Part shown: positions 1-64,000 of the stretch, piece by piece | Numbering within the stretch: position 1 is the first letter of the stretch | How the letters are laid out: every line of letters starts with the position of its first letter | Assembly: GCA_036496605.1 (NCBI GenBank) | Contig: DASXKV010000048.1 | Span: 1 to 64,000 of the forward strand | Source: Gemmatimonadaceae bacterium | GTDB lineage: Bacteria; Gemmatimonadota; Gemmatimonadetes; Gemmatimonadales; Gemmatimonadaceae | Direction: 5' to 3' | DNA: 64,000 nucleotides | Made by a program: the position numbers and the translations under genes | The notes under the pieces: generated by a model | Databases searched by the model: none | Seen by the model: only the letters and a program-made list of their open reading frames with translations | What the model was told of the DNA's origin: nothing

Positions 1-43
1 GACAGGCGTCATACTTGGTTCACCCCCCCGGAGGGGGGACATT

Positions 44-640
44 ATGAAAGTGCAACAGATTCGGAAGTTCGACATGCTGCGGCGCGTCCAGCAGTTCCTG
101 GACGAGTTTGCGGCGAAGCTGTTCGCCGCGACCGCGGCGGCCGCTCGGCAGGCCCTCGATCAACTCGTGGAGGACATGCGGGTGAACGAGGCAGAGCAGG
201 CGAGCAACACGCTGAACGCCAAGAGCCAGACGGCGGCCCAGGCGGCGTTGCGTCAGGATCTCGTGAAGGACCACATGCGGCCGGTGGCGTTGATCGCGGC
301 CGCGCACCTGCGCGATGTGCCGGAGTTCAAGGCACTGCAGGTGCCGAAGGTCGGTGTGAAGGCCGCGGTGCTCGTGCAGGACGCGAACGCCATGGCCCAA
401 GCAGCGAAGCCGTATCAGCAGGTGTTCGTGGGAAACGGTCGTCCGGAGACGTTCGTCGACGATATGGTGGCGGCGGCGAACGCGGTGCGAGCGTCGATCG
501 ATGCGCGTGGCAAGAGCATCGCGACGAAAGCGGCAGCACGAGCCCCGGGTGATGAACCCGGGGCTTCTTTCACTGATTTACTCTTCAGTGCCTCTATCAC
601 CTCGGTGTGGAGCATCAGGCCGCGCGATCTCACGAGTTGA
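44..640 (+). CDS. Hypothetical protein, probably frameshifted near its 3' end
   Basis: I do not recognise this 198-residue protein. A strong ribosome-binding site (GAGGGGGG) sits just upstream of the ATG. The first ~165 residues are Ala/Gln/Val-rich and mostly helical, without signal peptide or membrane segment. The frame then runs straight through a strong intrinsic terminator hairpin at 541-570, which is unusual for a real coding end. A TGA in another frame lies in the hairpin loop (550-552). The natural protein therefore probably ends near residue 168, and the last ~30 residues are an artefact of a frameshift or of a lost stop. No function can be assigned. Confidence 0.55.
   Translation: MKVQQIRKFDMLRRVQQFLDEFAAKLFAATAAAARQALDQLVEDMRVNEAEQASNTLNAKSQTAAQAALRQDLVKDHMRPVALIAAAHLRDVPEFKALQVPKVGVKAAVLVQDANAMAQAAKPYQQVFVGNGRPETFVDDMVAAANAVRASIDARGKSIATKAAARAPGDEPGASFTDLLFSASITSVWSIRPRDLTS
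541..570 (+). terminator. Rho-independent terminator
   Basis: A perfect 10-bp stem (541-550 with 556-565, AGCCCCGGGT pairing ACCCGGGGCT) encloses a 5-nt loop and is followed by TCTTT. It lies inside the last codons of the upstream reading frame, which suggests that the real stop of that gene lies at or before it. Confidence 0.8.
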
Positions 641-657
641 GTGAATCCTAAATCGGA

Positions 658-690
658 CTACCCTCTACCCTCTACCTTCTACCCTCTCTC
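658..690. repeat. TACCCTC low-complexity tract
   Basis: Four imperfect units of CTACCCTCT lie between the first gene and the transglycosylase. The complementary strand has three GGG tracts and one GG tract with 4-nt spacers, so it is a potential G-quadruplex. A related tract on the opposite strand lies at 6922-6950. Confidence 0.6.
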
Positions 691-786
691 AATCACTGCG
701 TAGGCTCCCTGCGTGAACTCGAGCGGCGTTTCGTTCTAAGATAGGAATGAGGGAGAGCACAACCGGCCTAACGTCTGACTCAAAAG

Positions 787-875
787 TTCACCAACAACCA
801 GCCCCAACCACCAACAACCAGCCCCAACCACCACCAACCAGCCCCAACCACCACCAACCAGCCGCCAACCACCAC
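787..875. repeat. CCAACCACC-type tandem repeat
   Basis: About four imperfect ~20-nt units rich in AACCAGCCCCAACCACC form an almost T-free stretch of ~90 nt in the region upstream of the transglycosylase gene. A similar A/C-rich tract forms the leader of the LVIVD gene at 7740-7820. There are no conserved spacers, so it is not a CRISPR array. The rest of 641-997 shows no gene. Confidence 0.7.
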
Positions 876-997
876 CGACAAGCGAGCGCGTCAGTGCTCT
901 GGGAGGGCCCAATCTCCTTTCCGCCGCTTTCGCGAAACTGCCTCCTCCGGAGGGGGTAGAACTGTCATCACCCCTCCAACTTCGGGAGTAGTCACGC

Positions 998-1789
998 ATG
1001 ACCAAGCAAGCCATGCGGAACGCCATCGCATTGCATCGCGACACCATGGTCCGCTGGATCATGACGACGGCGCTGTTCGCGGCCGCCGGTTTTGCCATAA
1101 CGCAAACGTTAGGCAACACACTGCAGATCGCGATGCGGCCCGCGGCCGAGGCGATCTCCACTCCCGTGAACGCGGCTGCCCCGAAGGACTCGCTGCCCAA
1201 AGTGACGGCTGCGGCTCCCGCTCCGACGTGGCAGCTCGCGAACATCGCCAATCCGCGCGTCGACAGCTGGGTACAGCGATTCTCGACCTCGCTCAAAGGA
1301 GACATCTCCGCGGCCCTGGATCGCGGCGAAGCGTATCTCCCGATGATCTCGGCGAAACTCGCCGAGCGGAACATGCCGCAGGAGCTCGCTTACTTGCCCC
1401 TCATCGAGTCGCAGTACCAGACCCATGCGCGGTCACGGGTCTCGGCCGTCGGCCTCTGGCAATTCATGGCATCGACAGCGCGGAACTTCGGACTTTCTGT
1501 CAGCAAGCATGGCGACGACCGCACGAACGCAGCAAAGTCGACCGACGCTGCGCTCACGTACCTGTCGCAGTTGCATAATCGCTTCGGCTCGTGGTATCTC
1601 GCCGCGGCAGCGTACAACGCCGGGCCCGGCACCGTCTCGAAAGCGATGCAACGCGTCCTCGGCCGTTCGACGGGAAGCGACTCCGATTTCTATGCGATCT
1701 CGAAGCGACTCCCCGCGGAGACGCGCGAGTACGTCCCGAAGCTCATCGCAGCCGCGCGCATCGCAAAGGACACGACGGCGACGGAGTGA
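998..1789 (+). CDS. Lytic transglycosylase, SLT domain (GH23)
   Basis: This 263-residue protein should cleave the glycan strands of peptidoglycan non-hydrolytically in the periplasm. An N-terminal hydrophobic segment (about residues 13-35) acts as signal anchor. The SLT domain covers about 105-235. The motif PLIESQY carries the catalytic glutamate, GLWQFM follows, and AYNAGPG near residue 205 is the classic third motif. There are no LysM repeats, so it is shorter than MltD. The ATG is preceded by GGGAG at a workable distance. Its 3' end lies 9 bp from the convergent ADOP permease gene, with no terminator visible between them. Confidence 0.93.
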   Translation: MTKQAMRNAIALHRDTMVRWIMTTALFAAAGFAITQTLGNTLQIAMRPAAEAISTPVNAAAPKDSLPKVTAAAPAPTWQLANIANPRVDSWVQRFSTSLKGDISAALDRGEAYLPMISAKLAERNMPQELAYLPLIESQYQTHARSRVSAVGLWQFMASTARNFGLSVSKHGDDRTNAAKSTDAALTYLSQLHNRFGSWYLAAAAYNAGPGTVSKAMQRVLGRSTGSDSDFYAISKRLPAETREYVPKLIAAARIAKDTTATE

Positions 1790-1798
1790 CCATCGTCA

Positions 1799-4216
1799 TC
1801 ATTCGTAGCGCAATGCTTCGACCGGATCGACACGCGCGGCACGACGAGCTGGGATATAGCTCGCAAGCAGCGTCAGCGCTCCTAAAACGAGCGATACGCC
1901 GATGAAGCTCGCGCCGTCGAGCGGAGATATACCGAACAGCAGCGCACGCAACGTCCGAGTAACCACAAAGGCGCCGGCCAGGCCGATGGCGATGCCAATA
2001 CTGCCCAGCACCGCGCCCTGACCCACTACGAGACGCACGACATCCAACGTCTGTGCGCCTAACGCGACGCGCACGCCGATCTCCTGGGTCCGCTGCGAGA
2101 CCGCGTACGAGATCACACCGTAGAGGCCGACGCCCGCCAGCACGAGCGCGATCGCCGCAAAGGCGCCGAACATCTTGCCGTAGAGCGCGCGCTGCCAGTA
2201 GGAGCGCTGGATGTTCGCGTCCATGCTCAGAACACGAAACGCGGGCAGAAGCGGATCCATTTGCTTGAGCGCCGAGATCACGACGCCGGTTGCGCGGGTC
2301 GGGTCGTCGCGCGTCCGCACGACGATCGCCGCCAGACTCCAGCCACCTTGTTGGTAGGGCATGTACCCCTGCAGATCAGGCGGGGAGCTGAGTTGCTTGT
2401 GCTTGATGTCCGCCGCGACGCCGATGATGGTAATCCAACGCCGCGACGTGTCGGTCGGCGAGCCGAAACGGAATCGTTTGCCCAACGCACGTGCCGGAGT
2501 CTTCCAGAACTGTCGCGCCATGTACTGATTGATCACGGCGACGCGCCCCCCTGCGCCGCTGTCTGCCCACTCCTGTTGCGTGAACATACGGCCGACAACG
2601 AGCGGCACGCGCAGCGTCTCCAAATATCTTGGCGATGACCAACGAATCTCGAGCAACGGCTCCGAGCCGATCTTGACGTCCTGGCCTTCGGGGACGAAGA
2701 AGCTGTTGTTGTTGCCGCCGCCGAGTGGAATCCGGTTCGAGATTGCCGCGGAGACGATGCCCGGCTTCGCATTCAGCGTCGCGAGCAACCGATCCCAGAA
2801 CTGGAATCGCTGATACGTGGAGTCGTACGCGGGTCCCTCGAGGCTGACCTGCATCGTCAACAAGTTGCTGGGATCGAAGCCTGGCCTAACGTCTTGCAGC
2901 ACGAGGAAGCTGCGAACGAGCAATGTCGCGCCGACGAGGAGCACGAGCGACAGCGCGAGCTCGCCGACCACCAGCGTCGCGCGCAGACGTTGCCACGAGC
3001 GTCCCGCGCTCGAGCCGCGCGCGCCGGCATCACGCAGCGTCTCGTTGAGATTGGGCTTCGCGGCTTGAAGTGCCGGCGCGACACCGAAGAGGAGTCCAGT
3101 CGCAATCGCGAGTGCGAGAGTGAAGATGAGCACCTCGCCGTCGATCCTGAACTGCATCCAGATTGGTCTCGTCGTAACGATGTTGGCGTTGATCCACCGC
3201 AAGAATCCATACGCGAACGCAACGCCGAGTACGCCGCCGAAGAGTCCGAGGACAACGCTCTCCGTGAGCAGCTGCCGCAGGATGCGCGCGCCGTCGGCGC
3301 CGAGCGCGACGCGCACACCCATTTCCTTCGCGCGTGCCGACGCGCGCGCGAGGAGCAAGTTGGCAACATTCGCGCAGGCGATGAGCAGCACGAACGCGAC
3401 CGACGCCATCATAATCATCAGCACGGGGCGAACGTCGCCCACTTCCGCGTCGCGCAGCGTCTCGACGTCGACGCCCCAGCCGGTGTTGGATGCCGGATAG
3501 AGAGTCTCGAGACCGGCGGCGATGCGATTGAGATCGATGCGTGCCTGGTCGATCGTCATTCCCGATTTGAGGCGCCCCATCACTTGCCAGGAATGGTTGC
3601 CGCGGTACTTGACTGGGTCGAGCTGGAGCGTCGTCCACGCGACGGCAGCGCCTGGGAAGTCGAAGCCGGCTGGCATCACGCCGATGATCGTATGTGGAAC
3701 ACCGTTGACCATCACCTGATGTCCGATCGCATCGGCATGGCCGTCGAATCGCTCGCGCCAGAGACGATCGCTGAGCATGATCACGTGCGGGCCGTTGAGG
3801 CGATCCTCCTCCTCGCGAAAGTCGCGTCCGAGCGCCGGCGCGACGCCGAGCGTGTGAAACATGGTCCACGAAACGTCGGCGCCCTGGATGTAGTCGGCGG
3901 CGTCACTCGCGGCGAGGTTGAACGAGGAGCCAGTGTAAGCGCCAACGCTCGTCAGCGTGCGGTTGTCCGCCTGCCAGCTCCGGAAATTCGGATAGGACAC
4001 GGTGTTCATGTGCCATCCGCGCCGCGGATTGGACTCACCCATTGCAACGATGGCATCCGGGTCGTGATACGGAAACGGACGAAGCAGCATCGCGCGGACG
4101 CAGCTGAAAATCGTTGTGTTCACACCGATTCCCAGAGTGAGACACAACACCGCGGCGATCGAGAAGGTTGGGTTCTTGATCAGCGTGCGGATGGCGAACC
4201 GCAGGTCGTTCAACAT
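1799..4216 (-). CDS. ADOP/MacB-FtsX family ABC permease
   Basis: The 805-residue membrane protein belongs to the duplicated-permease (ADOP) group common in Acidobacteria and Gemmatimonadota. It starts with the typical MLNDLRFAIRTL segment, followed by TM1 (about 20-42), a MacB-like periplasmic core domain (50-240), an FtsX permease domain with three TMs (280-410), a second periplasmic domain, and a second FtsX domain at the C terminus ending ARRAARVDPVEALRYE. I chose the ATG at 4216 because the frame upstream offers only a TTG at 4246. No ATPase gene lies nearby, which is normal for ADOP orphans, and no PadR gene adjoins this copy, unlike the copy at 45.5 kb. Confidence 0.93.
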   Translation of the reverse strand: MLNDLRFAIRTLIKNPTFSIAAVLCLTLGIGVNTTIFSCVRAMLLRPFPYHDPDAIVAMGESNPRRGWHMNTVSYPNFRSWQADNRTLTSVGAYTGSSFNLAASDAADYIQGADVSWTMFHTLGVAPALGRDFREEEDRLNGPHVIMLSDRLWRERFDGHADAIGHQVMVNGVPHTIIGVMPAGFDFPGAAVAWTTLQLDPVKYRGNHSWQVMGRLKSGMTIDQARIDLNRIAAGLETLYPASNTGWGVDVETLRDAEVGDVRPVLMIMMASVAFVLLIACANVANLLLARASARAKEMGVRVALGADGARILRQLLTESVVLGLFGGVLGVAFAYGFLRWINANIVTTRPIWMQFRIDGEVLIFTLALAIATGLLFGVAPALQAAKPNLNETLRDAGARGSSAGRSWQRLRATLVVGELALSLVLLVGATLLVRSFLVLQDVRPGFDPSNLLTMQVSLEGPAYDSTYQRFQFWDRLLATLNAKPGIVSAAISNRIPLGGGNNNSFFVPEGQDVKIGSEPLLEIRWSSPRYLETLRVPLVVGRMFTQQEWADSGAGGRVAVINQYMARQFWKTPARALGKRFRFGSPTDTSRRWITIIGVAADIKHKQLSSPPDLQGYMPYQQGGWSLAAIVVRTRDDPTRATGVVISALKQMDPLLPAFRVLSMDANIQRSYWQRALYGKMFGAFAAIALVLAGVGLYGVISYAVSQRTQEIGVRVALGAQTLDVVRLVVGQGAVLGSIGIAIGLAGAFVVTRTLRALLFGISPLDGASFIGVSLVLGALTLLASYIPARRAARVDPVEALRYE

Positions 4217-4226
4217 GCTCGAGTCC

Positions 4227-4244
4227 GCGTGATGAGGATCACGC
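4227..4244. promoter_or_regulatory. Inverted repeat in the divergent promoter region
   Basis: GCGTGAT and ATCACGC form a perfect 7-bp inverted repeat with the 4-nt spacer GAGG, 10 bp upstream of the ADOP start and ~150 bp upstream of the divergent DUF5916 gene. It could be an operator or a leader hairpin; no regulator is assigned. Confidence 0.35.
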
Positions 4245-4393
4245 AATCGGACAGTCGTGTACCAGGAATGGTTGGAGTGGCCAATCGAGGACGAGCCCGT
4301 TTATGAAACTTTATCCACCCCTATTGCGCGTATGGCTGTCCAATGGGTCGACTCGTCCCTCGTCCCACCAGACTCCCCGAGTGGCACGCCAGA

Positions 4394-6922
4394 ATGCTTT
4401 CTTTCCTCCCTCTCGTCAGCCTCCTTGCGCTGGGCACTCAGCGTGACACCGCTCGCGTGCCGGCCGCAACTGTCGCGATTCGCGCTCGGCGGCCACCTGT
4501 CATCGACGGACGCGACAACGATCCCGTGTGGCGGGAAGCGCCGCCGATCATCGACTTCACCGAATGGCAGCCAACAGAGGGAAAGCAGCCGCGATTCAAG
4601 ACGGAAGCGAAGGTCGCATATGATGCGGCGAATCTGTACGTCTTCGTGCGCGCGTACGACCCGCGGCCCGACAGCATCGCGCGCATACTCGAGCGCCGCG
4701 ACACGTTCACGCCGACGGACAAGATCTGGATCTTCCTCGACTCGTACCACGACAAGCGGACCGGCTACGAGTTCGGCGTCACGCCAGCCGGTGTGAAGCT
4801 CGACGGGCAGATCTCCAACGGCGGCAACGAGGATTTCGCGTGGGACGCCGTCTGGGACGTTGCGACGACGGTCGACTCGTTAGGTTGGACGGCCGAATTC
4901 AGAATCCCCTTATCACAGCTGCGATACGGGAAGCAACGCCGTCACGACTTCGGCTTCACGATCGATCGGGATATCTATCGGTATACCGAGCGCATGAGCT
5001 GGCCCCAGTTCAGTCAAGCGAAGCCGGACATGATCTCGCAGCTCGGGACGCTGGAGGATCTGGAGGATCTGGAAGTTCCGCGGCGGCTCGAGGCCATCCC
5101 GTACGTCGTCACGAAGCGCGCGTCGACGATCACCAACAACCTGTACACGAATCCGTCGAGCGCCTCGGCCGGAGGGGACATCAAGTATCGCGTCGCGCCG
5201 AACATGACGCTCGACGCAACGATCAATCCCGACTTCGGCCAGGTCGAATCGGATCCGGCGGTACTCAATCTCAGCGCGTACGAGAGCTTCTTCGACGAGC
5301 GGCGCCCGTTCTTCGTTGCCGGCCGCGGGGTGTTCTCCTTTCCGGTCAATTGCTCGAACGTGAACTGCTCCAGCGAGAACCTATACTATAGTAGGCGCAT
5401 TGGCCGGACCCCTCAGCTCGCGCCGACATACGGTGACACCGTTCCGCAGGCGCCGACGACCATTCTCGGCGCGGCGAAGCTCAGCGGTCGCCTAACGAGC
5501 GGGACCACGATCGGCGTGCTCGACGCGGTCACACAGCGCGACGCGAGCCCTGGCGACACGACTTTCGAACCGAGGACGAACTACGGCGTCGTGCGCGCGA
5601 CGCAGGACTTCCGCGGCGGCAATAGCACGATCGGCGGGATGCTCACGGCGGTCGATCGCGCGAACGACAGTTGGACGGCTGGATATCTGCCGACCAACGC
5701 GTACGTCGGCGCCGTCGACTTCAGGCATCGCTTCTTCAAGAACACGTACGAGATCTCGGGCTCGTTCGACGAGAGCCGAGTGCAGGGGACGCCGCAAGCG
5801 ATGGCGGCGCTGCAGACGGATGCCGTGCACTACTATCAGCGTCCCGACGCGGGCCTGCCGCTCGACTCGACTCGCACCGTGCTCGGGGGCGACGCCGAGG
5901 AGCTGCATTTCAGTAAAGTCAGCGGTCGGCATCTTTCTTTCGAGTCGGCGCTCCAGCGGCGGTCACCGGGCTTCGAGATCAACGACCTCGGGTATCTCCG
6001 TCGCGCCGATCAGACGTCGTGGAACACGTGGGTGGGCTACTTCGACCGCAATGAGCGTTTCTTCTACCAGCGCTTCCAGTGGAACAACAACTGGTGGCAG
6101 TACTGGACGACGAACGGTCTCGCACTCGAGGCGGCGTACAATACGAACTTTCAAATCACGCTGAAGAACAATTGGGGTGTGCACTTCGGGAGCACGCTCG
6201 GTCAACTCGGCTCGACGTATGACGACCGGAGCGCCCGCGGCGGTCCGGCGATCCGTCAGGACACCTACAACGCGCCGTGGGTCTTCATCAACGGCGACGA
6301 CCGGCGCGCGGTGGTGCCGTACCTGAGCTGGAGCTTCTACAACGTCGGGAACGGCAAGAACCGCTCATGGAATGTGGGCCCCGAGATCGACTACAAGTCA
6401 TCGGGCCGATTCAGCTCTGCGTTCAGCCTCAACTTCTCCAAGAATATCGATGACGACCAGTGGTTCGGCTTTTATGCGGACGCGTCAGGCCCACACTACA
6501 CCTTCGCGCGTTTGAACCAGACCACGACGTCGGCGACGGTGAGACTGAACTACACCTTCACGCCGGCAGTTTCGTTGCAGGCGTACGTGCAGCCGTTCGT
6601 CTCGAAGGGTGCGTACGTGAACGTCCGCCAACTCTCGTCGACGCCGCGTGCAATCGACTATGACGCGCGGTTTGCGCCGTTCATCGATCCGTCAGTGACG
6701 GGCGATCCGGGCGGGTTCAACTTTAAAGAGTTTCAATCCAATCTGGTTTTTCGGTGGGAGTACAGGCCCGGATCCACCTTGTTCGTGGTGTGGAACGAGG
6801 GCCGGCAGGGGTATGCGAATCAGGAAGGGAATACGCCGTTCACTGGGGACATTCGCAACCTGATGTCGCTGCATCCCGCGAATACGATTTTGGTGAAGAT
6901 GTCGTATTGGCTCAACCGGTAG
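4394..6922 (+). CDS. DUF5916 protein with CBM9-like N-terminal domain
   Basis: This 842-residue protein has a short signal peptide, a carbohydrate-binding-family-9-like beta-sandwich domain (about 30-220, starting PPVIDGRDNDPVWREA) and a long DUF5916 region rich in aromatic beta-strands. That region probably forms an outer-membrane barrel; the C terminus YWLNR fits an outer-membrane insertion signal. The start at 4394 is chosen because the signal peptide MLSFLPLVSLLALG begins there; 17 upstream codons contribute only charged residues. The exact substrate is unknown. Family members are often encoded next to transporters, and here it is divergent from an ADOP permease, possibly sharing a control region. 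Confidence 0.88.
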   Translation: MLSFLPLVSLLALGTQRDTARVPAATVAIRARRPPVIDGRDNDPVWREAPPIIDFTEWQPTEGKQPRFKTEAKVAYDAANLYVFVRAYDPRPDSIARILERRDTFTPTDKIWIFLDSYHDKRTGYEFGVTPAGVKLDGQISNGGNEDFAWDAVWDVATTVDSLGWTAEFRIPLSQLRYGKQRRHDFGFTIDRDIYRYTERMSWPQFSQAKPDMISQLGTLEDLEDLEVPRRLEAIPYVVTKRASTITNNLYTNPSSASAGGDIKYRVAPNMTLDATINPDFGQVESDPAVLNLSAYESFFDERRPFFVAGRGVFSFPVNCSNVNCSSENLYYSRRIGRTPQLAPTYGDTVPQAPTTILGAAKLSGRLTSGTTIGVLDAVTQRDASPGDTTFEPRTNYGVVRATQDFRGGNSTIGGMLTAVDRANDSWTAGYLPTNAYVGAVDFRHRFFKNTYEISGSFDESRVQGTPQAMAALQTDAVHYYQRPDAGLPLDSTRTVLGGDAEELHFSKVSGRHLSFESALQRRSPGFEINDLGYLRRADQTSWNTWVGYFDRNERFFYQRFQWNNNWWQYWTTNGLALEAAYNTNFQITLKNNWGVHFGSTLGQLGSTYDDRSARGGPAIRQDTYNAPWVFINGDDRRAVVPYLSWSFYNVGNGKNRSWNVGPEIDYKSSGRFSSAFSLNFSKNIDDDQWFGFYADASGPHYTFARLNQTTTSATVRLNYTFTPAVSLQAYVQPFVSKGAYVNVRQLSSTPRAIDYDARFAPFIDPSVTGDPGGFNFKEFQSNLVFRWEYRPGSTLFVVWNEGRQGYANQEGNTPFTGDIRNLMSLHPANTILVKMSYWLNR

Positions 6923-6950
6923 AGGGTTGAGGGTTGCGGGTAGAGGGTGG
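6922..6950 (+). repeat. G-rich heptad tract, potential G-quadruplex
   Basis: Four GGG tracts separated by 4-nt spacers (TTGA, TTGC, TAGA) follow directly after the DUF5916 stop codon. The pattern fits the canonical G3N4 quadruplex motif on the plus strand and is related to the tract at 658-690. Confidence 0.6.
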
Positions 6951-7007
6951 GGGACTGACGAACTCCCCCCGCTAGCCGAGCGCCGGGCCGACCGCTACCC
7001 TAGAGAC

Positions 7008-7667
7008 ATGTTCCGCAAGCCATGTAGTTGGATCGGCGCACTATTCGTCGCGGCCTTCGCCTCGCCAGTCGCGGCGCAGACGCTGACACCGGTACATACC
7101 GATGCCGCGGCCATCGCCACGGCGCGCGCCGACAGCGCGCGAAAACCGTATACCACCGCCGACGTCGCCTTCGTGTCGGGAATGATCCATCACCATGCGC
7201 AGGCGATCGTGATGGCGAGGTGGGCCCCGACCCACGGCGCGAGCGCGGACGTGCGCACCCTCTGCGGCCGCATCATCAACGCGCAGCTCGACGAGATTCA
7301 TCGCATGCAGCAATGGTTGGCTGATCGGGGCCAGCCAATTACCATGCCCCGGTTGACTCGGGACACGTCGATGCGGGACATGCCCGGTATGCAGATGGCC
7401 GGCGACTCGCTGATGCCGGGCATGCTCTCGAGCGCCCAGCTGGACACGCTCGATCGCGCGCGCGGAAAGGACTTCGACCGGCTCTTTCTCACCTACATGA
7501 TCCAGCATCACACCGGCGCCGTACACATGGTCCAGCAGCTGTTCTCGACCTACGGCGCCGGCCAGGATGAAACAATTTTCAAGATCGCGACGGACATCAA
7601 CGTCGATCAGAGAACGGAGATCGACCGCATGCACCGGATGCTCGTCGCCCTCGCGCTCGGAGGGTGA
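7008..7667 (+). CDS. DUF305 family exported protein
   Basis: The 219-residue protein has a signal peptide (MFRKPCSWIGALFVAAFA, cleavage near VAAQ) followed by two DUF305 helical repeats. Each repeat carries the conserved paired histidines: MIHHHAQAIVMA near residue 60 and MIQHHTGAVHMV near 165. A Met-rich linker (RDMPGMQMAGDSLMPGM) lies between them. Histidines plus methionines suggest metal, perhaps copper, binding in the periplasm, which is an inference. The start is placed at the signal peptide; the longer frame from 6927 reads through G-rich intergenic sequence. It is followed by the LVIVD gene, a gene pair that I believe recurs in related genomes. Confidence 0.9.
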   Translation: MFRKPCSWIGALFVAAFASPVAAQTLTPVHTDAAAIATARADSARKPYTTADVAFVSGMIHHHAQAIVMARWAPTHGASADVRTLCGRIINAQLDEIHRMQQWLADRGQPITMPRLTRDTSMRDMPGMQMAGDSLMPGMLSSAQLDTLDRARGKDFDRLFLTYMIQHHTGAVHMVQQLFSTYGAGQDETIFKIATDINVDQRTEIDRMHRMLVALALGG

Positions 7668-7671
7668 TCTC

Positions 7672-7820
7672 TGGTGGTTGGTGGTTGGTTGTTCGTTGTT
7701 AGGGAATAAGGATTGTCGGCGAGCGTAGCTCGCCAACAAATCCGAAATCACCAACTACCAACCACCAATCACCAGCTACCGACCACCACCAACTACCATC
7801 AACCCCAACACCCAACCACC
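7672..7820. repeat. GGTTGG/CCAACC low-complexity flanks with hairpin
   Basis: A GGTGGTTGG tract (7672-7690) is followed by a perfect 7-bp hairpin, GGCGAGC-GTA-GCTCGCC (7718-7734), and then by an ~80-nt A/C-rich tract of CAACTACCAACCACC-type units up to the LVIVD start. The G-rich and C/A-rich arms are complementary and could pair over ~50 nt. The hairpin has no U tract, so it is not a classic terminator. The leader contains no Shine-Dalgarno sequence. Confidence 0.55.
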
Positions 7821-9779
7821 ATGCATCATCGATTGTTCATTTCCACGCTGGCGATCGCAGCGTCCGTTGTCCTGCCGCTCTCCGCGCAGCAAGTACCGGC
7901 GCCTGGCGCCCCGTCGCCGGATCCACGGGTCGGTCTGAAGGCCGGGATCTATGACGCTGGCGAAGCTGCCTGGAACATGCGGCTGGCGTCGCTCACGAAA
8001 CCCACCGAGAAGTTCGCCAAGAGCATCAACTCCGATGAGGCCTTCTTCGGGCACTATGTCATCCAGGGAAGCTTCGACGGCTTCCAGATCTGGGACATCT
8101 CGGATCCGGCGCATCCCACGCTTCGGTCGGCACAGTACTGCCCCGCGTCGCAGAGCGACGTCTCGGTCTACAAGAACCTCCTCGTGGTCTCGTCGGAATC
8201 GAACTCAGGCCGCCTGGACTGCGGTGACGAGGGGATCAAGGACACGGTGAGCGCGGAGCGCATCCGTGGCGTGCGCATCTTCGACATCAGCGATCTCGAT
8301 CATCCGAAGTACGTCACGAACGTCCAGACCTGCCGCGGCTCGCACACGCACTCGCTCCTCGTGGATCCCAAGGATAAGGCCAACGTCTACGTCTACATCT
8401 CGGGCTCCGCGCCGCTTCGCTCGCAGAAGGAGCTGGCGGGATGCACGAGCGCGACGCCCGACAGGGATCCGAATTCAGCGCTCATGCGGCTCGAGGTGAT
8501 CAAGATTCCGCTCGCACATCCGGAGAAGGCGGCAATTGTAAGCGCCGCAAAAATCTTCGAAGGGTTGAAGGAGCCCAAGAGCCACGGCATTACGGCGGCA
8601 GACAGTATCGCCGAGGTGCAGAGGCTCGCGGACGCGAAGGCGAATGGGGGTTACACGTACACGGTCGAGGGCCGTGAGCGGGTCGCATCACCTAGGCTCA
8701 TCACGTCGCAGCTCGACAGTATCGTGAAGGCGCGCAACGGGACTGGCGCGCCGACCGCGGCGGACAGCTCCACGTTGCATGTCGCGCTGCAAGGCATCGT
8801 CGACAAGATTGTCGCCGCGCAAGCCGGGGCGAAACAGGAAGGCGATCCGATCATGTATTCGCAGTGCCACGACATCACGCTCGATCCGTCGCTCGGACTC
8901 GCCGGCGGCGCATGTGAAGGGCATGGGCTGCTGCTCGACATTCGGGACCCGGTACACCCGATGCGCATGGATGCCGTCGATGACGTGAACTTCTCGTACT
9001 GGCACTCGGCGACGTTCAACAACGATGGAACGAAGATCCTGTTCAGCGACGAGTGGGGCGGCGGCGGCGCGCCGAAGTGCCGGTCGACCGATCCGCACGA
9101 GTGGGGCGCGGACGCGATCTTCACGATCGATCCGCAGAGCAAGAAGCTGCACTTCGAGAGCTACTACAAGCTCTCCGCGCCGCAGACTCCGGAGGAGAAT
9201 TGCGTCGCGCATAACGGGTCGCTCATCCCCGTGCCCGGCCGCGATATCATGTCGCAGGCGTGGTACCAGGGCGGCGTCTCCGTATTCGACTGGACGGACG
9301 CGAAGCATCCGGAGGAGATCGCATTCTTCGATCGCGGTCCGCTCACGGCCGATCATATGGTCCTCGGCGGCTCCTGGTCGGCGTACTGGTACAACGGCGT
9401 GATCGTGAGCTCCGAGATCACCCGTGGGCTCGACATCTTCGAGCTGCTGCCTAACGCGTTGCTGACGCAGAACGAGATCGACGCCGCGAAGACCGCGCAT
9501 CTGGATTATCTGAACGTGCAGGATCAGCCGCGCTATACCTGGCCGGCGACGTTCGCACTTGCGCGGGCGTATGTCGATCAGCTCGAGCGCTCGAACGGAC
9601 TGTCGACGGATCGGGTGGCGGCGACTCGTCAGGCGCTGGACGGCGCCGAGCACGCGAGCGGCTCGGCGCGTCGTAGCGCGCTCACGAAGCTTGCGACGCA
9701 GCTCGACGGGGACGCAAAGACCTCGAGCGATGCCGCGAAGGTGAGAGTGCTGGCGACGACGCTGCGCAGACTAAAGTAG
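7821..9779 (+). CDS. LVIVD repeat-containing exported protein
   Basis: The 652-residue protein carries a signal peptide (MHHRLFISTLAIAASVVLPLSAQ) and a beta-propeller-like body built from LVIVD-type repeats: FQIWDISDPAHP near residue 90, VRIFDISDLDHP near 155, LLLDIRDPVHP near 375 and VSVFDWTDAKHP near 490. A Cys/His-rich centre (CHDITLD and GACEGHG) may bind metal. The function is unknown beyond a probable extracytoplasmic scaffold. The ATG at 7821 is chosen because the signal peptide starts there; the frame open from 7713 encodes only repeat-derived His/Pro/Thr residues. No Shine-Dalgarno sequence is present, only an A/C-rich leader. A strong terminator follows. Confidence 0.9.
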   Translation: MHHRLFISTLAIAASVVLPLSAQQVPAPGAPSPDPRVGLKAGIYDAGEAAWNMRLASLTKPTEKFAKSINSDEAFFGHYVIQGSFDGFQIWDISDPAHPTLRSAQYCPASQSDVSVYKNLLVVSSESNSGRLDCGDEGIKDTVSAERIRGVRIFDISDLDHPKYVTNVQTCRGSHTHSLLVDPKDKANVYVYISGSAPLRSQKELAGCTSATPDRDPNSALMRLEVIKIPLAHPEKAAIVSAAKIFEGLKEPKSHGITAADSIAEVQRLADAKANGGYTYTVEGRERVASPRLITSQLDSIVKARNGTGAPTAADSSTLHVALQGIVDKIVAAQAGAKQEGDPIMYSQCHDITLDPSLGLAGGACEGHGLLLDIRDPVHPMRMDAVDDVNFSYWHSATFNNDGTKILFSDEWGGGGAPKCRSTDPHEWGADAIFTIDPQSKKLHFESYYKLSAPQTPEENCVAHNGSLIPVPGRDIMSQAWYQGGVSVFDWTDAKHPEEIAFFDRGPLTADHMVLGGSWSAYWYNGVIVSSEITRGLDIFELLPNALLTQNEIDAAKTAHLDYLNVQDQPRYTWPATFALARAYVDQLERSNGLSTDRVAATRQALDGAEHASGSARRSALTKLATQLDGDAKTSSDAAKVRVLATTLRRLK

Positions 9780-9792
9780 GGCGATGCCTAAC

Positions 9793-9829
9793 AAAGCGCC
9801 TGGCCACGAGCGGTGGCCAGGCGCTTTTC
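9793..9829 (+). terminator. Rho-independent terminator after the LVIVD gene
   Basis: A perfect 15-bp stem (9793-9807 with 9813-9827) with loop GAGCG is followed by a short T run. Because the stem starts with AAA and ends with TTT, it could terminate transcription from both directions. It lies 14 bp after the LVIVD stop codon. Confidence 0.92.
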
Positions 9830-9925
9830 ATTGCTAGAATCACTCGTGCGCGACGGATGCGAAGGGCTGTCGGATCTCCAGGCGGCGATGAGCAACAACA
9901 CTCGAGTGTCGGTGCGAGGATTCGA

Positions 9926-10480
9926 TTGATCGCACGCGTCGCAATCCGCATTGCGCTCGGGGCCGCTCTCGCCACCGCGTGCAATGAGCAAGTGCTCAAT
10001 GCGCAGTTCGTGCCCGGCGCGCGCGTTCGGGTGCGTCATCTCGCCGGGTGCTGCGAGGTGACGACGACGGGCACGCTCGTCTCGCTCGATCCAGCCTCGA
10101 TGTCGATGCGCGTCGCGGATGACAGCACGACGGTCACCGTGCCACGCACCGCAATCCGTTCCGTGGAGCAAGCGTTGCGGAGCGAGAGTCATGTCGGCAC
10201 GGGAATGCTGGTGGGCGCCGTGACGGGCGGCATCGTCGGATCGCAGGTCTACAAGTCACGTAATCGTTGCAAGGGCGAGCAACCGTGTCTCTCGTTCATC
10301 GCCGTTGGCGTCGAAACGATCGGCGGCGCTCTCGCGGGTCTCGTCGTTGGCGCGATCGTCGGCTGGCAGATCCGGAGCGAGACGTGGGAGCAGGTCGAGC
10401 TCCCGGCGCGAGTGAGCTTTCGTCCGGAATGGGGGCGGGCCAGAAGGAGGTTCGGCGTTGCTCTCAGCGTCAGTTACTGA
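9926..10480 (+). CDS. Hypothetical protein with glycine-zipper segment
   Basis: This 184-residue exported protein has a signal-like N terminus (MIARVAIRIALGAALATAC). A small beta-rich domain follows (FVPGARVRVRHLAGCCEVTTTGTLV), then two Gly/Ala/Val-rich hydrophobic stretches (GTGMLVGAVTGGIVGSQV and GGALAGLVVGAIVGWQI) that resemble glycine-zipper membrane segments. The TTG at 9926 is preferred because GAGGA lies 5 nt upstream and a signal peptide follows directly; an ATG at 9857 in the same frame lacks a ribosome-binding site. Proteins of this layout (LSm-like surface plus glycine zipper) recur in this phylum, but no function is known to me. Confidence 0.75.
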   Translation: MIARVAIRIALGAALATACNEQVLNAQFVPGARVRVRHLAGCCEVTTTGTLVSLDPASMSMRVADDSTTVTVPRTAIRSVEQALRSESHVGTGMLVGAVTGGIVGSQVYKSRNRCKGEQPCLSFIAVGVETIGGALAGLVVGAIVGWQIRSETWEQVELPARVSFRPEWGRARRRFGVALSVSY

Positions 10481-10540
10481 CGGTCGATCGCCGGGCAGCG
10501 TCATCGCGTGGACGGATCAGAATGGCCACCGGCGTACATG

Positions 10541-11050
10541 TCAGTAACGTCGCAGAGGTGTTCGGCGCGAATCTGACCACAATGCCGTCGCTCCGCGGGT
10601 GTCTATCGTGGACGACCGATCAGCAGAGAAGCACAGCGCAATGGCCCCGAGGCCGAGTTCCAGCATGTCGCGATAACCACTGCGAACGCTGACCTCGCCG
10701 CTCCAGCCCCGAAAACCCATGCCTAGCACGCGGAGCCGCACGTGTCCGTCGCGCATGTGAGTGAACAGCGCGATGCCGGAATCGTTAGCAATCGCGCCAA
10801 TGGTCGTCCCATCGATTCTGATAAGCGCGTGGGCTAATGGTCGCTGGCTCGTGCTACTGTCAACAATTATGACAAGGCCTGCCTCACCAGTGCGGAGGAG
10901 CGCAGTGTCGCGTGCATCGGAACGTCGTAGAACTGGTAGCTTCGGCGACGATTCTCCGTCGCACGAAGGACCGAGATATATCCCGCCATACTGTGGCTTT
11001 GGCCTCGCGCAACACGCGAGTGCGATCAAGAGCAGCAACGTCGGTCGCAT
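10541..11050 (-). CDS. Small lipoprotein with carboxypeptidase-regulatory-like fold
   Basis: The 169-residue protein begins MRPTLLLLIALACC, a lipoprotein signal peptide. The mature part contains one beta-sandwich segment (about 60-125: LVIIVDSSTSQRPLAHALIRIDG, then GIALFTHMRDG, then HVRLRVLGMGF) that matches the pattern of carboxypeptidase regulatory-like domains, where a short hydrophobic sheet is followed by a GxGF turn. The start is at 11050; seven upstream codons add nothing signal-like. It is convergent with the glycine-zipper gene and probably sits in the outer membrane or periplasm. No catalytic residues are visible. Confidence 0.72.
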   Translation of the reverse strand: MRPTLLLLIALACCARPKPQYGGIYLGPSCDGESSPKLPVLRRSDARDTALLRTGEAGLVIIVDSSTSQRPLAHALIRIDGTTIGAIANDSGIALFTHMRDGHVRLRVLGMGFRGWSGEVSVRSGYRDMLELGLGAIALCFSADRSSTIDTRGATALWSDSRRTPLRRY

Positions 11051-11111
11051 ACCTGTAAAACGGCCCACCACATTCCGACGTCACGGCCGATCAATGATAT
11101 GAGGCATTTAC

Positions 11112-11933
11112 TCATGGGCACGAGACGACGCTACGGCTCACGCCGGGCGCTCCGAGCTCCTTAGCTTCGTGGACTTCGTCCACCAAACTGTACCAGTGCG
11201 GCGGCATTCGGACGCTTCGGACGTCGACGCACACCGCGCCCGACGACTCGGCGAACAACTTCGCCTCGAGGCTCGAGAAAATGTCCGGCGTCAACGAGAT
11301 CGCCATAGTCTCGCGAACTACTTCTGACGGACCGGTGAGGCGGCGCTCAACCCACTGCACGTAGACGCCGGATTCCGCACTCGGTGAGCCGTGGCTGACG
11401 CCAATCAATCGATAGTAGCCTGACCCCCGAGCGTCCGACCATCCGCCGCCTAGCTGCACTCTGTCCTCAGCGCTCGGACCGGTGCAGGTACCACGTGGTC
11501 GACCTCGCCAGGTCCATTGAAGGCAATTCAGCGTATCAGCCGCAGACCCTTCGGCGCCGTAGTGCAGCCGGACAAGCCCGTTGTACGTGAGCTCGAGAAG
11601 CGAGTCCGCAGGCCCGGCACACACGCCGTACCAGTTGAAAAACCTCTCAACTGCTGGCACGAGCATGACCCAACGCTGAACAAGAGTGGTCGGCGCAAAC
11701 CGAAAGACACCTGCGGAGTCGGTGAAGGTACGCGCGGTCGCGTGAGCGCACGACGCACGCCCCTGGTCGTTCGTGATCGCGACCTGCACACCAATCGCCG
11801 GTCTTCCGTCGTCGCGACGAACGACGCCGACGAGCGCAGGCGACCCTGCCTCCTTGACGTTGAGGGGGAGCACGCAACCCGTAAGGACCAGCGTGAGGAT
11901 CGGTCGGGTGTGCCGTGCGGTTGCGACTTTCAT
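11112..11933 (-). CDS. Lipoprotein with N-terminal regulatory-like domain
   Basis: The 273-residue protein starts MKVATARHTRPILTLVLTGC, with a clear lipobox (LTGC). A carboxypeptidase-regulatory-like beta domain follows (LVGVVRRDDGRPAIGVQVAI, with DSAGVFRF), then an unrecognised C-terminal domain with several Cys and Trp residues. The ATG at 11933 overlaps the stop codon of a 43-codon membrane ORF (ATGA), which implies translational coupling and rules out the longer frame open to 12113. It belongs to a minus-strand run with the PQQ-like lipoprotein upstream and the smaller lipoprotein downstream; the shared theme is surface or periplasmic beta proteins of unknown role. Confidence 0.75.
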   Translation of the reverse strand: MKVATARHTRPILTLVLTGCVLPLNVKEAGSPALVGVVRRDDGRPAIGVQVAITNDQGRASCAHATARTFTDSAGVFRFAPTTLVQRWVMLVPAVERFFNWYGVCAGPADSLLELTYNGLVRLHYGAEGSAADTLNCLQWTWRGRPRGTCTGPSAEDRVQLGGGWSDARGSGYYRLIGVSHGSPSAESGVYVQWVERRLTGPSEVVRETMAISLTPDIFSSLEAKLFAESSGAVCVDVRSVRMPPHWYSLVDEVHEAKELGAPGVSRSVVSCP

Positions 11934-12061
11934 GAGCGAACCGTGAGGACTGACACGATCAGTCTCTGCTGCATACTCCGCGAAGAGCGCAGGAGCCCGA
12001 TCGTTGCGAGATAGAGCCAGGCTGCGAGCAGGATTACGACAAGAATGATCGCGAGCCGCAT
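11930..12061 (-). CDS. 43-residue predicted membrane peptide
   Basis: This short gene encodes a protein starting MRLAIILVVILLAAWLYLAT, one strong transmembrane helix, followed by a basic tail (RSSRSMQQR). Its stop overlaps the start of the next lipoprotein (ATGA), a hallmark of a coupled operon. It lies in the gap after the PQQ-like gene. There is a catch: the good ribosome-binding site GAGGAGG lies 7 nt before a different ATG (12081), whose frame stops after 14 codons, so either that leader peptide is real or a one-base indel separates the two frames. No homologue is known to me. Confidence 0.5.
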   Translation of the reverse strand: MRLAIILVVILLAAWLYLATIGLLRSSRSMQQRLIVSVLTVRS

Positions 12062-12093
12062 GCGGCTGCTGCAGCACCCATATCGATACCTCC

Positions 12094-13284
12094 TCACTGA
12101 CAGCGAAGCGCATAGGCGCCGTGTACGCCCGAGAAGACTACGCGGTCACTCGCGACGGCGAACCCCGAGCTCGGAATCTCGTTAGGGTCAGCGTCGAACA
12201 GGGTCGTGATGATCTGTCCGGACGCGGCATCGAGCACGAAAATGCCGAGGTTGTTGGCGAACACTCGCTGACCGCACAACGCCGATTCGTGAATCGACCC
12301 TCTGGTCGTCGTGCGCCATGCGACTTTCCCCGTCGTGGCATCGACTTCATATACGTACGTGTCATTCGTGCCAAGGTATAACCGATTCCCGGCAAGCGAA
12401 GGGCGCGCGAAGGGACCGAAGAATCCCGGCTCGGTTCTCACGCGCCAGATCTCCTGAAGCGTAAATCGATCGACGGCAAAGAATGCTCCTGCGAGAAGAT
12501 CGCTCGCGAAGAGCACACGGTCGCGTATGACCGGAGCTGAAGGAACACCGCTCCAGCCAACTGATTGCGGGGCTTGATACTCGAACAGCAGTGCGCCCGT
12601 ATTGCGGTCGAGGCCCGCGATGATACTCACACTGCTGTCGCCGTTAGGCGTCAAGCGTTTGCAGGCGGCTGCGTAGACGGTGTCGCCGCTGACTGCGAGT
12701 CCGCTGATAGCGCTGAGATACGGCCAACTGGGTCCGAGATCCGTCGTCCAGAGCGGCTGACCGGCCTTCGGACTCAAGGCGTAGACTTTGTGCGAGCGGG
12801 TTCCGACGTATACCGCGTGATCATCGACAGCAGACTGGGCTTCCGCCGGTTGAGCATCGGGCGTGAACCGCCAGCGAATTGCCCCTGTTGCGGCATCGAG
12901 CGAGATCACTTCGACTGCTTCAGCGATGTACACGGCTCCGCCGGCAGCGACGATGTTCGCGGCCGCCGGCGTTGGGCTCATCTTGACCGTGGTTTGCCAC
13001 CGCCTCGCTCCAGTCGTTAGGTCCAGCGCGAGAACCGTATTCCTCGTCTCGATATAGACCATCGAGCCGGCGATGGCGGGGAGACCGGTCCAGCCAGTAC
13101 CGCTCTCCGAGAGCGGCGCTCGCCAGAGAATTGCCCGAGCGCCGCCACCGCCGCTGGCGGTGGAACTGGAGCCGGAGCAGCCGTTCTCGAAGTTCATGCA
13201 GAGGCTGGTAGGGATACCCTCGCAACCCACGGCCAAGCAGAGGAGGAGCAGGGGCGTGACATGGAGACTACTCTTCGCCGACAT
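12094..13284 (-). CDS. PQQ-like beta-propeller lipoprotein
   Basis: The 396-residue protein has a lipoprotein signal (MSAKSSLHVTPLLLLCLAVGC) and a body of seven or eight PQQ/quinoprotein-like blades. Typical blade cores are LALDLTTGARRWQ, ISLDAATGAIRWRF, YALSPKAGQPLW, YEVDATTGKVAWR and FVLDAASGQIITT. It lacks the catalytic motifs of quinoprotein dehydrogenases, so it resembles BamB-type scaffold propellers rather than an enzyme. The ATG at 13284 is chosen for the signal peptide. It probably heads the minus-strand operon that continues into the small membrane peptide and two lipoproteins. Confidence 0.85.
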   Translation of the reverse strand: MSAKSSLHVTPLLLLCLAVGCEGIPTSLCMNFENGCSGSSSTASGGGGARAILWRAPLSESGTGWTGLPAIAGSMVYIETRNTVLALDLTTGARRWQTTVKMSPTPAAANIVAAGGAVYIAEAVEVISLDAATGAIRWRFTPDAQPAEAQSAVDDHAVYVGTRSHKVYALSPKAGQPLWTTDLGPSWPYLSAISGLAVSGDTVYAAACKRLTPNGDSSVSIIAGLDRNTGALLFEYQAPQSVGWSGVPSAPVIRDRVLFASDLLAGAFFAVDRFTLQEIWRVRTEPGFFGPFARPSLAGNRLYLGTNDTYVYEVDATTGKVAWRTTTRGSIHESALCGQRVFANNLGIFVLDAASGQIITTLFDADPNEIPSSGFAVASDRVVFSGVHGAYALRCQ

Positions 13285-13561
13285 TGTGACTCGTCCACTG
13301 AGAAAGTAGCGAACGATGGCGCCCACACGGCGAGAGGACTATACGACACTCGACGTAGTCAGATCACGAGTGACGTCAACGTCGCTCACGCTCACCTTGG
13401 CGAGCGGTCTGGCCACAACGACGAAGAGTGCTTACGGATCGGCCGGACGGGCACGCCGGAATCGAAGCGATTGTGTTGGACGCGAATCTGAAGATCCGTT
13501 TGGGTGGATGCTCTGAGCCGAGTCGTTGCCTAACGTGTGTCGGGATGTCCAGTTTCAACTC

Positions 13562-13652
13562 AATAGGTGCGGGGTGACAGTATTACCAAAATCACTTCAT
13601 TAACACACCGAACGCGAAGTTGACGGACTCTTTTTGACGAAACTGTCATCCT
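13562..13652. repeat. Copy A of the 80-bp inverted-terminus element
   Basis: The core, 13572-13651, has imperfect 20-nt terminal inverted repeats (15 of 20 match) around GGTGACAG...CAAAA and an interior containing ATCACTTCATTAA. Copies B (44648-44727) and C (54441-54521) share the ends, the interior and, partly, the left flank (ATAGGTGCGG). It is the most degenerate copy. The remainder of the gene-free stretch 13285-13675 shows no gene. Confidence 0.75.
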
Positions 13653-13675
13653 CCGTCAAAGCGAACCCGATCGCC

Positions 13676-14434
13676 TCACGTCTCGACGGCGGCTTCGCTC
13701 GGCGCTGCCGCTGCCCGCGGCATCGAGTGGGTCGGATACTCGCGGAGCAGCCAGTAGCCGACCGCACCCCCGCCGATATCGATGAGCGCGTGAACGATCA
13801 TTGCCGGGATCACTGAACTCGTCGCGAGCACGATTGTCACCATGAACACGCCCACGAGCGTAGCCCGAATCGCGCCCCTCCAGCCCTGGTAGAGGTGACC
13901 GGCACCGAAGAGCGCGGCGACGAACAGCAGCGCGCCAACTCGTCCGAGCCACGGTGCGAACAGCCAAGGCAGATAGCCGCGGTAGAGCAGCTCCTCGCAG
14001 AAGCCCGCGGTAATCGAGAGAGTGAGAAACCATCGCTGGTCGCGAGCCGTGCGTGGCACCATGAAGGCAACATCGCCGAGCTTGGGCCGCGCGGCGATCC
14101 GTCGCTCTACGGGGAGTCGCAGCACGGACCAGAGTTGGGCGCCGAACAGGGCCAGCACGAGAACGACGACGAGGACGCCAAGTGCGAGACGCCAACCATG
14201 GGGCATCGCTAGGCCGATGTCATCCCACGTGCGGTGCGCCCTTGCCCAGATGACCAGCGCACAGAACGTAAGTATCCACTCTCCGGCTACGATTCGGCGG
14301 TAGAAGTGCGTGCGCGCTCCGGGCCGATCGGCGATGGCGGCGGCGCGGAATTGGGGCCAGAAGTACTTGTACTCGTACACCGTCATGAAGCCGATGAGGA
14401 CGGCGGCGTACACGGCATCGACGAAAGTGGGCAT
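13676..14434 (-). CDS. CPBP family intramembrane glutamic protease
   Basis: The 252-residue multi-pass protein (about seven TMs) belongs to the Rce1/CPBP (Abi) family. It shows the catalytic pair motif EELLYRG near residue 157, then FGAGHLYQG near 190 with the first conserved histidine, and HALID near 218 with the second. These polar residues inside membrane helices form the active site. The ATG at 14434 is preferred over one four codons upstream because GGAGG lies at the correct distance before it. The gene diverges from an ArsR-type regulator across a perfect inverted repeat. Its natural substrate is unknown. Confidence 0.92.
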   Translation of the reverse strand: MPTFVDAVYAAVLIGFMTVYEYKYFWPQFRAAAIADRPGARTHFYRRIVAGEWILTFCALVIWARAHRTWDDIGLAMPHGWRLALGVLVVVLVLALFGAQLWSVLRLPVERRIAARPKLGDVAFMVPRTARDQRWFLTLSITAGFCEELLYRGYLPWLFAPWLGRVGALLFVAALFGAGHLYQGWRGAIRATLVGVFMVTIVLATSSVIPAMIVHALIDIGGGAVGYWLLREYPTHSMPRAAAAPSEAAVET

Positions 14435-14444
14435 GTGGACCTCC

Positions 14445-14468
14445 ATTATTCAAATAATATTGAATAAT
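14445..14468. promoter_or_regulatory. Operator-like palindrome between CPBP and ArsR-type genes
   Basis: ATTATTCAA and TTGAATAAT form a perfect 9-bp inverted repeat with the 6-nt spacer ATAATA. It is AT-rich in an otherwise GC-rich region, lies 11 bp upstream of the CPBP start and 45 bp upstream of the regulator start, and is the right size for a winged-helix dimer. I infer that the adjacent regulator binds it and controls both divergent units. Confidence 0.7.
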
Positions 14469-14512
14469 CGCCGGATCTTGGCAAGACCGACCGCGCGCTC
14501 TAGACTCCTCAC

Positions 14513-15124
14513 ATGCCCCGACCCAAGTCACGACGCACGGCCGGCGCGCCCGCGCTTCGCCCGGCGGTGGCGGACTTGCGCGCGCTCGCGCATCCCCTCC
14601 GTCTCCGCATCATGGAGCTCTTCGCCGAATCGCCGAAGACGACGAAGCAAGTCGCGGAGCTACTCGGCGAGCCACCCACGCGTCTCTATCACCACGTCGC
14701 CGCGCTCGAGCGCGCCGGGCTCGTCGTAATCAAGGAGACGCGACAAAACCGCGGCGCGATCGAGAAGTGGTACGCCAGCGTTGCCGCGCCGCTGAAGGCC
14801 AGTGGGCCGCGCGGGAGGAATGACGCCGCCGGCCGACGTGCGCGTCGCGCTCTCGCGGCGACGGTGTTCGAGCAGGCGAAGCAGGAGGTGATGGCTATAC
14901 CACCGGGCGCAAAGCAGCGGGCGCTCATTACACGACTCATCATTCCGCTTCATCCCTCGAAAATCGCCGCGCTGCGTCAGCGGCTGTTCGACTCGGTGCA
15001 GGCAATCGGACGCGAGTTTCGGAGCGCGCCCCAAACGGACGACGCGCGTGAGGATGCAAGCGAGCGATGGGCGCTGACTCTCTCCTTCACTCCAGTCGCG
15101 ACGCCGAAGCGCTCGCGCCGGTAA
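14513..15124 (+). CDS. ArsR-type winged-helix transcriptional regulator (HTH_20)
   Basis: The 203-residue protein has an N-terminal winged-helix domain (about 20-95): LRALAHPLRLRIMELFAES, then the recognition helix in KQVAELLGEPPTRLYHHVAAL, then the wing LVVIKETRQNRGAIEKWY. The ~105-residue C-terminal part is helical and may sense a ligand or dimerise. The metal-binding Cys motif of ArsR is absent. It is the first gene of a tightly packed run (5, 30 and 23 bp gaps, then a 4-bp overlap) that continues through ankyrin, sigma, anti-sigma and CHAT genes, although a promoter inside the run cannot be excluded. Confidence 0.88.
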   Translation: MPRPKSRRTAGAPALRPAVADLRALAHPLRLRIMELFAESPKTTKQVAELLGEPPTRLYHHVAALERAGLVVIKETRQNRGAIEKWYASVAAPLKASGPRGRNDAAGRRARRALAATVFEQAKQEVMAIPPGAKQRALITRLIIPLHPSKIAALRQRLFDSVQAIGREFRSAPQTDDAREDASERWALTLSFTPVATPKRSRR

Positions 15125-15129
15125 CAGCA

Positions 15130-16500
15130 ATGAGCTCTCAACTCAGCACGCACGATCAGTTCATCGAAGCCGCGTTCTGGCACGGCTCCGCGAAAAGGGC
15201 GCAAGTGATTCTCGATGCGAATCCCTCCATCGCGAACGACATTTACATCGCAGCCATGCTCGGTGATGACGAAGCCGTACGTCGGTTTCTCGCCAGTGAC
15301 GCCTCTCTAGCAATAGCGAAGGGTGGTCCGCGACATGTCGATGCGCTGACGCATCTTTGCTTCTCATCGTTTCTGAAGGAGCACCGCGAACGGTCCGACG
15401 CGTTCGTCCGTGCCGCGACGGCGCTGCTCGATGCCGGCGCGAGCCCCAACACCGGCTTCGAGGACAAATCGCACCGGCCGCATCCCGAATGGGAGAGCGT
15501 GCTGTATGGCGCGGCTGGCGTTGCGTTTCATGCACCGCTCACCCGACTCCTGCTCGAGCGCGGCGCGGACCCTAACGACGAGGAAACGCCGTATCACTCG
15601 GTCGAGGCACCCGACAACGACGCTTTCAAGCTGCTACTGAACAGTGGAAAGTTGACGAAGGACAGCTTGAACATGATGCTGCTGCGAAAGTCCGACTGGC
15701 ATGACTATGAAGGCATACAGCTCGTGCTCGATCAGGGCGCGGACGTCAACCAGATGTCGCGTTTCGGCAAGACGGTGCTGCATCACGCGCTCATCAGCGA
15801 CAACAGACTCGAGATAATCGACCTGCTGCTCGACCGCAGCGCCGACCCATACGCGGTTGCTAATGATCTCCGCCACGGCGGTGGGTTTCGCGTGGGACGC
15901 TCGTCGACGGCGATTGCGGCGCGACGCGGTCGGCGTGACGTGCTCGCATCGATGGCGCGACGGCACATCTCCTTGAAGCTCGACGGCGTCGACGCGTTGA
16001 TCGCCGCGTGCGCTCGCGGCGACGCGTCGGCGGCGCGTGCCATCGCGGCGCGTGAGCCATCACTCATTGGTGCATTGATCGATCAGGGCGGCGAGCTCCT
16101 GGCGGAGTTCGCCGGCAATGACAATCACGACGGCGTCGCGCTGCTCATCGAGCTCGGCGTTCCCGTCGACGTGCGCTACTTCGGCGACGGGTACTATGGG
16201 GAAGCTCCCGATAGCACGGCGCTGCACGTTGCCGCGTGGCGCATGTCGAACGACACGCTCGACGTGCTCATTCGTCACGGTGCCGACGTCAACGCAAGAA
16301 ACAGAAAGGGCGAGACGCCGCTCATGCTGGCCGTGAGGGCCTGCGTCGCTTCATACTGGAGCGCACGTCGTTCGCCGCGGGCGGTGAAAGCGCTGCTCGG
16401 CGCAGGCGCAATCACCGACGGCGTACTCATTCCTTCTGGCTACAGCGCCGTTGACGAGCTCCTCACGTCTGGCGCGCAGCAAAGCGGCGGCACATTATGA
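15130..16500 (+). CDS. Ankyrin repeat protein
   Basis: The 456-residue cytoplasmic protein has no signal peptide. Ankyrin repeats are visible at about residues 90-170 (LLDAGASPNTG and LLLERGADPNDEETP), 205-255 (GADVNQMSRFGKTVLHHAL) and 345-435 (STALHVAAWRMSND, GADVNARNRKGETPLMLAV). Such repeats bind partner proteins. The start at 15130 lies 5 bp after the regulator stop codon; a longer frame from 15067 overlaps that gene and is not needed. The partner is unknown; the context suggests a role in the sigma/CHAT locus that follows, but it could equally be an independent passenger. Confidence 0.88.
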   Translation: MSSQLSTHDQFIEAAFWHGSAKRAQVILDANPSIANDIYIAAMLGDDEAVRRFLASDASLAIAKGGPRHVDALTHLCFSSFLKEHRERSDAFVRAATALLDAGASPNTGFEDKSHRPHPEWESVLYGAAGVAFHAPLTRLLLERGADPNDEETPYHSVEAPDNDAFKLLLNSGKLTKDSLNMMLLRKSDWHDYEGIQLVLDQGADVNQMSRFGKTVLHHALISDNRLEIIDLLLDRSADPYAVANDLRHGGGFRVGRSSTAIAARRGRRDVLASMARRHISLKLDGVDALIAACARGDASAARAIAAREPSLIGALIDQGGELLAEFAGNDNHDGVALLIELGVPVDVRYFGDGYYGEAPDSTALHVAAWRMSNDTLDVLIRHGADVNARNRKGETPLMLAVRACVASYWSARRSPRAVKALLGAGAITDGVLIPSGYSAVDELLTSGAQQSGGTL

Positions 16501-16530
16501 ACACCCCTCCCGCGCCGCGAGCGGAGCTCC

Positions 16531-17208
16531 ATGGCCCAGAATCGCCCACCCGAGTTGGCGCAGCTGCTCGAAGCGACCGATGCGCGCACGAGGGAAGCCA
16601 AGTGGGCTCAGTTCCTCGAGCTCCACCACCGAACGCTGTTGCATGTTTGCCGGCTTCGTGCGCGCGACTATGACGCCACGATGGACGCCTACACGTGGGT
16701 GCTCGAGCGGCTCCGCGAGAACGACTGTCGGCGATTGCGCGCCTATGCCGCGGACGGGCGAAGTACGTTCACGACATGGTTGGTCGTCGTCGCCAAACGA
16801 CTCTGCATCGACTTCGCTCGGCAGCGCTACGGCAGAGCGGATCCGCGCCATCCCGAGGAACGCGACAAAGCGCGCGAGCGTCGACGTCTCATCGATCTCA
16901 CGGCTGAGGAGTTGGACCTCGACACGATTGTCGACCCTTCGGGACGAACACCGGAGAGCGATTTCGAGGCGGCCGCTCTTCGGGAGGCGCTCCGCGAGTC
17001 GATCATTCAGCTGAGTCCCCAGGATCGACTGCTGCTTGCGCTGCGGTTCGAGGACGGGTTGACGGCCGAGCGCATCGCGCCCGTACTGAATTTCGCCTCG
17101 GTCTTTCACGTCTATCGACGCCTCAACCATGTGCTCGCGGAGTTACGCGAGCGACTCGGCGAAGGGCCATCCAGCAATCGCGCGACTTCTCTCCGTTCAA
17201 TTAAGTAG
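16531..17208 (+). CDS. ECF-like RNA polymerase sigma factor
   Basis: The 225-residue protein has sigma region 2 at about 25-105 (FLELHHRTLLHVCRLRARDY, AYTWVLERL and TFTTWLVVVAKRLCIDFARQ) and sigma region 4 at about 150-210 (IIQLSPQDRLLLALRFEDGL, AERIAPVLNFASVFHVYRRL). The linker between them is longer than in minimal ECF factors. GGAG lies just upstream of the ATG. The next gene encodes a zinc-finger anti-sigma factor, so activity is expected to be held at the membrane until a signal arrives. Confidence 0.93.
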   Translation: MAQNRPPELAQLLEATDARTREAKWAQFLELHHRTLLHVCRLRARDYDATMDAYTWVLERLRENDCRRLRAYAADGRSTFTTWLVVVAKRLCIDFARQRYGRADPRHPEERDKARERRRLIDLTAEELDLDTIVDPSGRTPESDFEAAALREALRESIIQLSPQDRLLLALRFEDGLTAERIAPVLNFASVFHVYRRLNHVLAELRERLGEGPSSNRATSLRSIK

Positions 17209-17231
17209 ATCGTGACAACGCTGGACGGAGA

Positions 17232-17846
17232 ATGAGCACCGATTCAGGATCGTTACCACACGTTTCGAACGAGGATCTGGCTGCCTATCTCGACGGCACG
17301 CTCGATCAGGAAAGGCGAGCGATCGTCGAAAGCCATCTAGCCGACTGTGATCGGTGTCGCTGGGACATGCTCGACGTCCGCGGGTTGCTCGCCGATTTGC
17401 CAGCAACGGAACAGGCGCCACGTCGCACTCCACGACGGAGGCGCAGTGCAGCCTGGATCGCGACTGGAGCAGTCGCTGCGGGCATCATCTTCTCCGCGGC
17501 GCTCCTTCGAATGCCGGCGCGCGATCAGGCGCGCCCGTCCGTCGAGCGTGGCGCTGCAGTCATCGACCGCATAGCCGTTGTGACACCAGCCGCGGATCGC
17601 GTCGTCGATGGCCCGAATGCCGTCTTCGTGTGGCGCGCAATCGAGGGCGGCGGTACGTACCGCCTAACGATCATGGATTCGGCTGGCGCTCGCCTCTGGA
17701 CCACCTCGACGCGCGATACGACGACGTCCATACCAATCAAGCCACCGTTCGCGCGTGGTCGTAACTACTTGTGGTACGTGGATGCACTCGCGAGCGACGG
17801 CCATACCGTGACCAGTGGCGCTCGGTCGTTTTCCACCGGACCTTGA
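17232..17846 (+). CDS. Zinc-finger (zf-HC2) transmembrane anti-sigma factor
   Basis: The 204-residue protein has an N-terminal anti-sigma zinc finger with His35, Cys39 and Cys42 (HLADCDRC), one transmembrane helix at about 73-93, and an extracytoplasmic beta-sandwich of ~110 residues (IAVVTPAADRV, AVFVWRAIEGGGTYRL, YLWYVDALASDG). The N-terminal finger should hold the upstream sigma factor; the outer domain would sense a signal or be cut by a protease. The stop codon overlaps the TTG start of the CHAT gene (TTGA), so the two proteins are probably made in a fixed ratio. Confidence 0.92.
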   Translation: MSTDSGSLPHVSNEDLAAYLDGTLDQERRAIVESHLADCDRCRWDMLDVRGLLADLPATEQAPRRTPRRRRSAAWIATGAVAAGIIFSAALLRMPARDQARPSVERGAAVIDRIAVVTPAADRVVDGPNAVFVWRAIEGGGTYRLTIMDSAGARLWTTSTRDTTTSIPIKPPFARGRNYLWYVDALASDGHTVTSGARSFSTGP

Positions 17847-20710
17847 GTTTGCATGCACTTCGGCCGCTCATCGCGGTGCTGGTGCTCGGCTGCTCCCAAC
17901 ATTCGCCAGATCCGATTCGATCCTTGGCCGGCGACTCACTGTATGCTCGCGGCGAATTCGGCGCGGCACGCGCTGCATGGCGCGGCGAGCTCGCGAGCAC
18001 AACGCTCGCGGATCAGCGCCGAGCGCACCTCCTTACCTCAGTCGGCCTCGCTTCGTACCACATTGCGGATTACGAGGAGGCGGAGAGAGTCGCCGACAGC
18101 GCGCTCGACATCGAGCATGCGCACGGCATAAACGGCGCGGAGCTGTTCAGAACCGAAAACGCGCTCGGGCTCATTGCCTGGAACCGAGGGCATCTGTCCG
18201 TCGCCGAGACGCGATTTCAAGACGCGGTGCGCACGGCGCGGTCGATCAACGACACCGCGTCGATCGCGAAGGCGTTGGCGAATATTGGTCTCGTCCTGAC
18301 GGATTACGCGGACTTCCAGGCAGCGCGTTCTGCCTTTCTCGAGGCGCAAGCCGCTTCCCATTCAATCGGCGACAGCAGAACGGAAGGCAACGCGCATACA
18401 AATCTGGCGATGGTTGCTCTCCGGATGGGCGATCTGTCCACTGCCGAGGAGCAGGCCAACGAGGGATTGCGTCTCTATCACCAGACAGACTTCGAGATCG
18501 GCGAACAGAACGCGCTCGGGCAGCTGGCGACGGTCGAGGCAGCGAAAGGGAACCCACGCGCCGCGTTCGCCGCAATCGACAGCGCGATGACGATCGTGAG
18601 GCGCCACGGGCTCAAACAGGAGGAAGCGTCGGATCTCGAGATCCTCGGAGATCTATACGCTGAAGCTGGTGATCTGCGCGCGGCGGCACATTACTACGAT
18701 CAGTCGCAACAGCTGTTCGCTGCGTCCAAGATCGAGCTGGAGGCAGCGAATGTCTTGCGCGATCGCGCCGCCGTGGACGCCGCGCTCGCCGATACAGTCT
18801 CGGCGCGCGAGCGAGCCCACCGTGCACGCCTCGCGCACCATGGCCTGGGCGCTATCGGCGAAGAGCTCGATGATCGGTTTCTGGAGATCGAGCTCGCGGC
18901 CAATGATAACGTGGGCCTCGACCGGGAGCTCGACGAGGCGGATTCGCTGGCGCGCTCGATAGGCAGCGCGCCGGCACGCGTTCAGTCGGCTCTGGAGCGA
19001 GCGACGGTGCTGGAGCGGCGCGGGAAATCACAACAGGCATTGTCCCGCCTCGCGTCCGTGCGGACATTGCTCCGCGAAAGCGGAGCAGAGTATCGATGGC
19101 AAGATGACGCGCTCCGTGCACGCGCATTTGCGCAGTTGGCGCTCCTGGATTCCGCTGAGCAGGCCGGACGCGAGGCGATTAGCATCATCGAACACGTCCA
19201 GAGCGGGTACCAGTCGGGTCCTCTTCGCACGGCATACGCGGCTCGCCAGAATCAGGTCTACGCGGATCTCGTCGCCGTGCTGTTGCGCGAGGGGAAGACG
19301 GCGGCGGCATTCGAGACGGCTGATGCCGCCCGCGGCCGCGCGACAACCGAGCGACTGTCATCCGCACACCGGCAGGGTGAGCGAAAGAGCACGGCCGGTT
19401 CGGTGCTGCAGGCGACTTCTCTTCGCGCACAGATCGACACGCTGGCGGCGCACCTCGAGGCGACAGAGAACGGTGACTCGCGAGGAGGGGGAGGGGGAGG
19501 GGGAGGCAGCGATCAACGTGTCATCCAACGCGACCTGCGCGATCGGCTGACGCGCGCGCGCACCGAGTACGAAGCATTGCTGGCGCGCGCCGATGTAGGG
19601 GATGGAGCCGAGCTCGTTGGCCTGATGCCAACGCGCGCAGCACGAGTGCAGGGGAGCCTCGTGCGCGACGAGGCGTTGCTGACCTACACCGTCGCGCAGG
19701 ACACGTTGTTCACCTTCGTCCTGAGGCGTGACACCATTCTCGCCTTCTCCACCGCACAGCGGCGTGCCGATCTCGGTTCTCAGGTGCGCGTGCTGCGAGA
19801 TCTCCTTCAGCAGCCGACGACCAACGGCCGCGGCGCTGCCGCAGCCGAAGCACTTTACGACTTACTGATTGAACCGGCTGTTCGCAGCGGACTGCTCGAT
19901 GGCGTGAGCCGATTGCTCATCGTCCCTGACGGGGTGCTCACGTATCTCCCGTTCGCCGCGCTGCAGGACCACCGCGACGGAAGATTTCTCATCGAGCGTC
20001 ATCTCCTCACTTTTCTTCCATCGGCAGCGGCGCTGCCTGTCATGCGCTCGCGTGATCAATCGGCGACACGTACGCCATGGCCGCCGAGGTCTTCCGTCGC
20101 GCTCGCACCGTTCCCACGTGACCTGCCGGCCAGCGCCATGGAGGCGGAACGCTTCCGTGCGCGTTTGCCTTCCGCGACGGCGCTCATCGACAATCGGGCA
20201 ACCGAGCATGCGTTGCGCGAGTCGCTCGCGGCCGGCGGCGTCGTTCACATCGCGAGCCACGCCGAGCTGAATCGGATGAATCCGATGTTCTCGGAGATTC
20301 GCCTCGCGCCAGGCGTTCCGGGTGCGAACGACGATGACGGCCGACTCCAGCTCTTCGAGGTATTCGGTTTGGAGATACGGAGTCCCCTCGTCTTTCTCTC
20401 GGGATGTGAGACTGGAGTAGGAGCCGCGTCGTCGAGCGACGTCGAGCAAGGCGAGGACTATGCGACGCTCGCGCGCGCTTTTCTCTTCGCCGGAGCGCGC
20501 GACGTCGTCGCGACGCTGTGGCGAATCGATGATGCCGGCGCCGCCGAACTGGCCGATCGGTTCTACGCGCACCTGCCAGCGGCCTCGCCGACCGAGGCAC
20601 TCGCGCTCGCCCAGCGCGAGATGCTGCGTCAGACTCGTTATGCGGCAGCATACTATTGGGCAGGTTATCAGGTCAGCGGTGCCGAGCATCTGGGAAACAT
20701 GGAGCAGTGA
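17843..20710 (+). CDS. TPR-CHAT caspase-like lipoprotein
   Basis: From the TTG at 17843 the protein has 955 residues and a lipoprotein signal with lipobox VLGC (Cys17), so it should act outside the cytoplasm on a membrane. TPR-like helical repeats span about 30-480. A linker near 545 contains eight glycines, followed by a short coiled region. The CHAT domain covers about 620-950: LIVPDGVLTYLPFAAL, then HIASHAEL with His806, then FLSGCETG with Cys855, then LARAFLFAGARDVVATLW. His and Cys form the expected catalytic dyad of a clan-CD protease. The upstream ATG options fall inside the anti-sigma gene and lack a signal peptide. The target protein is unknown; the coupled anti-sigma factor is an obvious candidate. 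Confidence 0.92.
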   Translation: MSLHALRPLIAVLVLGCSQHSPDPIRSLAGDSLYARGEFGAARAAWRGELASTTLADQRRAHLLTSVGLASYHIADYEEAERVADSALDIEHAHGINGAELFRTENALGLIAWNRGHLSVAETRFQDAVRTARSINDTASIAKALANIGLVLTDYADFQAARSAFLEAQAASHSIGDSRTEGNAHTNLAMVALRMGDLSTAEEQANEGLRLYHQTDFEIGEQNALGQLATVEAAKGNPRAAFAAIDSAMTIVRRHGLKQEEASDLEILGDLYAEAGDLRAAAHYYDQSQQLFAASKIELEAANVLRDRAAVDAALADTVSARERAHRARLAHHGLGAIGEELDDRFLEIELAANDNVGLDRELDEADSLARSIGSAPARVQSALERATVLERRGKSQQALSRLASVRTLLRESGAEYRWQDDALRARAFAQLALLDSAEQAGREAISIIEHVQSGYQSGPLRTAYAARQNQVYADLVAVLLREGKTAAAFETADAARGRATTERLSSAHRQGERKSTAGSVLQATSLRAQIDTLAAHLEATENGDSRGGGGGGGGSDQRVIQRDLRDRLTRARTEYEALLARADVGDGAELVGLMPTRAARVQGSLVRDEALLTYTVAQDTLFTFVLRRDTILAFSTAQRRADLGSQVRVLRDLLQQPTTNGRGAAAAEALYDLLIEPAVRSGLLDGVSRLLIVPDGVLTYLPFAALQDHRDGRFLIERHLLTFLPSAAALPVMRSRDQSATRTPWPPRSSVALAPFPRDLPASAMEAERFRARLPSATALIDNRATEHALRESLAAGGVVHIASHAELNRMNPMFSEIRLAPGVPGANDDDGRLQLFEVFGLEIRSPLVFLSGCETGVGAASSSDVEQGEDYATLARAFLFAGARDVVATLWRIDDAGAAELADRFYAHLPAASPTEALALAQREMLRQTRYAAAYYWAGYQVSGAEHLGNMEQ
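19482..19506 (+). repeat. GGGGGA hexamer repeat encoding polyglycine
   Basis: Three GGGGG blocks separated by single A residues, preceded by GAGGAG, encode a run of eight glycines in the CHAT protein linker. Gain or loss of one 6-nt unit keeps the frame but adds or removes two glycines. The tract can also form a very stable G-quadruplex on the coding strand. Confidence 0.8.
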
Positions 20711-20716
20711 CGGCGT

Positions 20717-22072
20717 TCAGAAGTTCTTCCAGTACACACCGCCTTTGTTCGCCTCCCCGGCGGCGTTTGGACTGGCGAGGTTGTTGACGGCGTTCGCAAC
20801 GCTCGTATTGGGAGGCCCGAGCCCGCCGAGGTTGAACCTAACGACAGTGCCGTTCCCGATCAGCCAGGCCATCGCCTGGCCGCAGCTCACTCCAACCGCA
20901 ACCGTGCCGGCGGCATTGACGGCGTTCGCGGCGGATGTGCCACTGCAGTATTGCGGTGTGTTCTCGAGCGCTGTCGCCTGGCTCCACGCGCCGTAGACGC
21001 CATTCGCGAGTGTTCGCGTCCACATAACCGCCAGTCCATTGCTGTTGCCGACGATGATCGTACCGTCAGCGTTGATGGACCACGCGGCTGCCTGCGTCGC
21101 CCCCGCTACGGGCTGGAGATGTGAGGGCGCGCCACTCGCATCCCAGAAGAACGCATGGCAGCAGGTCACGCCATCCATACCGGTGGCCATCCCGAGTCCA
21201 TTGATGCCTTGAATCCATCCTCCGTCGAGGATATCGGACGGAAGGGTCAGGAGCGTGACCTGCCAGCCGTTGTCGGTTTGCGTCCATATGGCTGGGTTGT
21301 GCCGTTTGAGTGTCAAGTTGCCGCCCAGGATCAGTCGTCCTTGCGCGTTCGTCGCGACGGAGCGGGCGGAGCTCTGCCCCGTACCTAACGAGGGAAGCTC
21401 GGTCAGGATCCATGGACCAGCGGCGCCGTTGGCGCTCGTCCAGACAGCGGCGAGGCCGAGGGGATAATTAGTGACGACCTGGCCAGCGATGAGCGAGCCG
21501 CTCTGATCGATTGCATACAGTTGGCTTCCGCTTTGAATCGAGACCAGGCCGACCTGTGGATCCCAGAGCGCGCCGAGGGAGCCATTCGAGCGGGCCTGTC
21601 CGACGATCTGGCCCCCGTCATTGATCGCCTGCCCGACGACGGGAATTGCCGTCGCGAGCGTGACGGCGAACGCGTCGCTCCCGATTCCCTGCTTCAGTGT
21701 CGACGTCGTCACGACGACATCGTAGAGGTCGATCGCGGCATCGCTGGCGATGGAGACGTTCGCGACGAGCTGCGACGAGCTGACGAATGACGTGCGGTTG
21801 ACGACGATCTTTCCATTGGGCACGCCCCGGAGGTTCCAGCTCGCTTTCGATCCATTATCGAAGCCGGAACCGTTGATCTGCACGTCGAGGTTCGTTCCTT
21901 GAAACGCGGACGCGGGATTCGCCGACGATACGCTGGGTGATCCCGACGACACCTTGAATCTCACCGTCGGTTCGCTCGGAGCGCGTGACGCGCTGGAATC
22001 GCCGCACCCGGCGAGCATCACCGCGGCAGCGATCACGAGAGGTGTGAAGAAACCGCGACGCATAGGGAACAT
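20717..22072 (-). CDS. HAF-repeat extracellular lipoprotein with IPT/TIG-like domain
   Basis: The 451-residue protein has a lipoprotein signal (VIAAAVMLAGC), an IPT/TIG-like beta-sandwich at about 45-135 (NPASAFQGTNLDVQINGSGF) and a C-terminal region of HAF-type repeats, each with a pattern such as AINDGGQIVGQA, AWSINADGTIIVGNS or AVNAAGTVAVGVS. Such proteins are secreted or surface-bound and of unknown function. Two ATGs (22072 and 22063) both allow the signal peptide; GAGGA is closest to the first. The gene is convergent with the CHAT gene, with only 6 bp between the stops and no terminator visible. Confidence 0.85.
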   Translation of the reverse strand: MFPMRRGFFTPLVIAAAVMLAGCGDSSASRAPSEPTVRFKVSSGSPSVSSANPASAFQGTNLDVQINGSGFDNGSKASWNLRGVPNGKIVVNRTSFVSSSQLVANVSIASDAAIDLYDVVVTTSTLKQGIGSDAFAVTLATAIPVVGQAINDGGQIVGQARSNGSLGALWDPQVGLVSIQSGSQLYAIDQSGSLIAGQVVTNYPLGLAAVWTSANGAAGPWILTELPSLGTGQSSARSVATNAQGRLILGGNLTLKRHNPAIWTQTDNGWQVTLLTLPSDILDGGWIQGINGLGMATGMDGVTCCHAFFWDASGAPSHLQPVAGATQAAAWSINADGTIIVGNSNGLAVMWTRTLANGVYGAWSQATALENTPQYCSGTSAANAVNAAGTVAVGVSCGQAMAWLIGNGTVVRFNLGGLGPPNTSVANAVNNLASPNAAGEANKGGVYWKNF

Positions 22073-22188
22073 GATTCCTCGCTGGAGGATGGATCGCGCA
22101 GACCCGCGCTATCTCATTGAACGGAGTGATCAGGTCCTTTTGCGCCGAATTGCCAATGGTCGGCGTCAGCTTGTCCTGGCGCCAGCCC

Positions 22189-22620
22189 TCATGAGCAATG
22201 TTTTATCTCGTCGTCGTCGCGATCGACCGATGAACGAATCGTGTTGATCTCGAGCACGGAAGCCCCGTTCACGACCAAGCCGTAGCGTTGTCTTGCTTCC
22301 GTGGGGCTCAGGCGACGTACGGAGCGAACTTGGCCGAGCGGGACACTGTGTAGCACGACGCTGGGCTCGGGAGTGAGAATGCCGTCCAGTACGACCGCCG
22401 GTAAGGTCTGGCGGCCATGGACGTGTAACATCGTCGGACGGATACTCTCGAGCGCCTCGAAGAGATAAGGGGTCGACACGGAGCGCAGCTCGGCACCAAG
22501 AACGAAGCAGGTAGACCCGAAGAGTCGCCGTTCGTAGAAGGCGCGAGGGCGTGCAGGTGCGCACGCCGCAACGGTTGCTGCCAGCGTCACGTGAAGGACA
22601 ATGGACAGACGGTACCGCAT
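22189..22620 (-). CDS. Small lipoprotein resembling a TonB plug domain
   Basis: The 143-residue protein starts MRYRLSIVLHVTLAATVAAC, a lipoprotein signal. The mature part resembles one TonB-receptor plug: PAVVLDGIL corresponds to the (V/I)DG strand, followed by VRSVRRLSPTEARQRYG and VLEINT, which match the IEVL..(P/S)..ALYG...VIxIxT pattern of plug domains. No barrel follows. Three related sequences occur in the window (here, 54597 and a remnant at 62583), so this is a small lipoprotein family. Whether it docks to receptors or TonB is unknown. Confidence 0.72.
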   Translation of the reverse strand: MRYRLSIVLHVTLAATVAACAPARPRAFYERRLFGSTCFVLGAELRSVSTPYLFEALESIRPTMLHVHGRQTLPAVVLDGILTPEPSVVLHSVPLGQVRSVRRLSPTEARQRYGLVVNGASVLEINTIRSSVDRDDDEIKHCS

Positions 22621-22688
22621 GAGCTCTCCGTCGACGAAGATGGGACGGCGCAGTCACAGCGCGTGATACCATCTTTAACGACAGGCTC

Positions 22689-23579
22689 GTGCTGGTTTGC
22701 GCAGTCGCCCGCCCTCCGGGAACGTTCCCGAGGGTGAAGGACATGATCGGCGGCGGTCCCTTTCACCTGCGACCCGGCGAGTGGACGGATGACACCTCGA
22801 TGGCGCTGTGTCTCGCCGAGAGCCTGCTCGAGTGCAACGGCTTCGACGCGCGCGACCAGATGCAGCGCTACGTGCGGTGGTGGCGCGAGGGATCCCACTC
22901 GAGCACCGGCCACTGCGTCGACATCGGCAACACTGTTCGTCAGGCGCTAACGGCCTTCGAGCGCACGGGCGATCCGCGGTCCGGTCCAACGCACGAGATG
23001 TCGGCGGGGAACGGATCCCTCATGCGCCTCGCGCCGGTCGCGATGTTTTTTTCAAAATACAGCGACGTGGACGCCATCGCGATGTGCGGTGAGAGCTCGG
23101 TCAACACGCACGGAGCGCCCGTAGCAGTCGATGCATGCCGCTACCTCGGCGCCCTCATCGCCGGCGCGTTGTCTTTCGCGAGCAAGGAGGAGTTGCTCGC
23201 TCCTCGTTATGCAGAGCAACGGGGCTACTGGGACGCAAAGCCACTGCACCCCGCCATTGCCGAAATCGCCGATGGCTCGTTCAAGCGCAAGAAGCCGCCG
23301 GAAATCCGCGGCAGCGGCTACGCGGCGCACTCGTTGGAGGCTGCGCTGTGGGCGTTTTACAAGAGCTCGAATTTCCGCAAAGGCTGTTTAATGGCCGTGA
23401 ACCTCGGCGAAGATGCCGACACGACTGGAGCGATCTACGGCCAGCTGGCGGGAGCCTACTACGGCGCGATGGGAATTCCGGAGAAATGGCTGGCGCGTTT
23501 GGCAAAGCGGGAGCTGCTGCAGGACTACGCGTACAGGTTGAGTTATGATGCCTGGAGACACCGACGCGGCACCTCATGA
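22689..23579 (+). CDS. ADP-ribosylglycohydrolase (DraG/ARH) family protein, 5'-truncated
   Basis: This family removes ADP-ribose from proteins or small molecules using two metal ions. The 296-residue frame keeps the metal-binding motifs WTDDTSMAL near residue 38, [14 protein letters not shown] near 105, NTHGAP near 142 and [20 protein letters not shown] near 245. What is missing is the usual first ~25 residues with the GDALG motif: the frame starts at a GTG only ten codons before [14 protein letters not shown], and the sequence upstream does not encode it in any frame. The gene is probably a 5'-truncated, perhaps inactive copy, placed divergently against the plug-like lipoprotein. Confidence 0.85.
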
Positions 23580-23994
23580 GAGGACCCATCCGAAGTCGCA
23601 GGCACTCAGACAACGGTCCAGTCGGCAGAAACAACCAATCAGAAGTGTGAGGGGGCTCTCGATTCCGTGCGTAAGCTGCCGCGCGACTTCTAACGCAAAG
23701 GCGACGCGGAGACCCGGCGCATGATGGTGCCATCGCTGACCATCAGAGTTCCTGATAGCGAGTCGCGCCCGATCCGGAATCCCTACTCTCGTCGTACCCA
23801 TGCTGCTAATCACACACGTCCTCGCCTTCCGTATTCTCCTGCAACACCAAAATGAGGCCGCAGCGCGAGAGCGCCAACTAGCCGCATGACGCGCCGTCGA
23901 CCGTCAACGTAGGTTGACGGCGGCAGTGTGGCAGCGTGCCATCGAGGTTGCATTCGAAGCGAACGACTGAACCGTGGCGGCGCTGCTTCTGTCC
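23580..23994. other. Gene-free stretch with one hairpin
   Basis: No convincing gene is seen here. The only structure is a perfect 8-bp stem CCGTCAAC/GTTGACGG with loop GTAG at 23901-23920, about 75 bp downstream of the end of the GMC oxidoreductase gene on the minus strand. It lacks a U tract, so terminator function is uncertain. Confidence 0.5.
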
Positions 23995-25527
23995 TTACGC
24001 GCTGCTGTGCTTCAAGTAATCGGACAAGCGCAGCGTGAGGGCGACGAGCGAGAACGTGGGATTCACGCACCCCGCAGTCGGGAACACGGCAGCGCCGGCG
24101 ACATAGAGGTTCGCGATGCCATGCACTCGGCAATTCACATCGACGACGCCCTGCTTGGGATCGGGGCTCATGCGCGTCGTTCCCATGTGATGCCAGCCGC
24201 CACTCAGGGACGGTGGCCATCCGGCGTTAGGCGGCTGCATCACCCAATCGCGCATCTGGAGTCTGCCGACTCCGGCACGCCCGAACTCGCAACCGAGCTC
24301 CTCGTAGAACGCGGCGAAGGAGCTGCGATCCAGTTCCGTCAAGCGCCAATCGAGCCGGGTGCGCGGCATGCCTAACGCGTCTCGCTCGGTACTCAGCGTG
24401 ACGCGCGATGCCGGATTCGGCGCCTGCTCCTGACGCGTCATGAGCTGGAACGTTCGCGGCACGGCGCTGGGCGGCGGCGTCTTCAGCACGTCGTCCGACA
24501 ACTTCCCGGTGTGAAACATCTCGATCAGTTGCGGATTGATTTGTTGAAACGTGCTCTGTGGCGGATCGCTGAGCGCGGCAGGTGAGAGCGATACCGTCGC
24601 GTTCAGGATACGACGCCGGCGCTGCACCTCTTGCGACAGCGCGATCTCGCCGCGTGCCTTCGTCCGGCCCCAGCCCCAATCATACATCTGCACGCTCGGC
24701 GGCGTTCTGCCTAACGTGACGAGATTGCCGCTCGGCATCTCGAGGTGTTCCATGAAGTAACGGCCAACGAGATCGTTGGCGTTGCCCAGGCCCGCGCTCG
24801 CCTGACCGTTCGACGCGAGGAGCAGCCGCGCATTCTGGATCGTGCAGCAGGCGAGTACAAAACGCTTCGCGCGCACCCGATGCTCCTTTCCCTCGAGTGT
24901 GCGCACGCGGAGCTCCTGCACGGCACTGGCGTTCTCGTTGGAAATGATCTCGACGACGTTCGCATGCGTGTACAGATGGACGTCCGGCGCGTCGACGATC
25001 GGCTTGCGATACAGGACACCGAAGCGCGCTGGCGCACTGAATTGCCACATCTTCGTCCAGGCAACGTTCCGGTCCAGCGGAAACGGCACGAGCGAAGGGT
25101 CGCGTCGTTGCCAGGCCTCGGCAGTCCATTCGTCAGGCCCTATTTGGACAACGCTCAGAGCGCGCTTGTAATAGGGATCGAGCTCGGTGCGCGCGATCGG
25201 CCAGCCGCTATGCGGCACCCAGTCGCGCACTGCGAAATCGAGCGGGTCCATCGTGGAGCAGAAGCCCGCCCAGTGACCGGTCGTACCGCCGAAGAAGTGC
25301 AGTCGCGCGGACTGAATGGGATAGTACGGCAAGCCGATATTGTCGCCACGGTAGAGGTCCTGCATGTGCGGGTCATAATCGAAACCGCCGCCTTCGAGCA
25401 GGAGCACCCGCCGGCCGGCGCCGATCCACTCGAGCGCCATACTGATCCCCGCCGCGCCCGCGCCGACGATGCACAGATCACCTTCGATCAGACTTCCCGG
25501 CTCGAGGTCGCGCGCGTCGGTGTGCAT
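23995..25527 (-). CDS. GMC family FAD-dependent oxidoreductase
   Basis: The 510-residue protein shows the FAD-binding motif DLCIVGAGAAGISMALEW near residue 18, the GMC motif GGTTGHWAG near 80, and the C-terminal GMC domain with GWHHMGTTRM, VDVNCRVHGIANLYVAGA and GCVNPTFSLVALTLRL. The catalytic His lies in the HHMGTTRM segment. Members oxidise alcohols or sugars. It has no signal of its own; the gene 12 bp upstream encodes a Tat-signal small subunit, so the pair is probably exported together, as in gluconate 2-dehydrogenase-like enzymes. A cytochrome c gene lies 3 kb away but is broken and on the other strand. Confidence 0.92.
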   Translation of the reverse strand: MHTDARDLEPGSLIEGDLCIVGAGAAGISMALEWIGAGRRVLLLEGGGFDYDPHMQDLYRGDNIGLPYYPIQSARLHFFGGTTGHWAGFCSTMDPLDFAVRDWVPHSGWPIARTELDPYYKRALSVVQIGPDEWTAEAWQRRDPSLVPFPLDRNVAWTKMWQFSAPARFGVLYRKPIVDAPDVHLYTHANVVEIISNENASAVQELRVRTLEGKEHRVRAKRFVLACCTIQNARLLLASNGQASAGLGNANDLVGRYFMEHLEMPSGNLVTLGRTPPSVQMYDWGWGRTKARGEIALSQEVQRRRRILNATVSLSPAALSDPPQSTFQQINPQLIEMFHTGKLSDDVLKTPPPSAVPRTFQLMTRQEQAPNPASRVTLSTERDALGMPRTRLDWRLTELDRSSFAAFYEELGCEFGRAGVGRLQMRDWVMQPPNAGWPPSLSGGWHHMGTTRMSPDPKQGVVDVNCRVHGIANLYVAGAAVFPTAGCVNPTFSLVALTLRLSDYLKHSSA

Positions 25528-25539
25528 GCGCCGTCATCG

Positions 25540-25920
25540 TTAGGTTGTCAGCGACGCGAGAAGAGCACACTGGCGCGCCTCCGTCACCGACAGGATCCAA
25601 CCATCGAGCGCCACCGTGCGGCCATGCTCGAAGTCGCCGCGCACCAGCGCAGCGACCGGCGGGTTGATCAAGCCGAGACGCGCCGCCAATGGGCGCGAGC
25701 CGAGAATGGCTTCTCGAATCGCGTTGACACTGGCCTCGGAAGGATTGAGGGTGCGGTACCGTTGGCCAATGTTGCGTACTTCGGCGACGCCTAACGTCGC
25801 AAGAACCTCTGGCTGAGCCAGTGACCGGACATCATACTCGGATCCGAGCTTGCAGCCCGTCGCGGCAACGCCAAGGGCGGTTGCCCCGAGGTAACGGAGG
25901 AACTGTCGGCGAGCGACCAT
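25540..25920 (-). CDS. Tat-exported small subunit, gluconate 2-dehydrogenase subunit 3-like
   Basis: The 126-residue protein begins MVARRQFLRYLGATALGVAA, a Tat signal with the twin arginines, followed by TGC, which could be lipidated. The remainder is helical with the family pattern LNPSEASVNAIREAIL, ending with a conserved small-hydrophobic core. It precedes the GMC oxidoreductase by 12 bp in the same operon, and the pair is the known organisation of membrane-bound polyol/gluconate dehydrogenases. The start at 25920 gives the Tat signal at the N terminus; 13 upstream codons are not needed. Confidence 0.82.
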   Translation of the reverse strand: MVARRQFLRYLGATALGVAATGCKLGSEYDVRSLAQPEVLATLGVAEVRNIGQRYRTLNPSEASVNAIREAILGSRPLAARLGLINPPVAALVRGDFEHGRTVALDGWILSVTEARQCALLASLTT

Positions 25921-26088
25921 GACTCTGGCATCCTCCCGCTGGATGCGCGACGGTAGCATGTAGCGTCAGAATCGTCAAGTTACCATCTTGCTTACCGAGG
26001 CTTCAGCGGCTGTCAGCGGGAGTACCGCACCCGCAGTCCCGTTGCCAGTTTCCCTCTCGCCTCACGAATTCTGGACAGAAGCCGACCG

Positions 26089-28683
26089 ATGAAATTGAAG
26101 AAACTGCTCGCGCTCCCGCTGCTCTGCGCCGGAGCGATAGCTTCCGCATCCGCGCAATCATCGACCGACTCGAGTGGCTCCGTGCCCGTGGCGCCGCTGA
26201 CGCGAGTACGAGCCGACGCCTGGGGCGCGAGTGTGATCAGGATCGATTCCGCCGAGATCGCGCAGTCGACGGCGCCGACCTTCTCTGAGTTGCTACAGGC
26301 GCGACGGCCCGGAGTGCGCGTGTTCCGCAGCGGCGGCACGGCAAGCGACGGGGCGCTCGTGATGCTCCGCGGACCGACGAGCGTGAGTGGGACGAACGAG
26401 CCGCTGCTCATCATCGACGGCATCCGCGTCGACGCGCGCCAGTACGACCTGGCGCTGTACTCGGGCACGTCGGTCGCCCCGACTCGACTCGACGATCTCG
26501 CGCCGGAAGACATCGATCGGATCGAGGTGCTCAGCGGTCCGGCAGCGGCGCTCTACGGCGAGGGCGCGTCAAATGGCGCGATCGTCGTGACGACGAAGTC
26601 GGGCGACGGCGGTCCGCTGCGATTGAGCGGCCGCGTGACGTGGGACGCGAGCAAGATGCCCGCCGTCTTCCCGGCCAACTACGGGCGCTCCGGCGTCGTG
26701 AACTCGAGCGGCACACCGACCAACAGCTGCAGTCTTCTTAACCAGGCGAATGGCTTTTGCACGCCGACACAGCTCAACTCGTGGAACCCACTCGAGCAAG
26801 CGAGCCCGTTTCGCGTCGGCAATTCGGCGCGAGCGCATCTCGAGATGAGCGGCAAGCCGTTAGGCACGTCGATCTACGCCGCCGTCACCGCCGACGAGCG
26901 GCAGGGCACGCTGCCCCACGACGAGGGTTCCCGGCTCGGCGTTCGCGCCAAGGTCCGACGGCTGCTGCCGGCACATCTCAGTGTCGAGGCAGTCGGTTCA
27001 TGGCTGCGCGACGATGCGCGGCTCGACATGAATGGCAACATCGCCACGGCGTCGAACGTGATCGGCGCTGGTTTGCTCGGCGACGTCACGAACGACGCGA
27101 ACCGTGGCTATAACACCTTCGGCACGCCCGGAGACTCGATCTACCCCGACCAGCGCATTCGCCATGCGACCCTGGGTGTCACGCTCGGCTGGCAGCCGGT
27201 CCCGTGGCTCGACGCGGCCGTCATGACCGGAGACGATCGCGTCATCGGTCACTGGCGAAACGACCAGGTCGGCCCCGTGACCAATTCGTCGTTCACCGCC
27301 GACACCGGCTATGAGCGCAACGTACAGCGGACCACCGGCGCGCGTTTGAGCGCGTCTTATCATGCCGGCGCGGCGATCGGCGGGACGACGGAGCTCGGGT
27401 GGGAGCGCGCCGATCAGCGGACGACGGCTCCGCTACTGTTGTTCCTCGAAGGCAACAACCCGTTTCTCGGCGCCTTTCGAGATCGCTCAACATCGTTTCG
27501 CGTCGGCGAGCACGTGAGCGTGTTCGACCAGCTTTTCGCCACCGTCGCAGCACAGCGCCTGTCGGCGCCTGTCTTCAATCAGGACCGGAGCGAGTGGTTT
27601 CCATCCGCGAATGTTTCGTGGACCGTTCCGGTTCGGTCAGCCGCCGTCTCCGACGTGCGACTGCGTGCCGCGTACGCGGACGCTGCCGGCTCGATGTCGT
27701 CGTTATGGGCTCTCTCTGGGTTCGTCCCGTTCCCGCAGCAACGCCCGTTGAAAATGGAACGTACGCGCGAGGAGGAGGTCGGCCTTGAGGCAACGTTAGG
27801 CGGCGCAGCACACGTGAGCGCGACCGCATTCCGCTCGCGGTCGACTCATCTCTGGGTCGCGAACGAACTGCCTCCACCTGGAATCTACGGCTGTTGCTTA
27901 GGCGCGTTCGACGCCCAGTACGCCGAGATGATCAACAGCGGCCTCGAGACCTCGATCGCGACGCCGCTGCTCGTGGTCCGGGATATTCGCTGGACAGGCA
28001 GCTTGTCATTGGCGCTACTGCACAATCGAGTGAGCAGCCTCATTGGTCCGCCGGAGATTTCGGCGTACGGACGCATCGAACAGGGTTATCCGTTAGGCGG
28101 GATCTGGACTGTGCCGTACACCTACGAAGACGCGAATCAGGATGGGCTCATCGCGTCGAACGAGGTGGTGATCGGACAAGGAGCGCAATACGCGGGTCCT
28201 GCGCTTCCCACAATCGAGTCGGCGTTCGAAACGGAAATCGAATTACCAGGTCACATCGCGTTCACCGCCCACTTCGATTATCGCGGCGGCAATCGTGTGG
28301 TGAATTTCACCGAAGCTGAGCGTTGCAAATTCTCAATCTGTCGCGACGCGGTGGATCCGGCGACGCCGCTCGACGAGCAGGCCGCAGCGGTCGCAGCACA
28401 CCAAGGGCCGGCTGGGGTCGAAGGCTACACACGGGACGCAGCCTTCTTGAGAGTTCGTGAAATTGCCGTGCACTGGACACTGCCATCACAGTGGTCCGGC
28501 CCTTTCGGTGCCACGCCTACGATCACGGTCGCCGGGCGCAATATCGCCACCTGGACCAACTACCCAGGCCTCGATCCCGAAGTCAACTCTCTCCGCCCCA
28601 GTGGGCTTCCGCGGCAGGAGTTTCTGATACCACCCTTGCCGCGTGTCCTGGTCGTGCGACTCGACATCGGCCGACGTGACTGA
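26089..28683 (+). CDS. TonB-dependent outer-membrane receptor, SusC/RagA-like
   Basis: The 864-residue protein has a signal peptide (LLALPLLCAGAIASASAQ), a plug domain at about 45-185 (LLIIDGIRVD, then IDRIEVLSGPAAALYGEGAS, then GAIVVTTKSG) and a 22-stranded barrel region ending LPRVLVVRLDIGRRD. The N-terminal carboxypeptidase-like domain typical of full SusC proteins is missing. No SusD-type lipoprotein is encoded next to it, unlike the pair at 49-54 kb, so it may import a small substrate alone. It is divergent from the Tat/GMC operon with a ~170-bp shared upstream region. Confidence 0.92.
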   Translation: MKLKKLLALPLLCAGAIASASAQSSTDSSGSVPVAPLTRVRADAWGASVIRIDSAEIAQSTAPTFSELLQARRPGVRVFRSGGTASDGALVMLRGPTSVSGTNEPLLIIDGIRVDARQYDLALYSGTSVAPTRLDDLAPEDIDRIEVLSGPAAALYGEGASNGAIVVTTKSGDGGPLRLSGRVTWDASKMPAVFPANYGRSGVVNSSGTPTNSCSLLNQANGFCTPTQLNSWNPLEQASPFRVGNSARAHLEMSGKPLGTSIYAAVTADERQGTLPHDEGSRLGVRAKVRRLLPAHLSVEAVGSWLRDDARLDMNGNIATASNVIGAGLLGDVTNDANRGYNTFGTPGDSIYPDQRIRHATLGVTLGWQPVPWLDAAVMTGDDRVIGHWRNDQVGPVTNSSFTADTGYERNVQRTTGARLSASYHAGAAIGGTTELGWERADQRTTAPLLLFLEGNNPFLGAFRDRSTSFRVGEHVSVFDQLFATVAAQRLSAPVFNQDRSEWFPSANVSWTVPVRSAAVSDVRLRAAYADAAGSMSSLWALSGFVPFPQQRPLKMERTREEEVGLEATLGGAAHVSATAFRSRSTHLWVANELPPPGIYGCCLGAFDAQYAEMINSGLETSIATPLLVVRDIRWTGSLSLALLHNRVSSLIGPPEISAYGRIEQGYPLGGIWTVPYTYEDANQDGLIASNEVVIGQGAQYAGPALPTIESAFETEIELPGHIAFTAHFDYRGGNRVVNFTEAERCKFSICRDAVDPATPLDEQAAAVAAHQGPAGVEGYTRDAAFLRVREIAVHWTLPSQWSGPFGATPTITVAGRNIATWTNYPGLDPEVNSLRPSGLPRQEFLIPPLPRVLVVRLDIGRRD

Positions 28684-28741
28684 GATAGAGCCTTCTGCGA
28701 ATCCTTGGACTGGAATGTCGGGGCGACGAGCGGCGCCAAGT

Positions 28742-28778
28742 TCCGAACGGCGCTGAGCTCCGAACAGCGCTGAGCTCC
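28742..28778. repeat. 17-bp tandem duplication
   Basis: Two copies of TCCGAAC(G/A)GCGCTGAGC in direct tandem, differing at one base, lie in the gap between the receptor and the cytochrome pseudogene. The rest of 28684-28900 shows nothing recognisable. Confidence 0.7.
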
Positions 28779-28900
28779 TGACGCGATCAAAGCCTCGTTA
28801 GGCCAGACGTCGGTTCCTTGTCGGGCGGCGTCCCGGTCTAGCGTCGAGGTACGGCGACCGATACAATAGCCATCCCTCTTGGAATCTCGAGCGAGGCAAC

Positions 28901-30097
28901 GTGCAACGCACGATCGGCCGAATTATCGCAGCTGTCGCATGCATCGCGCTTGGCGCGTTGATCCAGAGATACTACGATGCCAACCATCTGCACGGCAGCT
29001 CGGCGCTCGCGGCGAGTGCACTACCGAGCAAGGCCTCCGAGACAACATCGGTGCATCTTGCCGGTACCGACTTTCAGCACGAGCCACTGTGGGCGTATGG
29101 CTTCGATGCGCCTCCAGCTCCTGGCGATACAGCAATCCCGCAGGGTCTGCCGAGCAGGAGCTTGCGGCATAACGAGGACTCCGTCGAGCAAACGAAGCCT
29201 CAGCATGTCGCGGGAAGCAATGCCACGTATTCGCTCGTGGACGCGCGTGACTTGCAAACGGTGGCGGACTGGTTTCCGAACGACCACCCACCCATGCCAC
29301 CAGTCGTGTCGCGCGGGCCGGTTGCACTTGGTAAGGCAGCGCGCGCGTGTGGATCCTGTCATTTACCAACCGGACGTGGGCGACCGGAGAATGCGCCCGT
29401 GTCTGGTCTTCCGGTCGCGTACTTCAAGCGGCAGATCCAGGACTTTCGGACCGGCGAGCGTCGCAGCGCGGATCCACGAAAGCCGAATACCAACACAATG
29501 ATTCTGCTCGCGCGAGGGAATGAGCGACGAGGAACTGGCGGCGGCAGCGAACTACTTCGGATCGATCGCATGGAGGCCGTGGATTCGCGTCGTCGAGACA
29601 GACATGGTGCCGCGCACGCGAATCAGCGGCAATCTCTTCCTGCCATTGGAAGAAACGAAAACCGTGCCGATCGCGGGACGGATCATCGAGATGCCGGAGG
29701 ACCCGGAGCAATCCGAGAAGTATCGTAGTGCGCGCTCGGGCTTTGTTGCGTACGTACCCCGTGGCAGCATCGCGAGAGGCAAGCAGCTCGTGACGACCGG
29801 ACGTGGCAGCGCCCTGGGCAATCAGGCCTCCCCCTCCCCGCCGAAGACAACTCCGTGTACCACGTGTCACGATCCCGACCTGATGGGCGCCGCCGACGTG
29901 CCTCCGATTGCCGGCCGATCGCCGAGCTATCTCGTTAGGCAGCTGTGAGACATGAAGCAGGGGACACGCAATGGCGATCTGGCCAGCTCATGAAACCCGT
30001 GCTGGCGAACTTGACCGCGGACGACTTGGCTGCCATTGCCGCCTACGTTTCCTCCCGCCTACCTCCCGGCTCAGCGGCATCAGGAAGGAGGCGATGA
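28901..30097 (+). pseudogene. Di-haem cytochrome c with two frameshifts and a stop
   Basis: Read across frames, the protein has an N-terminal signal anchor, a first haem site CGSCH near residue 150, and a second haem site CTTCH about 180 residues later, then MKQGTRNG and a final helix LTADDLAAIAAYVSSRLP. Three lesions break it. A GGG at 29516-29518, where the family pattern needs GG, shifts the frame before MSDEELAAAANYF. A TGA at 29946-29948 stops the second frame. A further shift near 29985 is needed to reach MKPVLANLTADDL. The start is GTG at 28901. In intact form it would be a periplasmic electron carrier. Sequencing indels could explain the shifts but not easily the stop codon. Confidence 0.8.
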
Positions 30098-30141
30098 GCG
30101 TATGCACATCGTTTCCGTGACACTTTAGTAGGAGGTGAGCG

Positions 30142-30611
30142 ATGCAAGCCGTTCGTTGGCTGTTCGCCCTTACTGTTCTGGCTGTCTCGACTCGCGGTGC
30201 GGCGGCGCAGGCTCGACCGCGAGGTGCCGCACACAGTATCCGAGACACGCTCGCCGAGCGCGTCGCGCAACGCGCCTACGAGGCCTTCAGACGGCATGAT
30301 CTCGACGCCACGTACGCGAACTTCGACTCTGTCTTCACGTACGAGCGGTTCGGTGGCCCCGCTGGCTCGCACCAGCTACGGCGCGATGACAATCTGCGGA
30401 AGATGAAGGCTGACACGACGGTCTTGCGCATAATCAACGGCCAGCGAATCGTGCTGGTCCGCAGCGACGTATATGGCGCCTTCGTCAATCAGGAGTGGAG
30501 GAGCGGTTCGCGGATGGCAGAGAGTTCAAGCACTTCGAGCTGCTCGAGGTGCGCGGGGACAAGATCGTGAGAGAGATCGAGGGAGACCGACTGCTGAACC
30601 CGAATCGGTGA
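30142..30611 (+). pseudogene. SnoaL/NTF2-like exported protein with a frameshift
   Basis: The first frame encodes a signal peptide (FALTVLAVSTRGAAAQ) and an NTF2-like helix-strand region (AYEAFRRHDLDATYANFDSV, then IINGQRIVLVRSDVYGAFVNQ). After about residue 117 it turns into Ser/Arg-rich sequence. In the next frame the sequence VEERFADGREFKHFELLEV and then RGDKIVREIEGDRLLNPNR ends at a TGA at 30609-30611, exactly the missing C-terminal strands of this fold. One base has therefore been lost near 30490-30495. The ribosome-binding site AGGAGGTGAG is strong. It lies directly downstream of the broken cytochrome gene, so two adjacent genes are damaged. Confidence 0.78.
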
Positions 30612-30623
30612 CGGTCCCCCTTC

Positions 30624-33272
30624 TTACTTGCCCCTCCCAGGGTTCGAACCAGGAACAGGCTCTCGTTCCTCACCATGTCTCATCCGATGTGCAAGCGCCG
30701 CTTGCCCCATCGCACTCGGTGTCGCGATGAGTTGGTCCAACTCTTCGGCGACGTCTTCGCTTTCCCAGTAGTGGGTGTGCGTGCCCGCCCCGAGGCAGCG
30801 CTCTCGGCGCCGGTCCCCAACGATCGCCTGATCCACCGAACGTCGTTCCCAGATCCCGTTCCAGGAGTCGTCGCACCAGAGATTGCGCCCGACGTAGTCG
30901 CCGCTCGTGTAGAGATTCACCCAACACTCGACCAGCAACTCGTTAGGGTCCGGGCAGCGGGACGAGATCGTCGGCAGTTCTTCTGTGCGCAGCGGATTGT
31001 TCTTTCGCGCCTGCTCCTCTTCCGGCGTCGGATCGGTTGCGTTCACCCAGCCGTAGAGGTGCGGGAAGTTGGCTCCATACAATTGTCGTAAGGGCGAGCC
31101 CATCGTGACAAGGCGACACTGGAGGTCGGACACCAGGTCGTGATCCGGCGAAGCCTTGGGTACGCCATGATGGAGGAATCGCAGTAGATCGGTCGTGATC
31201 ACCGTTCCCTGACTGTGCGACACGATGACGATGCGATCGAAGCGCTGCTCGCGGACATGGCGAAGGAGCGAGACAAAGCGCTCCGCGATGCGCGCGCGGG
31301 GTGTGCTCTCTCGCGGCGTCTCCCGGAGATAGTTGTCGACGTCGAGCACCACGCCCACGGCCGGGCGCGCGCGCTTGGCCAGTGTCTCGAGCCGCAATCG
31401 CGCCGCGCCGGCGGTCGCCGCCGACGCGAGCACCGCAAAGGTCACGGTGTCGATCGCGTTCTGCGTCCACTGTTCCGTCATCTTCGCCGCCAACCAGTGT
31501 CCGGCGTGACTGGCGACCCAACCCTGGAAGGCCGGCGAAAGATTGAAAAGGGCACCGACGACCACCGCGACGAGCACGCTGATCGCGAGCGCCGTCCCTG
31601 CGATCCGCAGCCACCAGAAACCGTCGGTCATCCACAAACCGAGCCGGCGGCCACTCCATGTCCTGGGATCAGGCTTCTTGACCGACGTGAACGCGATGAG
31701 CGCGATGAACCAGGAGATGAGTACTAGTACAATCGTTAGGCCGAGCACTGCGATGATGAGGCCGGACGTGGCGCCCTGCGCGATGAGCGCGACGAAGAAG
31801 CGCTCGGAGCACGCCACCGCAGGATCGGTTCCGCATGCGAAACCCGCCGGAACAATCCCGGGTGCGTGAATGATCGGGAGCTGACCGGACGCCAGGGCAC
31901 GCGGGAACAGGTCGAAGGTCCCGCGCGCTTTGTTCGTGAGATAGACGAGGGATCGATACAGGACGAGAGCCGCGACCATGAACGAGAACACGGAGCTACC
32001 GAGCGTCACACGCGCCGTCCACACCGCGCGATTGGCGCGCCGCCGTGCCGTCCCTGTTGTGCGCAGCCACAGATAGAAGCGGACGCCGAGGGTGATCGCG
32101 ACGGTGATCCACAACAACAGCCAGGTCACCATCACCAGGGCATAGCCCCACTCGAATCCGATGAGCGCGAAGTCGCGAACGCGATCGGCGTTCGCCATGT
32201 CGAGCGAACCAACGAGGCTGCTGCCGCTCTGCAGCGTTCGAGCAACGATTGCAAGCACGGCCACGGCACCGAAGACCAATGCTCCCGACCGCGTCTTATT
32301 GTACTCTCGGAAGACAAGGATCAAGCTGCCGAAGCTGAGCAGGGAGATCGAAGTCGTGAGCAGAACAGTGCCAAGGCGCACATCGTCCGCCGGCGGGTTG
32401 TTGTTCAGCACGAGCGCGCCCGCGACGATGAGAACCATATAGTAGACGAAGAACGATGCCGCTTTGCGGTCTGGCGGAGAGCGATAGATCGCAATGCCAC
32501 CGCCGACAACGAGCAGCGTCGCGACGATGACGATTCCCACGTGCAGTCGGTATGGGTCCGCGATGGCGGCCGGGATGAAGAGCGGTAGGAACGCAAACAT
32601 CACGAGAGCGGCAACCGGCACGACAACGGTGAAGATCCGGATGGCCCAGCTGTGACACCACGCATAGGCGGCCCATGGCGCGTAGGGCCCCGCGTCGGGA
32701 CCGGGATTCTGCGGTCCCAACCGCATCTTCTCCCGAGCTCGGGCGACCGCCGCGGCGATGTCCACCGTCTTTCGGCCGAGTTGACTGACGTGCTGCACGA
32801 GCTGATAGGTGGCTCCGAGGATCCGGAGCAGGCCTGATCCGAGCCGCGAGAGGTCCGCCCAGTACATCTCGAAGACGTGGACCTCCGTCTCGTCGCCGCG
32901 GCTCCGCCTAACGCCGACGGTTTCGGTGGTCTGATAGGGCTCGTTCTGGCTCTCGTACGGGTGGAGCAGCTCCCGCATGAACGCGATGTCGGGGCGCAAC
33001 GCGGTTTCCTCTGTGCCGACGAGTCGGGTGCGATCGCGTGGACCACCGGTGACGGCGCGCAGGATCTGTTCGCTCTTGCTCGAACGGATTTCCGGAACGT
33101 GGCCGGCGCTGACGGGCGCCGTCGAAATGGTGAGGCGCCGCTCTTCGTTCCACTCGTATCTGACGCCGGCTGGGGCACGCTGCATCAACAGCTCGGCGAC
33201 GGCTCGGCCGGTTTCGTCGCGCGGGGGGCTTCCGACTCCGTGAACGGCGATGACGGCGACGCGTCCACTCAT
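30624..33272 (-). CDS. Multi-pass membrane protein with split alpha/beta-hydrolase domain
   Basis: The 882-residue protein starts with VAVIAVHGVGSPP, the first strand and oxyanion region of an alpha/beta hydrolase. After ~190 residues come about nine or ten transmembrane helices (roughly 210-600). The hydrolase motif then resumes at the C-terminal side: RIVIVSHSQGTVITTDLLRF with the nucleophile Ser in SHSQG near residue 685, and VTMGSPLRQLYG. A candidate catalytic His is in GAGTHTHYWES near 835. The catalytic halves therefore flank a large membrane domain. Substrate and function are unknown; a lipid or lipid-linked substrate would fit. The extreme C terminus is encoded by tRNA-like DNA. Confidence 0.82.
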   Translation of the reverse strand: MSGRVAVIAVHGVGSPPRDETGRAVAELLMQRAPAGVRYEWNEERRLTISTAPVSAGHVPEIRSSKSEQILRAVTGGPRDRTRLVGTEETALRPDIAFMRELLHPYESQNEPYQTTETVGVRRSRGDETEVHVFEMYWADLSRLGSGLLRILGATYQLVQHVSQLGRKTVDIAAAVARAREKMRLGPQNPGPDAGPYAPWAAYAWCHSWAIRIFTVVVPVAALVMFAFLPLFIPAAIADPYRLHVGIVIVATLLVVGGGIAIYRSPPDRKAASFFVYYMVLIVAGALVLNNNPPADDVRLGTVLLTTSISLLSFGSLILVFREYNKTRSGALVFGAVAVLAIVARTLQSGSSLVGSLDMANADRVRDFALIGFEWGYALVMVTWLLLWITVAITLGVRFYLWLRTTGTARRRANRAVWTARVTLGSSVFSFMVAALVLYRSLVYLTNKARGTFDLFPRALASGQLPIIHAPGIVPAGFACGTDPAVACSERFFVALIAQGATSGLIIAVLGLTIVLVLISWFIALIAFTSVKKPDPRTWSGRRLGLWMTDGFWWLRIAGTALAISVLVAVVVGALFNLSPAFQGWVASHAGHWLAAKMTEQWTQNAIDTVTFAVLASAATAGAARLRLETLAKRARPAVGVVLDVDNYLRETPRESTPRARIAERFVSLLRHVREQRFDRIVIVSHSQGTVITTDLLRFLHHGVPKASPDHDLVSDLQCRLVTMGSPLRQLYGANFPHLYGWVNATDPTPEEEQARKNNPLRTEELPTISSRCPDPNELLVECWVNLYTSGDYVGRNLWCDDSWNGIWERRSVDQAIVGDRRRERCLGAGTHTHYWESEDVAEELDQLIATPSAMGQAALAHRMRHGEEREPVPGSNPGRGK
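30628..30660 (-). other. tRNA 3'-end-like sequence
   Basis: Read on the minus strand, TGGTTCGAACC is followed by CTGGGAGGGGCA, which resembles the T arm and the 3' acceptor strand of a tRNA. The T stem pairs 4 of 5 bases. No matching 5' acceptor strand, D arm or anticodon arm is found upstream, so it is at most a fragment, such as an old attachment site, and may be chance. Confidence 0.2.
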
Positions 33273-33371
33273 GATGCACTCAATGAAGGATGGACTTCAA
33301 CCGTACATCGGATTGTGAACAACGGCTAGAGGGACAAATATGAGAAGACTTTAATGATTCGGCCGTCTGGC

Positions 33372-34940
33372 TCACGGGTCGCGGCAGGCGAAGCTGTTCG
33401 CCTCGTCCGGACTGCCGCTTCCGTTGTAGACAGCGCGCTTCGGATACGCGCACAACGGACGCGCGAGAACCACCTGACCCGTGGAATTCTGTTTCGTCGC
33501 GACCACCTGCTCCGGCGCGACGCCGTTCTCCACCCACTTCGCGATCGTCGCCAACCACGCCACGTTCGACGGACCGTTCCCGCCGGCGCAGTGCAACACG
33601 CCCGGCTCCATGAATAGACGCACGTAGTCGCGCGCGTTGGCATTCTTCGCAAGCACCTGCTCGTAGTACCTGATCGTCTCGAGCGGATTCAGCGCGGGGT
33701 CTGCCCAGCCGTGCCACAGAATCAGCTTTGCCTTCCGCGCGCCGAACTTCGAGATGTTTGGATCGTCCGCGCCATACATCGGCGAGATGCGACGCCCTTC
33801 CTTATATAGGTCAGCGTGACTCTGGGTGTAGTCCCACGAGGGATCGTTGAAGACCAGATAGCGCGCGCCTTCGATCGCGAAGAACGGCTGCAGGCTCGGG
33901 TAGTGAAAGTCGTGCACGATGACGCTGTCGGAGCCGGCGATCCAGACTGCCCAGCCACCGCGGAGGTTTTCACCGCCTAACGGCTGGCCCGGATAGATCA
34001 CGTTCCCCTCGGCGTCCGTGAGCGGCGAATAGATGGTTTCGATCGCGTGCCGCTGCGCCCTGGTCAGGCAGCTCGCGGCCGCCTTGTCGTCAGGGCACGC
34101 GGGCAGCGACGACAACTTGAACCTGCAGTCGCGCGGATCGCCGAGCACGCCGTCTTTCACACCGTCGAGTGCGTCGCAGGCGTCGAGCACGCGGGCGGCG
34201 AGCAGGTCGAGGTTCGCCTGCGTCACGAGGGGCTTCGCGAAATACGCCGGAGTCGGATACGCGGCGCGCACGTTGCGAGCAAACGACGCGAAGATGTTCG
34301 TGAACGGAATCGCCGGTGCGCCTGCGACCACGCCGTCGAAGTCTTCGGGATACCGCTCGACTTCCATGAGGGCCTGGCGTCCACCGTTGGAGCAGCCGTC
34401 GAAGTAGGAGTAGCGCGGCTCGGCGCCGTAGAAGGCCTTCGTGAGTACCTTCGCAACTTCCACCGTGCGATGCACGCCGAGGAAGGCGTAGTTGATCTGT
34501 CGCTCGGGGTTGTTCAGGGCCCATTTGGCGCCCGCGCCGTCGGCCGGATCCGCATGGCCGGTGTTGGTGCTGACGGTGACGTAGCCGTACGTCGCGTTGC
34601 GGGCGACGTCGCGATTGATCGAGCCGGCGAATCCACCGTTGCCGCCCATGAGTAAACGCTGATTCCATTTGTCCGGCAGCGTGACGACGAAGAGGATCTC
34701 CTTGCTGATCACCCCCGTCACTCTGCAGTGCGGCGTCCGCGCCAGATCGCCGTGGTCGAGCGGGTCGGGCGCGTCGACGACTTCCGTTAGTCTGACGTCG
34801 GGGAGGCGCAAGCTTCGGAGCGCGGCGCACGCGCCGCCGGGTGCGGTGACGGTGGCGGGCGCCTGTGCGCGAATCGGCGCCGCAGCGAAGAGCATGGCGG
34901 CGAGCGTGAGCCCGAGGTGGGCGTGGGATCTTTCAGGCAT
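33372..34940 (-). CDS. Tannase/feruloyl esterase family protein
   Basis: The 522-residue secreted enzyme has a signal peptide (LTLAAMLFAAAPIRAQ) and the features of the tannase/feruloyl esterase family: oxyanion region LLMGGNGGFAG near 95, nucleophile motif YFDGCSNGGRQALM near 180 with Ser in GCSNGG, the catalytic Asp in LWHGWADPALNP near 415, and His in PGVLHCAGGNGPS near 455. The paired Cys residues around nucleophile and His match the family disulfide. It would hydrolyse phenolic ester bonds of plant material. It faces the YchF gene divergently and has no obvious operon partner. Confidence 0.92.
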   Translation of the reverse strand: MPERSHAHLGLTLAAMLFAAAPIRAQAPATVTAPGGACAALRSLRLPDVRLTEVVDAPDPLDHGDLARTPHCRVTGVISKEILFVVTLPDKWNQRLLMGGNGGFAGSINRDVARNATYGYVTVSTNTGHADPADGAGAKWALNNPERQINYAFLGVHRTVEVAKVLTKAFYGAEPRYSYFDGCSNGGRQALMEVERYPEDFDGVVAGAPAIPFTNIFASFARNVRAAYPTPAYFAKPLVTQANLDLLAARVLDACDALDGVKDGVLGDPRDCRFKLSSLPACPDDKAAASCLTRAQRHAIETIYSPLTDAEGNVIYPGQPLGGENLRGGWAVWIAGSDSVIVHDFHYPSLQPFFAIEGARYLVFNDPSWDYTQSHADLYKEGRRISPMYGADDPNISKFGARKAKLILWHGWADPALNPLETIRYYEQVLAKNANARDYVRLFMEPGVLHCAGGNGPSNVAWLATIAKWVENGVAPEQVVATKQNSTGQVVLARPLCAYPKRAVYNGSGSPDEANSFACRDP

Positions 34941-35018
34941 AGGAGGTCTACCGATTCAGGTATCGTATCCTTCGAGGTACTGGTTGACGTCTATGAAGTC
35001 GCGAGCCACGCTTCGGCG

Positions 35019-36059
35019 ATGAAGATTGGTCTCGTTGGATTCGCCGGCTCGGGGAAATCGACGGTGTTCAACACGATGACCGGACTCGTCGTCCCCGTTG
35101 GGTACGGGAGCGAGGTCCGGCTCGGTGCGGTTCGCGTGCCTGACGAGAGGATCGACGCGCTGTCAAAGATCTTCTCGCCGAAGAAGACAACGTACGCCGA
35201 GATGAGCTTCTGCGACATACCGGGCGAGCGCGGCGCGGAGCGGAAGGGGCTGTCCGCCAAGGCGCTCCAACCGATTCGGGAGCAGGACGCGCTCTGTCTC
35301 GTGCTGAGAGACTTCACGAATCCGGCGATCGAGGACGACCCGAACCCTCTTCGTGACCTCGACGCCTTTCACCTCGAGTGTGTATTCGCCGACCTCGATA
35401 TCGTCGAGCGTCGCTTGCGGCGCGGGCAGAAGGACCACGCGACGCCGCGGGAACTGGCCCAGTTCGATCTGATGAGGAACGTTCTCGAAGATGGCCGGCC
35501 ACTCCGCAGCGTCCCGGCCTCGGAGTTGGACCGCGGCGCGCTGAAGGGATACGGTTTCCTCAGCGACCTGCCGCTGCTCGTCGCGGTCAACCGTGACGAG
35601 GAACGCGCGGCGGCGCCGCTGCCTAACGACCTTGCCGCCCGAATCGGAGCGCTGAACGCTGGGGGCTTGGTGCTCTCCGCCAGCGTCGAGGCCGAGATCG
35701 CGACGATCGATGCGGCAGAGCAGGCAGCATTTCTCGAGGATTTGGGTTTATACGAGTCGGCACTCGCGCGCTTTATTCGTGCGGCGTACGACCTATTGGA
35801 TTTGATCTCGTTCTTCACCGTCGGCGCGGACGAGGTGCGCGCGTGGCCGATTCGTCGCGGCACGCTGGCTCGTCAGGCGGCCGGCCGAATTCACTCGGAT
35901 CTGGAGCGGGGCTTCATTCGAGCAGAGGTCATTCCGTACGCGACGTTCATGAGGCTCGGCTCGGAGCAGGCGGTCAAGGACGCGGGGCTGCTCCAGATCG
36001 AGGGAAAGGACCACGCCGTGCACGACGGCGACATCATGCACATTCGGTTCAACGTGTAG
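35019..36059 (+). CDS. ychF: YchF/OLA1 family ATPase
   Basis: The 346-residue protein carries the P loop GFAGSGKST at residues 7-15, the G3 motif DIPGERG near 65, and NRDE near 215 in place of the GTPase NKxD, as in YchF proteins that prefer ATP. A coiled-coil insertion spans about 110-170 (DIVERRLRRGQ). The C-terminal TGS domain starts LISFFTVGADEVRAWPIRRG near 262. YchF binds ribosomes and modulates translation and redox-stress responses. The start at 35019 is set by alignment with the family (MKIGLVGF). The G1-G3 spacing is shorter than in E. coli YchF, so it may belong to a divergent branch. Confidence 0.92.
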   Translation: MKIGLVGFAGSGKSTVFNTMTGLVVPVGYGSEVRLGAVRVPDERIDALSKIFSPKKTTYAEMSFCDIPGERGAERKGLSAKALQPIREQDALCLVLRDFTNPAIEDDPNPLRDLDAFHLECVFADLDIVERRLRRGQKDHATPRELAQFDLMRNVLEDGRPLRSVPASELDRGALKGYGFLSDLPLLVAVNRDEERAAAPLPNDLAARIGALNAGGLVLSASVEAEIATIDAAEQAAFLEDLGLYESALARFIRAAYDLLDLISFFTVGADEVRAWPIRRGTLARQAAGRIHSDLERGFIRAEVIPYATFMRLGSEQAVKDAGLLQIEGKDHAVHDGDIMHIRFNV

Positions 36060-36085
36060 ACAATGGCGAGGGCGCGCGACGTTCG

Positions 36086-36394
36086 TCAGCTAGCGCGGTC
36101 GAGAACTCGAACTTCTTTCTCGAGTCTCGCGCCGAGGTGATCACGCTCCACCTCGAGATCGTAACGCGCCTGCAGATTGAGCCAGAAGCGATCACTGGTG
36201 CCGAAATACCGCGCCAGCCTCAGCGCCGTGTCCGCCGAAATCGCTCGCGTGCCATGGACGATCTCATTGATCCGGCGCGCCGGTACGCTGATGTCCTTCG
36301 CCAATCGGTACTGGGAAACACCAAGCGGCTCGAGAAAATCGAGCGCGAGTACTTCGCCAGGATGGATTGGTGTGAGTTTGCGATGTGCCGCCAT
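36086..36394 (-). CDS. higA: HigA-type antitoxin
   Basis: The 102-residue protein begins MAAHRKLTPIHPGEVLALDF and contains a helix-turn-helix at about 22-75: GVSQYRLAKDISVPARRINEIVHG followed by RAISADTALRLARYFGTSDRFW, the standard HigA/VapI pattern. It neutralises HigB and represses the operon. It lies 29 bp downstream of the toxin gene, the inverted toxin-first order typical of higBA. The longer open frame to 36490 overlaps the toxin and is not needed. Confidence 0.93.
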   Translation of the reverse strand: MAAHRKLTPIHPGEVLALDFLEPLGVSQYRLAKDISVPARRINEIVHGTRAISADTALRLARYFGTSDRFWLNLQARYDLEVERDHLGARLEKEVRVLDRAS

Positions 36395-36423
36395 AGTTAC
36401 CGTCCTTCGCTTTGCCGCCTTGA

Positions 36424-36705
36424 TTACCGATGGTAATCCACCAGTTCGATGTCGTGTGCCCCGTCCTTCCACCGAAAACAGATTCGCCATTGGTCGTTGA
36501 CGCCAATACTGTGCTGACCGGCGCGATCGCCCTCGAGCTTTTCCAGGCGGTTGCCGGGCGGGACCCTCAGGTCCGCCAAATACTCGGCGGCATCAACGAG
36601 CCCCAGTTTGCGTAGCATGAGTCGGTGGAGTTCGGCCGGGAAACGCCGAACTCGTTCTCGGCGGAAGAGCCGTTCCGTGTCGCGATCGCCGAAACTGTGG
36701 ATCAC
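36424..36705 (-). CDS. higB: HigB-type toxin (RelE-superfamily mRNA interferase)
   Basis: The 93-residue basic protein has the HigB pattern: MIHSFGDRDTERLFRRE, LGLVDAAEYLADLRVPPGNR, LEKLEGDRAGQHSIGVND and QWRICFRWKDGAHDIELVDYH, with the C-terminal catalytic His and Arg residues in place. It cleaves mRNA on the ribosome. The GTG start lies only 5 nt after a consensus -10 box, so its mRNA is probably leaderless. Confidence 0.93.
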   Translation of the reverse strand: MIHSFGDRDTERLFRRERVRRFPAELHRLMLRKLGLVDAAEYLADLRVPPGNRLEKLEGDRAGQHSIGVNDQWRICFRWKDGAHDIELVDYHR

Positions 36706-36739
36706 TGGTAATAATAACGCGTGGCGATCATAACGTCAA
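36706..36739 (-). promoter_or_regulatory. Promoter of higBA, apparently leaderless
   Basis: On the minus strand TTGACG (36739-36734) and TATTAT (36716-36711) are separated by exactly 17 bp. The GTG of higB begins 5 nt after the -10 box, where transcription should start, leaving no room for a ribosome-binding site. Confidence 0.75.
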
Positions 36740-36782
36740 CCGTTACTATAGGCGCCAGCCTTCCCGCGCGTGCGGTCGCTAT

Positions 36783-36817
36783 TTGCAGCAGAGGTATAAC
36801 TGCGGTATACTGAGGGT
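36783..36817 (+). promoter_or_regulatory. Promoter and operator-like palindrome of the MazEF-like pair
   Basis: TTGCAG (36783-36788) and TATACT (36806-36811) are 17 bp apart and the ATG starts 6 nt after the -10 box, again predicting a leaderless mRNA. GTATA and TATAC form an inverted repeat with a 7-nt spacer overlapping the -10 box, a plausible antitoxin binding site. GAGGG also lies between -10 and ATG but is too close to act normally. Confidence 0.7.
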
Positions 36818-37054
36818 ATGAAAACAGCGATTTCCCTCCCGGACGATCTCTTCGCGGCGGTCGATGTGCTCGCGCGCAAGCTCGGCATTCCCCGCAGCCG
36901 ACTGGTCGCCGAGGCGCTGGCGGAGTACGTCGCCAAACATCGGCACGGCCGAGTGACCGAGCAGCTCGATGCGGTCTACACCGCCGAATCGTCGGCCGTC
37001 GATGAGCCGGTTCGTCGCGCGCAGCGACGCGTCGTGAAGCGAAACGATTGGTGA
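36818..37054 (+). CDS. Ribbon-helix-helix antitoxin (MazE-like)
   Basis: The 78-residue protein starts MKTAISLPDDLFAAVDVLAR, the beta strand and first helix of a ribbon-helix-helix DNA-binding domain, followed by RSRLVAEALAEYVAKH. The acidic/neutral C-terminal tail should bind the toxin encoded next. The toxin start overlaps its stop codon (GTGA), giving translational coupling. Confidence 0.9.
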   Translation: MKTAISLPDDLFAAVDVLARKLGIPRSRLVAEALAEYVAKHRHGRVTEQLDAVYTAESSAVDEPVRRAQRRVVKRNDW

Positions 37055-37392
37055 TCGAGCGCGGTGACGTGTGGTGGGCGGAGCTCGAGGAGCCGCGTGG
37101 ATCAGCGCCGGGATTTCGCCGGCCGCTCGTCGTCGTTCAGATCAATGCGTTCAACAGGAGCCGCATTCAGACCGTCGTGTGTGTCGTGTTGAGCTCCAAC
37201 CTTCGCCTCGCGGATGCACCGGGGAACGTCGTCGTGGCCAAGCGAGACGCTGGCCTTCCCAAAGATTCAGTGGCCAATATCTCGCAGATCGTCACGGTCG
37301 ATCGAGAGGTGCTGACGGAGCGCGCCGGCAAACTACCGCCGCTCGTGCGCGAGCGGATCGACCGCGGCTTACGACTCGTCCTGGGGCTCTGA
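37051..37392 (+). CDS. MazF/PemK-type endoribonuclease toxin
   Basis: The 113-residue protein has the PemK/MazF fold signature: IERGDVWWAELEEPRGSAPG with the conserved GDVWW strand, then RRPLVVVQINAFNRSRIQTV, then VVCVVLSSNL and LPKDSVANISQIVTVDR, in which the SxxN..Q segment contributes to RNA cleavage. GTG at 37051 overlaps the antitoxin stop; a TTG one codon earlier is also possible. With higBA 340 bp upstream and opposite, two toxin modules sit back to back. Confidence 0.92.
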   Translation: MIERGDVWWAELEEPRGSAPGFRRPLVVVQINAFNRSRIQTVVCVVLSSNLRLADAPGNVVVAKRDAGLPKDSVANISQIVTVDREVLTERAGKLPPLVRERIDRGLRLVLGL

Positions 37393-37524
37393 GCATCTGC
37401 TGAAGCGCAGAGTTCCCAAACGGCTCGCGCAGTCTGGAACTTCGCGCTCTTTCGCACTTCGCGCCTTTACAGAGATTGACTGATCGCGAGAATATGCGTC
37501 CTTCCCTCCGCCAAGGCCCCGCCG

Positions 37525-38985
37525 ATGACCGACCAGCTCTCCCGCCGAACCTTCGCCAAGCTCACGGGTGCCGCCGCGCTCGGCGCCGCGAACGTCCCCC
37601 TCGTCAGGCAGGCGGCACACGCCGCCCAGGCGGCCGCGTCGCCGCGCTCGTTCCCGACGGGCTTCCTCTGGGGAACCGCAACCGCGTCCTATCAAGTCGA
37701 GGGCGCCGTCGCCGAAGACGGACGCCTGCCGTCGATCTGGGACAGCTTCTCCCATACGCCCGGGAAAGTCGCCAACAACGCCACCGGTGACGTCGCCGAC
37801 GACCACTACCATCGCTACAAGGACGACGTCCAGCTCATGAAAGCGCTCGGCGTCAAGGCATACAGATTCTCAATCGCATGGCCACGGGTGTTCCCCAAGG
37901 GAAGCGGCGCGCCTAACGCCAAGGGCCTCGACTTCTACAACCGCCTCGTGGACGAGCTGTTGGCCAACGGCATCGAGCCCTTCGCCACGCTCTACCACTG
38001 GGACTTGCCGCAGGCGCTCCAGGATCGTGTCGGCGGCTGGGAGTCGCGTGAAACGTCGGAAGCGTTCGGAAAGTACGCCGGCTATGTCGCTCAGCACCTC
38101 ACCGATCGCGTGAAGCGCATTTTCACGATCAATGAATTCGGCGCTTTCATGGAGCTGGGGTACGGCATCGGCATCCACGCGCCGGGAATCAAGCTGCCGC
38201 CCGCGCGCCTCTATCAGGCGCGTCATAACGGTGTGCTCGGCCACGGGCTCGCGGTGCAAGCCATCCGCGCCAACGGCAAATCGGGCACACGGGTAGGGTT
38301 GGCGGAGAACCTCGTGGTGGGCGTGCCGGTGATCGAGAGCGCGGAACACATTGCCGCGGCGGAGAAGGCGACGCGCGACATCAACTCCCAGTACCTCACC
38401 GTCATCATGGAAGGGAAGTACACGGATGCATACGTCGCGCGCATGGGCGCTGATGCGCCGCGAGTCACGCGGGAAGACCTAACGACGATCTCTACACCTA
38501 TGGATTTCGTCGGCATCAACATCTATCAGCCAACGTTCGTGCGCGCCGACGCGGGTCCGAGCGGTTATGCCGTCGTGCCGAATCCGCCGTCGTACCCGCA
38601 CATGATCTCGCCGTGGCTGTTTATAGGACCAGAGGTGTTGTACTGGGGCCCGCACCATGTCGCGAAGATCTGGAACGTGAAGGAAATTTATATCACAGAA
38701 AACGGGACTTCCTCGTCGGACCTTCCCGCCGCGGACGGGAAGGTGTACGACACCGACCGCATCATGTTCCTGCGCAACTATCTCAGTCAGCTCCAGCGCG
38801 CCGTGGCCGACGGCGTGCCCGTGCAGGGCTACTTCCTCTGGAGCCTGATGGACAACTTCGAGTGGGCCGACGGGTACGGGAACCGGTTCGGCCTCCACTA
38901 TGTGGACTACGCCACACAGCGTCGCACGCCCAAGTTGAGCGCCGCGTTCTACCGCGAGGTCATCGCCCAGAACGCGGTGGCGTAG
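37525..38985 (+). CDS. Tat-exported GH1 beta-glucosidase
   Basis: The 486-residue glycosidase has a Tat signal (LSRRTFAKLTGAAALGAANV) and then a GH1 barrel: FPTGFLWGTATASYQVEGA near 44, YRFSIAWPRVFPKG near 115, TLYHWDLPQAL near 155, acid/base Glu in FTINEFGAF near 200, nucleophile Glu in IYITENGTSS near 390, and GYFLWSLMDNFEWADGYGNRFG near 430. The usual NEP at the acid/base is NEF here, an unusual change next to the catalytic residue. It probably hydrolyses beta-glucosides in the periplasm. Its 3' end overlaps the restored 3' end of the frameshifted Uma2 gene on the other strand. Confidence 0.93.
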   Translation: MTDQLSRRTFAKLTGAAALGAANVPLVRQAAHAAQAAASPRSFPTGFLWGTATASYQVEGAVAEDGRLPSIWDSFSHTPGKVANNATGDVADDHYHRYKDDVQLMKALGVKAYRFSIAWPRVFPKGSGAPNAKGLDFYNRLVDELLANGIEPFATLYHWDLPQALQDRVGGWESRETSEAFGKYAGYVAQHLTDRVKRIFTINEFGAFMELGYGIGIHAPGIKLPPARLYQARHNGVLGHGLAVQAIRANGKSGTRVGLAENLVVGVPVIESAEHIAAAEKATRDINSQYLTVIMEGKYTDAYVARMGADAPRVTREDLTTISTPMDFVGINIYQPTFVRADAGPSGYAVVPNPPSYPHMISPWLFIGPEVLYWGPHHVAKIWNVKEIYITENGTSSSDLPAADGKVYDTDRIMFLRNYLSQLQRAVADGVPVQGYFLWSLMDNFEWADGYGNRFGLHYVDYATQRRTPKLSAAFYREVIAQNAVA

Positions 38986-39576
38986 CGTTCGGAGCGTAGG
39001 CGCCGACGACGTCGAACAACGACACGAGGTCGATCGTCAGCGACTCGTTAGGCCCGGGCGGGGCCAGAGCAACGACGAGGCGAGCACTTCGGCGTGGCGA
39101 TCGCCAGGCCGCCATCGCTCGACCAGCCGGCGAGACAGGTCGACGACCCAGTACTCCGGCACGGCGACGCGCTGAAGGAAGCGCCGCTTGATCACTCGGT
39201 CTCGCGTCCGGCTGCTGGGCGAGAGAACTTCGATGGCGAGGAGCAACGTTGTGATCTCGACCCAGTCGCGTGCGTGCGAGAGCGCGGCAGGCACGACGAA
39301 GAGGTCGGGCTGGATGATCGAGTCTTTCTCGAGCTCGAGATCGGCCGGACTGCCGAGGACGCGGCCGAGTGCGTGGTGCGCGACGTACGGCTTGAGTACA
39401 TCACGGAGCAGTTCGAGCATTTCCTGGTGAGCGAGCCGCGGTGCCGGCGTCACGATCAACTCGCCGTCGATCGCCTCGTAGCGAGGCCAATGTGTCGGCG
39501 ACGCTTCCATGAGCGCGCGAACGTCGTACGCGGTCCAGCGCTTCGGATAGGTTCGATGCGTGAGAGGCATTGCCAT
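38960..39576 (-). pseudogene. Uma2 family nuclease with a C-terminal frameshift
   Basis: The frame from MAMPLTHRTYPKRW encodes the Uma2 (PD-(D/E)xK) core: RYEAIDGELIVTPAP, IIQPDLFVVP, LLAIEVLSPSSRTRDRVIKR and VPEYWVVDLSRRLVERW. It then stops at 39037 after LLWPRPGLTSR. In the next frame the typical Uma2 end ESLTIDLVSLFDVVGA follows and runs to a TGA at 38960-38962, so one base was lost in the C-rich run near 39060. The catalytic core is intact, and the truncated protein might still fold. Uma2 proteins are predicted nucleases of unknown role. Confidence 0.75.
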
Positions 39577-39714
39577 ACAATGCTCGGCACTCCGCGAACG
39601 TGGCAAGAGACGGAACGAGTCACGCCGCATATTGCTGAGGTCGCGAAAGTGTGGTGGCATCATTCGGATTCGGCCAAGCGCTGAAACGCATCGTTACTTC
39701 GCGCCGTTCCGAAC

Positions 39715-40343
39715 TGATTCGGTGACGGACCGGACTCTGCGCAGTGCCAGTGTCTGCCGATGCCGAGTAGACAGGTGCAGCGCCGAGGAGGTAGTGTATG
39801 GCCATGGCGATCAGCGTCCCGCGGTACACCATTGCCGATCTCGAGCGGTTCCCTAACGACGGAAGCCGCTACGAGCTGCTGGACGGAGTTCTGATTGTGA
39901 CTCCGGCGCCATCGCACGCGCATCAGATCATTGCGAATCGCTTGCATTTTCGCCTTACGCAAGCGCTAATGGTCCCGGGTTTCGCGCAGGTCGTCGGTCC
40001 GGGAGCCATAACGGTGCCTCCGAGAACGCAACTGGAGCCGGACATTCTGGTTCACCCGGCGCGCTTCCCAGTCGACTCCAAGTGGGAAGAGATCGACGAG
40101 CACTGGCTCGCCGTGGAGGTGTTGAGCCGGTCATCCCGCGTCTATGATCGCGAGATCAAACGCGACGCCTACATCGCGCTCGGTGTGCAAGAAGTTTGGC
40201 TCGTCGATCGCTGGAGGAAAGTGGTGGAGGTGTCGCGCGCGAGCGCGCCAGCGAAGATCGTACGCGACGTCCTGCACTGGCATATGCCAACGCTCGAGTT
40301 GGACATCGACATTCTGCTCACCGAGACTTTTGCGGGACTCTGA
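39715..40343. repeat. Direct repeat with 44854-45494 (Uma2 duplication)
   Basis: The segment from TGATTCGGTG through the end of the Uma2 gene recurs 5,139 bp downstream in the same orientation. Offsets are identical at the left edge and at the start codon, so the upstream 83 bp align almost without gaps. The two copies flank the inositol oxygenase, cupin, PepSY, vapBC and hydrolase genes. Confidence 0.8.
39798..40343 (+). CDS. Uma2 family endonuclease, copy 1
   Basis: The 181-residue protein has the PD-(D/E)xK nuclease core: RYELLDGVLIVTPAPSHAHQ near 24, TQLEPDILVHPARFP near 77 with the catalytic Asp, HWLAVEVLSRSSRVYDREIK near 102 with Glu-x-Leu/Ser, and VQEVWLVDRWRKVVEV near 128. A perfect GAGGAGG lies 6 nt before the ATG. 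It is ~80 percent identical by eye to the copy at 44937, including the upstream DNA. It is divergent from the frameshifted Uma2 gene. Confidence 0.9.
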   Translation: MAMAISVPRYTIADLERFPNDGSRYELLDGVLIVTPAPSHAHQIIANRLHFRLTQALMVPGFAQVVGPGAITVPPRTQLEPDILVHPARFPVDSKWEEIDEHWLAVEVLSRSSRVYDREIKRDAYIALGVQEVWLVDRWRKVVEVSRASAPAKIVRDVLHWHMPTLELDIDILLTETFAGL

Positions 40344-40350
40344 TGCCGAC

Positions 40351-41223
40351 TTACCAATCGAGTACTGGCGGGAAGTACTCAGCGATCAGTTCCTCATAGT
40401 ACGGGCGCAAGCTACGCACGTTGGGCCGTTCGTGACCCTTGGAGTAGAGATCGTAGGAATTGAACGCCCGCACCCATTTTAGCATCTGGCGATCCTGCTC
40501 GTTCAGCAGATGGGTGTACCCGCCTTCGCGGTGGATCGCATAGCACGAGTGATAGCGGATCATCGCGAGCGCCTCGGCTGGCAGGTAATCCTTCGCGACG
40601 TGATACATGTACTCGTCATGCCCCCAAGAGAGGTGCACGTCGTCGAGGCCGCATCCCTCGGAGTAGATGCCGCAGGCCGTCTGGTACTCGGGCGTCTGTT
40701 TGTCCGGGTTCTCGGCGAAGAACTCGGGGAACACCACCTTGTCGCTGAATGCGCAACCCACCGGGAACGTATCGCCGACCACTGCCCACTGGGGTTCGCC
40801 GAATAGATACAGAATCTTGCCGAGGTCGTGCACGAGTCCGGTGAGGACGAACCACCGTGGGTGGCCATCCTGGCGGATCGCCTCCGCTGTCTGGAGCAGG
40901 TGCTCGATTTGGCTGAAATCCGCGTCCGGATCGCTGTCATCGATCAGCGTATTCAGGAACTCCATACCCTCCCAGACGCCCATGCGCTTGGTGCGCAGAG
41001 GCAGGTATTGCCGCTTCTTGGCTTCGACGAAGTCGACTGTCTGATGGCGATGGTTCAATCGATAGAACTCGCGAATCCCCGGACGGACGTTCTGCGAGTA
41101 GTCGCGGAACGCGGCGCCTGCACTGCTGCTATCATGCGCCGGGAGCGAGTCAGCAGCCGGGTAGCGAGCAGCCAGCGACTCTTCCCAATCGTCGACGTGA
41201 TGCATGGGCCCATCGTTCTTCAT
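40351..41223 (-). CDS. myo-Inositol oxygenase (MIOX)
   Basis: The 290-residue protein, the usual MIOX length, converts myo-inositol to D-glucuronate using a di-iron centre and O2. All six metal ligands of the family are visible: His in IEHLLQTAE, His-Asp in [12 protein letters not shown], His in [12 protein letters not shown], His in [16 protein letters not shown] and Asp in [11 protein letters not shown]. The substrate-side motif [20 protein letters not shown] is also present. The start at 41223 ([14 protein letters not shown]) matches family length. MIOX is best known from eukaryotes and is sporadic in bacteria. No uronate or inositol catabolic genes adjoin it, so its product would feed a pathway encoded elsewhere. 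Confidence 0.93.
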
Positions 41224-41228
41224 GGCGC

Positions 41229-41280
41229 GACCAAACTGAGCAAGCGCCAGACCACGTCGCACGGTGAACCGAGTTTGGTC
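41229..41280. promoter_or_regulatory. Inverted repeat upstream of inositol oxygenase
   Basis: GACCAAACT (41229-41237) and AGTTTGGTC (41272-41280) form a perfect 9-bp inverted repeat 34 bp apart, starting 5 bp upstream of the inositol oxygenase start codon. It may be an operator for that gene or a looping site; it is unassigned. Confidence 0.35.
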
Positions 41281-41282
41281 GA

Positions 41283-41417
41283 GTGAACATCTCGATCCCG
41301 GCACTGCTGTTCACGATGTCGACGCAGCCATGGAAGAAGGATTCGACCAAAGTCGTGAGTGCGAAGATCAATTTCGTCCGCGTGCACGACCGTATGCAGT
41401 TAGGCAGCAACGGATGA
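41283..41417 (+). CDS. Possible 44-residue ORF or gene remnant
   Basis: A GTG-initiated frame in the divergent gap encodes a peptide with [20 protein letters not shown] followed by [19 protein letters not shown]. About three quarters of its third codon positions are G or C, as in real genes of this genome, but there is no clear ribosome-binding site and no recognised family. It could be a small protein or the 3' end of a lost gene. Confidence 0.25.
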
Positions 41418-41461
41418 CGACTAGAAGATTGCCAACGTTGAGGGGGACATCCGAGGTGAAA

Positions 41462-42022
41462 ATGCGAAGAGTCCATCTGCCGGGCCCTATTCTCGCGTTC
41501 GTTTTGGGCTGTCATCCTGGCGGCGCCCTTTCCGGCTCCCAGACGAATCCTATGCCGCCGCAACCGACCGTGATTCCAGCCGGCGGAGGTGAAAGACGTT
41601 TTCTGCGCGGTGGTACGGCGCCACTGCTCATAAAAGTGGATCCAGTAAATACGGGCTCTCAGCGCATGGTACTCGGATTCTCCGAGCTGCCGCCCGGCGA
41701 TGCCATCGGCATTCATCGACATCTCCAAGAGGATGAGATTATTGTCATCACTCGTGGAACCGCACGAGTGCAGCTAGGGAACAAGTTCATGACGGCGTCA
41801 GCGGGAGCAACGGTCTACATACCACAGGGGACGTGCATCGGCGTAACCAATGCCGGCCCCGACACGTTATCCAACTTCTTCGTGTTTTCGTCGCCGGGGT
41901 TCGAGCGCGCGCTCCGCGCGGTTTCTTCTGCGCCTGGCGAGCCGCCGAAAGCATTGACGCCGCAGCTTCGACACACAGCATTCGAAGACGCTCATGCCGT
42001 CGCAGATCCATTGGATTGCTGA
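41462..42022 (+). CDS. Cupin-domain lipoprotein
   Basis: The 186-residue protein starts MRRVHLPGPILAFVLGC, a lipoprotein signal with lipobox VLGC. The mature part is a single cupin: LGFSELPPGDAIGIHRHLQE near 85 (metal-binding HxH..E) and VYIPQGTCIGVTNAGPDTL near 130, where the second-motif histidine is replaced by Cys or Thr, so metal binding may be partial. The start is placed at the signal peptide because the 66 codons upstream are not signal-like. It is followed 21 bp later by the PepSY protein gene; the two are likely co-transcribed. Confidence 0.85.
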   Translation: MRRVHLPGPILAFVLGCHPGGALSGSQTNPMPPQPTVIPAGGGERRFLRGGTAPLLIKVDPVNTGSQRMVLGFSELPPGDAIGIHRHLQEDEIIVITRGTARVQLGNKFMTASAGATVYIPQGTCIGVTNAGPDTLSNFFVFSSPGFERALRAVSSAPGEPPKALTPQLRHTAFEDAHAVADPLDC

Positions 42023-42043
42023 TCGGCCGGTCCGGAGACGAGC

Positions 42044-43090
42044 ATGCATCGCGCCTTCTTGATCGCTCATCGCTGCCTCGGACTCGTCGTCGCGGTCTTT
42101 CTCGTGGTCGTCGCGGTAAGCGGCGGCCTGCTCGTGCTCGAAGGACCCGTCAGCCGCGCGCGACAGCCGCACGTGGTGCCGGCCGGTTCTCCCTTGCCGC
42201 TCGACACACTGGTTATGCGTGCGCGCGCGACAGCGGGCGGCGGCGATGTGGTGATGATGAGCTTGGGCGACTCGCCCGACGTCGCTTGGGGCGTCGTCCT
42301 CTCGACGTCTAACATCTTGGTTAACCCATACACCGGCGCGATCCTAACGAGCCCGCCGGGCCCCGATCCGCTGGTGGCGTTCATGCGGAAGGTGCACCTC
42401 CTCCACACGCAACTCCTCGGCGGCCGAGTTGGCAATGCGATTGTCGTTGGCGTGACCTTCGTCGCCCTCTTCCTCGTCCTCAGCGGCGTCGTCGTCTGGT
42501 GGCGGGACAAGCTCTGGCGCGTGAACACGAGCGGGTCGTGGAAACGGATCAACTTCGATCTCCACCACTCGCTCGGAATCTGGGCGGCGGTGGTCCTGCT
42601 CATCATCACGTCCACCGGCATCTGGGTTCGTTATGCGACCGTCGATGAGTGGATGCGAAAGTTGACCAGTTCGCCGACGCCTCGCATTCCTTCTCAGCCG
42701 GCAGCCGATCCGGGGATGCCACTGCTGTCTCTGGATTCCATCGCGGCGGCGGCGCGAGCATCTGTCCCCGGTGCCGCGATTATGAACATTCAGCTGCCGC
42801 CCGGGCCGAAGCTTCCGGCGATGGTGCAGCTCAAGTATCCAGAGGACCACACGCCCGCGGGACGCAGCCGAGTGTTCGTCGACAAGTACCGGGGGACGGT
42901 GCTGCTGGCGATGAGTACGCGAACGGCGGAAGCTGGACAGCACATGATCGACATCAAACGATCGTTGCACACAGGCGATATCTACGGCATGCCGACGCAG
43001 ATTCTCTGGATGCTGGGCGCGTTCCTTCTCGCCACGCAGGCTGTCACGGGCGTGTTGATGTGGTGGAACGCGAAGCGCAGACTGGTTTAG
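42044..43090 (+). CDS. PepSY-associated transmembrane protein
   Basis: The 348-residue protein has four transmembrane helices and two periplasmic PepSY-like domains. TM1 (AFLIAHRCLGLVVAVFLVVV, with a His that could bind haem), TM2 near 140 (IVVGVTFVALFLVLSGVVVW), TM3 near 185 (HHSLGIWAAVVLLIITSTGI) and TM4 at the end (LGAFLLATQAVTGVLMWWNA) match the PiuB/PepSY family, often linked to iron-siderophore reduction or membrane electron transfer. Paired His residues near the helices could hold haem. No siderophore receptor adjoins it here. Confidence 0.9.
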   Translation: MHRAFLIAHRCLGLVVAVFLVVVAVSGGLLVLEGPVSRARQPHVVPAGSPLPLDTLVMRARATAGGGDVVMMSLGDSPDVAWGVVLSTSNILVNPYTGAILTSPPGPDPLVAFMRKVHLLHTQLLGGRVGNAIVVGVTFVALFLVLSGVVVWWRDKLWRVNTSGSWKRINFDLHHSLGIWAAVVLLIITSTGIWVRYATVDEWMRKLTSSPTPRIPSQPAADPGMPLLSLDSIAAAARASVPGAAIMNIQLPPGPKLPAMVQLKYPEDHTPAGRSRVFVDKYRGTVLLAMSTRTAEAGQHMIDIKRSLHTGDIYGMPTQILWMLGAFLLATQAVTGVLMWWNAKRRLV

Positions 43091-43137
43091 CCATCGCTGG
43101 CTGACGTCGCCGGAGTCGTGAAAGGATGGGCAAGACC

Positions 43138-43295
43138 TCACGCTTCGATGACATCGACGCCGTACTGAGCAAAGGCCGGATCGTGCGTGGCGATGGTGTA
43201 GCCTTCGTCGAGCGCGTGCGCGATGAGCAGGCGATCGAATGGATCACGGCAGTGATGGCCCACAGGAGAACATGCGTGTCGACGAATACCTTCAC
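43138..43295 (-). pseudogene. vapC (PIN-domain toxin) with internal deletion
   Basis: The GTG start overlaps the antitoxin stop (GTGA) and is followed by MKVFVDTHVLLWA, the first PIN strand with its catalytic Asp. The next codons, in another frame, read HHCRDPFDRLLIAHALDEG and then YTIATHDPAFAQYGVDVIEA, which is the normal C-terminal third of a VapC. About 75-80 codons between them, including the central acidic residues, are missing and the junction changes frame. The toxin is therefore dead while its antitoxin gene remains intact. Confidence 0.85.
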
Positions 43296-43531
43296 GACGG
43301 CTCGTCACCGAAGGCGCTGGTGATGTCGGGGGGAAGCTGGTCGAAGTCAGCATGAATGACGATTCGTCCGCGAGCCAGCCCGAGGCGGCGGCGGCGAATG
43401 GCAGTCCGGAACGGCACGAGGACGGCTACGGGCGTGCCAGCGCGTGCGATCACGACGCGCTCGCCAGCCTGAACCTCTTCGAGCAGCTTGGACAGGTTCG
43501 TCCTGGCCTCGTGCACACTCACTTTGCGCAT
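43292..43531 (-). CDS. Phd/YefM-type antitoxin of the vapBC module
   Basis: The 79-residue protein starts MRKVSVHEARTNLSKLLEEV, then QAGERVVIARAGTPVAVLVP, the Phd/YefM fold, and ends with a toxin-binding tail (IHADFDQLPPDITSAFGDEP). It would repress its own promoter and wrap the PIN toxin. Because the toxin gene behind it is deleted internally, it is an orphan antitoxin in practice, which could still protect against related toxins. Confidence 0.88.
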   Translation of the reverse strand: MRKVSVHEARTNLSKLLEEVQAGERVVIARAGTPVAVLVPFRTAIRRRRLGLARGRIVIHADFDQLPPDITSAFGDEPS

Positions 43532-43668
43532 GGACTAAGGTCAGCTAATCTCGATCGATAGCGCAAGCCGTTCGGTCATGGGCGGCGAGGGCAGTTTAGC
43601 CGGGCCGACGGGACTGCTCGCGATCAGCGTGAATGGGCGCACGTTGCAGGAAGCAGTCGCCGCTCCGT

Positions 43669-44571
43669 TCATAGGCGATTGCGCTGTAACCACGACACGA
43701 TCGCACTGGCGGTGCCCTCAGGGTTGGAAATCTGAAGCCAGTGATTACCGGTGAGCGTCACGAATTCAGCACGCGGAAACAGCGCTCGGTGAGCAGTTTC
43801 AAAAACACTACTCGGCGCGCTCAGTACGAGGACCGGTGCCGGTATGCTCGACACATCCCGTGTCAGATCGGTTGCCAACGTTTGGATGATGGCTGCTCCC
43901 TTCTGGCGCGTCAGCAGCGGAACGACCCGTCCATTAGGTTGAACGACAACCGCTCGACGGAACGCTATCTCCACATCGGGCGTCCAAGGAGAGAACTGCG
44001 GAAGGTTGCGGACTGCGGCGAGCGCTGAATCGAGATTCGGCCACGGGTCGAGCTCACCGACGAATCGTTGATTCACTGCTGCGACGGGATCCGCGATTGA
44101 GAGTGGCGATGCTTGCACTGCATCGACGAGAACGACGCCGCGTGTGTGTGCGCTGTCGGCTGCTGCGGCGGCGACGGCGAGCTTCCCGCCCCACGAGTGC
44201 CCAATCCAGATGTGCTCACCCGGCCATTCCCTATCAACCGCCGTTACGATGTCACGCGCAAGCAGATGAAAATCCCAGCTCGCTGGAGTTGGACTCGCGC
44301 CGTGACCCGGAAGGTCCAAGGCGATCACGTGTCGTCCTGAAAGTCGAGAGATGATCGGGCCCCAGGACGCGGCGTTGCCGCCCAACCCATGAAGCATTAT
44401 GAGCGGCGTCCCGTCACCAGGCCACTCGAATGCGTCGAGCTCGAGCGATCCGCCGCCAATGACGCGCTCTCGTGCGCCGATCGGGATGACGACTGTTTCT
44501 GGCTTATGCGAACGGCATGATGCAGCGAGTGCGAGTGTTGTCAGCAGGCCGACACCTCGCCAAGTGCGCAT
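43669..44571 (-). CDS. Alpha/beta hydrolase lipoprotein
   Basis: The 300-residue protein has a lipoprotein signal (GLLTTLALAASC) and a complete alpha/beta hydrolase: oxyanion strand LIMLHGLGGNAASWGPIISR near 60, ALDLPGHGASP near 85, nucleophile in IWIGHSWGGKLAVAAA near 120, acid in LVLSAPSSVFE near 255 and His in TLTGNHWLQISNPEG near 275. The specific substrate is unknown; the closest general groups are esterases or C-C hydrolases. The start at 44571 follows from the signal peptide. Repeat element copy B lies just upstream. Confidence 0.88.
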   Translation of the reverse strand: MRTWRGVGLLTTLALAASCRSHKPETVVIPIGARERVIGGGSLELDAFEWPGDGTPLIMLHGLGGNAASWGPIISRLSGRHVIALDLPGHGASPTPASWDFHLLARDIVTAVDREWPGEHIWIGHSWGGKLAVAAAAADSAHTRGVVLVDAVQASPLSIADPVAAVNQRFVGELDPWPNLDSALAAVRNLPQFSPWTPDVEIAFRRAVVVQPNGRVVPLLTRQKGAAIIQTLATDLTRDVSSIPAPVLVLSAPSSVFETAHRALFPRAEFVTLTGNHWLQISNPEGTASAIVSWLQRNRL

Positions 44572-44603
44572 CGTGACTCCCGAATGCAATCTGCCGTCCA
44601 GCA

Positions 44604-44729
44604 TGATTTGCTCCTCCGCCTTGGTTGACGTGCTCTCAAGAGACCTGGTGTGACAGCACTGTCAAAATCACTCCATTAACACGCCTAACGTGATGTTTAC
44701 TGACTCGTTTTGACAGAACTGTCACACTG
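44604..44729. repeat. Copy B of the 80-bp inverted-terminus element
   Basis: The core, 44648-44727, is bounded by 20-nt terminal inverted repeats that match at 18 of 20 positions (GTGTGACAG, 2 nt, CTGTCAAAA). Each terminus is itself a palindrome, TGACAG-NN-CTGTCA. The interior contains ATCACTCCATTAACACGCC. The left 44 bp also match copy C. It lies between the hydrolase and the second Uma2 gene, in intergenic DNA like the other copies. Confidence 0.88.
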
Positions 44730-44936
44730 CGCCAGACGGAGAAAGGCGGACTGCCGGTCGCCTTTGACGCGCAGCCACGTGAGCAAGTCGATGTCCGAGG
44801 ACGAGAAGGCAACCGGGCGGCAGACGCTTGCCGCCAATTGGTGCGGATCGCAGTGATTCGGTGCCGGGCCCGGCCGAGCAGCGCGTGACTCTTCCGCGAT
44901 GCCGAGTGGACAGGATCATTGCCGAGGAGGTAGTGT

Positions 44937-45494
44937 ATGGCCATGGCCGTCAGCGTCCCCCGATACACCATCGCCGACCTCGAGCGACTCCCTAACGACG
45001 GGAATCGCTATGAGCTGCTGGACGGCGTACTGCTGGTGACGCCTGCTCCATCGTATGCGCATCAGATCATCGTGAGTCGCCTGCAATTTCGGCTGATGAA
45101 GGCAGTTATGGTCTCGGGTGACGCACACGTTGTGGGTCCGGGTGCCATCACGGTGCCACCGAAAACGCAACTCGAGCCGGACATTCTAGTTTTCCCAGCG
45201 CGCTACCCCATCGATGCGAAGTGGGAAGCGATCGACGAGCATTGGCTCGCGGTCGAGGTGCTGAGCCGGTCGTCTCGGGTTTACGATCGTGAAATCAAGC
45301 GCGACGCCTACATTGCGCTCGGTGTGCAGGAAGTGTGGTTGGTCGATCGCTGGAACAAGTCGGTGGAGGTCTCGCGCGCTGGTGGACGGGGGGACAGGGA
45401 GGGGGACATCGCTCTGGATGTGCTGCGCTGGCGCGTGCCGACGCTTTCGTTGGAAGTTGAGATTTCACTCACGGAAGTTTTTGCGGGCCTTTGA
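44937..45494 (+). CDS. Uma2 family endonuclease, copy 2
   Basis: The 185-residue paralogue of the 39798 gene keeps every core motif: RYELLDGVLLVTPAPSYAHQ, QLEPDILVFPARYP, HWLAVEVLSRSSRVYDREIK and VQEVWLVDRWNKSVEV. It carries a short extra loop near residue 152 (GGRGDREGD). The ribosome-binding site and the preceding 80 bp are shared with copy 1, so the duplication included the promoter region. Both copies look intact; their divergence of about a fifth of residues indicates that the duplication is not recent. Confidence 0.9.
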   Translation: MAMAVSVPRYTIADLERLPNDGNRYELLDGVLLVTPAPSYAHQIIVSRLQFRLMKAVMVSGDAHVVGPGAITVPPKTQLEPDILVFPARYPIDAKWEAIDEHWLAVEVLSRSSRVYDREIKRDAYIALGVQEVWLVDRWNKSVEVSRAGGRGDREGDIALDVLRWRVPTLSLEVEISLTEVFAGL

Positions 45495-45533
45495 GTGCGA
45501 TGCGGTCGGCTGCCGGCACCGTCGACACGCGCG

Positions 45534-48200
45534 TCAGCCATCGCGCAGTGCGACGCTCGGATCGACTCGGGACGCACGCATCGCCGGAACGTAGCCCGCC
45601 ACGAGAGCAACGCCGACGAGGATCACCAGCGCGCTGCTGTAGCTCGTCAGATCGAACGTACCGATCCCGAACAACAAGCCGCGCAGCAACCGGCCGAAGG
45701 CGACCGCCATGAGAACGCCAAGCGCCAATCCAGTCGCAGCGAGCGTGAGCGTTTGCGATAGGATGCTGGTGCGGACTCGGCGCGCCGAGGCGCCAAGAGC
45801 GATGCGGATGCCGATCTCTCGAGTGCGCTGCGTGACGCCATAGGACACGAGCGCATAAACGCCGAGCGCGGCAAGCAACAGTGCGAAAATCGCGAAACCG
45901 CTGACGAGCAATACGACAAACCGGCGTGGCGACGCGACGCTATCGACGAGATCCTGCAGCGATCGCCATTCGCTCTTGGGCAGGTTTGGCGCAACGGGGA
46001 GGAGCGTCGATCGAACGGCCGTGGCGAGCTCGCCGACAGGGAGCACGCCACGCACAATCAGATTAGCGCTCCCATAATCCGGCATCTGCCGCATTGGGAA
46101 GTACACTTCGTTCGTAAAGGCGTGCTCCAATGCCTGATGCCGAACGTCGCCCACGACGGCGATTACCCGCGCTCCACCCGGGAGCGCGTCGGTCATCTGG
46201 CCGATCGGATCGAGATGAGGCCACAACGTGCGCGCGAGCGTCTCGTTAACGGCCACCACATGCCCGCTTTCAGGTGTGTCGCCGACACTGAAGTCGCGTC
46301 CTGCGCGGATGGGAATACCCATCGTTTTGAAATAGTCGTCGCTGACGACGCGAACGAATGTTTCGGGTTCCTGCCCGCGTTCGTAGACGTGGCCGGCGGC
46401 GCCGACGCTCCAGCTGCGGTCGCCCGAAAACGGAAGCACATCGGCCAGCGCGGCATTGGTCACACCCGGCAGCACGCGCACGCGACGCAACACTTCGTCG
46501 TAGTACAGAGTGGCGCGCGCAAGATCGGGAAACCCGGACGCCGGATCGACGCGAACCGTCGCGAGATGTTCTGGGCGATAGCCCAGCTGCTGGTTGATGA
46601 CGTTTTCGAAACTTCTGACGAGGAGTCCAGCGCCGACGAGCAGTACGCATGCGGCGGCAATTTCCGCCATCACGAGCGCGCTCCGCGCGCGCGTGTGGCT
46701 TCGATCCCCCGCCGCGCCGCGCTGCCCGTGCTTGAGCGTATCGCTGACATCGTTCGGTGCTCGCAGCGCGGGCAACAGCCCAATCGCCAACCCAACACTG
46801 ACTGATAGGCCGATTGTCATCGCCAGGGTCGAGCCGTCAACCTGAACGCGACTCAGCAGCGGGAGACTGAACGCGCTGAGGTACGAGACGAAGCGCGTTG
46901 CGAACACGCTCATCGCGAAGCCTAACAGTGCTCCTCCGCCCGACACGAGCAGACTCTCGGTGAACGCCTGGCGAGCGAGGCGGCTGCGCGCCGCACCGAG
47001 TGCGAGCCGCACGGCAAACTCACGCTGCCGGCCGACGCTGCGCGCGTACTGCAGGCTCGAAAGATTCGCACAGACGATGAGCATCACTACCGCGACTGCA
47101 CCAGCCAGTGTCCACAGCGCCGGCCGGAACGCGCCTTTGATTCGCGCATCGAGCGCAACGACTTTCGGCCGAAGTGTATTGCGACGTGGGTTGTTTGCGG
47201 TGAGCTCCTTTCCGAGCGACGTGAGCTCCCCGCGCGCCTGATCGATGGACACGCCCGGTTTCAGTCGACCGACCAGAGCGAGCGTATTGCCCTGGCGGCT
47301 CGTCTCGTCGCTGAGCGGAAATGCGCTGAAGAGGTCAGCCGGGGTGCCCGGGCTGAACACGGAAGCGAAGTCGAACGAGCCGGGCAGCACACCGATGACT
47401 GTCGCCGGAGCGTTGTCCAGGGTGATGCGTTGCCCAACGATGTCGCGATCGGCTCCGAACCGGCGACGCCAGAGATCCTCTGTCAACAGGATCGCAGCGC
47501 CGGCTCCGTAGCGGCATTCGTCCGTGGTGAACGACCGGCCGAGGATGGGAGTGACTCCAAGAAATGGAAAGAAGTTGCAGGTTACGGAGACGTTCGTGAA
47601 ACGCTGAACGTCGCTTCCGCTTGTGAGTGCCGAATTGCCGATGCTGTAGAACGCGTAATAGCCGGCGAGGTCCGAGAGCGACCGACTTCGCGCGCGCATG
47701 TCGAGAGCGTGTGCGACCTGTGTGCGCCACTCGGACACGCCATCGTCCGCGACGTTCGAGATCCAGACGAGGTGCCTGGCATCGCGAAAGGGCAGAGGGC
47801 GCAACAGTAATCCATTCACGAGGCTGAAGACCGTGACGCTCGCCCCGATGCCAAACGCAATGGTTGCGATGGCGAACGTCGTAAAGCTCACGTCTCGTCG
47901 CAGCGTGCGAATCGCATACCGAAGGTCCTGCCTAACGTCTTCGAGCCAGTCACGCAGTCGCGCGCTGAGGTCGCGCCGCTCGTTCGACTGACGAAACAGG
48001 ATGCGTGCGTCGTGGACGACGCCGAATCGCCGTTCGGCTTCGGCGCGTGCATCCTGTGGCGCCATGCCGTCGGCTATCAGCTGCTGTGTGCGGAGCTCGA
48101 GATGAAGGCGGATCTCGTCGTCGGCCTCGCGCTGCGCGTCGCGCCGGCCTGGCAATCGAAAGAGACGACGAATACCTGGGCGAATTTCGGGAGTGCGCAT
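45534..48200 (-). CDS. ADOP permease with N-terminal prefix domain
   Basis: The 888-residue permease has the short helical ADOP prefix domain (EADDEIRLHLELRTQQLIAD, AEAERRFGV) at about 20-75, TM1 near 105, a MacB-like core domain (130-330), FtsX domain 1 (370-500), a second periplasmic domain, and FtsX domain 2 ending RASRVDPSVALRDG. GAGAGGA lies 5 nt before the ATG. The PadR-type regulator gene ends 10 bp upstream on the same strand, the classic PadR/ADOP pairing; these systems may export a toxic or signalling compound. It shares the fold with the ADOP at 1.8 kb but has the extra prefix domain. Confidence 0.93.
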   Translation of the reverse strand: MRTPEIRPGIRRLFRLPGRRDAQREADDEIRLHLELRTQQLIADGMAPQDARAEAERRFGVVHDARILFRQSNERRDLSARLRDWLEDVRQDLRYAIRTLRRDVSFTTFAIATIAFGIGASVTVFSLVNGLLLRPLPFRDARHLVWISNVADDGVSEWRTQVAHALDMRARSRSLSDLAGYYAFYSIGNSALTSGSDVQRFTNVSVTCNFFPFLGVTPILGRSFTTDECRYGAGAAILLTEDLWRRRFGADRDIVGQRITLDNAPATVIGVLPGSFDFASVFSPGTPADLFSAFPLSDETSRQGNTLALVGRLKPGVSIDQARGELTSLGKELTANNPRRNTLRPKVVALDARIKGAFRPALWTLAGAVAVVMLIVCANLSSLQYARSVGRQREFAVRLALGAARSRLARQAFTESLLVSGGGALLGFAMSVFATRFVSYLSAFSLPLLSRVQVDGSTLAMTIGLSVSVGLAIGLLPALRAPNDVSDTLKHGQRGAAGDRSHTRARSALVMAEIAAACVLLVGAGLLVRSFENVINQQLGYRPEHLATVRVDPASGFPDLARATLYYDEVLRRVRVLPGVTNAALADVLPFSGDRSWSVGAAGHVYERGQEPETFVRVVSDDYFKTMGIPIRAGRDFSVGDTPESGHVVAVNETLARTLWPHLDPIGQMTDALPGGARVIAVVGDVRHQALEHAFTNEVYFPMRQMPDYGSANLIVRGVLPVGELATAVRSTLLPVAPNLPKSEWRSLQDLVDSVASPRRFVVLLVSGFAIFALLLAALGVYALVSYGVTQRTREIGIRIALGASARRVRTSILSQTLTLAATGLALGVLMAVAFGRLLRGLLFGIGTFDLTSYSSALVILVGVALVAGYVPAMRASRVDPSVALRDG

Positions 48201-48210
48201 GATGATCCTC

Positions 48211-48552
48211 TCAACCTCCGCGCGGAGAGGAGGTGAGAATAGCAGTCACCGCGCCGGCATAGCGCACCCACTGCGCGGTTTCGTCCGCGAGCCACTTGCG
48301 GCCGGCTCTCGTGGTCTTGTAATAGCGGGCGCGTTGATTGTTGGCGGTGACGCCCCAATCGCTGGCGACGAGGCCGCGCTCTTCCATGCGATGGAGGGCC
48401 TGATACAGCGCGCTGTCCCGGACGCCGACGGCGCCGGCCGATCGCGCCTCGAGCCACTGCGTGATCTCGAATCCGTGCATTGGCGTCCAGGTGAGCGCCT
48501 TGAGCAGCAGCACGTCGAGAGTGCCTTTGACGATCGCGGAGGCCTCGGCCAT
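48211..48552 (-). CDS. PadR family transcriptional regulator
   Basis: The 113-residue protein has the PadR winged helix: IVKGTLDVLLLKALTWTPMH, GFEITQWLEARSAGAVGVRD, SALYQALHRMEERGLVASDW and ARYYKTTRAGRKWL. The C-terminal dimerisation helix is short. It is encoded first in a two-gene operon with the ADOP permease and sits directly at a perfect 13-bp inverted repeat, so autorepression with relief by a ligand is the likely mode. Confidence 0.93.
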   Translation of the reverse strand: MAEASAIVKGTLDVLLLKALTWTPMHGFEITQWLEARSAGAVGVRDSALYQALHRMEERGLVASDWGVTANNQRARYYKTTRAGRKWLADETAQWVRYAGAVTAILTSSPRGG

Positions 48553-48588
48553 TTGTCCTCAGAGTAAGAGCACAGACTCTGAGGACAA
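48553..48588. promoter_or_regulatory. PadR operator-like 13-bp inverted repeat
   Basis: TTGTCCTCAGAGT and ACTCTGAGGACAA form a perfect 13-bp inverted repeat with a 10-nt spacer. It abuts the ATG of the padR-type gene, so the operator overlaps the leader and probably the transcription start. The AT-rich TATATGAG next to it may be part of the -10 region. Confidence 0.85.
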
Positions 48589-48656
48589 TATATGAGATCC
48601 GGCGCGGGCTGCGTCAAGCGCGCAGCCGGAACTAAGTCGAAACAAACCGCTGCCAG

Positions 48657-49334
48657 TTACGGAATGATCTGTAGCGCTGCGATCATCTGAGTTCCGTGAT
48701 AACGGCAGCGGTACGGAAATGTCCCGACCTGATCCGACGTCCACATGAAGTTGCCGTCCAGCGCGATCGGTCCGGAGTCACCCCACGGCCCGCCGGTGAC
48801 GCTGTGCACCATTTGACCGACGTTGTACCAGCAAATGGTCGTACCGAGCTTTGCCACGACGGTGCCGTTCGCTTCACCGACCGGCTGGCTCTGAAAAAAA
48901 TAGTCGCCGGCGTAGATGTCGACGTCCGTATCGTCGCTCGATCCGACCTGGATCTGAAACGGCACCACCGTTGGCTCGTTAGGCTTCACCGTGACGCGCA
49001 CCGGGTTGGGGAGTGGTTCTGGCACGCTGGCCAGGTTGGCGCCCCAGAACCGCACCTGATACTCGCCCACCGCAACCGAACCAAAGTCGTAGTCTCCAGA
49101 GGCGTCGACGTCGGCGTAGACGCCGGAGTTGAAGCCGCTCTTTGCCAATAGATAAATGCGCCCGATCCCCTGCGCTCGACCGCTCAGGTCCACGACGGTG
49201 CCGCGCACCGTTCCGGCGGGACCCGGCGCCGTTAGGCGGTTGGACTCACCGCCGCCGCACGCGTCGGCGAATGCAAGCATCGCGCTCCCGCCGGCGGCCG
49301 CGCCGAGCCGCGCGATGAACCGTCGCCGGTTCAT
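48657..49334 (-). CDS. Tat-exported cupredoxin with N-terminal beta domain
   Basis: The 225-residue protein has a Tat signal (MNRRRFIARLGAAAGGSAML) and a carboxypeptidase-regulatory-like beta domain at about 40-120. The C-terminal cupredoxin domain shows the copper ligands His in QMVHSVTGG, Cys in FPYRCRYHGTQM, and the His and Met following it. It could carry electrons or bind copper in the periplasm. It lies 20 bp after the SusD-type gene, so it appears to be the third gene of the SusC/SusD operon, an unusual partner. The ATG at 49334 gives the Tat motif at the N terminus. Confidence 0.9.
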   Translation of the reverse strand: MNRRRFIARLGAAAGGSAMLAFADACGGGESNRLTAPGPAGTVRGTVVDLSGRAQGIGRIYLLAKSGFNSGVYADVDASGDYDFGSVAVGEYQVRFWGANLASVPEPLPNPVRVTVKPNEPTVVPFQIQVGSSDDTDVDIYAGDYFFQSQPVGEANGTVVAKLGTTICWYNVGQMVHSVTGGPWGDSGPIALDGNFMWTSDQVGTFPYRCRYHGTQMIAALQIIP

Positions 49335-49354
49335 CGCGTGACTCGTCAGGCAGC

Positions 49355-50701
49355 TCAGCTCACCGCCGGACATGTCTCCTTTCCTTGGCCGATGTGCGGA
49401 TTGGTCAGTTGCTCGGTGCGCGAAAGGGGAAGCTTGGTCGCGCGGCCGGGACCGAGGCGCGCGTTCACGAGACCGAAGCGATAGAGATCTTGCATGCGTG
49501 ACCCCTCGGCGAACATCACTGCGAAGCGCTCCTGCAGAATCATGTCGCGGACCTGCGTCGGGACATCGCCACTCGTAGGAACCGTGAGGTCAGGAAGGGA
49601 AACGTTCGGGAGCTCGCGATTGATGTTCATCGCCGCCACCGCGCCCGCGTTGTCCTGGTTGCGCCACTTCACCTCGGCGATGATCAGATTCATCTCCTCG
49701 GACTTGGTGAGCGCGATCGGCGAAGCGAGGCTTGGATACTTCCCGATGCTGTAGAACACCGTCACCCCGTCCGAGCCGCGCGCGTAGCCGAGCACGTTGT
49801 TGTTGTCGTGTCCGAGCTGCACACGCTGGTCCGGTTTGCCGCTGTACGGGTCGAGCATGGCGAAGTTCACCGTATCGATCAGGCTCCCCCACACGCTGGC
49901 ACGGATCGAAAAGGAGCGGTTGTAGTTCGCGTTCCCCTGGTTGGCCATCTGGTTGTTCTGAAAATCGCTGTTGTTCGAGTACACGGCGTCGTACCGGAAA
50001 CCGGCGGGCACCAGCTGTGCGCTGGCCATCGCGGCGGCGTAGTTGCCGAGCATCAACTCTGCGCGAGCGAGTCCGGCGCGCGCCTGGTTGAGCCGGGCCA
50101 GCCGTGCGAGCGAGTCCGTCCCGAAGTGCGCGGCTTGAATGAGCGGAATCAGCATCGTGAACGTATCCGCCGCCTGCTTGAAGATGACGCTGTCGGACAC
50201 GGGCGCCGCACCAGCCGTCGACGGCATCTGGCAGATAGCCATCGCCAGCTCGAGATCGGCCCAGGCGCGAGCCATCTCCGAGGTGATGAAGAGCGGGCTG
50301 ACGTGCGCCGTATCTTTGAGCACGTTCTCAAATCGCCGCGATGCGGATTCCGCCGCGCCGCGAGCCTGGAGCATCTGGTTCTCCGGCCGGCTGAATGCAC
50401 CATCGAAGGGCCAGTTCTTTCTGATCAAGCCCTTCGAGACATCGAGCCAGTCGCTCCACGTCCCGGTATGCCAGAGCTCATCGGACAACATTCCCGTCAT
50501 CGTTGCCAACTCGCCGACGGACACTTGCATGTCGCCCTCCGCTCCCGCAGCAACCGCCGGGAGGAGCGTCGCGCTGTTTGCCGCGTCGTTGGTGAATGCC
50601 TGTGGATTCTGTACGGTGAGGAGGTCGTGGCAGCCGATCGCGGCGAGGAGCATCGCTCCGGCCCACGCACAACGGACTGCCTGGTTCTTTATCTGTCGCA
50701 T
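49355..50701 (-). CDS. RagB/SusD family nutrient-binding lipoprotein
   Basis: The 448-residue protein starts MRQIKNQAVRCAWAGAMLLA with lipobox AAIGC, then the SusD-type helical TPR scaffold (LDVSKGLIRKNWP, RAWADLELAMAICQMPSTAG, LNQARAGLARAELMLGNYAA) and the C-terminal SusD segment ILQERFAVMFAEGSRMQDLY followed by RFGLVNA. It caps the SusC barrel and captures the substrate on the cell surface. It is 38 bp downstream of SusC. The longer frame upstream to 50872 overlaps the SusC gene and is rejected. Confidence 0.92.
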   Translation of the reverse strand: MRQIKNQAVRCAWAGAMLLAAIGCHDLLTVQNPQAFTNDAANSATLLPAVAAGAEGDMQVSVGELATMTGMLSDELWHTGTWSDWLDVSKGLIRKNWPFDGAFSRPENQMLQARGAAESASRRFENVLKDTAHVSPLFITSEMARAWADLELAMAICQMPSTAGAAPVSDSVIFKQAADTFTMLIPLIQAAHFGTDSLARLARLNQARAGLARAELMLGNYAAAMASAQLVPAGFRYDAVYSNNSDFQNNQMANQGNANYNRSFSIRASVWGSLIDTVNFAMLDPYSGKPDQRVQLGHDNNNVLGYARGSDGVTVFYSIGKYPSLASPIALTKSEEMNLIIAEVKWRNQDNAGAVAAMNINRELPNVSLPDLTVPTSGDVPTQVRDMILQERFAVMFAEGSRMQDLYRFGLVNARLGPGRATKLPLSRTEQLTNPHIGQGKETCPAVS

Positions 50702-50739
50702 GTGAGATATCTCGTTGAGAAAGAAGTCGTGGCAGTCGA

Positions 50740-53685
50740 TCAAAAGCGCGACCGGACGGTCATCCGGAACAGACGCGGCGACGGATCGGTGAGGAATGCG
50801 CCGTTGTTGCCAAACGAGTCTGCACCGGCCCAATTGGAATTCGGATCGTTGCAGTGGCAGTGATCCCACCACATGACGTTCTCGGCCGACAGCATCATCG
50901 ACGTGCGGCCCAAGCGAACGTATTGCGCGTACCGATCTGGAACGTCGAACGCGAGCGAGATCGTGCGCAGACGAACGTTGTCGCGTTTGTCGAACGCGTC
51001 GAAGGTGTGCCAGTAGTTCACGGCCGAATCGGACGCGAACGTGTCGGCGCCATTCGGGCCGAGCAGCCTGAGGAAATCGTCGCCGGTGTGCTGGCGGAAG
51101 CGATACGGATAGTCGCCGTTATTGAACCACGCCCCGCGCTCCATCGTGATCAGCGAATAGAGCGAGAACCGGCGCCATTTGATCGTCGGTCCGTACGAGA
51201 GGTTGAACGTGGGCAGCGGTGGTCCGAAGTAGACGGCGGTATCCGTGCCCGTCCATGTGCCGTACGGAGCGCTCGCGGTGGGCGGCGCGTACGACACCGG
51301 TTTGATGCCGAACACCGCACCCACCGGATAGCCGACTCTGATCGGATTACCAAAGGCGTCGACAACACCACTGTTCCCGCCAAGGCTCGTCACCTTGTTC
51401 TTCAGCCCGTCCATTCGGAGCTCGTTGCGCCAGCTGAAGCTCCCGCGCTCGAACGTGAGCAGGCTGACGCTGGCCTCCCACCCCTTGTTCGTGATGCCGC
51501 CGATGTTCTGCGACTGGGTGGTGGTGAAGCCCTGCGATGGCGGCAACGCCACGGGTACGATCGCGTTGTTCACCTTCGTATTGAACACCGACGCCTCGAT
51601 GCCAAGCCGGTCGGCGAAGAAACCAGCGTCGAAGCCAAAGTCCGTCTCCGTCGATTTTTCCGGACCGAGCTTGACGTTGCCCGGGCCCTGTGGAATGAGT
51701 GCCGGCGAGTTCTGATATACGGCGACCGGTTGGTACGTCTGAAACGAATCGAATGGGCCGGGCGCCTTGCCAGCGGTGCCGAGCGCCCCGCGCAATTTGA
51801 GACTGCTAATCGTCTTGGGCAGCCAGCTGTAGTTGTCGAGGTTGTAGGCGGCGTCGATCTTGGGATAGGTCTGGTATCCAAAGCTTTTACCGAACGCACT
51901 GTTTCCGTCCACGCGCACGCCCACCGTCACGAACAGTCGGTCGCCGAACGCAAAGCGGTTCTGCGCCAGCCCACCAATCTGCACGGAGTGGTTGTACTGC
52001 TCGGCGCCGAAGGTCTGGGAAGCCGCGCTCACCGTCGAGATGCCGGGACCGGCGAACTGCTTCCCGATCGCCGCGGTGAGCACTTCTGTCTGGTAGAAGC
52101 CCTGGCCGCCGAAGGAGAACGTGGAGCCGATCCCCATCGGCAGGTGGAGGTTCACCGTGCCGAGATAGTCCACTGTGTAGACCGAGTAGTTGCGCGACGC
52201 GTTCGTCTTTTCGCCGTTCGAGACGTACGCCGAGCCATAGTTTCCGTCCTGTGGAAAGAACCGCTCTTTCTGCTCGTCAACGACATCGGCGCCCACCGTG
52301 AGGTGGTTGGAGAAGGCGGACGACACCGCGTAGTTCGCGGTGGTGCTGCCCGTCCATCGGTTCGCGTCACTCGTCGTCTTGATCCGCTCGATGTCCGCGA
52401 CGGAGATCCAGGCTTCGCCATAGGGGCGGAGCGCCGACGCCTGCCGCGGATCACCGTTCTCGGCGTTGCCGGTGAGCGTCGCCCAGTTGTTGCCCGACTG
52501 CAGCGCGTCGATGAAGTCGCGACTGAACGCCGAGTGCACGTCGAAGCTCAGCTTGTTCGACGCGTTCCAGTTCACGTTCGCGCGAAGATTGCCCTTCGAT
52601 TGATCGTTAGGCTGGATGCTGCCGACTTCCTTGGAGTAGCCGCCCGACACGAAATAGGTCGCTTGGGTCGCGCCGCCTTGCACTTCGGCGTTGTACGATT
52701 GGAACGGTCCACTCTTTATCAGCGTCTTGTTCATATCCAGGGCACGCGTCCCATCCGGCCCGACGAAAAGCGGATAGAGTTTCGTCTGATAATTCGGGCG
52801 CTGACGATCGAAGCCCGTGCCCAGATTGAACGACCACTGCGGAGCGCTCTCGGTTTTGCCGCGTTTCGTGAAGATCTGAATGACGCCGTTCGAGGCTTCG
52901 GAGCCGTAGAGCGTTGCCGCGGCCGCGCCTTTCAGGACTTCGACGCGGTCGATGTCATCGGGATTCAGGTCGGAGAGGCGGTCTTCACCCGTGCCGCCAT
53001 TGAAGTTGCAGCACGCCTGGTTGCCGAGGTTGGCCGTCCAGTCGGTGGCGCGCGTGTCGAGGCGAACACCGTCGACGTACACCACGGGACGCTGATCGAG
53101 CGTGAAGCTCGCCGTGCCGCGGATGCGGAGGTCCTTGGCACCACCAACGCCGCCGCCGACGCTCGTGGACCGCACGCCGGCGACCTGGCTTTCGAGAATG
53201 GAGCCGACGTCCGAGGACGGCTTCACGTCCTCGATCTTGGCGGCATCGACGACGCCGATTGGAGCGCCGAGCTCGCGCTTGGAGACCGCGCCGCCAGTGC
53301 CGGTGGTGACGACTGTGCTCAGCGTGACAGCGCTCTGCAGCAGCGCAAAGTTCACGTTCACCGAGTCGCCCGCGTTCACGGCGATCGGTTTCGCCTCGGG
53401 GCGATAGCCGAGGCGTTGCGCGCGTACGGTCGCCGGCCCGCTCTGGACGCCGCGAATGATGAAGCGCCCACGTCCATCCGTCTGCGCCCCGAGCAGCGAC
53501 CCGGCGATTGAGATCGCGACGCTACTCAGCGGCTGGCCGGTGGCCCCGTCGGTGACGACACCGACGACAATACCAGTTTGTTGTGCGTGGAGGAGGACGG
53601 GTGAGGCGGCGAGGGCGAGTACGATCGCCCACCGCACGCGACCCAAAGAACGGGGAGGCGTTCGCTGCGCGGCATCGGTTTTCAT
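50740..53685 (-). CDS. SusC/RagA family TonB-linked outer-membrane protein
   Basis: The 981-residue protein has a signal peptide (VRWAIVLALAASPVLLHAQ), a carboxypeptidase-like N-terminal domain (VVGVVTDGATGQPLSSVAIS, RGVQSGPATVRAQRLGYRP), a plug domain (VVYVDGVRLDTRA, IDRVEVLKGAAAATLYGSEA, GVIQIFTKRG) and a large TonB barrel ending RLFRMTVRSRF. With the SusD protein downstream it forms a substrate-uptake pair. The ATG at 53685 is preceded by an AAGGG site. No glycosidase or peptidase lies in the operon; a cupredoxin follows instead, so the imported substrate is not obvious. Confidence 0.95.
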   Translation of the reverse strand: MKTDAAQRTPPRSLGRVRWAIVLALAASPVLLHAQQTGIVVGVVTDGATGQPLSSVAISIAGSLLGAQTDGRGRFIIRGVQSGPATVRAQRLGYRPEAKPIAVNAGDSVNVNFALLQSAVTLSTVVTTGTGGAVSKRELGAPIGVVDAAKIEDVKPSSDVGSILESQVAGVRSTSVGGGVGGAKDLRIRGTASFTLDQRPVVYVDGVRLDTRATDWTANLGNQACCNFNGGTGEDRLSDLNPDDIDRVEVLKGAAAATLYGSEASNGVIQIFTKRGKTESAPQWSFNLGTGFDRQRPNYQTKLYPLFVGPDGTRALDMNKTLIKSGPFQSYNAEVQGGATQATYFVSGGYSKEVGSIQPNDQSKGNLRANVNWNASNKLSFDVHSAFSRDFIDALQSGNNWATLTGNAENGDPRQASALRPYGEAWISVADIERIKTTSDANRWTGSTTANYAVSSAFSNHLTVGADVVDEQKERFFPQDGNYGSAYVSNGEKTNASRNYSVYTVDYLGTVNLHLPMGIGSTFSFGGQGFYQTEVLTAAIGKQFAGPGISTVSAASQTFGAEQYNHSVQIGGLAQNRFAFGDRLFVTVGVRVDGNSAFGKSFGYQTYPKIDAAYNLDNYSWLPKTISSLKLRGALGTAGKAPGPFDSFQTYQPVAVYQNSPALIPQGPGNVKLGPEKSTETDFGFDAGFFADRLGIEASVFNTKVNNAIVPVALPPSQGFTTTQSQNIGGITNKGWEASVSLLTFERGSFSWRNELRMDGLKNKVTSLGGNSGVVDAFGNPIRVGYPVGAVFGIKPVSYAPPTASAPYGTWTGTDTAVYFGPPLPTFNLSYGPTIKWRRFSLYSLITMERGAWFNNGDYPYRFRQHTGDDFLRLLGPNGADTFASDSAVNYWHTFDAFDKRDNVRLRTISLAFDVPDRYAQYVRLGRTSMMLSAENVMWWDHCHCNDPNSNWAGADSFGNNGAFLTDPSPRLFRMTVRSRF

Positions 53686-54035
53686 GGGGCCCTTGAGGAA
53701 CGAGAATCCAGTGGCTTCGATCGGGAGCGCGCTACGCGTTGCGCGCTCCTCGATCGCCACGGGTGAGAGACGTGGAGTCAGGGCACTCGTCGCCCGGCGT
53801 TAGAAACTTGCTTATAAGTGTGTTGCGTCACCAGATGCGGGGGATTTCGCCACTGCGCATCGCGCAACGAGGAGGCCGCGCACGGGACGACCGAGTGAAT
53901 CGTCGGACGGACGTGCTGAGGCGCGGTGTCAGCGGGCCTGCGCCGGTGACCGACGGCTGGGTCGGAGTCATTACGGTGAGGCATGCCCATCGACAAGCCG
54001 GGGAACGGGCAGCTTTATCCGTATCAGTCGAACAG
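53686..54035. other. Gene-free region upstream of the SusC operon
   Basis: No convincing gene is seen. The stretch must hold the SusC promoter on the minus strand and probably more decayed sequence of the SDR gene whose remnant follows. Confidence 0.4.
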
Positions 54036-54360
54036 GCTCACATATGCCCCATACTAAAGCGCGCAGCCACGGACAAGATGACGTCGGATATGGCCGTCGA
54101 GCTAAAAGCGCACGGTTGCAGCGATTGCTCTCTATCCGGGCCTCGTTAGGACGGAAAAGGGCATGGAGGCGCCGTTCCTGGACATGAGCAACTCTGAATC
54201 ACCTGAGTTCATCGGAGGAGCCGTGATTGCGGTCGCGAACGATCCCGGTGTGATGCGACATACGGGAAAAGTGCTCGTCGCGGTGGCGCTCGCCGCTGAC
54301 TATGGCTTTACGGATGTCGATGGCAACGTGCCGTGTCCGCTGACAATCGCCGACGTTTGA
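54036..54360 (+). pseudogene. 3' remnant of a short-chain dehydrogenase (SDR)
   Basis: Reading three frames in turn gives the C-terminal part of an SDR: RLTYAPY, then KRAATDKMTSDMAVELKAHG (the catalytic Lys helix), then AIALYPGLVRTEKGMEAPFL, DMSNSESPEFIGGAVIAVAN and AADYGFTDVDG, ending in a TGA at 54358-54360. The N-terminal Rossmann half is absent and at least two frameshifts separate the parts. It is clearly a dead gene. Confidence 0.75.
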
Positions 54361-54396
54361 ACAGCACCCGGATTCATTTGTCGGAGCCGCAGAGTG

Positions 54397-54524
54397 TGAT
54401 TTGCTGCTTCGCCTGAGTGGATGTGCTCTCGATAGGTGCGGTGTGACAGTACGGTCACAATCACCCCATTAAGGCGCGTCAACGAGCGGTTTACCAACTC
54501 GTTGTGACAGCTGTGTCACACACG
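54397..54524. repeat. Copy C of the 80-bp inverted-terminus element
   Basis: The core, 54441-54521, has terminal inverted repeats matching at 15 of 20 positions (GTGTGACA...GTCACAA), with all mismatches in the centre. The interior contains ATCACCCCATTAA. The left 44 bp match copy B and part matches copy A. It sits 36 bp after the SDR remnant and 72 bp from the plug-like lipoprotein gene. Confidence 0.85.
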
Positions 54525-54561
54525 TCGATTCTTGAACGAACCTCGAGGCAGGTCGCGTCGC

Positions 54562-54716
54562 GGGTCACCGATGACCTAACGACCCTCGCCCCGCTGTCAG
54601 TGCGTCGTCGACGCGTGGCAGCGACGAATGCGCATGAGGTCGCCGTGGTCAGAGCGAACCATCTCGATCGACTCGATGGTCGCCGGGTCGATTCCACGCA
54701 AGACATTCGCTGCCGC
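54562..54716. repeat. Duplicated ~150-bp segment, copy 1
   Basis: This stretch, covering the last ~110 bp of the plug-like lipoprotein gene and ~35 bp of its 3' flank, recurs at 62547-62697 with only about ten differences, in the same orientation. Identity ends abruptly inside the gene. Confidence 0.88.
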
Positions 54717-54956
54717 GTGTGGATCGGCATTATGGACGAGAGCGACGATGTGGTCGTCCAACACGACCGTGTAGGGTCCTCGCACGAGCGGCGACGGGTG
54801 GCTGTCGAGGCTAACGTGTCCGACGAGCCGGGCGTCCAGGGTATCCGGTGCAGGTGCCGGCGGACACTTCACCGGCGATGGACCACTGGCGCGGTGTGGT
54901 ATGCAGCCAGCGAAGAGGAGGGCGAGCATGGGGGCAAGCGCAAGGCAACGTCTCAT
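54597..54956 (-). CDS. Small plug-like lipoprotein
   Basis: The 119-residue protein starts MRRCLALAPMLALLFAGC, a clear lipoprotein signal. The mature part has the plug-like pattern: PYTVVLDDHIVALV, then LRGIDPATIESIEMVRSDHG and LMRIRRCH, similar to the (V/I)DG ... IExIEVL... strands of TonB receptors and to the lipoprotein at 22189. The start at 54956 is set by the signal peptide. The last 37 codons are duplicated at 62.6 kb. Confidence 0.75.
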   Translation of the reverse strand: MRRCLALAPMLALLFAGCIPHRASGPSPVKCPPAPAPDTLDARLVGHVSLDSHPSPLVRGPYTVVLDDHIVALVHNADPHAAANVLRGIDPATIESIEMVRSDHGDLMRIRRCHASTTH

Positions 54957-55095
54957 GCCTCTGTAACACACGTTGGCGCGCCGACGGTCACAGGTCGGCG
55001 CATAACGAGCCCTCCGCGTCCGGCTCAGCACGCTGCGGGTGACTTCTCGTCACCCTGCGCGGGTTTGGCTAACTCACGCCTCTCCGGGACCATTC

Positions 55096-55560
55096 ATGCA
55101 ACCGAGCTCGCGACGCAGTGGCGCACTCGCACTCACAGTTGCCCTTCTCTCAGCCGGCTGTCGGGACGCCGCGTCGCCACTCCAGCGGCTTTCGGGGCTC
55201 TACGTCCTCGAGAGCATCAACGGCGCTCCGCTTCCCGCCATCGCAGCGGAAGGTGGCGGACAGCGGTACACAGTGCTCGCCGATTCGATGACCTTCGATC
55301 TGAGCGGCAGCGTGAGACGGAGCTTCACGGTTCGATGGATCAGCAGCGCGCCACCTGTTACGGACACGACATTCAGCGAAACGGGGACGTTTTCATATTC
55401 GATCGAGCGAAACCGCTTGACCATTGGAGCACGCGTGTCGTGTCCTGCGAACGCGAACTGCGTTGGGGGTTGGGAGGAAGGTACGATCGACGCCAAAACA
55501 GCACGCGTCATTGAGAAGATCTTCTGGCCAGGACCAGAGTTCGTGTTCGCTCGCCGTTAG
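55096..55560 (+). CDS. Hypothetical lipoprotein, small beta-barrel type
   Basis: The 154-residue protein has a lipoprotein signal (GALALTVALLSAGC) and a beta-rich body: LQRLSGLYVLESINGAPLPA, YTVLADSMTFDLSGSVRRSF, TDTTFSETGTFSYSIERNRL. The pattern (a GxYxLxxINGxPLP opening followed by strands) is like the small META/lipocalin-type lipoproteins common in this phylum. Function is unknown. The start at 55096 is chosen for the signal peptide. It is divergent from the plug-like lipoprotein. Confidence 0.75.
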   Translation: MQPSSRRSGALALTVALLSAGCRDAASPLQRLSGLYVLESINGAPLPAIAAEGGGQRYTVLADSMTFDLSGSVRRSFTVRWISSAPPVTDTTFSETGTFSYSIERNRLTIGARVSCPANANCVGGWEEGTIDAKTARVIEKIFWPGPEFVFARR

Positions 55561-55965
55561 TGGAAGGCGGATGTGGCGGGCCTAACGGCGCGAGCGCCGC
55601 GAGCGGTCCTTGCCCTTCAGCTCAGTATCGGCGACGTAGAGTGACATCTTGAGCGACATCGCGATCATCGGCATTTTGTACTTGTGCACCTCCCGAGTCA
55701 GTTCGTCTGCGACACCACGACCTGATGTCGATCCCATCCACGGATTCGGGACGAGGCCCGATCATCGGTCGCGGACGTCTCCAGTACTCGGTCGACACGG
55801 GGGAAGTTCGCGTCACCTCTGTGGATTCGCTAAAGACCGTTCACGTCGACGTAACACAAAAATGGCCGAGTCATCGCGAGCGGCGACGGCGCAGCGCCGC
55901 GATGTTCGAGTTGCAGTCTCGTTAGGTCAATGAAGCAATAGTATCTTTGTGGCTCGCGACAATGA
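55561..55965. other. Gene-free stretch
   Basis: About 400 bp without a convincing gene on either strand. Short frames exist but none shows a signal peptide, motif or ribosome-binding site. Two CCTAACG/CGTTAGG heptamers lie at its edges (55581 and 55920). Confidence 0.5.
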
Positions 55966-55995
55966 ATGAGTCGAGGGTCCGTGCCGGACGCGTCG

Positions 55996-56922
55996 ATGAA
56001 TGAGTCAAACGTCGCAGCCTTTGCGGAGAGGCAGGAAGACGATCCCGAGCTGCCGCTCGACATTGTCCGCGACACGGTTCGCGAAGGATTCCCGGAATTT
56101 GCGGCTCGCTCGGTCGAACATCTCGGATCTGGATGGTCGTTCGATGCCTACCTTGTCGACGACGCGATGCTCTTCAAGTTCCCGCGCCATGCTGCAGCAG
56201 CGGGCGACCTGGATCGCATAGATCGGATTCAGACGGTCGTCGCTTCAGCAGTCGGCACGGAAGTCGGCATCCCGAAAATCACGTTGTGGGGAACGCCGAG
56301 CGCTCGCTTTCCGCACCGATTCGTTGGACACCTGCCGATTCGTGGCGTCGGGGCGTGGGGCGCTTCCGAGAAAACGCTGGAGCTCGCCGACGACATCGGT
56401 CACGCGCTGGCGCTGATCCATGCGATTCCCGCGTTGGCCATGCGCGAGCTCGATCTCCGGCCCGACGAGGAGGATTGCCAGGCGGCGCTCGACCAGGCGC
56501 GGCGCAAGGTACAAGCCGCGCCGGAGGTCGAGCGTGTTGCGCCAACGGAGTGCGAATGGCTAAGTCGACTCACGACGCTGCCTAACGATTATGCCGGAGT
56601 GCCGCGTGTGGTCCACGGAGACCTGGTGCCGCGCCACCTCATCGTGAGCGAGACCACCGGCCGGCTGTCAGGCATCATCGACTGGACACCGATGTTGGGC
56701 GACCCGGCACAGGACTTCAGCTGGCTGTTTTTCTGCCGTAATCTCTCCTTCGTGCGGCGAGCGCTGGATACGTACCGGCTGGACGTCGACGCGGCGTTTC
56801 TCGAGCGCACGATATTCTTTGCTCGATGTCGCGCCCTGGACTGGGTGGCGGGTGCCATGAGGACTCCCTGGGGCCCGGACCTGTATCTACCGATACTTCG
56901 CCGCGCCTTTGCTACGGATTAG
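55996..56922 (+). CDS. Phosphotransferase (APH fold, macrolide-kinase-like)
   Basis: The 308-residue protein has the APH kinase fold: GSGWSFDAYLVDDAMLFKFP near 45 (nucleotide-binding sheet with Lys), VVHGDLVPRHLIVSETTGRL near 215 with the catalytic Asp, and GIIDWTPMLGDPAQDFSWLF near 235 with the Mg-binding Asp. The Brenner motif has His where aminoglycoside kinases have Asn, as in Mph macrolide phosphotransferases. Substrate is unproven. An ATG ten codons upstream (55966) is also open. It overlaps the 3' end of the convergent DUF2723-like gene by 11 bp. Confidence 0.87.
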   Translation: MNESNVAAFAERQEDDPELPLDIVRDTVREGFPEFAARSVEHLGSGWSFDAYLVDDAMLFKFPRHAAAAGDLDRIDRIQTVVASAVGTEVGIPKITLWGTPSARFPHRFVGHLPIRGVGAWGASEKTLELADDIGHALALIHAIPALAMRELDLRPDEEDCQAALDQARRKVQAAPEVERVAPTECEWLSRLTTLPNDYAGVPRVVHGDLVPRHLIVSETTGRLSGIIDWTPMLGDPAQDFSWLFFCRNLSFVRRALDTYRLDVDAAFLERTIFFARCRALDWVAGAMRTPWGPDLYLPILRRAFATD

Positions 56923-58153
56923 GTCCGGTCATCGCTGCCTTACTGGGCGTCACCGATTGCCACGCGTTGTGAATTGCGGTGTAGGTCGATTCTTCGTGCA
57001 CGGCGTGCGCGATGCGAGAGCCCGTGTCGAGGACGGCGGCCGCGGACGCGCTCTGTCCTTGCGATCGCAATACTGCCGCCAGCTCCTCGGCGGCGAAGAT
57101 GTACGTCAAAGGGATGCCGACAGAGGGCCGATCGACCCAATCGCCTTTCTTCTCGATCGCACTCGGCCCTTGAAACACGTCAATGAACAGCGCCTTGGAG
57201 CGCGGCAGATCGAACCATCCCGCGCCGCGAAGGTGAACGGTATCGCGCGAGGCGGTGGCGGGTGGCAGAAAGAGCTTGCCCGCCAGCCCCTGTGACAGGA
57301 GGAAGCGATCGAGGCCTAACGACTGTGCATAGTTGCCGGTGGTGCGGCTGAAATAGATCGGCCGTTGCGGCCAGCTGTCGGCGACCATGCGCAGCACGGC
57401 GATGTCTTTGCGCTCGAGAATTCCCGAGCCGTCTCCTGTCTGTGGGAGATTCTGCGGGGTCACCATCGCGGTGATCCCCGCCTTGCGCAGCAACATTGGC
57501 TGTCGCAGCAGCACGTAATCCGGAATCGAGTCTGCTTGGGCGACAGTCATGTGGATTGGCGATCCAATTGGCTTGGGCCACGACCTGCCGCGATAAATCG
57601 ACGGCCCCTTGGGGACGTCGTAGCTATAGATCGGCCGACGAATGATGCCGCGCACGTACCAATCGGTGTTGAGCAGCGACAGCACCGCTACCGTCACATC
57701 CTTCCGAACGCCCTCGACCTCCTGCGCGTACCAGAGCGGAAACGTATCGTTGTCGCCATAGGTCACGAGCACGCTATACGGCTCGACGGAGTCGAGGAGA
57801 TCGTGCGCGAACGCGATCGTCGTGTAGTCGCCGCGACGCTCGGCCGGGTGCCAGTTCGCGACGAGCGGCACGAAGGCGACGAGCAGCACGGGCGAGGCGA
57901 GCAACAGCCCGCGCTGATTGCTCGTTAGGCGGCGGTCCGCCGCACGGGGTTGACGTTTGACCCGGGGCGAGGGAGCATCCTGTCGACCTCCGAACCGCAA
58001 TGAAAGCGGAACGAGTACGAGATACCCAACGACGAGCAGGATCGGCGCGAGCGTCACACCGCCTCGTACCAGGTCGGCGAAGCCGAGCAGCAGCACCACC
58101 GCTCCCGCGACCGGCAACAGTGTATTTCTGGTGAGGAGCGACCGAGGCGTCAT
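56912..58153 (-). CDS. Protein resembling the C-terminal part of DUF2723 membrane proteins
   Basis: The 413-residue protein has three hydrophobic N-terminal segments (about 12-30, 34-52 and 82-100) and then a soluble domain with NWHPAERRGDYTTIAFAHDL, VLVTYGDNDTFPLWYAQEVE, DVTVAVLSLLNTDWYVRGI and WPQRPIYFSRTTGN. These motifs belong to the C-terminal extracytoplasmic domain of DUF2723 (TMEM260-like, O-mannosyltransferase-type) proteins, whose large N-terminal multi-TM catalytic part is missing here. It may be a free-standing accessory form or a truncated copy with its own start. The remainder of 58154-58286 shows nothing. Confidence 0.75.
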   Translation of the reverse strand: MTPRSLLTRNTLLPVAGAVVLLLGFADLVRGGVTLAPILLVVGYLVLVPLSLRFGGRQDAPSPRVKRQPRAADRRLTSNQRGLLLASPVLLVAFVPLVANWHPAERRGDYTTIAFAHDLLDSVEPYSVLVTYGDNDTFPLWYAQEVEGVRKDVTVAVLSLLNTDWYVRGIIRRPIYSYDVPKGPSIYRGRSWPKPIGSPIHMTVAQADSIPDYVLLRQPMLLRKAGITAMVTPQNLPQTGDGSGILERKDIAVLRMVADSWPQRPIYFSRTTGNYAQSLGLDRFLLSQGLAGKLFLPPATASRDTVHLRGAGWFDLPRSKALFIDVFQGPSAIEKKGDWVDRPSVGIPLTYIFAAEELAAVLRSQGQSASAAAVLDTGSRIAHAVHEESTYTAIHNAWQSVTPSKAAMTGPNP

Positions 58154-58286
58154 CGGCGCAATGTGTAAATGCTAACGACAGGAATGAGATGTATCTTATG
58201 TCCGTCGAGCGCTCAACAAGTCAGAGAGTTGTCAGGAACCACATACATGGGAGTCACCCGTTGCGCGAAGGCGTAGGAAGCTGTTC

Positions 58287-60508
58287 CTATCGTCGCTCAG
58301 CCTGCTGTGAGAGCAAGGCCGGCCAATCCATGACGACGCCGACGTGCATGCCCACCAGATTTGTCTGAATCATGAGCAGCTCCTTTCCGCTCGGAAACAC
58401 GTCGTAATCGGTCATTTCCTGCTGGTCGTACCTGTCCTCGAAGAGGACGTCGCGACGCCTAACGCTCATGGGCGCGCCACGCGCGACGTTCGCCCGCATC
58501 ATTTGCAATGGACCACGATAGTAGACGTCGCGATCGTCCGTGCTCCAAACCGGCTGTGTGCCGCCGCCCTCCGATATTCGAAGCGGCGGAGCGGAGTCGG
58601 TGAGCGATCGCACGTACACCTCGTTCCGGCCGCTCTCGTTGCTTGTGTACGCGAGAAGCTGCCCGTCGTGCGACATACGGGGCTCGACCGCGTAGGCCCT
58701 TGTCGCAATGAACGGTCGGGCCGCACTCGGCGTGTCGAGTGGGACAAGCCATATATCGCCTCGCTGCGCATTTGCCCGGACGTCGTACACACTGAATGCT
58801 GCATAGCCGTGCGGTGGCCCCATCGTGAACGTCAGCGCGGGTAAATGAAGTCGTATCAACTCGCGGGGCGGCGCCGTGCCGTCCCACGGCTGTGTGACGA
58901 CGCGGAACGTCGAGCTCGACGTCGCACTATCCGGCGCGAGAAACACGACTCCGCGCGAATCCGGCGTCCATCCGACTGGCCGTAACCCAGAGATGTGATT
59001 CGTTAACCTCGTTAGGCGATGGGCCGCGAGATCGTACACCCAGATATCCCAGGCTAACAGTTGCCGGTCTCTGAGCTCGAGTGCTACCCGCTTCCCGTCC
59101 GGTGACACGCGAGGCCACGCGTAGAACACAGAGTCGAGACGAGTCCCACTTCTTCCGACCGACGATAGCGAGTCGTAAATGGTCGCTGACAGAGGTCGCG
59201 CGCGCCCGCCGTGCGTCACGCCGACCATGCTCAGAAAGCCAACACCTCGGCCGCCGTCGTCCATATACGCCATCCGGCCGTTTGCAGACGTCGCAAACGG
59301 CGAGTTCGAGGGAACCAGTTGTGCCTCGGGTCCTGTAACACGCAGCTCGTGTACAGCAGGTATCCATCGGCGTAGCGAGGGGTGACGCCGTTCCTTCGCA
59401 GCCGGGTGACTTTGCCATCTGTCAGCGACAGAACTCCGAGCTCCCAGTTGGTAGGCAGGCTGGTTGCAACGAAAAAGACCAACACTGCCTTTCCCCCGGG
59501 CAGAGCCTGCGAGAGCTGCAACTGGTAGATGTCGTTGAGGGTGTCGATTCGAGCGACGAGTGATTGCGGTCCGCCGTCAGAGGACACGGTGAAGAAACTC
59601 GCCCTGCGCCCGAAGAGAATCCGTCTCTCTCCTATCCAGAGTGCGCACTGATTGACCGTCGAATCGACGACGGCTGTCGGCGTCCCGCCGCTGACCGCCA
59701 CTTTGACCAACTGGTAATTCGTGGTGAAGACGATCGACTGACCGTCGGGCGAAAACGATGGACAGCGCGCGTTGTCACTGTATTCGATCTTCCGTGGGCC
59801 TCGTCGATCGCCGAGTGATCGGACGAAGAGAGAGTTCCGCGGCCCGCCGACATAAGCGATCTGTGAGCCGTCCGGTGAGAGGTTGATCGGAGCCCACCCC
59901 CAGGAGCGCGCGGAGGCACTGTCAGGCGCGTCGAGATCGAGCCAGGTCGGCGCGATGGCCGGTTTGTCGCGCCGCAGCTCGAAGGCGGCGAGAGCAATTA
60001 TCAGTACGCTCAACAAGAGAGCCGCGATTGTTGCAGAGACGCGGAGGCCCGGCAAGCGCCACGTCGTGTTCGACACGGATGCAGTCTCGAGCAACCGCAG
60101 CACCTCTTGCGCGTCGCGCGGCCTGTCTGCCGGGCGCTTCTCGAGACACTGCATAACGAGCGTAGCCAGCCACGCCGGTGTGCTCGAGCGGAGCTCGCCA
60201 ACAGGGCGTGGCTGCTGGGCGGCATGGGCCGCCATAATCTGTTGCGCGGAACGCCCCTCGAAGGGCGGTCGGCCGGCAAGCATCTCGTAGGCGACCACAC
60301 CGAGCGAATAGAGGTCGGCGCGGTCATCCGTCTTCGCCTCGCCCGCTGCCTGCTCCGGCGCCATGTAGAGCGGTGTTCCGAGCACCAGCCCGCGCTCGGT
60401 CAGTGTCGACGTCGGCGCATCACCCGATGGAAGTGACGCTTTCAATGCCTTCGCGATGCCGAAGTCGGTGACGACGGCGCCTCCATCGCAGAGCAATACA
60501 TTCTATAG
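58287..60508 (-). pseudogene. Ser/Thr protein kinase with PD40 propeller, truncated and frameshifted
   Basis: The sequence begins abruptly inside kinase subdomain VIb with NVLLCDGGAVVTDFGIAKAL (DFG motif), then GTPLYMAPEQAAGE and YSLGVVAYEMLAGRPPFEG. The glycine loop, the ATP-binding Lys and the HRD loop are absent, and upstream DNA at 60509-60653 does not encode them. After a TM helix (ATIAALLLSVLIIALAAF) comes a PD40/WD40-like propeller. A second lesion near 59350 shifts the frame: LLYTS is followed, in the next frame, by ELRVTGPEAQLVPSNSPFA and MAYMDDGGRG, which continue to AERR at 58287. The kinase cannot be functional. Confidence 0.85.
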
Positions 60509-60653
60509 CTCGTGCATTCGTAAGTGAGCTGGACTTGCGGTCCAGTCCCTATTCCGGTTTTGACAATTTCTCATCATATACTCGCCTTGCGATGTCGTCG
60601 CGAGGCCAGCTGGTCGTTCCGGAGACATCACGTCCCCTTCTCTCGGTGGGGCC

Positions 60654-61091
60654 ATGACCATTCAGAGGTGGCTGGGCGTGCTTGTCTCCGTGTCGGTTGC
60701 GGTAAACGCCGTTGCCTCGTTTTGGCTGGAGAAGAAGCGTAAGGCGCGGATGCCAGGTACCAAGCCCTACACGTGGGGCATCTACGTGGGCCTAACGAGC
60801 ATGTTCTGGGGGACTCTTCTGTGCGTTGGTACGGTCGTTATGGCTCTGGCAGCGCAAAGCCGCTACATGGTCAGCATAATCGTCTTCGCGATGTTCGTTG
60901 GGTGGGTGCACGCCTGGTCTGGCTACTATACGATCCAGCGCCGACGCACCGCATTCGTCGTCGCGACTCTCATATCGCTGAATTTCGTGTGGTGGATTGC
61001 CAACACGATTTATGGGTGGAAGCGCTGGAGTGAGTTGACACCCCGGAGCACGCCATCACCTCGCGACGAACATCCGCAAGCAGTGAGCTGA
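60654..61091 (+). CDS. Small four-helix membrane protein
   Basis: I do not recognise this 145-residue protein. It has four predicted transmembrane helices (about 8-24, 42-66, 70-92, 100-122), a basic loop after TM1 (EKKRKARMPG) and a charged Pro-rich C terminus. A Trp/Tyr-rich third loop (VHAWSGYYTIQ) is notable. It is the first of three plus-strand genes (NIPSNAP and methyltransferase follow) with gaps of 82 and 37 bp, but there is no functional link evident. Confidence 0.72.
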   Translation: MTIQRWLGVLVSVSVAVNAVASFWLEKKRKARMPGTKPYTWGIYVGLTSMFWGTLLCVGTVVMALAAQSRYMVSIIVFAMFVGWVHAWSGYYTIQRRRTAFVVATLISLNFVWWIANTIYGWKRWSELTPRSTPSPRDEHPQAVS

Positions 61092-61173
61092 GTGATGCAG
61101 GCGGCTCGGGCCTGACCTCGCCGCCGCCAAATCACACACGAGGCGCTTTGACCCGCCGAATCACGGAGACGCG

Positions 61174-61644
61174 ATGAACACACGGCTGATATACCTGACC
61201 ATCGCCATGATCGGCTCGACCGCCGCTCTCGCATCCCACGAGATTCCGGCGCGACAGCGCGCGTTGCCGGCGCGGCCCGCGACACCGCCATGCGGTCCCG
61301 GGCTAGACATCAAGAACGCCGCGAGAGATTCGCGCTGCTTCGAGCTCCGCACGTACACGGTGGCCCAAGGCGGCTCGGCCGACGTGCTGCACGCCCGGTT
61401 TCGTGAACGCACGATCGCACTGTTCCGAAAGCACGGAATGACCGTGATCGGATTCTGGCAGCCCGTCGCCAGGCTCGATCAACTCGTGTACATGCTCGCC
61501 TATCGTGATGCGGCTGCCAGAGATTCGGCTTGGGCGGCGTTCAACGCGGATCCGGAGTGGGTGAAAGCTCACACCGAGATGCAGGTAAGCGTTGACGTCG
61601 ACAACACCTTCATGGTGGCCACCAACTACAGCCCGCTGAAGTGA
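61174..61644 (+). CDS. Exported NIPSNAP family protein
   Basis: The 156-residue protein has a signal peptide (LIYLTIAMIGSTAALA) and a single NIPSNAP ferredoxin-like domain: CFELRTYTVAQGGSADVLHA near 55, FRERTIALFRKHGMTVIGFW near 75, VYMLAYRDAAARDSAWAAFN near 108 and DPEWVKAHTEM near 128. NIPSNAP proteins form alpha/beta barrels as dimers and may bind small hydrophobic ligands. An exported form suggests periplasmic ligand binding. Confidence 0.9.
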   Translation: MNTRLIYLTIAMIGSTAALASHEIPARQRALPARPATPPCGPGLDIKNAARDSRCFELRTYTVAQGGSADVLHARFRERTIALFRKHGMTVIGFWQPVARLDQLVYMLAYRDAAARDSAWAAFNADPEWVKAHTEMQVSVDVDNTFMVATNYSPLK

Positions 61645-61681
61645 GAGGGCCAGCTTACGAGACGCGTTAGGCCGACAGTAT

Positions 61682-62515
61682 ATGTCAACGACACTTGCAC
61701 CTGAGCAACGCGCCGACGCGTGGAGCGCCGTTGCCGAGGCGTACGATCGGTTCTCGCAGCAGGTCACGCTGCCATTCGCCGAGGACGCGGCTCGGCTCGT
61801 CCGCATCGGTCCGGGGTCGCGCGTGCTCGACGTGGCTGCTGGCACCGGCAATTTCGCCTTCGCCGCGGCGCGCCGAGGCGCGCGCGTGCTTGCCACCGAC
61901 TTCGCGCAGGGCATGATCGACCGTCTTCGAGAAAGGGCGCGCGAGGAGCACCTAACGGTGGAGTCGACCGTGATGGATGGGCAGGCGCTCGAGCTCCCCG
62001 ACCGTTCATTCGACGTGGCCGCGTCAATATTTGGATTGCTGTTCTTTCCCGATCACGACAAGGGAATCCGCGAGCTCCTGAGAGTCGTGGTGCCGGGCGG
62101 CCGCGCGCTGATCGCGACGTGGGCGCCGCCGCCTCGCGGCGAGATGTCGCGCATCATGAGCCTGGCGATGGCGGCGGCGATGCCCGATGCGCCCGCGCCC
62201 GGCTCACCGCCAGCGCCGCCGCCGTGGGCGAGACTTGGCGACGCCGAGGCGTTGCGCGCGAGACCCGTTGATAATGGTTTCGCAAATGCTTACGTGGTCG
62301 ACCTGCGGCACGTCTGGGTCTTCGACAAGCTCGAGGAGTTTACGAGGACGATGCCGCAGGCAGCACCGCAGGCCGTCGCACTGTTCGAGTCGATGACGTC
62401 GGCGCAGCGCACAGCATTCGTGAGTGCAATCGAAGAAGATTTCCGCGCGCGGCAAGGCGACGGGCCATACGCGCTCACCCACGAGGCGATGGTCGCCGTT
62501 GGGATTGCACCATAA
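61682..62515 (+). CDS. Class I SAM-dependent methyltransferase
   Basis: The 277-residue protein has the methyltransferase motifs: motif I VLDVAAGTGNFAFAAARRGA near 42, motif II ATDFAQGMIDRLRERAREEH near 64, VESTVMDGQALELPDRSFDV (motifs post-II and III) near 85 and VVVPGGRALIATWAPPPRG near 135. The acceptor is not obvious; the overall layout resembles UbiE/COQ5-type and small-molecule methyltransferases. It is followed by the duplicated lipoprotein remnant on the opposite strand. Confidence 0.92.
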   Translation: MSTTLAPEQRADAWSAVAEAYDRFSQQVTLPFAEDAARLVRIGPGSRVLDVAAGTGNFAFAAARRGARVLATDFAQGMIDRLRERAREEHLTVESTVMDGQALELPDRSFDVAASIFGLLFFPDHDKGIRELLRVVVPGGRALIATWAPPPRGEMSRIMSLAMAAAMPDAPAPGSPPAPPPWARLGDAEALRARPVDNGFANAYVVDLRHVWVFDKLEEFTRTMPQAAPQAVALFESMTSAQRTAFVSAIEEDFRARQGDGPYALTHEAMVAVGIAP

Positions 62516-62546
62516 CGAGACGACAGCGAGTTCTAAGGCGGTGCGC

Positions 62547-62697
62547 GTCACCGATGACCTAACGAGCCTCGCCCCGCTATCAGTGCGTCGTCGCCGCGTG
62601 GCAGCGACGAATGCGCATGATGTCGCCGTGGTCAGAGCGAACCATCTCGGTCGACTCGATCGTCGCCGGGTCGATTCCACTCAAGACATTCGCAACG
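62547..62697. repeat. Duplicated ~150-bp segment, copy 2
   Basis: It matches 54562-54712 in the same orientation and ends at the same codon of the lipoprotein gene, after which the two sequences diverge. Confidence 0.88.
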
Positions 62698-62757
62698 CCA
62701 CTACCGCCGGGTGACGCGGCGGTGAATTGTCTGGCGTATGTGGACAGAGCGACCATG
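62583..62757 (-). pseudogene. 3' fragment of a plug-like lipoprotein gene
   Basis: The minus strand encodes NVLSGIDPATIESTEMVRSD, then HGDIMRIRRCHAATTH and a stop, nearly identical to the end of the 54597 lipoprotein. Upstream the frame stays open (VALSTYARQFTAASPGGSG) and reaches an ATG at 62757 but has no signal peptide and no similarity to the intact gene, so this is a tail fused to unrelated sequence. Confidence 0.7.
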
Positions 62758-62878
62758 ATCGTGGCTATCGACGAGGGGGCACGGCGCGTTTAGAGTGGTG
62801 CCTCAATCTCCGCGCCGTGGCACCGACGTGCAGCGTCGAGGACACTACCCTTGTGACGCGATACGGGTGGCCGAGCAG

Positions 62879-63967
62879 ATGAAGCGCCACATACTGGCCG
62901 TGATCCCGGGCGATGGCATCGGCCCTGAGATCGTCCCGGAGGCGATCGGGACTCTCCGCACCGTCGCCGAGCGGTGTGGAGGTTTCCAGATCGACGTTCG
63001 ACAGTTCGACTGGGGCACTCAGCACTATCTGACCACCGGCGCGATGATGCCCGCGGACGGCCTCGATCAGATCCTCGCCGCGAAGGCCGATGCCATCCTT
63101 CTCGGACCGGTGGGCGATCCGCGCGTACCCGATCATGTGACCCTCTGGGGGCTGCTCTTGCCCCTTCGTCAGAGATTCCAGCAGTACATCAATCTCCGGC
63201 CGGCCCGTCTCCTGGCCGGTGTACTCAGCCCCCTCGTCGGGGCCGAGGGCCGCATCGACATCGTCTGCGTGCGGGAGAACACTGAGGGTGAGTACGCGGG
63301 TGCTGGCGGGCGTGTCCATCGGGGCACTGCGGAGGAAGTCGCGATCCAATCCTCCGTCTACACAAGGACGGGGACGGAGCGCGTCATCCGCTTCGCCTTC
63401 GAGTACGCCCGTGCGCATGGCCGCGCGAAGGTCACGAGTGCAACGAAGTCGAACGCCATGCAGCACGGTATGGTGTTCTGGGACGACGTGTTCGCCGAGG
63501 TGGCCGCGAAATTCCCCGATATCACGTCCGAACGACAACTGGTTGATTCGCTCGCCGCCCGCATTGTGGCCAAGCCGCATACGCTCGACGTGGTCGTCGC
63601 GTCGAATCTCTTCGGCGATATCCTAACCGACATTTGTGCCGCCGTCACCGGGAGCATGGGCCTAGCTCCCAGTGCCAATCTCAATCCGGAGCGACAGTAC
63701 CCGAGCTTGTTCCAGGGCGTGCATGGCTCCGCGCCGGACATCGCTGGCCAGGGCATCGCCAACCCGATCGCCATCCTCTGGTCCACGGCACTGATGCTCG
63801 AACATCTCGGCGAGGAGGAGAGTGCAGGGGCACTGATGCGGGCGATCGAGCGAGTGCTTGCCGAGGGACGGATCCGCACACCGGACCTCGGCGGGACGTC
63901 GACAACGCGCGAGATGGGAGAGGCGATTCGCCGCGCGGTCAGCGGCCGCCGAGCTGAGCGCTATTGA
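62879..63967 (+). CDS. Tartrate-dehydrogenase-like decarboxylating dehydrogenase
   Basis: The 362-residue enzyme belongs to the isocitrate/isopropylmalate dehydrogenase superfamily: IPGDGIGPEIVPEAIGTL near 9, INLRPARLLAGVLSPL near 104, VCVRENTEGEYAGAGGRVHR near 127, TSATKSNAMQHGMVFWDDVF near 180 with the catalytic Lys, VVASNLFGDILTDICAAVTG near 238 with metal-binding Asp residues, and FQGVHGSAPDIAGQGIANP near 277. The EGEYAG segment with following GG and H matches tartrate dehydrogenase/decarboxylase better than LeuB. The reaction is NAD- and Mn/Mg-dependent oxidation of tartrate or D-malate. The ATG at 62879 matches family start; 28 codons upstream are also open. Confidence 0.9.
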   Translation: MKRHILAVIPGDGIGPEIVPEAIGTLRTVAERCGGFQIDVRQFDWGTQHYLTTGAMMPADGLDQILAAKADAILLGPVGDPRVPDHVTLWGLLLPLRQRFQQYINLRPARLLAGVLSPLVGAEGRIDIVCVRENTEGEYAGAGGRVHRGTAEEVAIQSSVYTRTGTERVIRFAFEYARAHGRAKVTSATKSNAMQHGMVFWDDVFAEVAAKFPDITSERQLVDSLAARIVAKPHTLDVVVASNLFGDILTDICAAVTGSMGLAPSANLNPERQYPSLFQGVHGSAPDIAGQGIANPIAILWSTALMLEHLGEEESAGALMRAIERVLAEGRIRTPDLGGTSTTREMGEAIRRAVSGRRAERY

Positions 63968-64000
63968 CAATTCCTTCGGGCCGAGACAAGATGTGCCGCC

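Follow-up and report, generated by a model that had tools for sequence, protein, structure and literature searches.

Caspase-like proteases are widespread in bacteria, and to our knowledge very few of them have a known substrate. The described systems closest to the locus analysed here are DdvA/DdvS and type III-E CASP. In DdvA/DdvS of Myxococcus xanthus (PDB 8ROT, 8RW5), a membrane anti-sigma factor of the zinc type, the extracytoplasmic part of which is a TPR-CHAT, holds an ECF sigma factor; DdvA/DdvS controls a CBASS/CRISPR island (PMC12288465). In type III-E CASP, a TPR-CHAT protein with a His/Cys dyad is combined with a sigma inhibitor (PMC10028731). RseA, processed by DegS and RseP, and RsiW exemplify site-1 followed by site-2 cleavage of single-helix anti-sigma factors. 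The locus resembles the Csx29/Csx30/CASP-sigma pathway in its TPR-CHAT with an aligned His/Cys dyad, but that pathway is triggered by RNA and runs in the cytoplasm, its inhibitor Csx30 is not a membrane-bound anti-sigma factor of the zinc type and, as far as we know, Csx29 does not cut after Arg. Separase (clan CD, C50), which does cut after Arg, likewise combines an alpha-solenoid with a caspase-fold protease, but is eukaryotic. Finally, EACC2/caspase conflict systems with an ECF sigma factor and DUF1822 represent a predicted pairing of a caspase fold with an ECF sigma factor; they involve another caspase family, and an exported TPR-CHAT paired with a zinc anti-sigma factor of the membrane is not mentioned in the part of the published account considered here (PMC8195603).

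Composition and conservation of the module

The window, a stretch of 64,000 nucleotides from a Gemmatimonadaceae bacterium, encodes on the plus strand an ECF-type sigma factor of 225 aa (16531..17208), a membrane anti-sigma factor of 204 aa (17232..17846) and a TPR-CHAT lipoprotein of 955 aa with a TTG start and predicted export (17843..20710). The sigma factor is below threshold in Pfam and clear in NCBIfam (sigma70-ECF, 1.2e-17), and its gene adjoins that of the zinc anti-sigma factor (Pfam zf-HC2, 2.8e-09), as in ECF sigma/ZAS anti-sigma pairs. In the anti-sigma factor, the zinc domain is followed by one membrane helix at about residues 74-92 (17451..17507, plus strand; hydropathy maximum and a helix in the AF2 model), a linker predicted to be disordered (pLDDT <50 in the Arg106 segment) and an FN3/Ig-like outer domain (17577..17843, plus strand; AF2 pLDDT about 90-97, Foldseek matches to FN3 and CopC), in agreement with the single helix and outer domain proposed in the initial annotation.

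The TPR-CHAT protein belongs to the CHAT peptidase family (PF12770, 4.6e-57, over the cut-off) and, as originally described, combines an intact lipobox (VLVLGC, Cys17 at 17891-17893) with a His/Cys dyad. His806, the second histidine of an HxxxH motif (20246..20260, plus strand), aligns with the catalytic His585 of Csx29, and the predicted catalytic Cys855 (20405..20407, plus strand) with Csx29 C627. When the AF2 model of this protein (mean pLDDT 86) was compared with known structures using Foldseek, separase was the top match and DdvA ranked second; Csx29 was also matched. The protein lies outside the Csx29 family (32.6 bits with the NCBIfam Csx29 model vs. a cut-off of 300), and the window genes scanned include no Cas gene.

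Both window proteins match DdvA: the profile of the anti-sigma alignment (A1) hits DdvA residues 9-96, i.e. the zinc domain and helix (E = 3.1e-05), and the CHAT protein hits it with E = 8.5e-11. However, DdvA is one polypeptide, whereas here the zinc domain with its single membrane helix and the TPR-CHAT are encoded by separate genes, save for one fusion (L080) in which the TPR-CHAT is placed directly behind the anti-sigma outer domain. The anti-sigma factor further differs from DdvA in its FN3-like domain and invariant linker arginine, the CHAT protein is predicted to be exported alone, and the modules of the window's clade (class I) include an additional lipoprotein. Judging by these comparisons, the module represents the DdvA type in split form. 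Where DdvA/DdvS controls a defence island, none of the window genes scanned was recognised as a defence gene; PADLOC gave no strong match in the genes of the module or in ten others from the window, and gene context offered no support for a defence role.

In a survey of up to 395 genomes of Gemmatimonadota, whose hosts of the module are soil bacteria, the unit conserved at the sequence level is an ECF sigma factor, a membrane anti-sigma factor and a predicted-exported TPR-CHAT, joined in the window's clade by a dedicated lipoprotein. Three arrangements were found, namely a co-directional operon, a convergent pair and the single anti-sigma/TPR-CHAT fusion. By listed coordinates, a CHAT domain lies within 5.5 kb of 67 of the 95 Ig-type anti-sigma factors, and several of the remaining ones proved, once read, to be linked to CHAT or located at contig ends; the chance expectation is that about 2.6 of 153 CHATs lie near a zf-HC2 gene of any kind. 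Sigma homologues adjoin both the anti-sigma factor and CHAT in many genera. Of the gene order initially described, the sigma/anti-sigma/CHAT linkage recurs across the phylum far above chance, whereas the ArsR, ankyrin and CPBP genes were not found next to it in the relatives examined. We consider it close to certain that CHAT is coupled to the anti-sigma factor. The plasmid matches listed by tblastn consisted of TPR-CHATs with less than 33 percent identity; an Ig-type anti-sigma factor was not among them. No -35/-10 motif common to the class I loci emerged when the regions preceding sigma were searched for an ECF promoter.

Localisation of the two proteins is compatible: the outer domain is extracytoplasmic, the fusion joins it to CHAT, and export of CHAT is predicted almost throughout, with 60 of 62 module proteins showing a hydrophobic signal region. 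The lipobox occurs mainly in class I CHATs, which are usually lipoproteins. The additional class I protein is a TIG/choice-of-anchor lipoprotein with HAF-like repeats (20717..22072, minus strand). All 13 whole-genome matches to it, from 16 genomes searched, adjoin the sigma/anti-sigma(/CHAT) module, and 15 copies were counted in 14 module loci; this distribution marks it as a dedicated further component of class I modules. The gene was missing from the initial list although it belongs to the module.

The linker arginine and the CHAT active site

Between the membrane helix and the outer domain, an arginine (Arg106 in the window, VER-GAA, codon at 17547..17549, plus strand) is conserved without exception among Ig-type anti-sigma factors (92 of 92, with 89 distinct 17-mers in the linkers) and is never replaced by lysine. 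The preceding residue is mostly L, H, V, M, F or T and the following one is G, D, A, S or E in 87 of the 92 proteins, so that the context, L/H/V/M-R-G/D/A/S/E, is similar to a protease site. An artefact of MAFFT was rejected as the source of this column given that 200 shuffles of the linkers aligned at most 22 of 28 arginines, compared to 28 of 28 observed. Anti-sigma-like proteins whose outer domain is of another kind (L082, L083, L108, L119, L141) do not have the arginine at that column. The control with exported proteins that have the same FN3-like domain and are not anti-sigma factors is mixed, because three of them lack the arginine (L219, L220, L128) but two have it (L125, L237). Its invariance within a predicted disordered juxtamembrane linker makes Arg106 a specific candidate for the P1 residue of a cleavage site, or else for a docking residue; the arginine probably marks the place where the anti-sigma stalk is gripped or cut to free sigma. 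One anti-sigma factor (L069) has a proline directly after the arginine, which counts against cleavage.

Both dyad residues are present in the window CHAT, in 19 of 20 CHATs of class I, in 24 of 24 CHATs of convergent pairs and in nearly all CHATs that are not linked to an Ig-type anti-sigma factor. Class II, the sister clade, has Y, F, A, S or Q instead of the catalytic histidine in 23 of 23 proteins, whereas the cysteine, the first histidine (His802 in the window, invariant in both classes) and the anti-sigma arginine are kept; the catalytic histidine was lost once, and the site then drifted. Ordinary catalysis by the dyad is therefore not enough to explain why the arginine is conserved, and the pattern speaks against a protease model that is uniform across the clades. 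Cleavage after Arg is known from several clan CD peptidases, namely clostripain, gingipain R, separase and metacaspases (PMC4357240). In separase, P1 Arg is read by D2151, the equivalent of which in Csx29 is K670 (PMC9729208). By sequence alignment, Ala901 occupies this position in the window CHAT; an acidic residue of the separase type was thus rejected there, and no P1-Arg pocket could be identified.

Proposed mechanism and alternatives

In the best reading of these data, CHAT acts on the anti-sigma factor as its site-1 protease or, failing that, as its docking partner, with cleavage at the linker arginine as the most likely, though still putative, step. The evidence consists of the genomic linkage, the predicted export of CHAT, the anti-sigma topology, the His806/Cys855 dyad and the invariant arginine in a disordered periplasmic linker. 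In the resting state, the zinc domain would sequester sigma at the membrane. An envelope signal, for which the TPR solenoid, the TIG/HAF lipoprotein or both would serve as sensor, may then cause CHAT to engage the linker and cleave after Arg106 (site 1); upon loss of the outer domain, a generic M50 (RseP-type) protease would cut within the membrane (site 2) and free sigma. As in RseA/DegS/RseP and RsiW, cleavage would thus proceed in two steps; the proposed site-1 enzyme differs in being a caspase-fold CHAT encoded together with its substrate. We favour this scheme by a slight degree. It is in line with the fusion and the one-chain architecture of DdvA, with the M50 protease genes in the genome and with the intact dyad of the window. 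A broader account, offered tentatively and at somewhat less than an even chance, holds that bacteria export a protease of caspase fold which serves a single ECF anti-sigma factor and cuts it after an invariant juxtamembrane arginine, and that one clade swapped the catalytic histidine while keeping the cysteine and the target arginine, through new chemistry or as an arginine-binding receptor.

The module points to a probable substrate and narrows the target of mutagenesis to one residue, Arg106; in contrast to DdvA with its single chain, protease and target can also be expressed separately. If correct, the proposal would introduce a dedicated site-1 protease of caspase fold and make the Csx29/Csx30/sigma pathway and DdvA parts of a broader, mostly non-CRISPR coupling of TPR-CHAT to sigma release, with the sister clade devoid of the histidine as a natural experiment on the conversion of a protease to a receptor.

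The state of class II is also what would be expected if TPR-CHAT were a non-cutting receptor, i.e. a pseudo-protease that binds the linker arginine in a caspase-type pocket and either transmits a conformational signal or shields and exposes the linker to another site-1 protease. The lack of a known P1-Arg acid at the separase position and the allosteric switching of Csx29-type CHATs (PMC10028731) are compatible with such a role. However, the retention of both dyad residues in class I, in the convergent modules and in the unlinked CHATs, together with the setting of the arginine, which lies in a segment predicted to be disordered, is followed by small or acidic residues and looks more like a site of cutting than like part of a folded interface, makes this the less likely, albeit serious, alternative. 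ECF operons often include their target genes. Conceivably, then, CHAT and the TIG/HAF lipoprotein are members of the sigma regulon that act on other targets, the linker arginine being cut by an unrelated trypsin-like site-1 protease. Three Ig-type anti-sigma factors (L203, L209, L216) without a CHAT within several kb still keep the arginine, as this explanation would have it, but the respective genomes encode other CHAT genes; furthermore, CHAT is physically joined to the anti-sigma factor in the fusion and in DdvA, and the linkage persists where convergent CHAT genes lie outside the sigma operon. We regard the regulon explanation as improbable.

The initial annotation envisaged a larger, proteolysis-controlled sigma locus with an ArsR-type regulator (14513..15124, plus strand; Pfam HTH_20/ArsR), an ankyrin-repeat protein as potential adaptor (15130..16500, plus strand; Pfam Ank) and a CPBP (Rce1-like) protease as a possible second protease (13676..14446, minus strand; Pfam 4.5e-18). 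All six genes are located as it described, and the tight spacing that speaks for one system was confirmed (gaps of 5, 30 and 23 bp from ArsR to the anti-sigma gene, then a 4-bp TTGA overlap with TPR-CHAT). However, in the relatives examined, none of the three genes was found next to the module. This also holds for the nearest of them, L121 (63 percent sigma identity), the only relative recovered when the genome collection was scanned with the window sigma factor. The stretch directly upstream of sigma is common to L121 and the window, and yet the ankyrin gene is missing there in L121. A five- or six-gene system was therefore rejected, and the six-gene set is refuted as a conserved system, with at most a strain-specific role; we assign the full scheme only a very small probability. 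Neither the ArsR-type regulator as a part of the system nor the ankyrin protein as a part or adaptor was borne out, and CPBP gained no support as the site-2 protease: candidates of the M50 family are encoded elsewhere in the same genome, so CPBP is not needed, and an M50 enzyme would be the finisher. CPBP and ArsR look like a separate divergent unit around an inverted repeat of their own, ATTATTCAA-6-TTGAATAAT (14445..14468). This operator-like sequence is the perfect palindrome noted previously between the two genes; its arms, each of 9 bp, match perfectly and are separated by 6 bp.

Sigma factor, anti-sigma factor and CHAT as a conserved unit

The CPBP protease (13676–14446, minus strand), ArsR-type regulator (14513–15124), ankyrin protein (15130–16500), sigma factor (16531–17208), anti-sigma factor (17232–17846) and TPR-CHAT protein (17843–20710) have the coordinates and gaps given in the initial annotation, and its description of the lipobox, Cys855 and the inverted repeat was likewise accurate. 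The proposed multi-gene locus was borne out in part: the order sigma/anti-sigma/CHAT recurs repeatedly across Gemmatimonadota (about 140 loci read with profiles), and in 150 Gemmatimonadota genomes most strong sigma homologues (E < 1e-40) adjoin a CHAT gene; homologues of ArsR, ankyrin and CPBP, sought beside the module in the first approximately 80 loci, were not found.

The locus in the closest relative (L121; 63 percent sigma identity) comprises sigma, anti-sigma, CHAT and a TIG/HAF lipoprotein, without ArsR, ankyrin and CPBP. The stretch CACATTATG...CCGCGCCG...GAGCGGAGC directly upstream of sigma, within which the sigma operon promoter may lie, is common to the window (16485–16534) and L121, yet the ankyrin gene is missing there in L121; ArsR and ankyrin are therefore best seen as local neighbours of the module. 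An inverted repeat (14445–14468) between the divergent CPBP and ArsR genes is likely an ArsR operator, in a separate small regulatory unit. A PQQ/BamB-like beta-propeller protein (12097–13326, minus strand) adjoins the locus and is not seen as a module member.

Linkage was assessed by coordinates in 395 genomes, for the 95 best matches to the Ig-type anti-sigma factor (zf-HC2 zinc domain, one membrane helix, disordered linker and FN3/Ig-like outer domain) and 153 CHAT domains. Pairs at most 5.5 kb apart numbered 67 (46 co-directional, 21 opposite), versus a chance expectation of about 2.6 for a zf-HC2 gene near CHAT; the 67 are a lower bound, with many of the other 28 matches linked once read or located at contig ends (the relatives' genomes include MAGs, and some loci end at contig ends). 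In six loci (L082, L083, L102, L108, L119 and L141), CHAT genes adjoin sigma together with membrane proteins whose outer domains are not of the FN3 type and which may be more anti-sigma types coupled to CHAT.

Next to its module, the window also encodes a TIG/choice-of-anchor lipoprotein with repeats labelled HAF-like by eye (20717–22072, minus strand), a candidate signal receptor or output. All 13 matches in 16 whole genomes, most of them picked for carrying modules, adjoin a sigma/anti-sigma(/CHAT) module; in addition, 14 module loci, every one of the window's type, together hold 15 copies.

CHAT classes, catalytic residues and predicted location

The single CHAT of the window genome carries His806 (the second His of HIASH) and Cys855, aligned with His585 and Cys627, the catalytic dyad of Csx29, the TPR-CHAT protease of type III-E CRISPR (PMC9729208). 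In a quick-method tree of 87 CHAT domains (branch support by SH-aLRT only; rows without Cys, i.e. fragments, excluded), the window protein falls into the co-directional class I (20 rows, support 100). Its sister is class II (23 rows, support 99), whose members are co-directional or fused; class III (28 rows, support 99) is largely convergent, and five other co-directional rows form a small group of their own (support 100). The Cys is retained throughout these rows, and the first His (His802) in classes I and II. The catalytic His is retained in 19/20 class I rows and all convergent rows; in class II, 23/23 rows (L062, L070, L080, L228 and L233 among them) have Y, F, A, S or Q at this position, for which the tree requires a single loss and one additional change (L232). 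A Gly-codon run (GGGGGGGG, 19487–19510) lies inside the low-confidence TPR-to-CHAT linker of the window protein.

Of the 62 module CHATs examined, 60 have a hydrophobic signal region at the N-terminus. Most class I proteins have a lipobox (strict pattern in 11/20, others with a Cys immediately behind the hydrophobic stretch), whereas class II and III proteins appear from their sequences to be mostly ordinary secreted proteins. In the anti-sigma factor, the zinc domain is N-terminal and the FN3-like domain C-terminal of the single helix. Since CHAT is predicted to be exported and the FN3-like domain lies beyond the helix, the outer parts of both should be able to meet. In L080 they form one protein (zinc domain, membrane helix, FN3-like domain, TPR, CHAT), placing the anti-sigma outer part and CHAT on the same side of the membrane; the localisation of the two, a possible point of failure for the initial proposal, is thus compatible.

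The linker arginine and sigma release

Among 28 anti-sigma factors 20–45 percent identical to that of the window, the sole invariant linker residue is an arginine (Arg106 in the window), located between helix and FN3-like fold in an AF2 segment of pLDDT <50. After 200 linker shuffles with realignment, no column held more than 22/28 Arg (usually 6 to 11). In a larger set, the Arg recurs in 92/92 anti-sigma-type proteins that share the linker and the outer domain (homologous rows, hence not 92 independent events), with no Lys substitution (0/92) and 89 distinct 17-mers around it; it is absent from truncated rows and other outer-domain types. It mostly follows a bulky residue or His (L, H, V, M, F or T) and precedes a small or acidic one (Gly in 35, Asp in 16, Ala in 15, Ser in 12 and Glu in 9 of the 92), the surroundings being otherwise free.

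Beyond what the sequences show (linkage, domain topology, predicted export, the His/Cys dyad and the invariant Arg), the favoured but inferred pathway is one in which, upon a signal, CHAT would engage the anti-sigma linker and cut after Arg106, and an M50 protease, candidates for which are encoded in the window genome, would then complete sigma release. Cleavage after Arg is known for several clan CD peptidases (PMC4357240), and in separase the P1 Arg is read by an Asp (PMC9729208). The aligned position of the window CHAT, where this Asp was sought, is Ala901, and class II, with its catalytic His replaced, still keeps the linker Arg in the partner anti-sigma factor; both observations make a non-cutting, Arg-binding CHAT receptor the main rival to cleavage.

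The FN3-like domain also occurs on lipoproteins (L125:3025–4101, minus strand; L219:6780–7937, minus; L268:10–867, plus), of which two or more share their locus with an anti-sigma module; some have the linker Arg and others do not. It is also C-terminal in a secreted family (TVFLTFGGL...; L128:1173–2612, minus; L237:7476–8999, plus; L267:1861–3219, minus), two cases being <2 kb from a convergent CHAT module.

Relation to DdvA

The best Foldseek matches of the CHAT model (mean pLDDT 86) were separase, DdvA and Csx29. DdvA of Myxococcus xanthus is a single-chain anti-sigma factor, whereas anti-sigma and CHAT are split in the window module; because the window-type anti-sigma and CHAT profiles each match DdvA, the Gemmatimonadota module is, judging from these matches, a split form of the already known DdvA-type system. 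A structure study of DdvA reportedly puts forward autoproteolysis of CHAT in trans, with RseP acting afterwards. In the full-text literature outside subscription, a search for CHAT with sigma factors found only CRISPR-related papers, and one for caspase with ECF sigma found EACC2 systems. DdvS, the sigma factor of DdvA, controls a CBASS/CRISPR island (PMC12288465).
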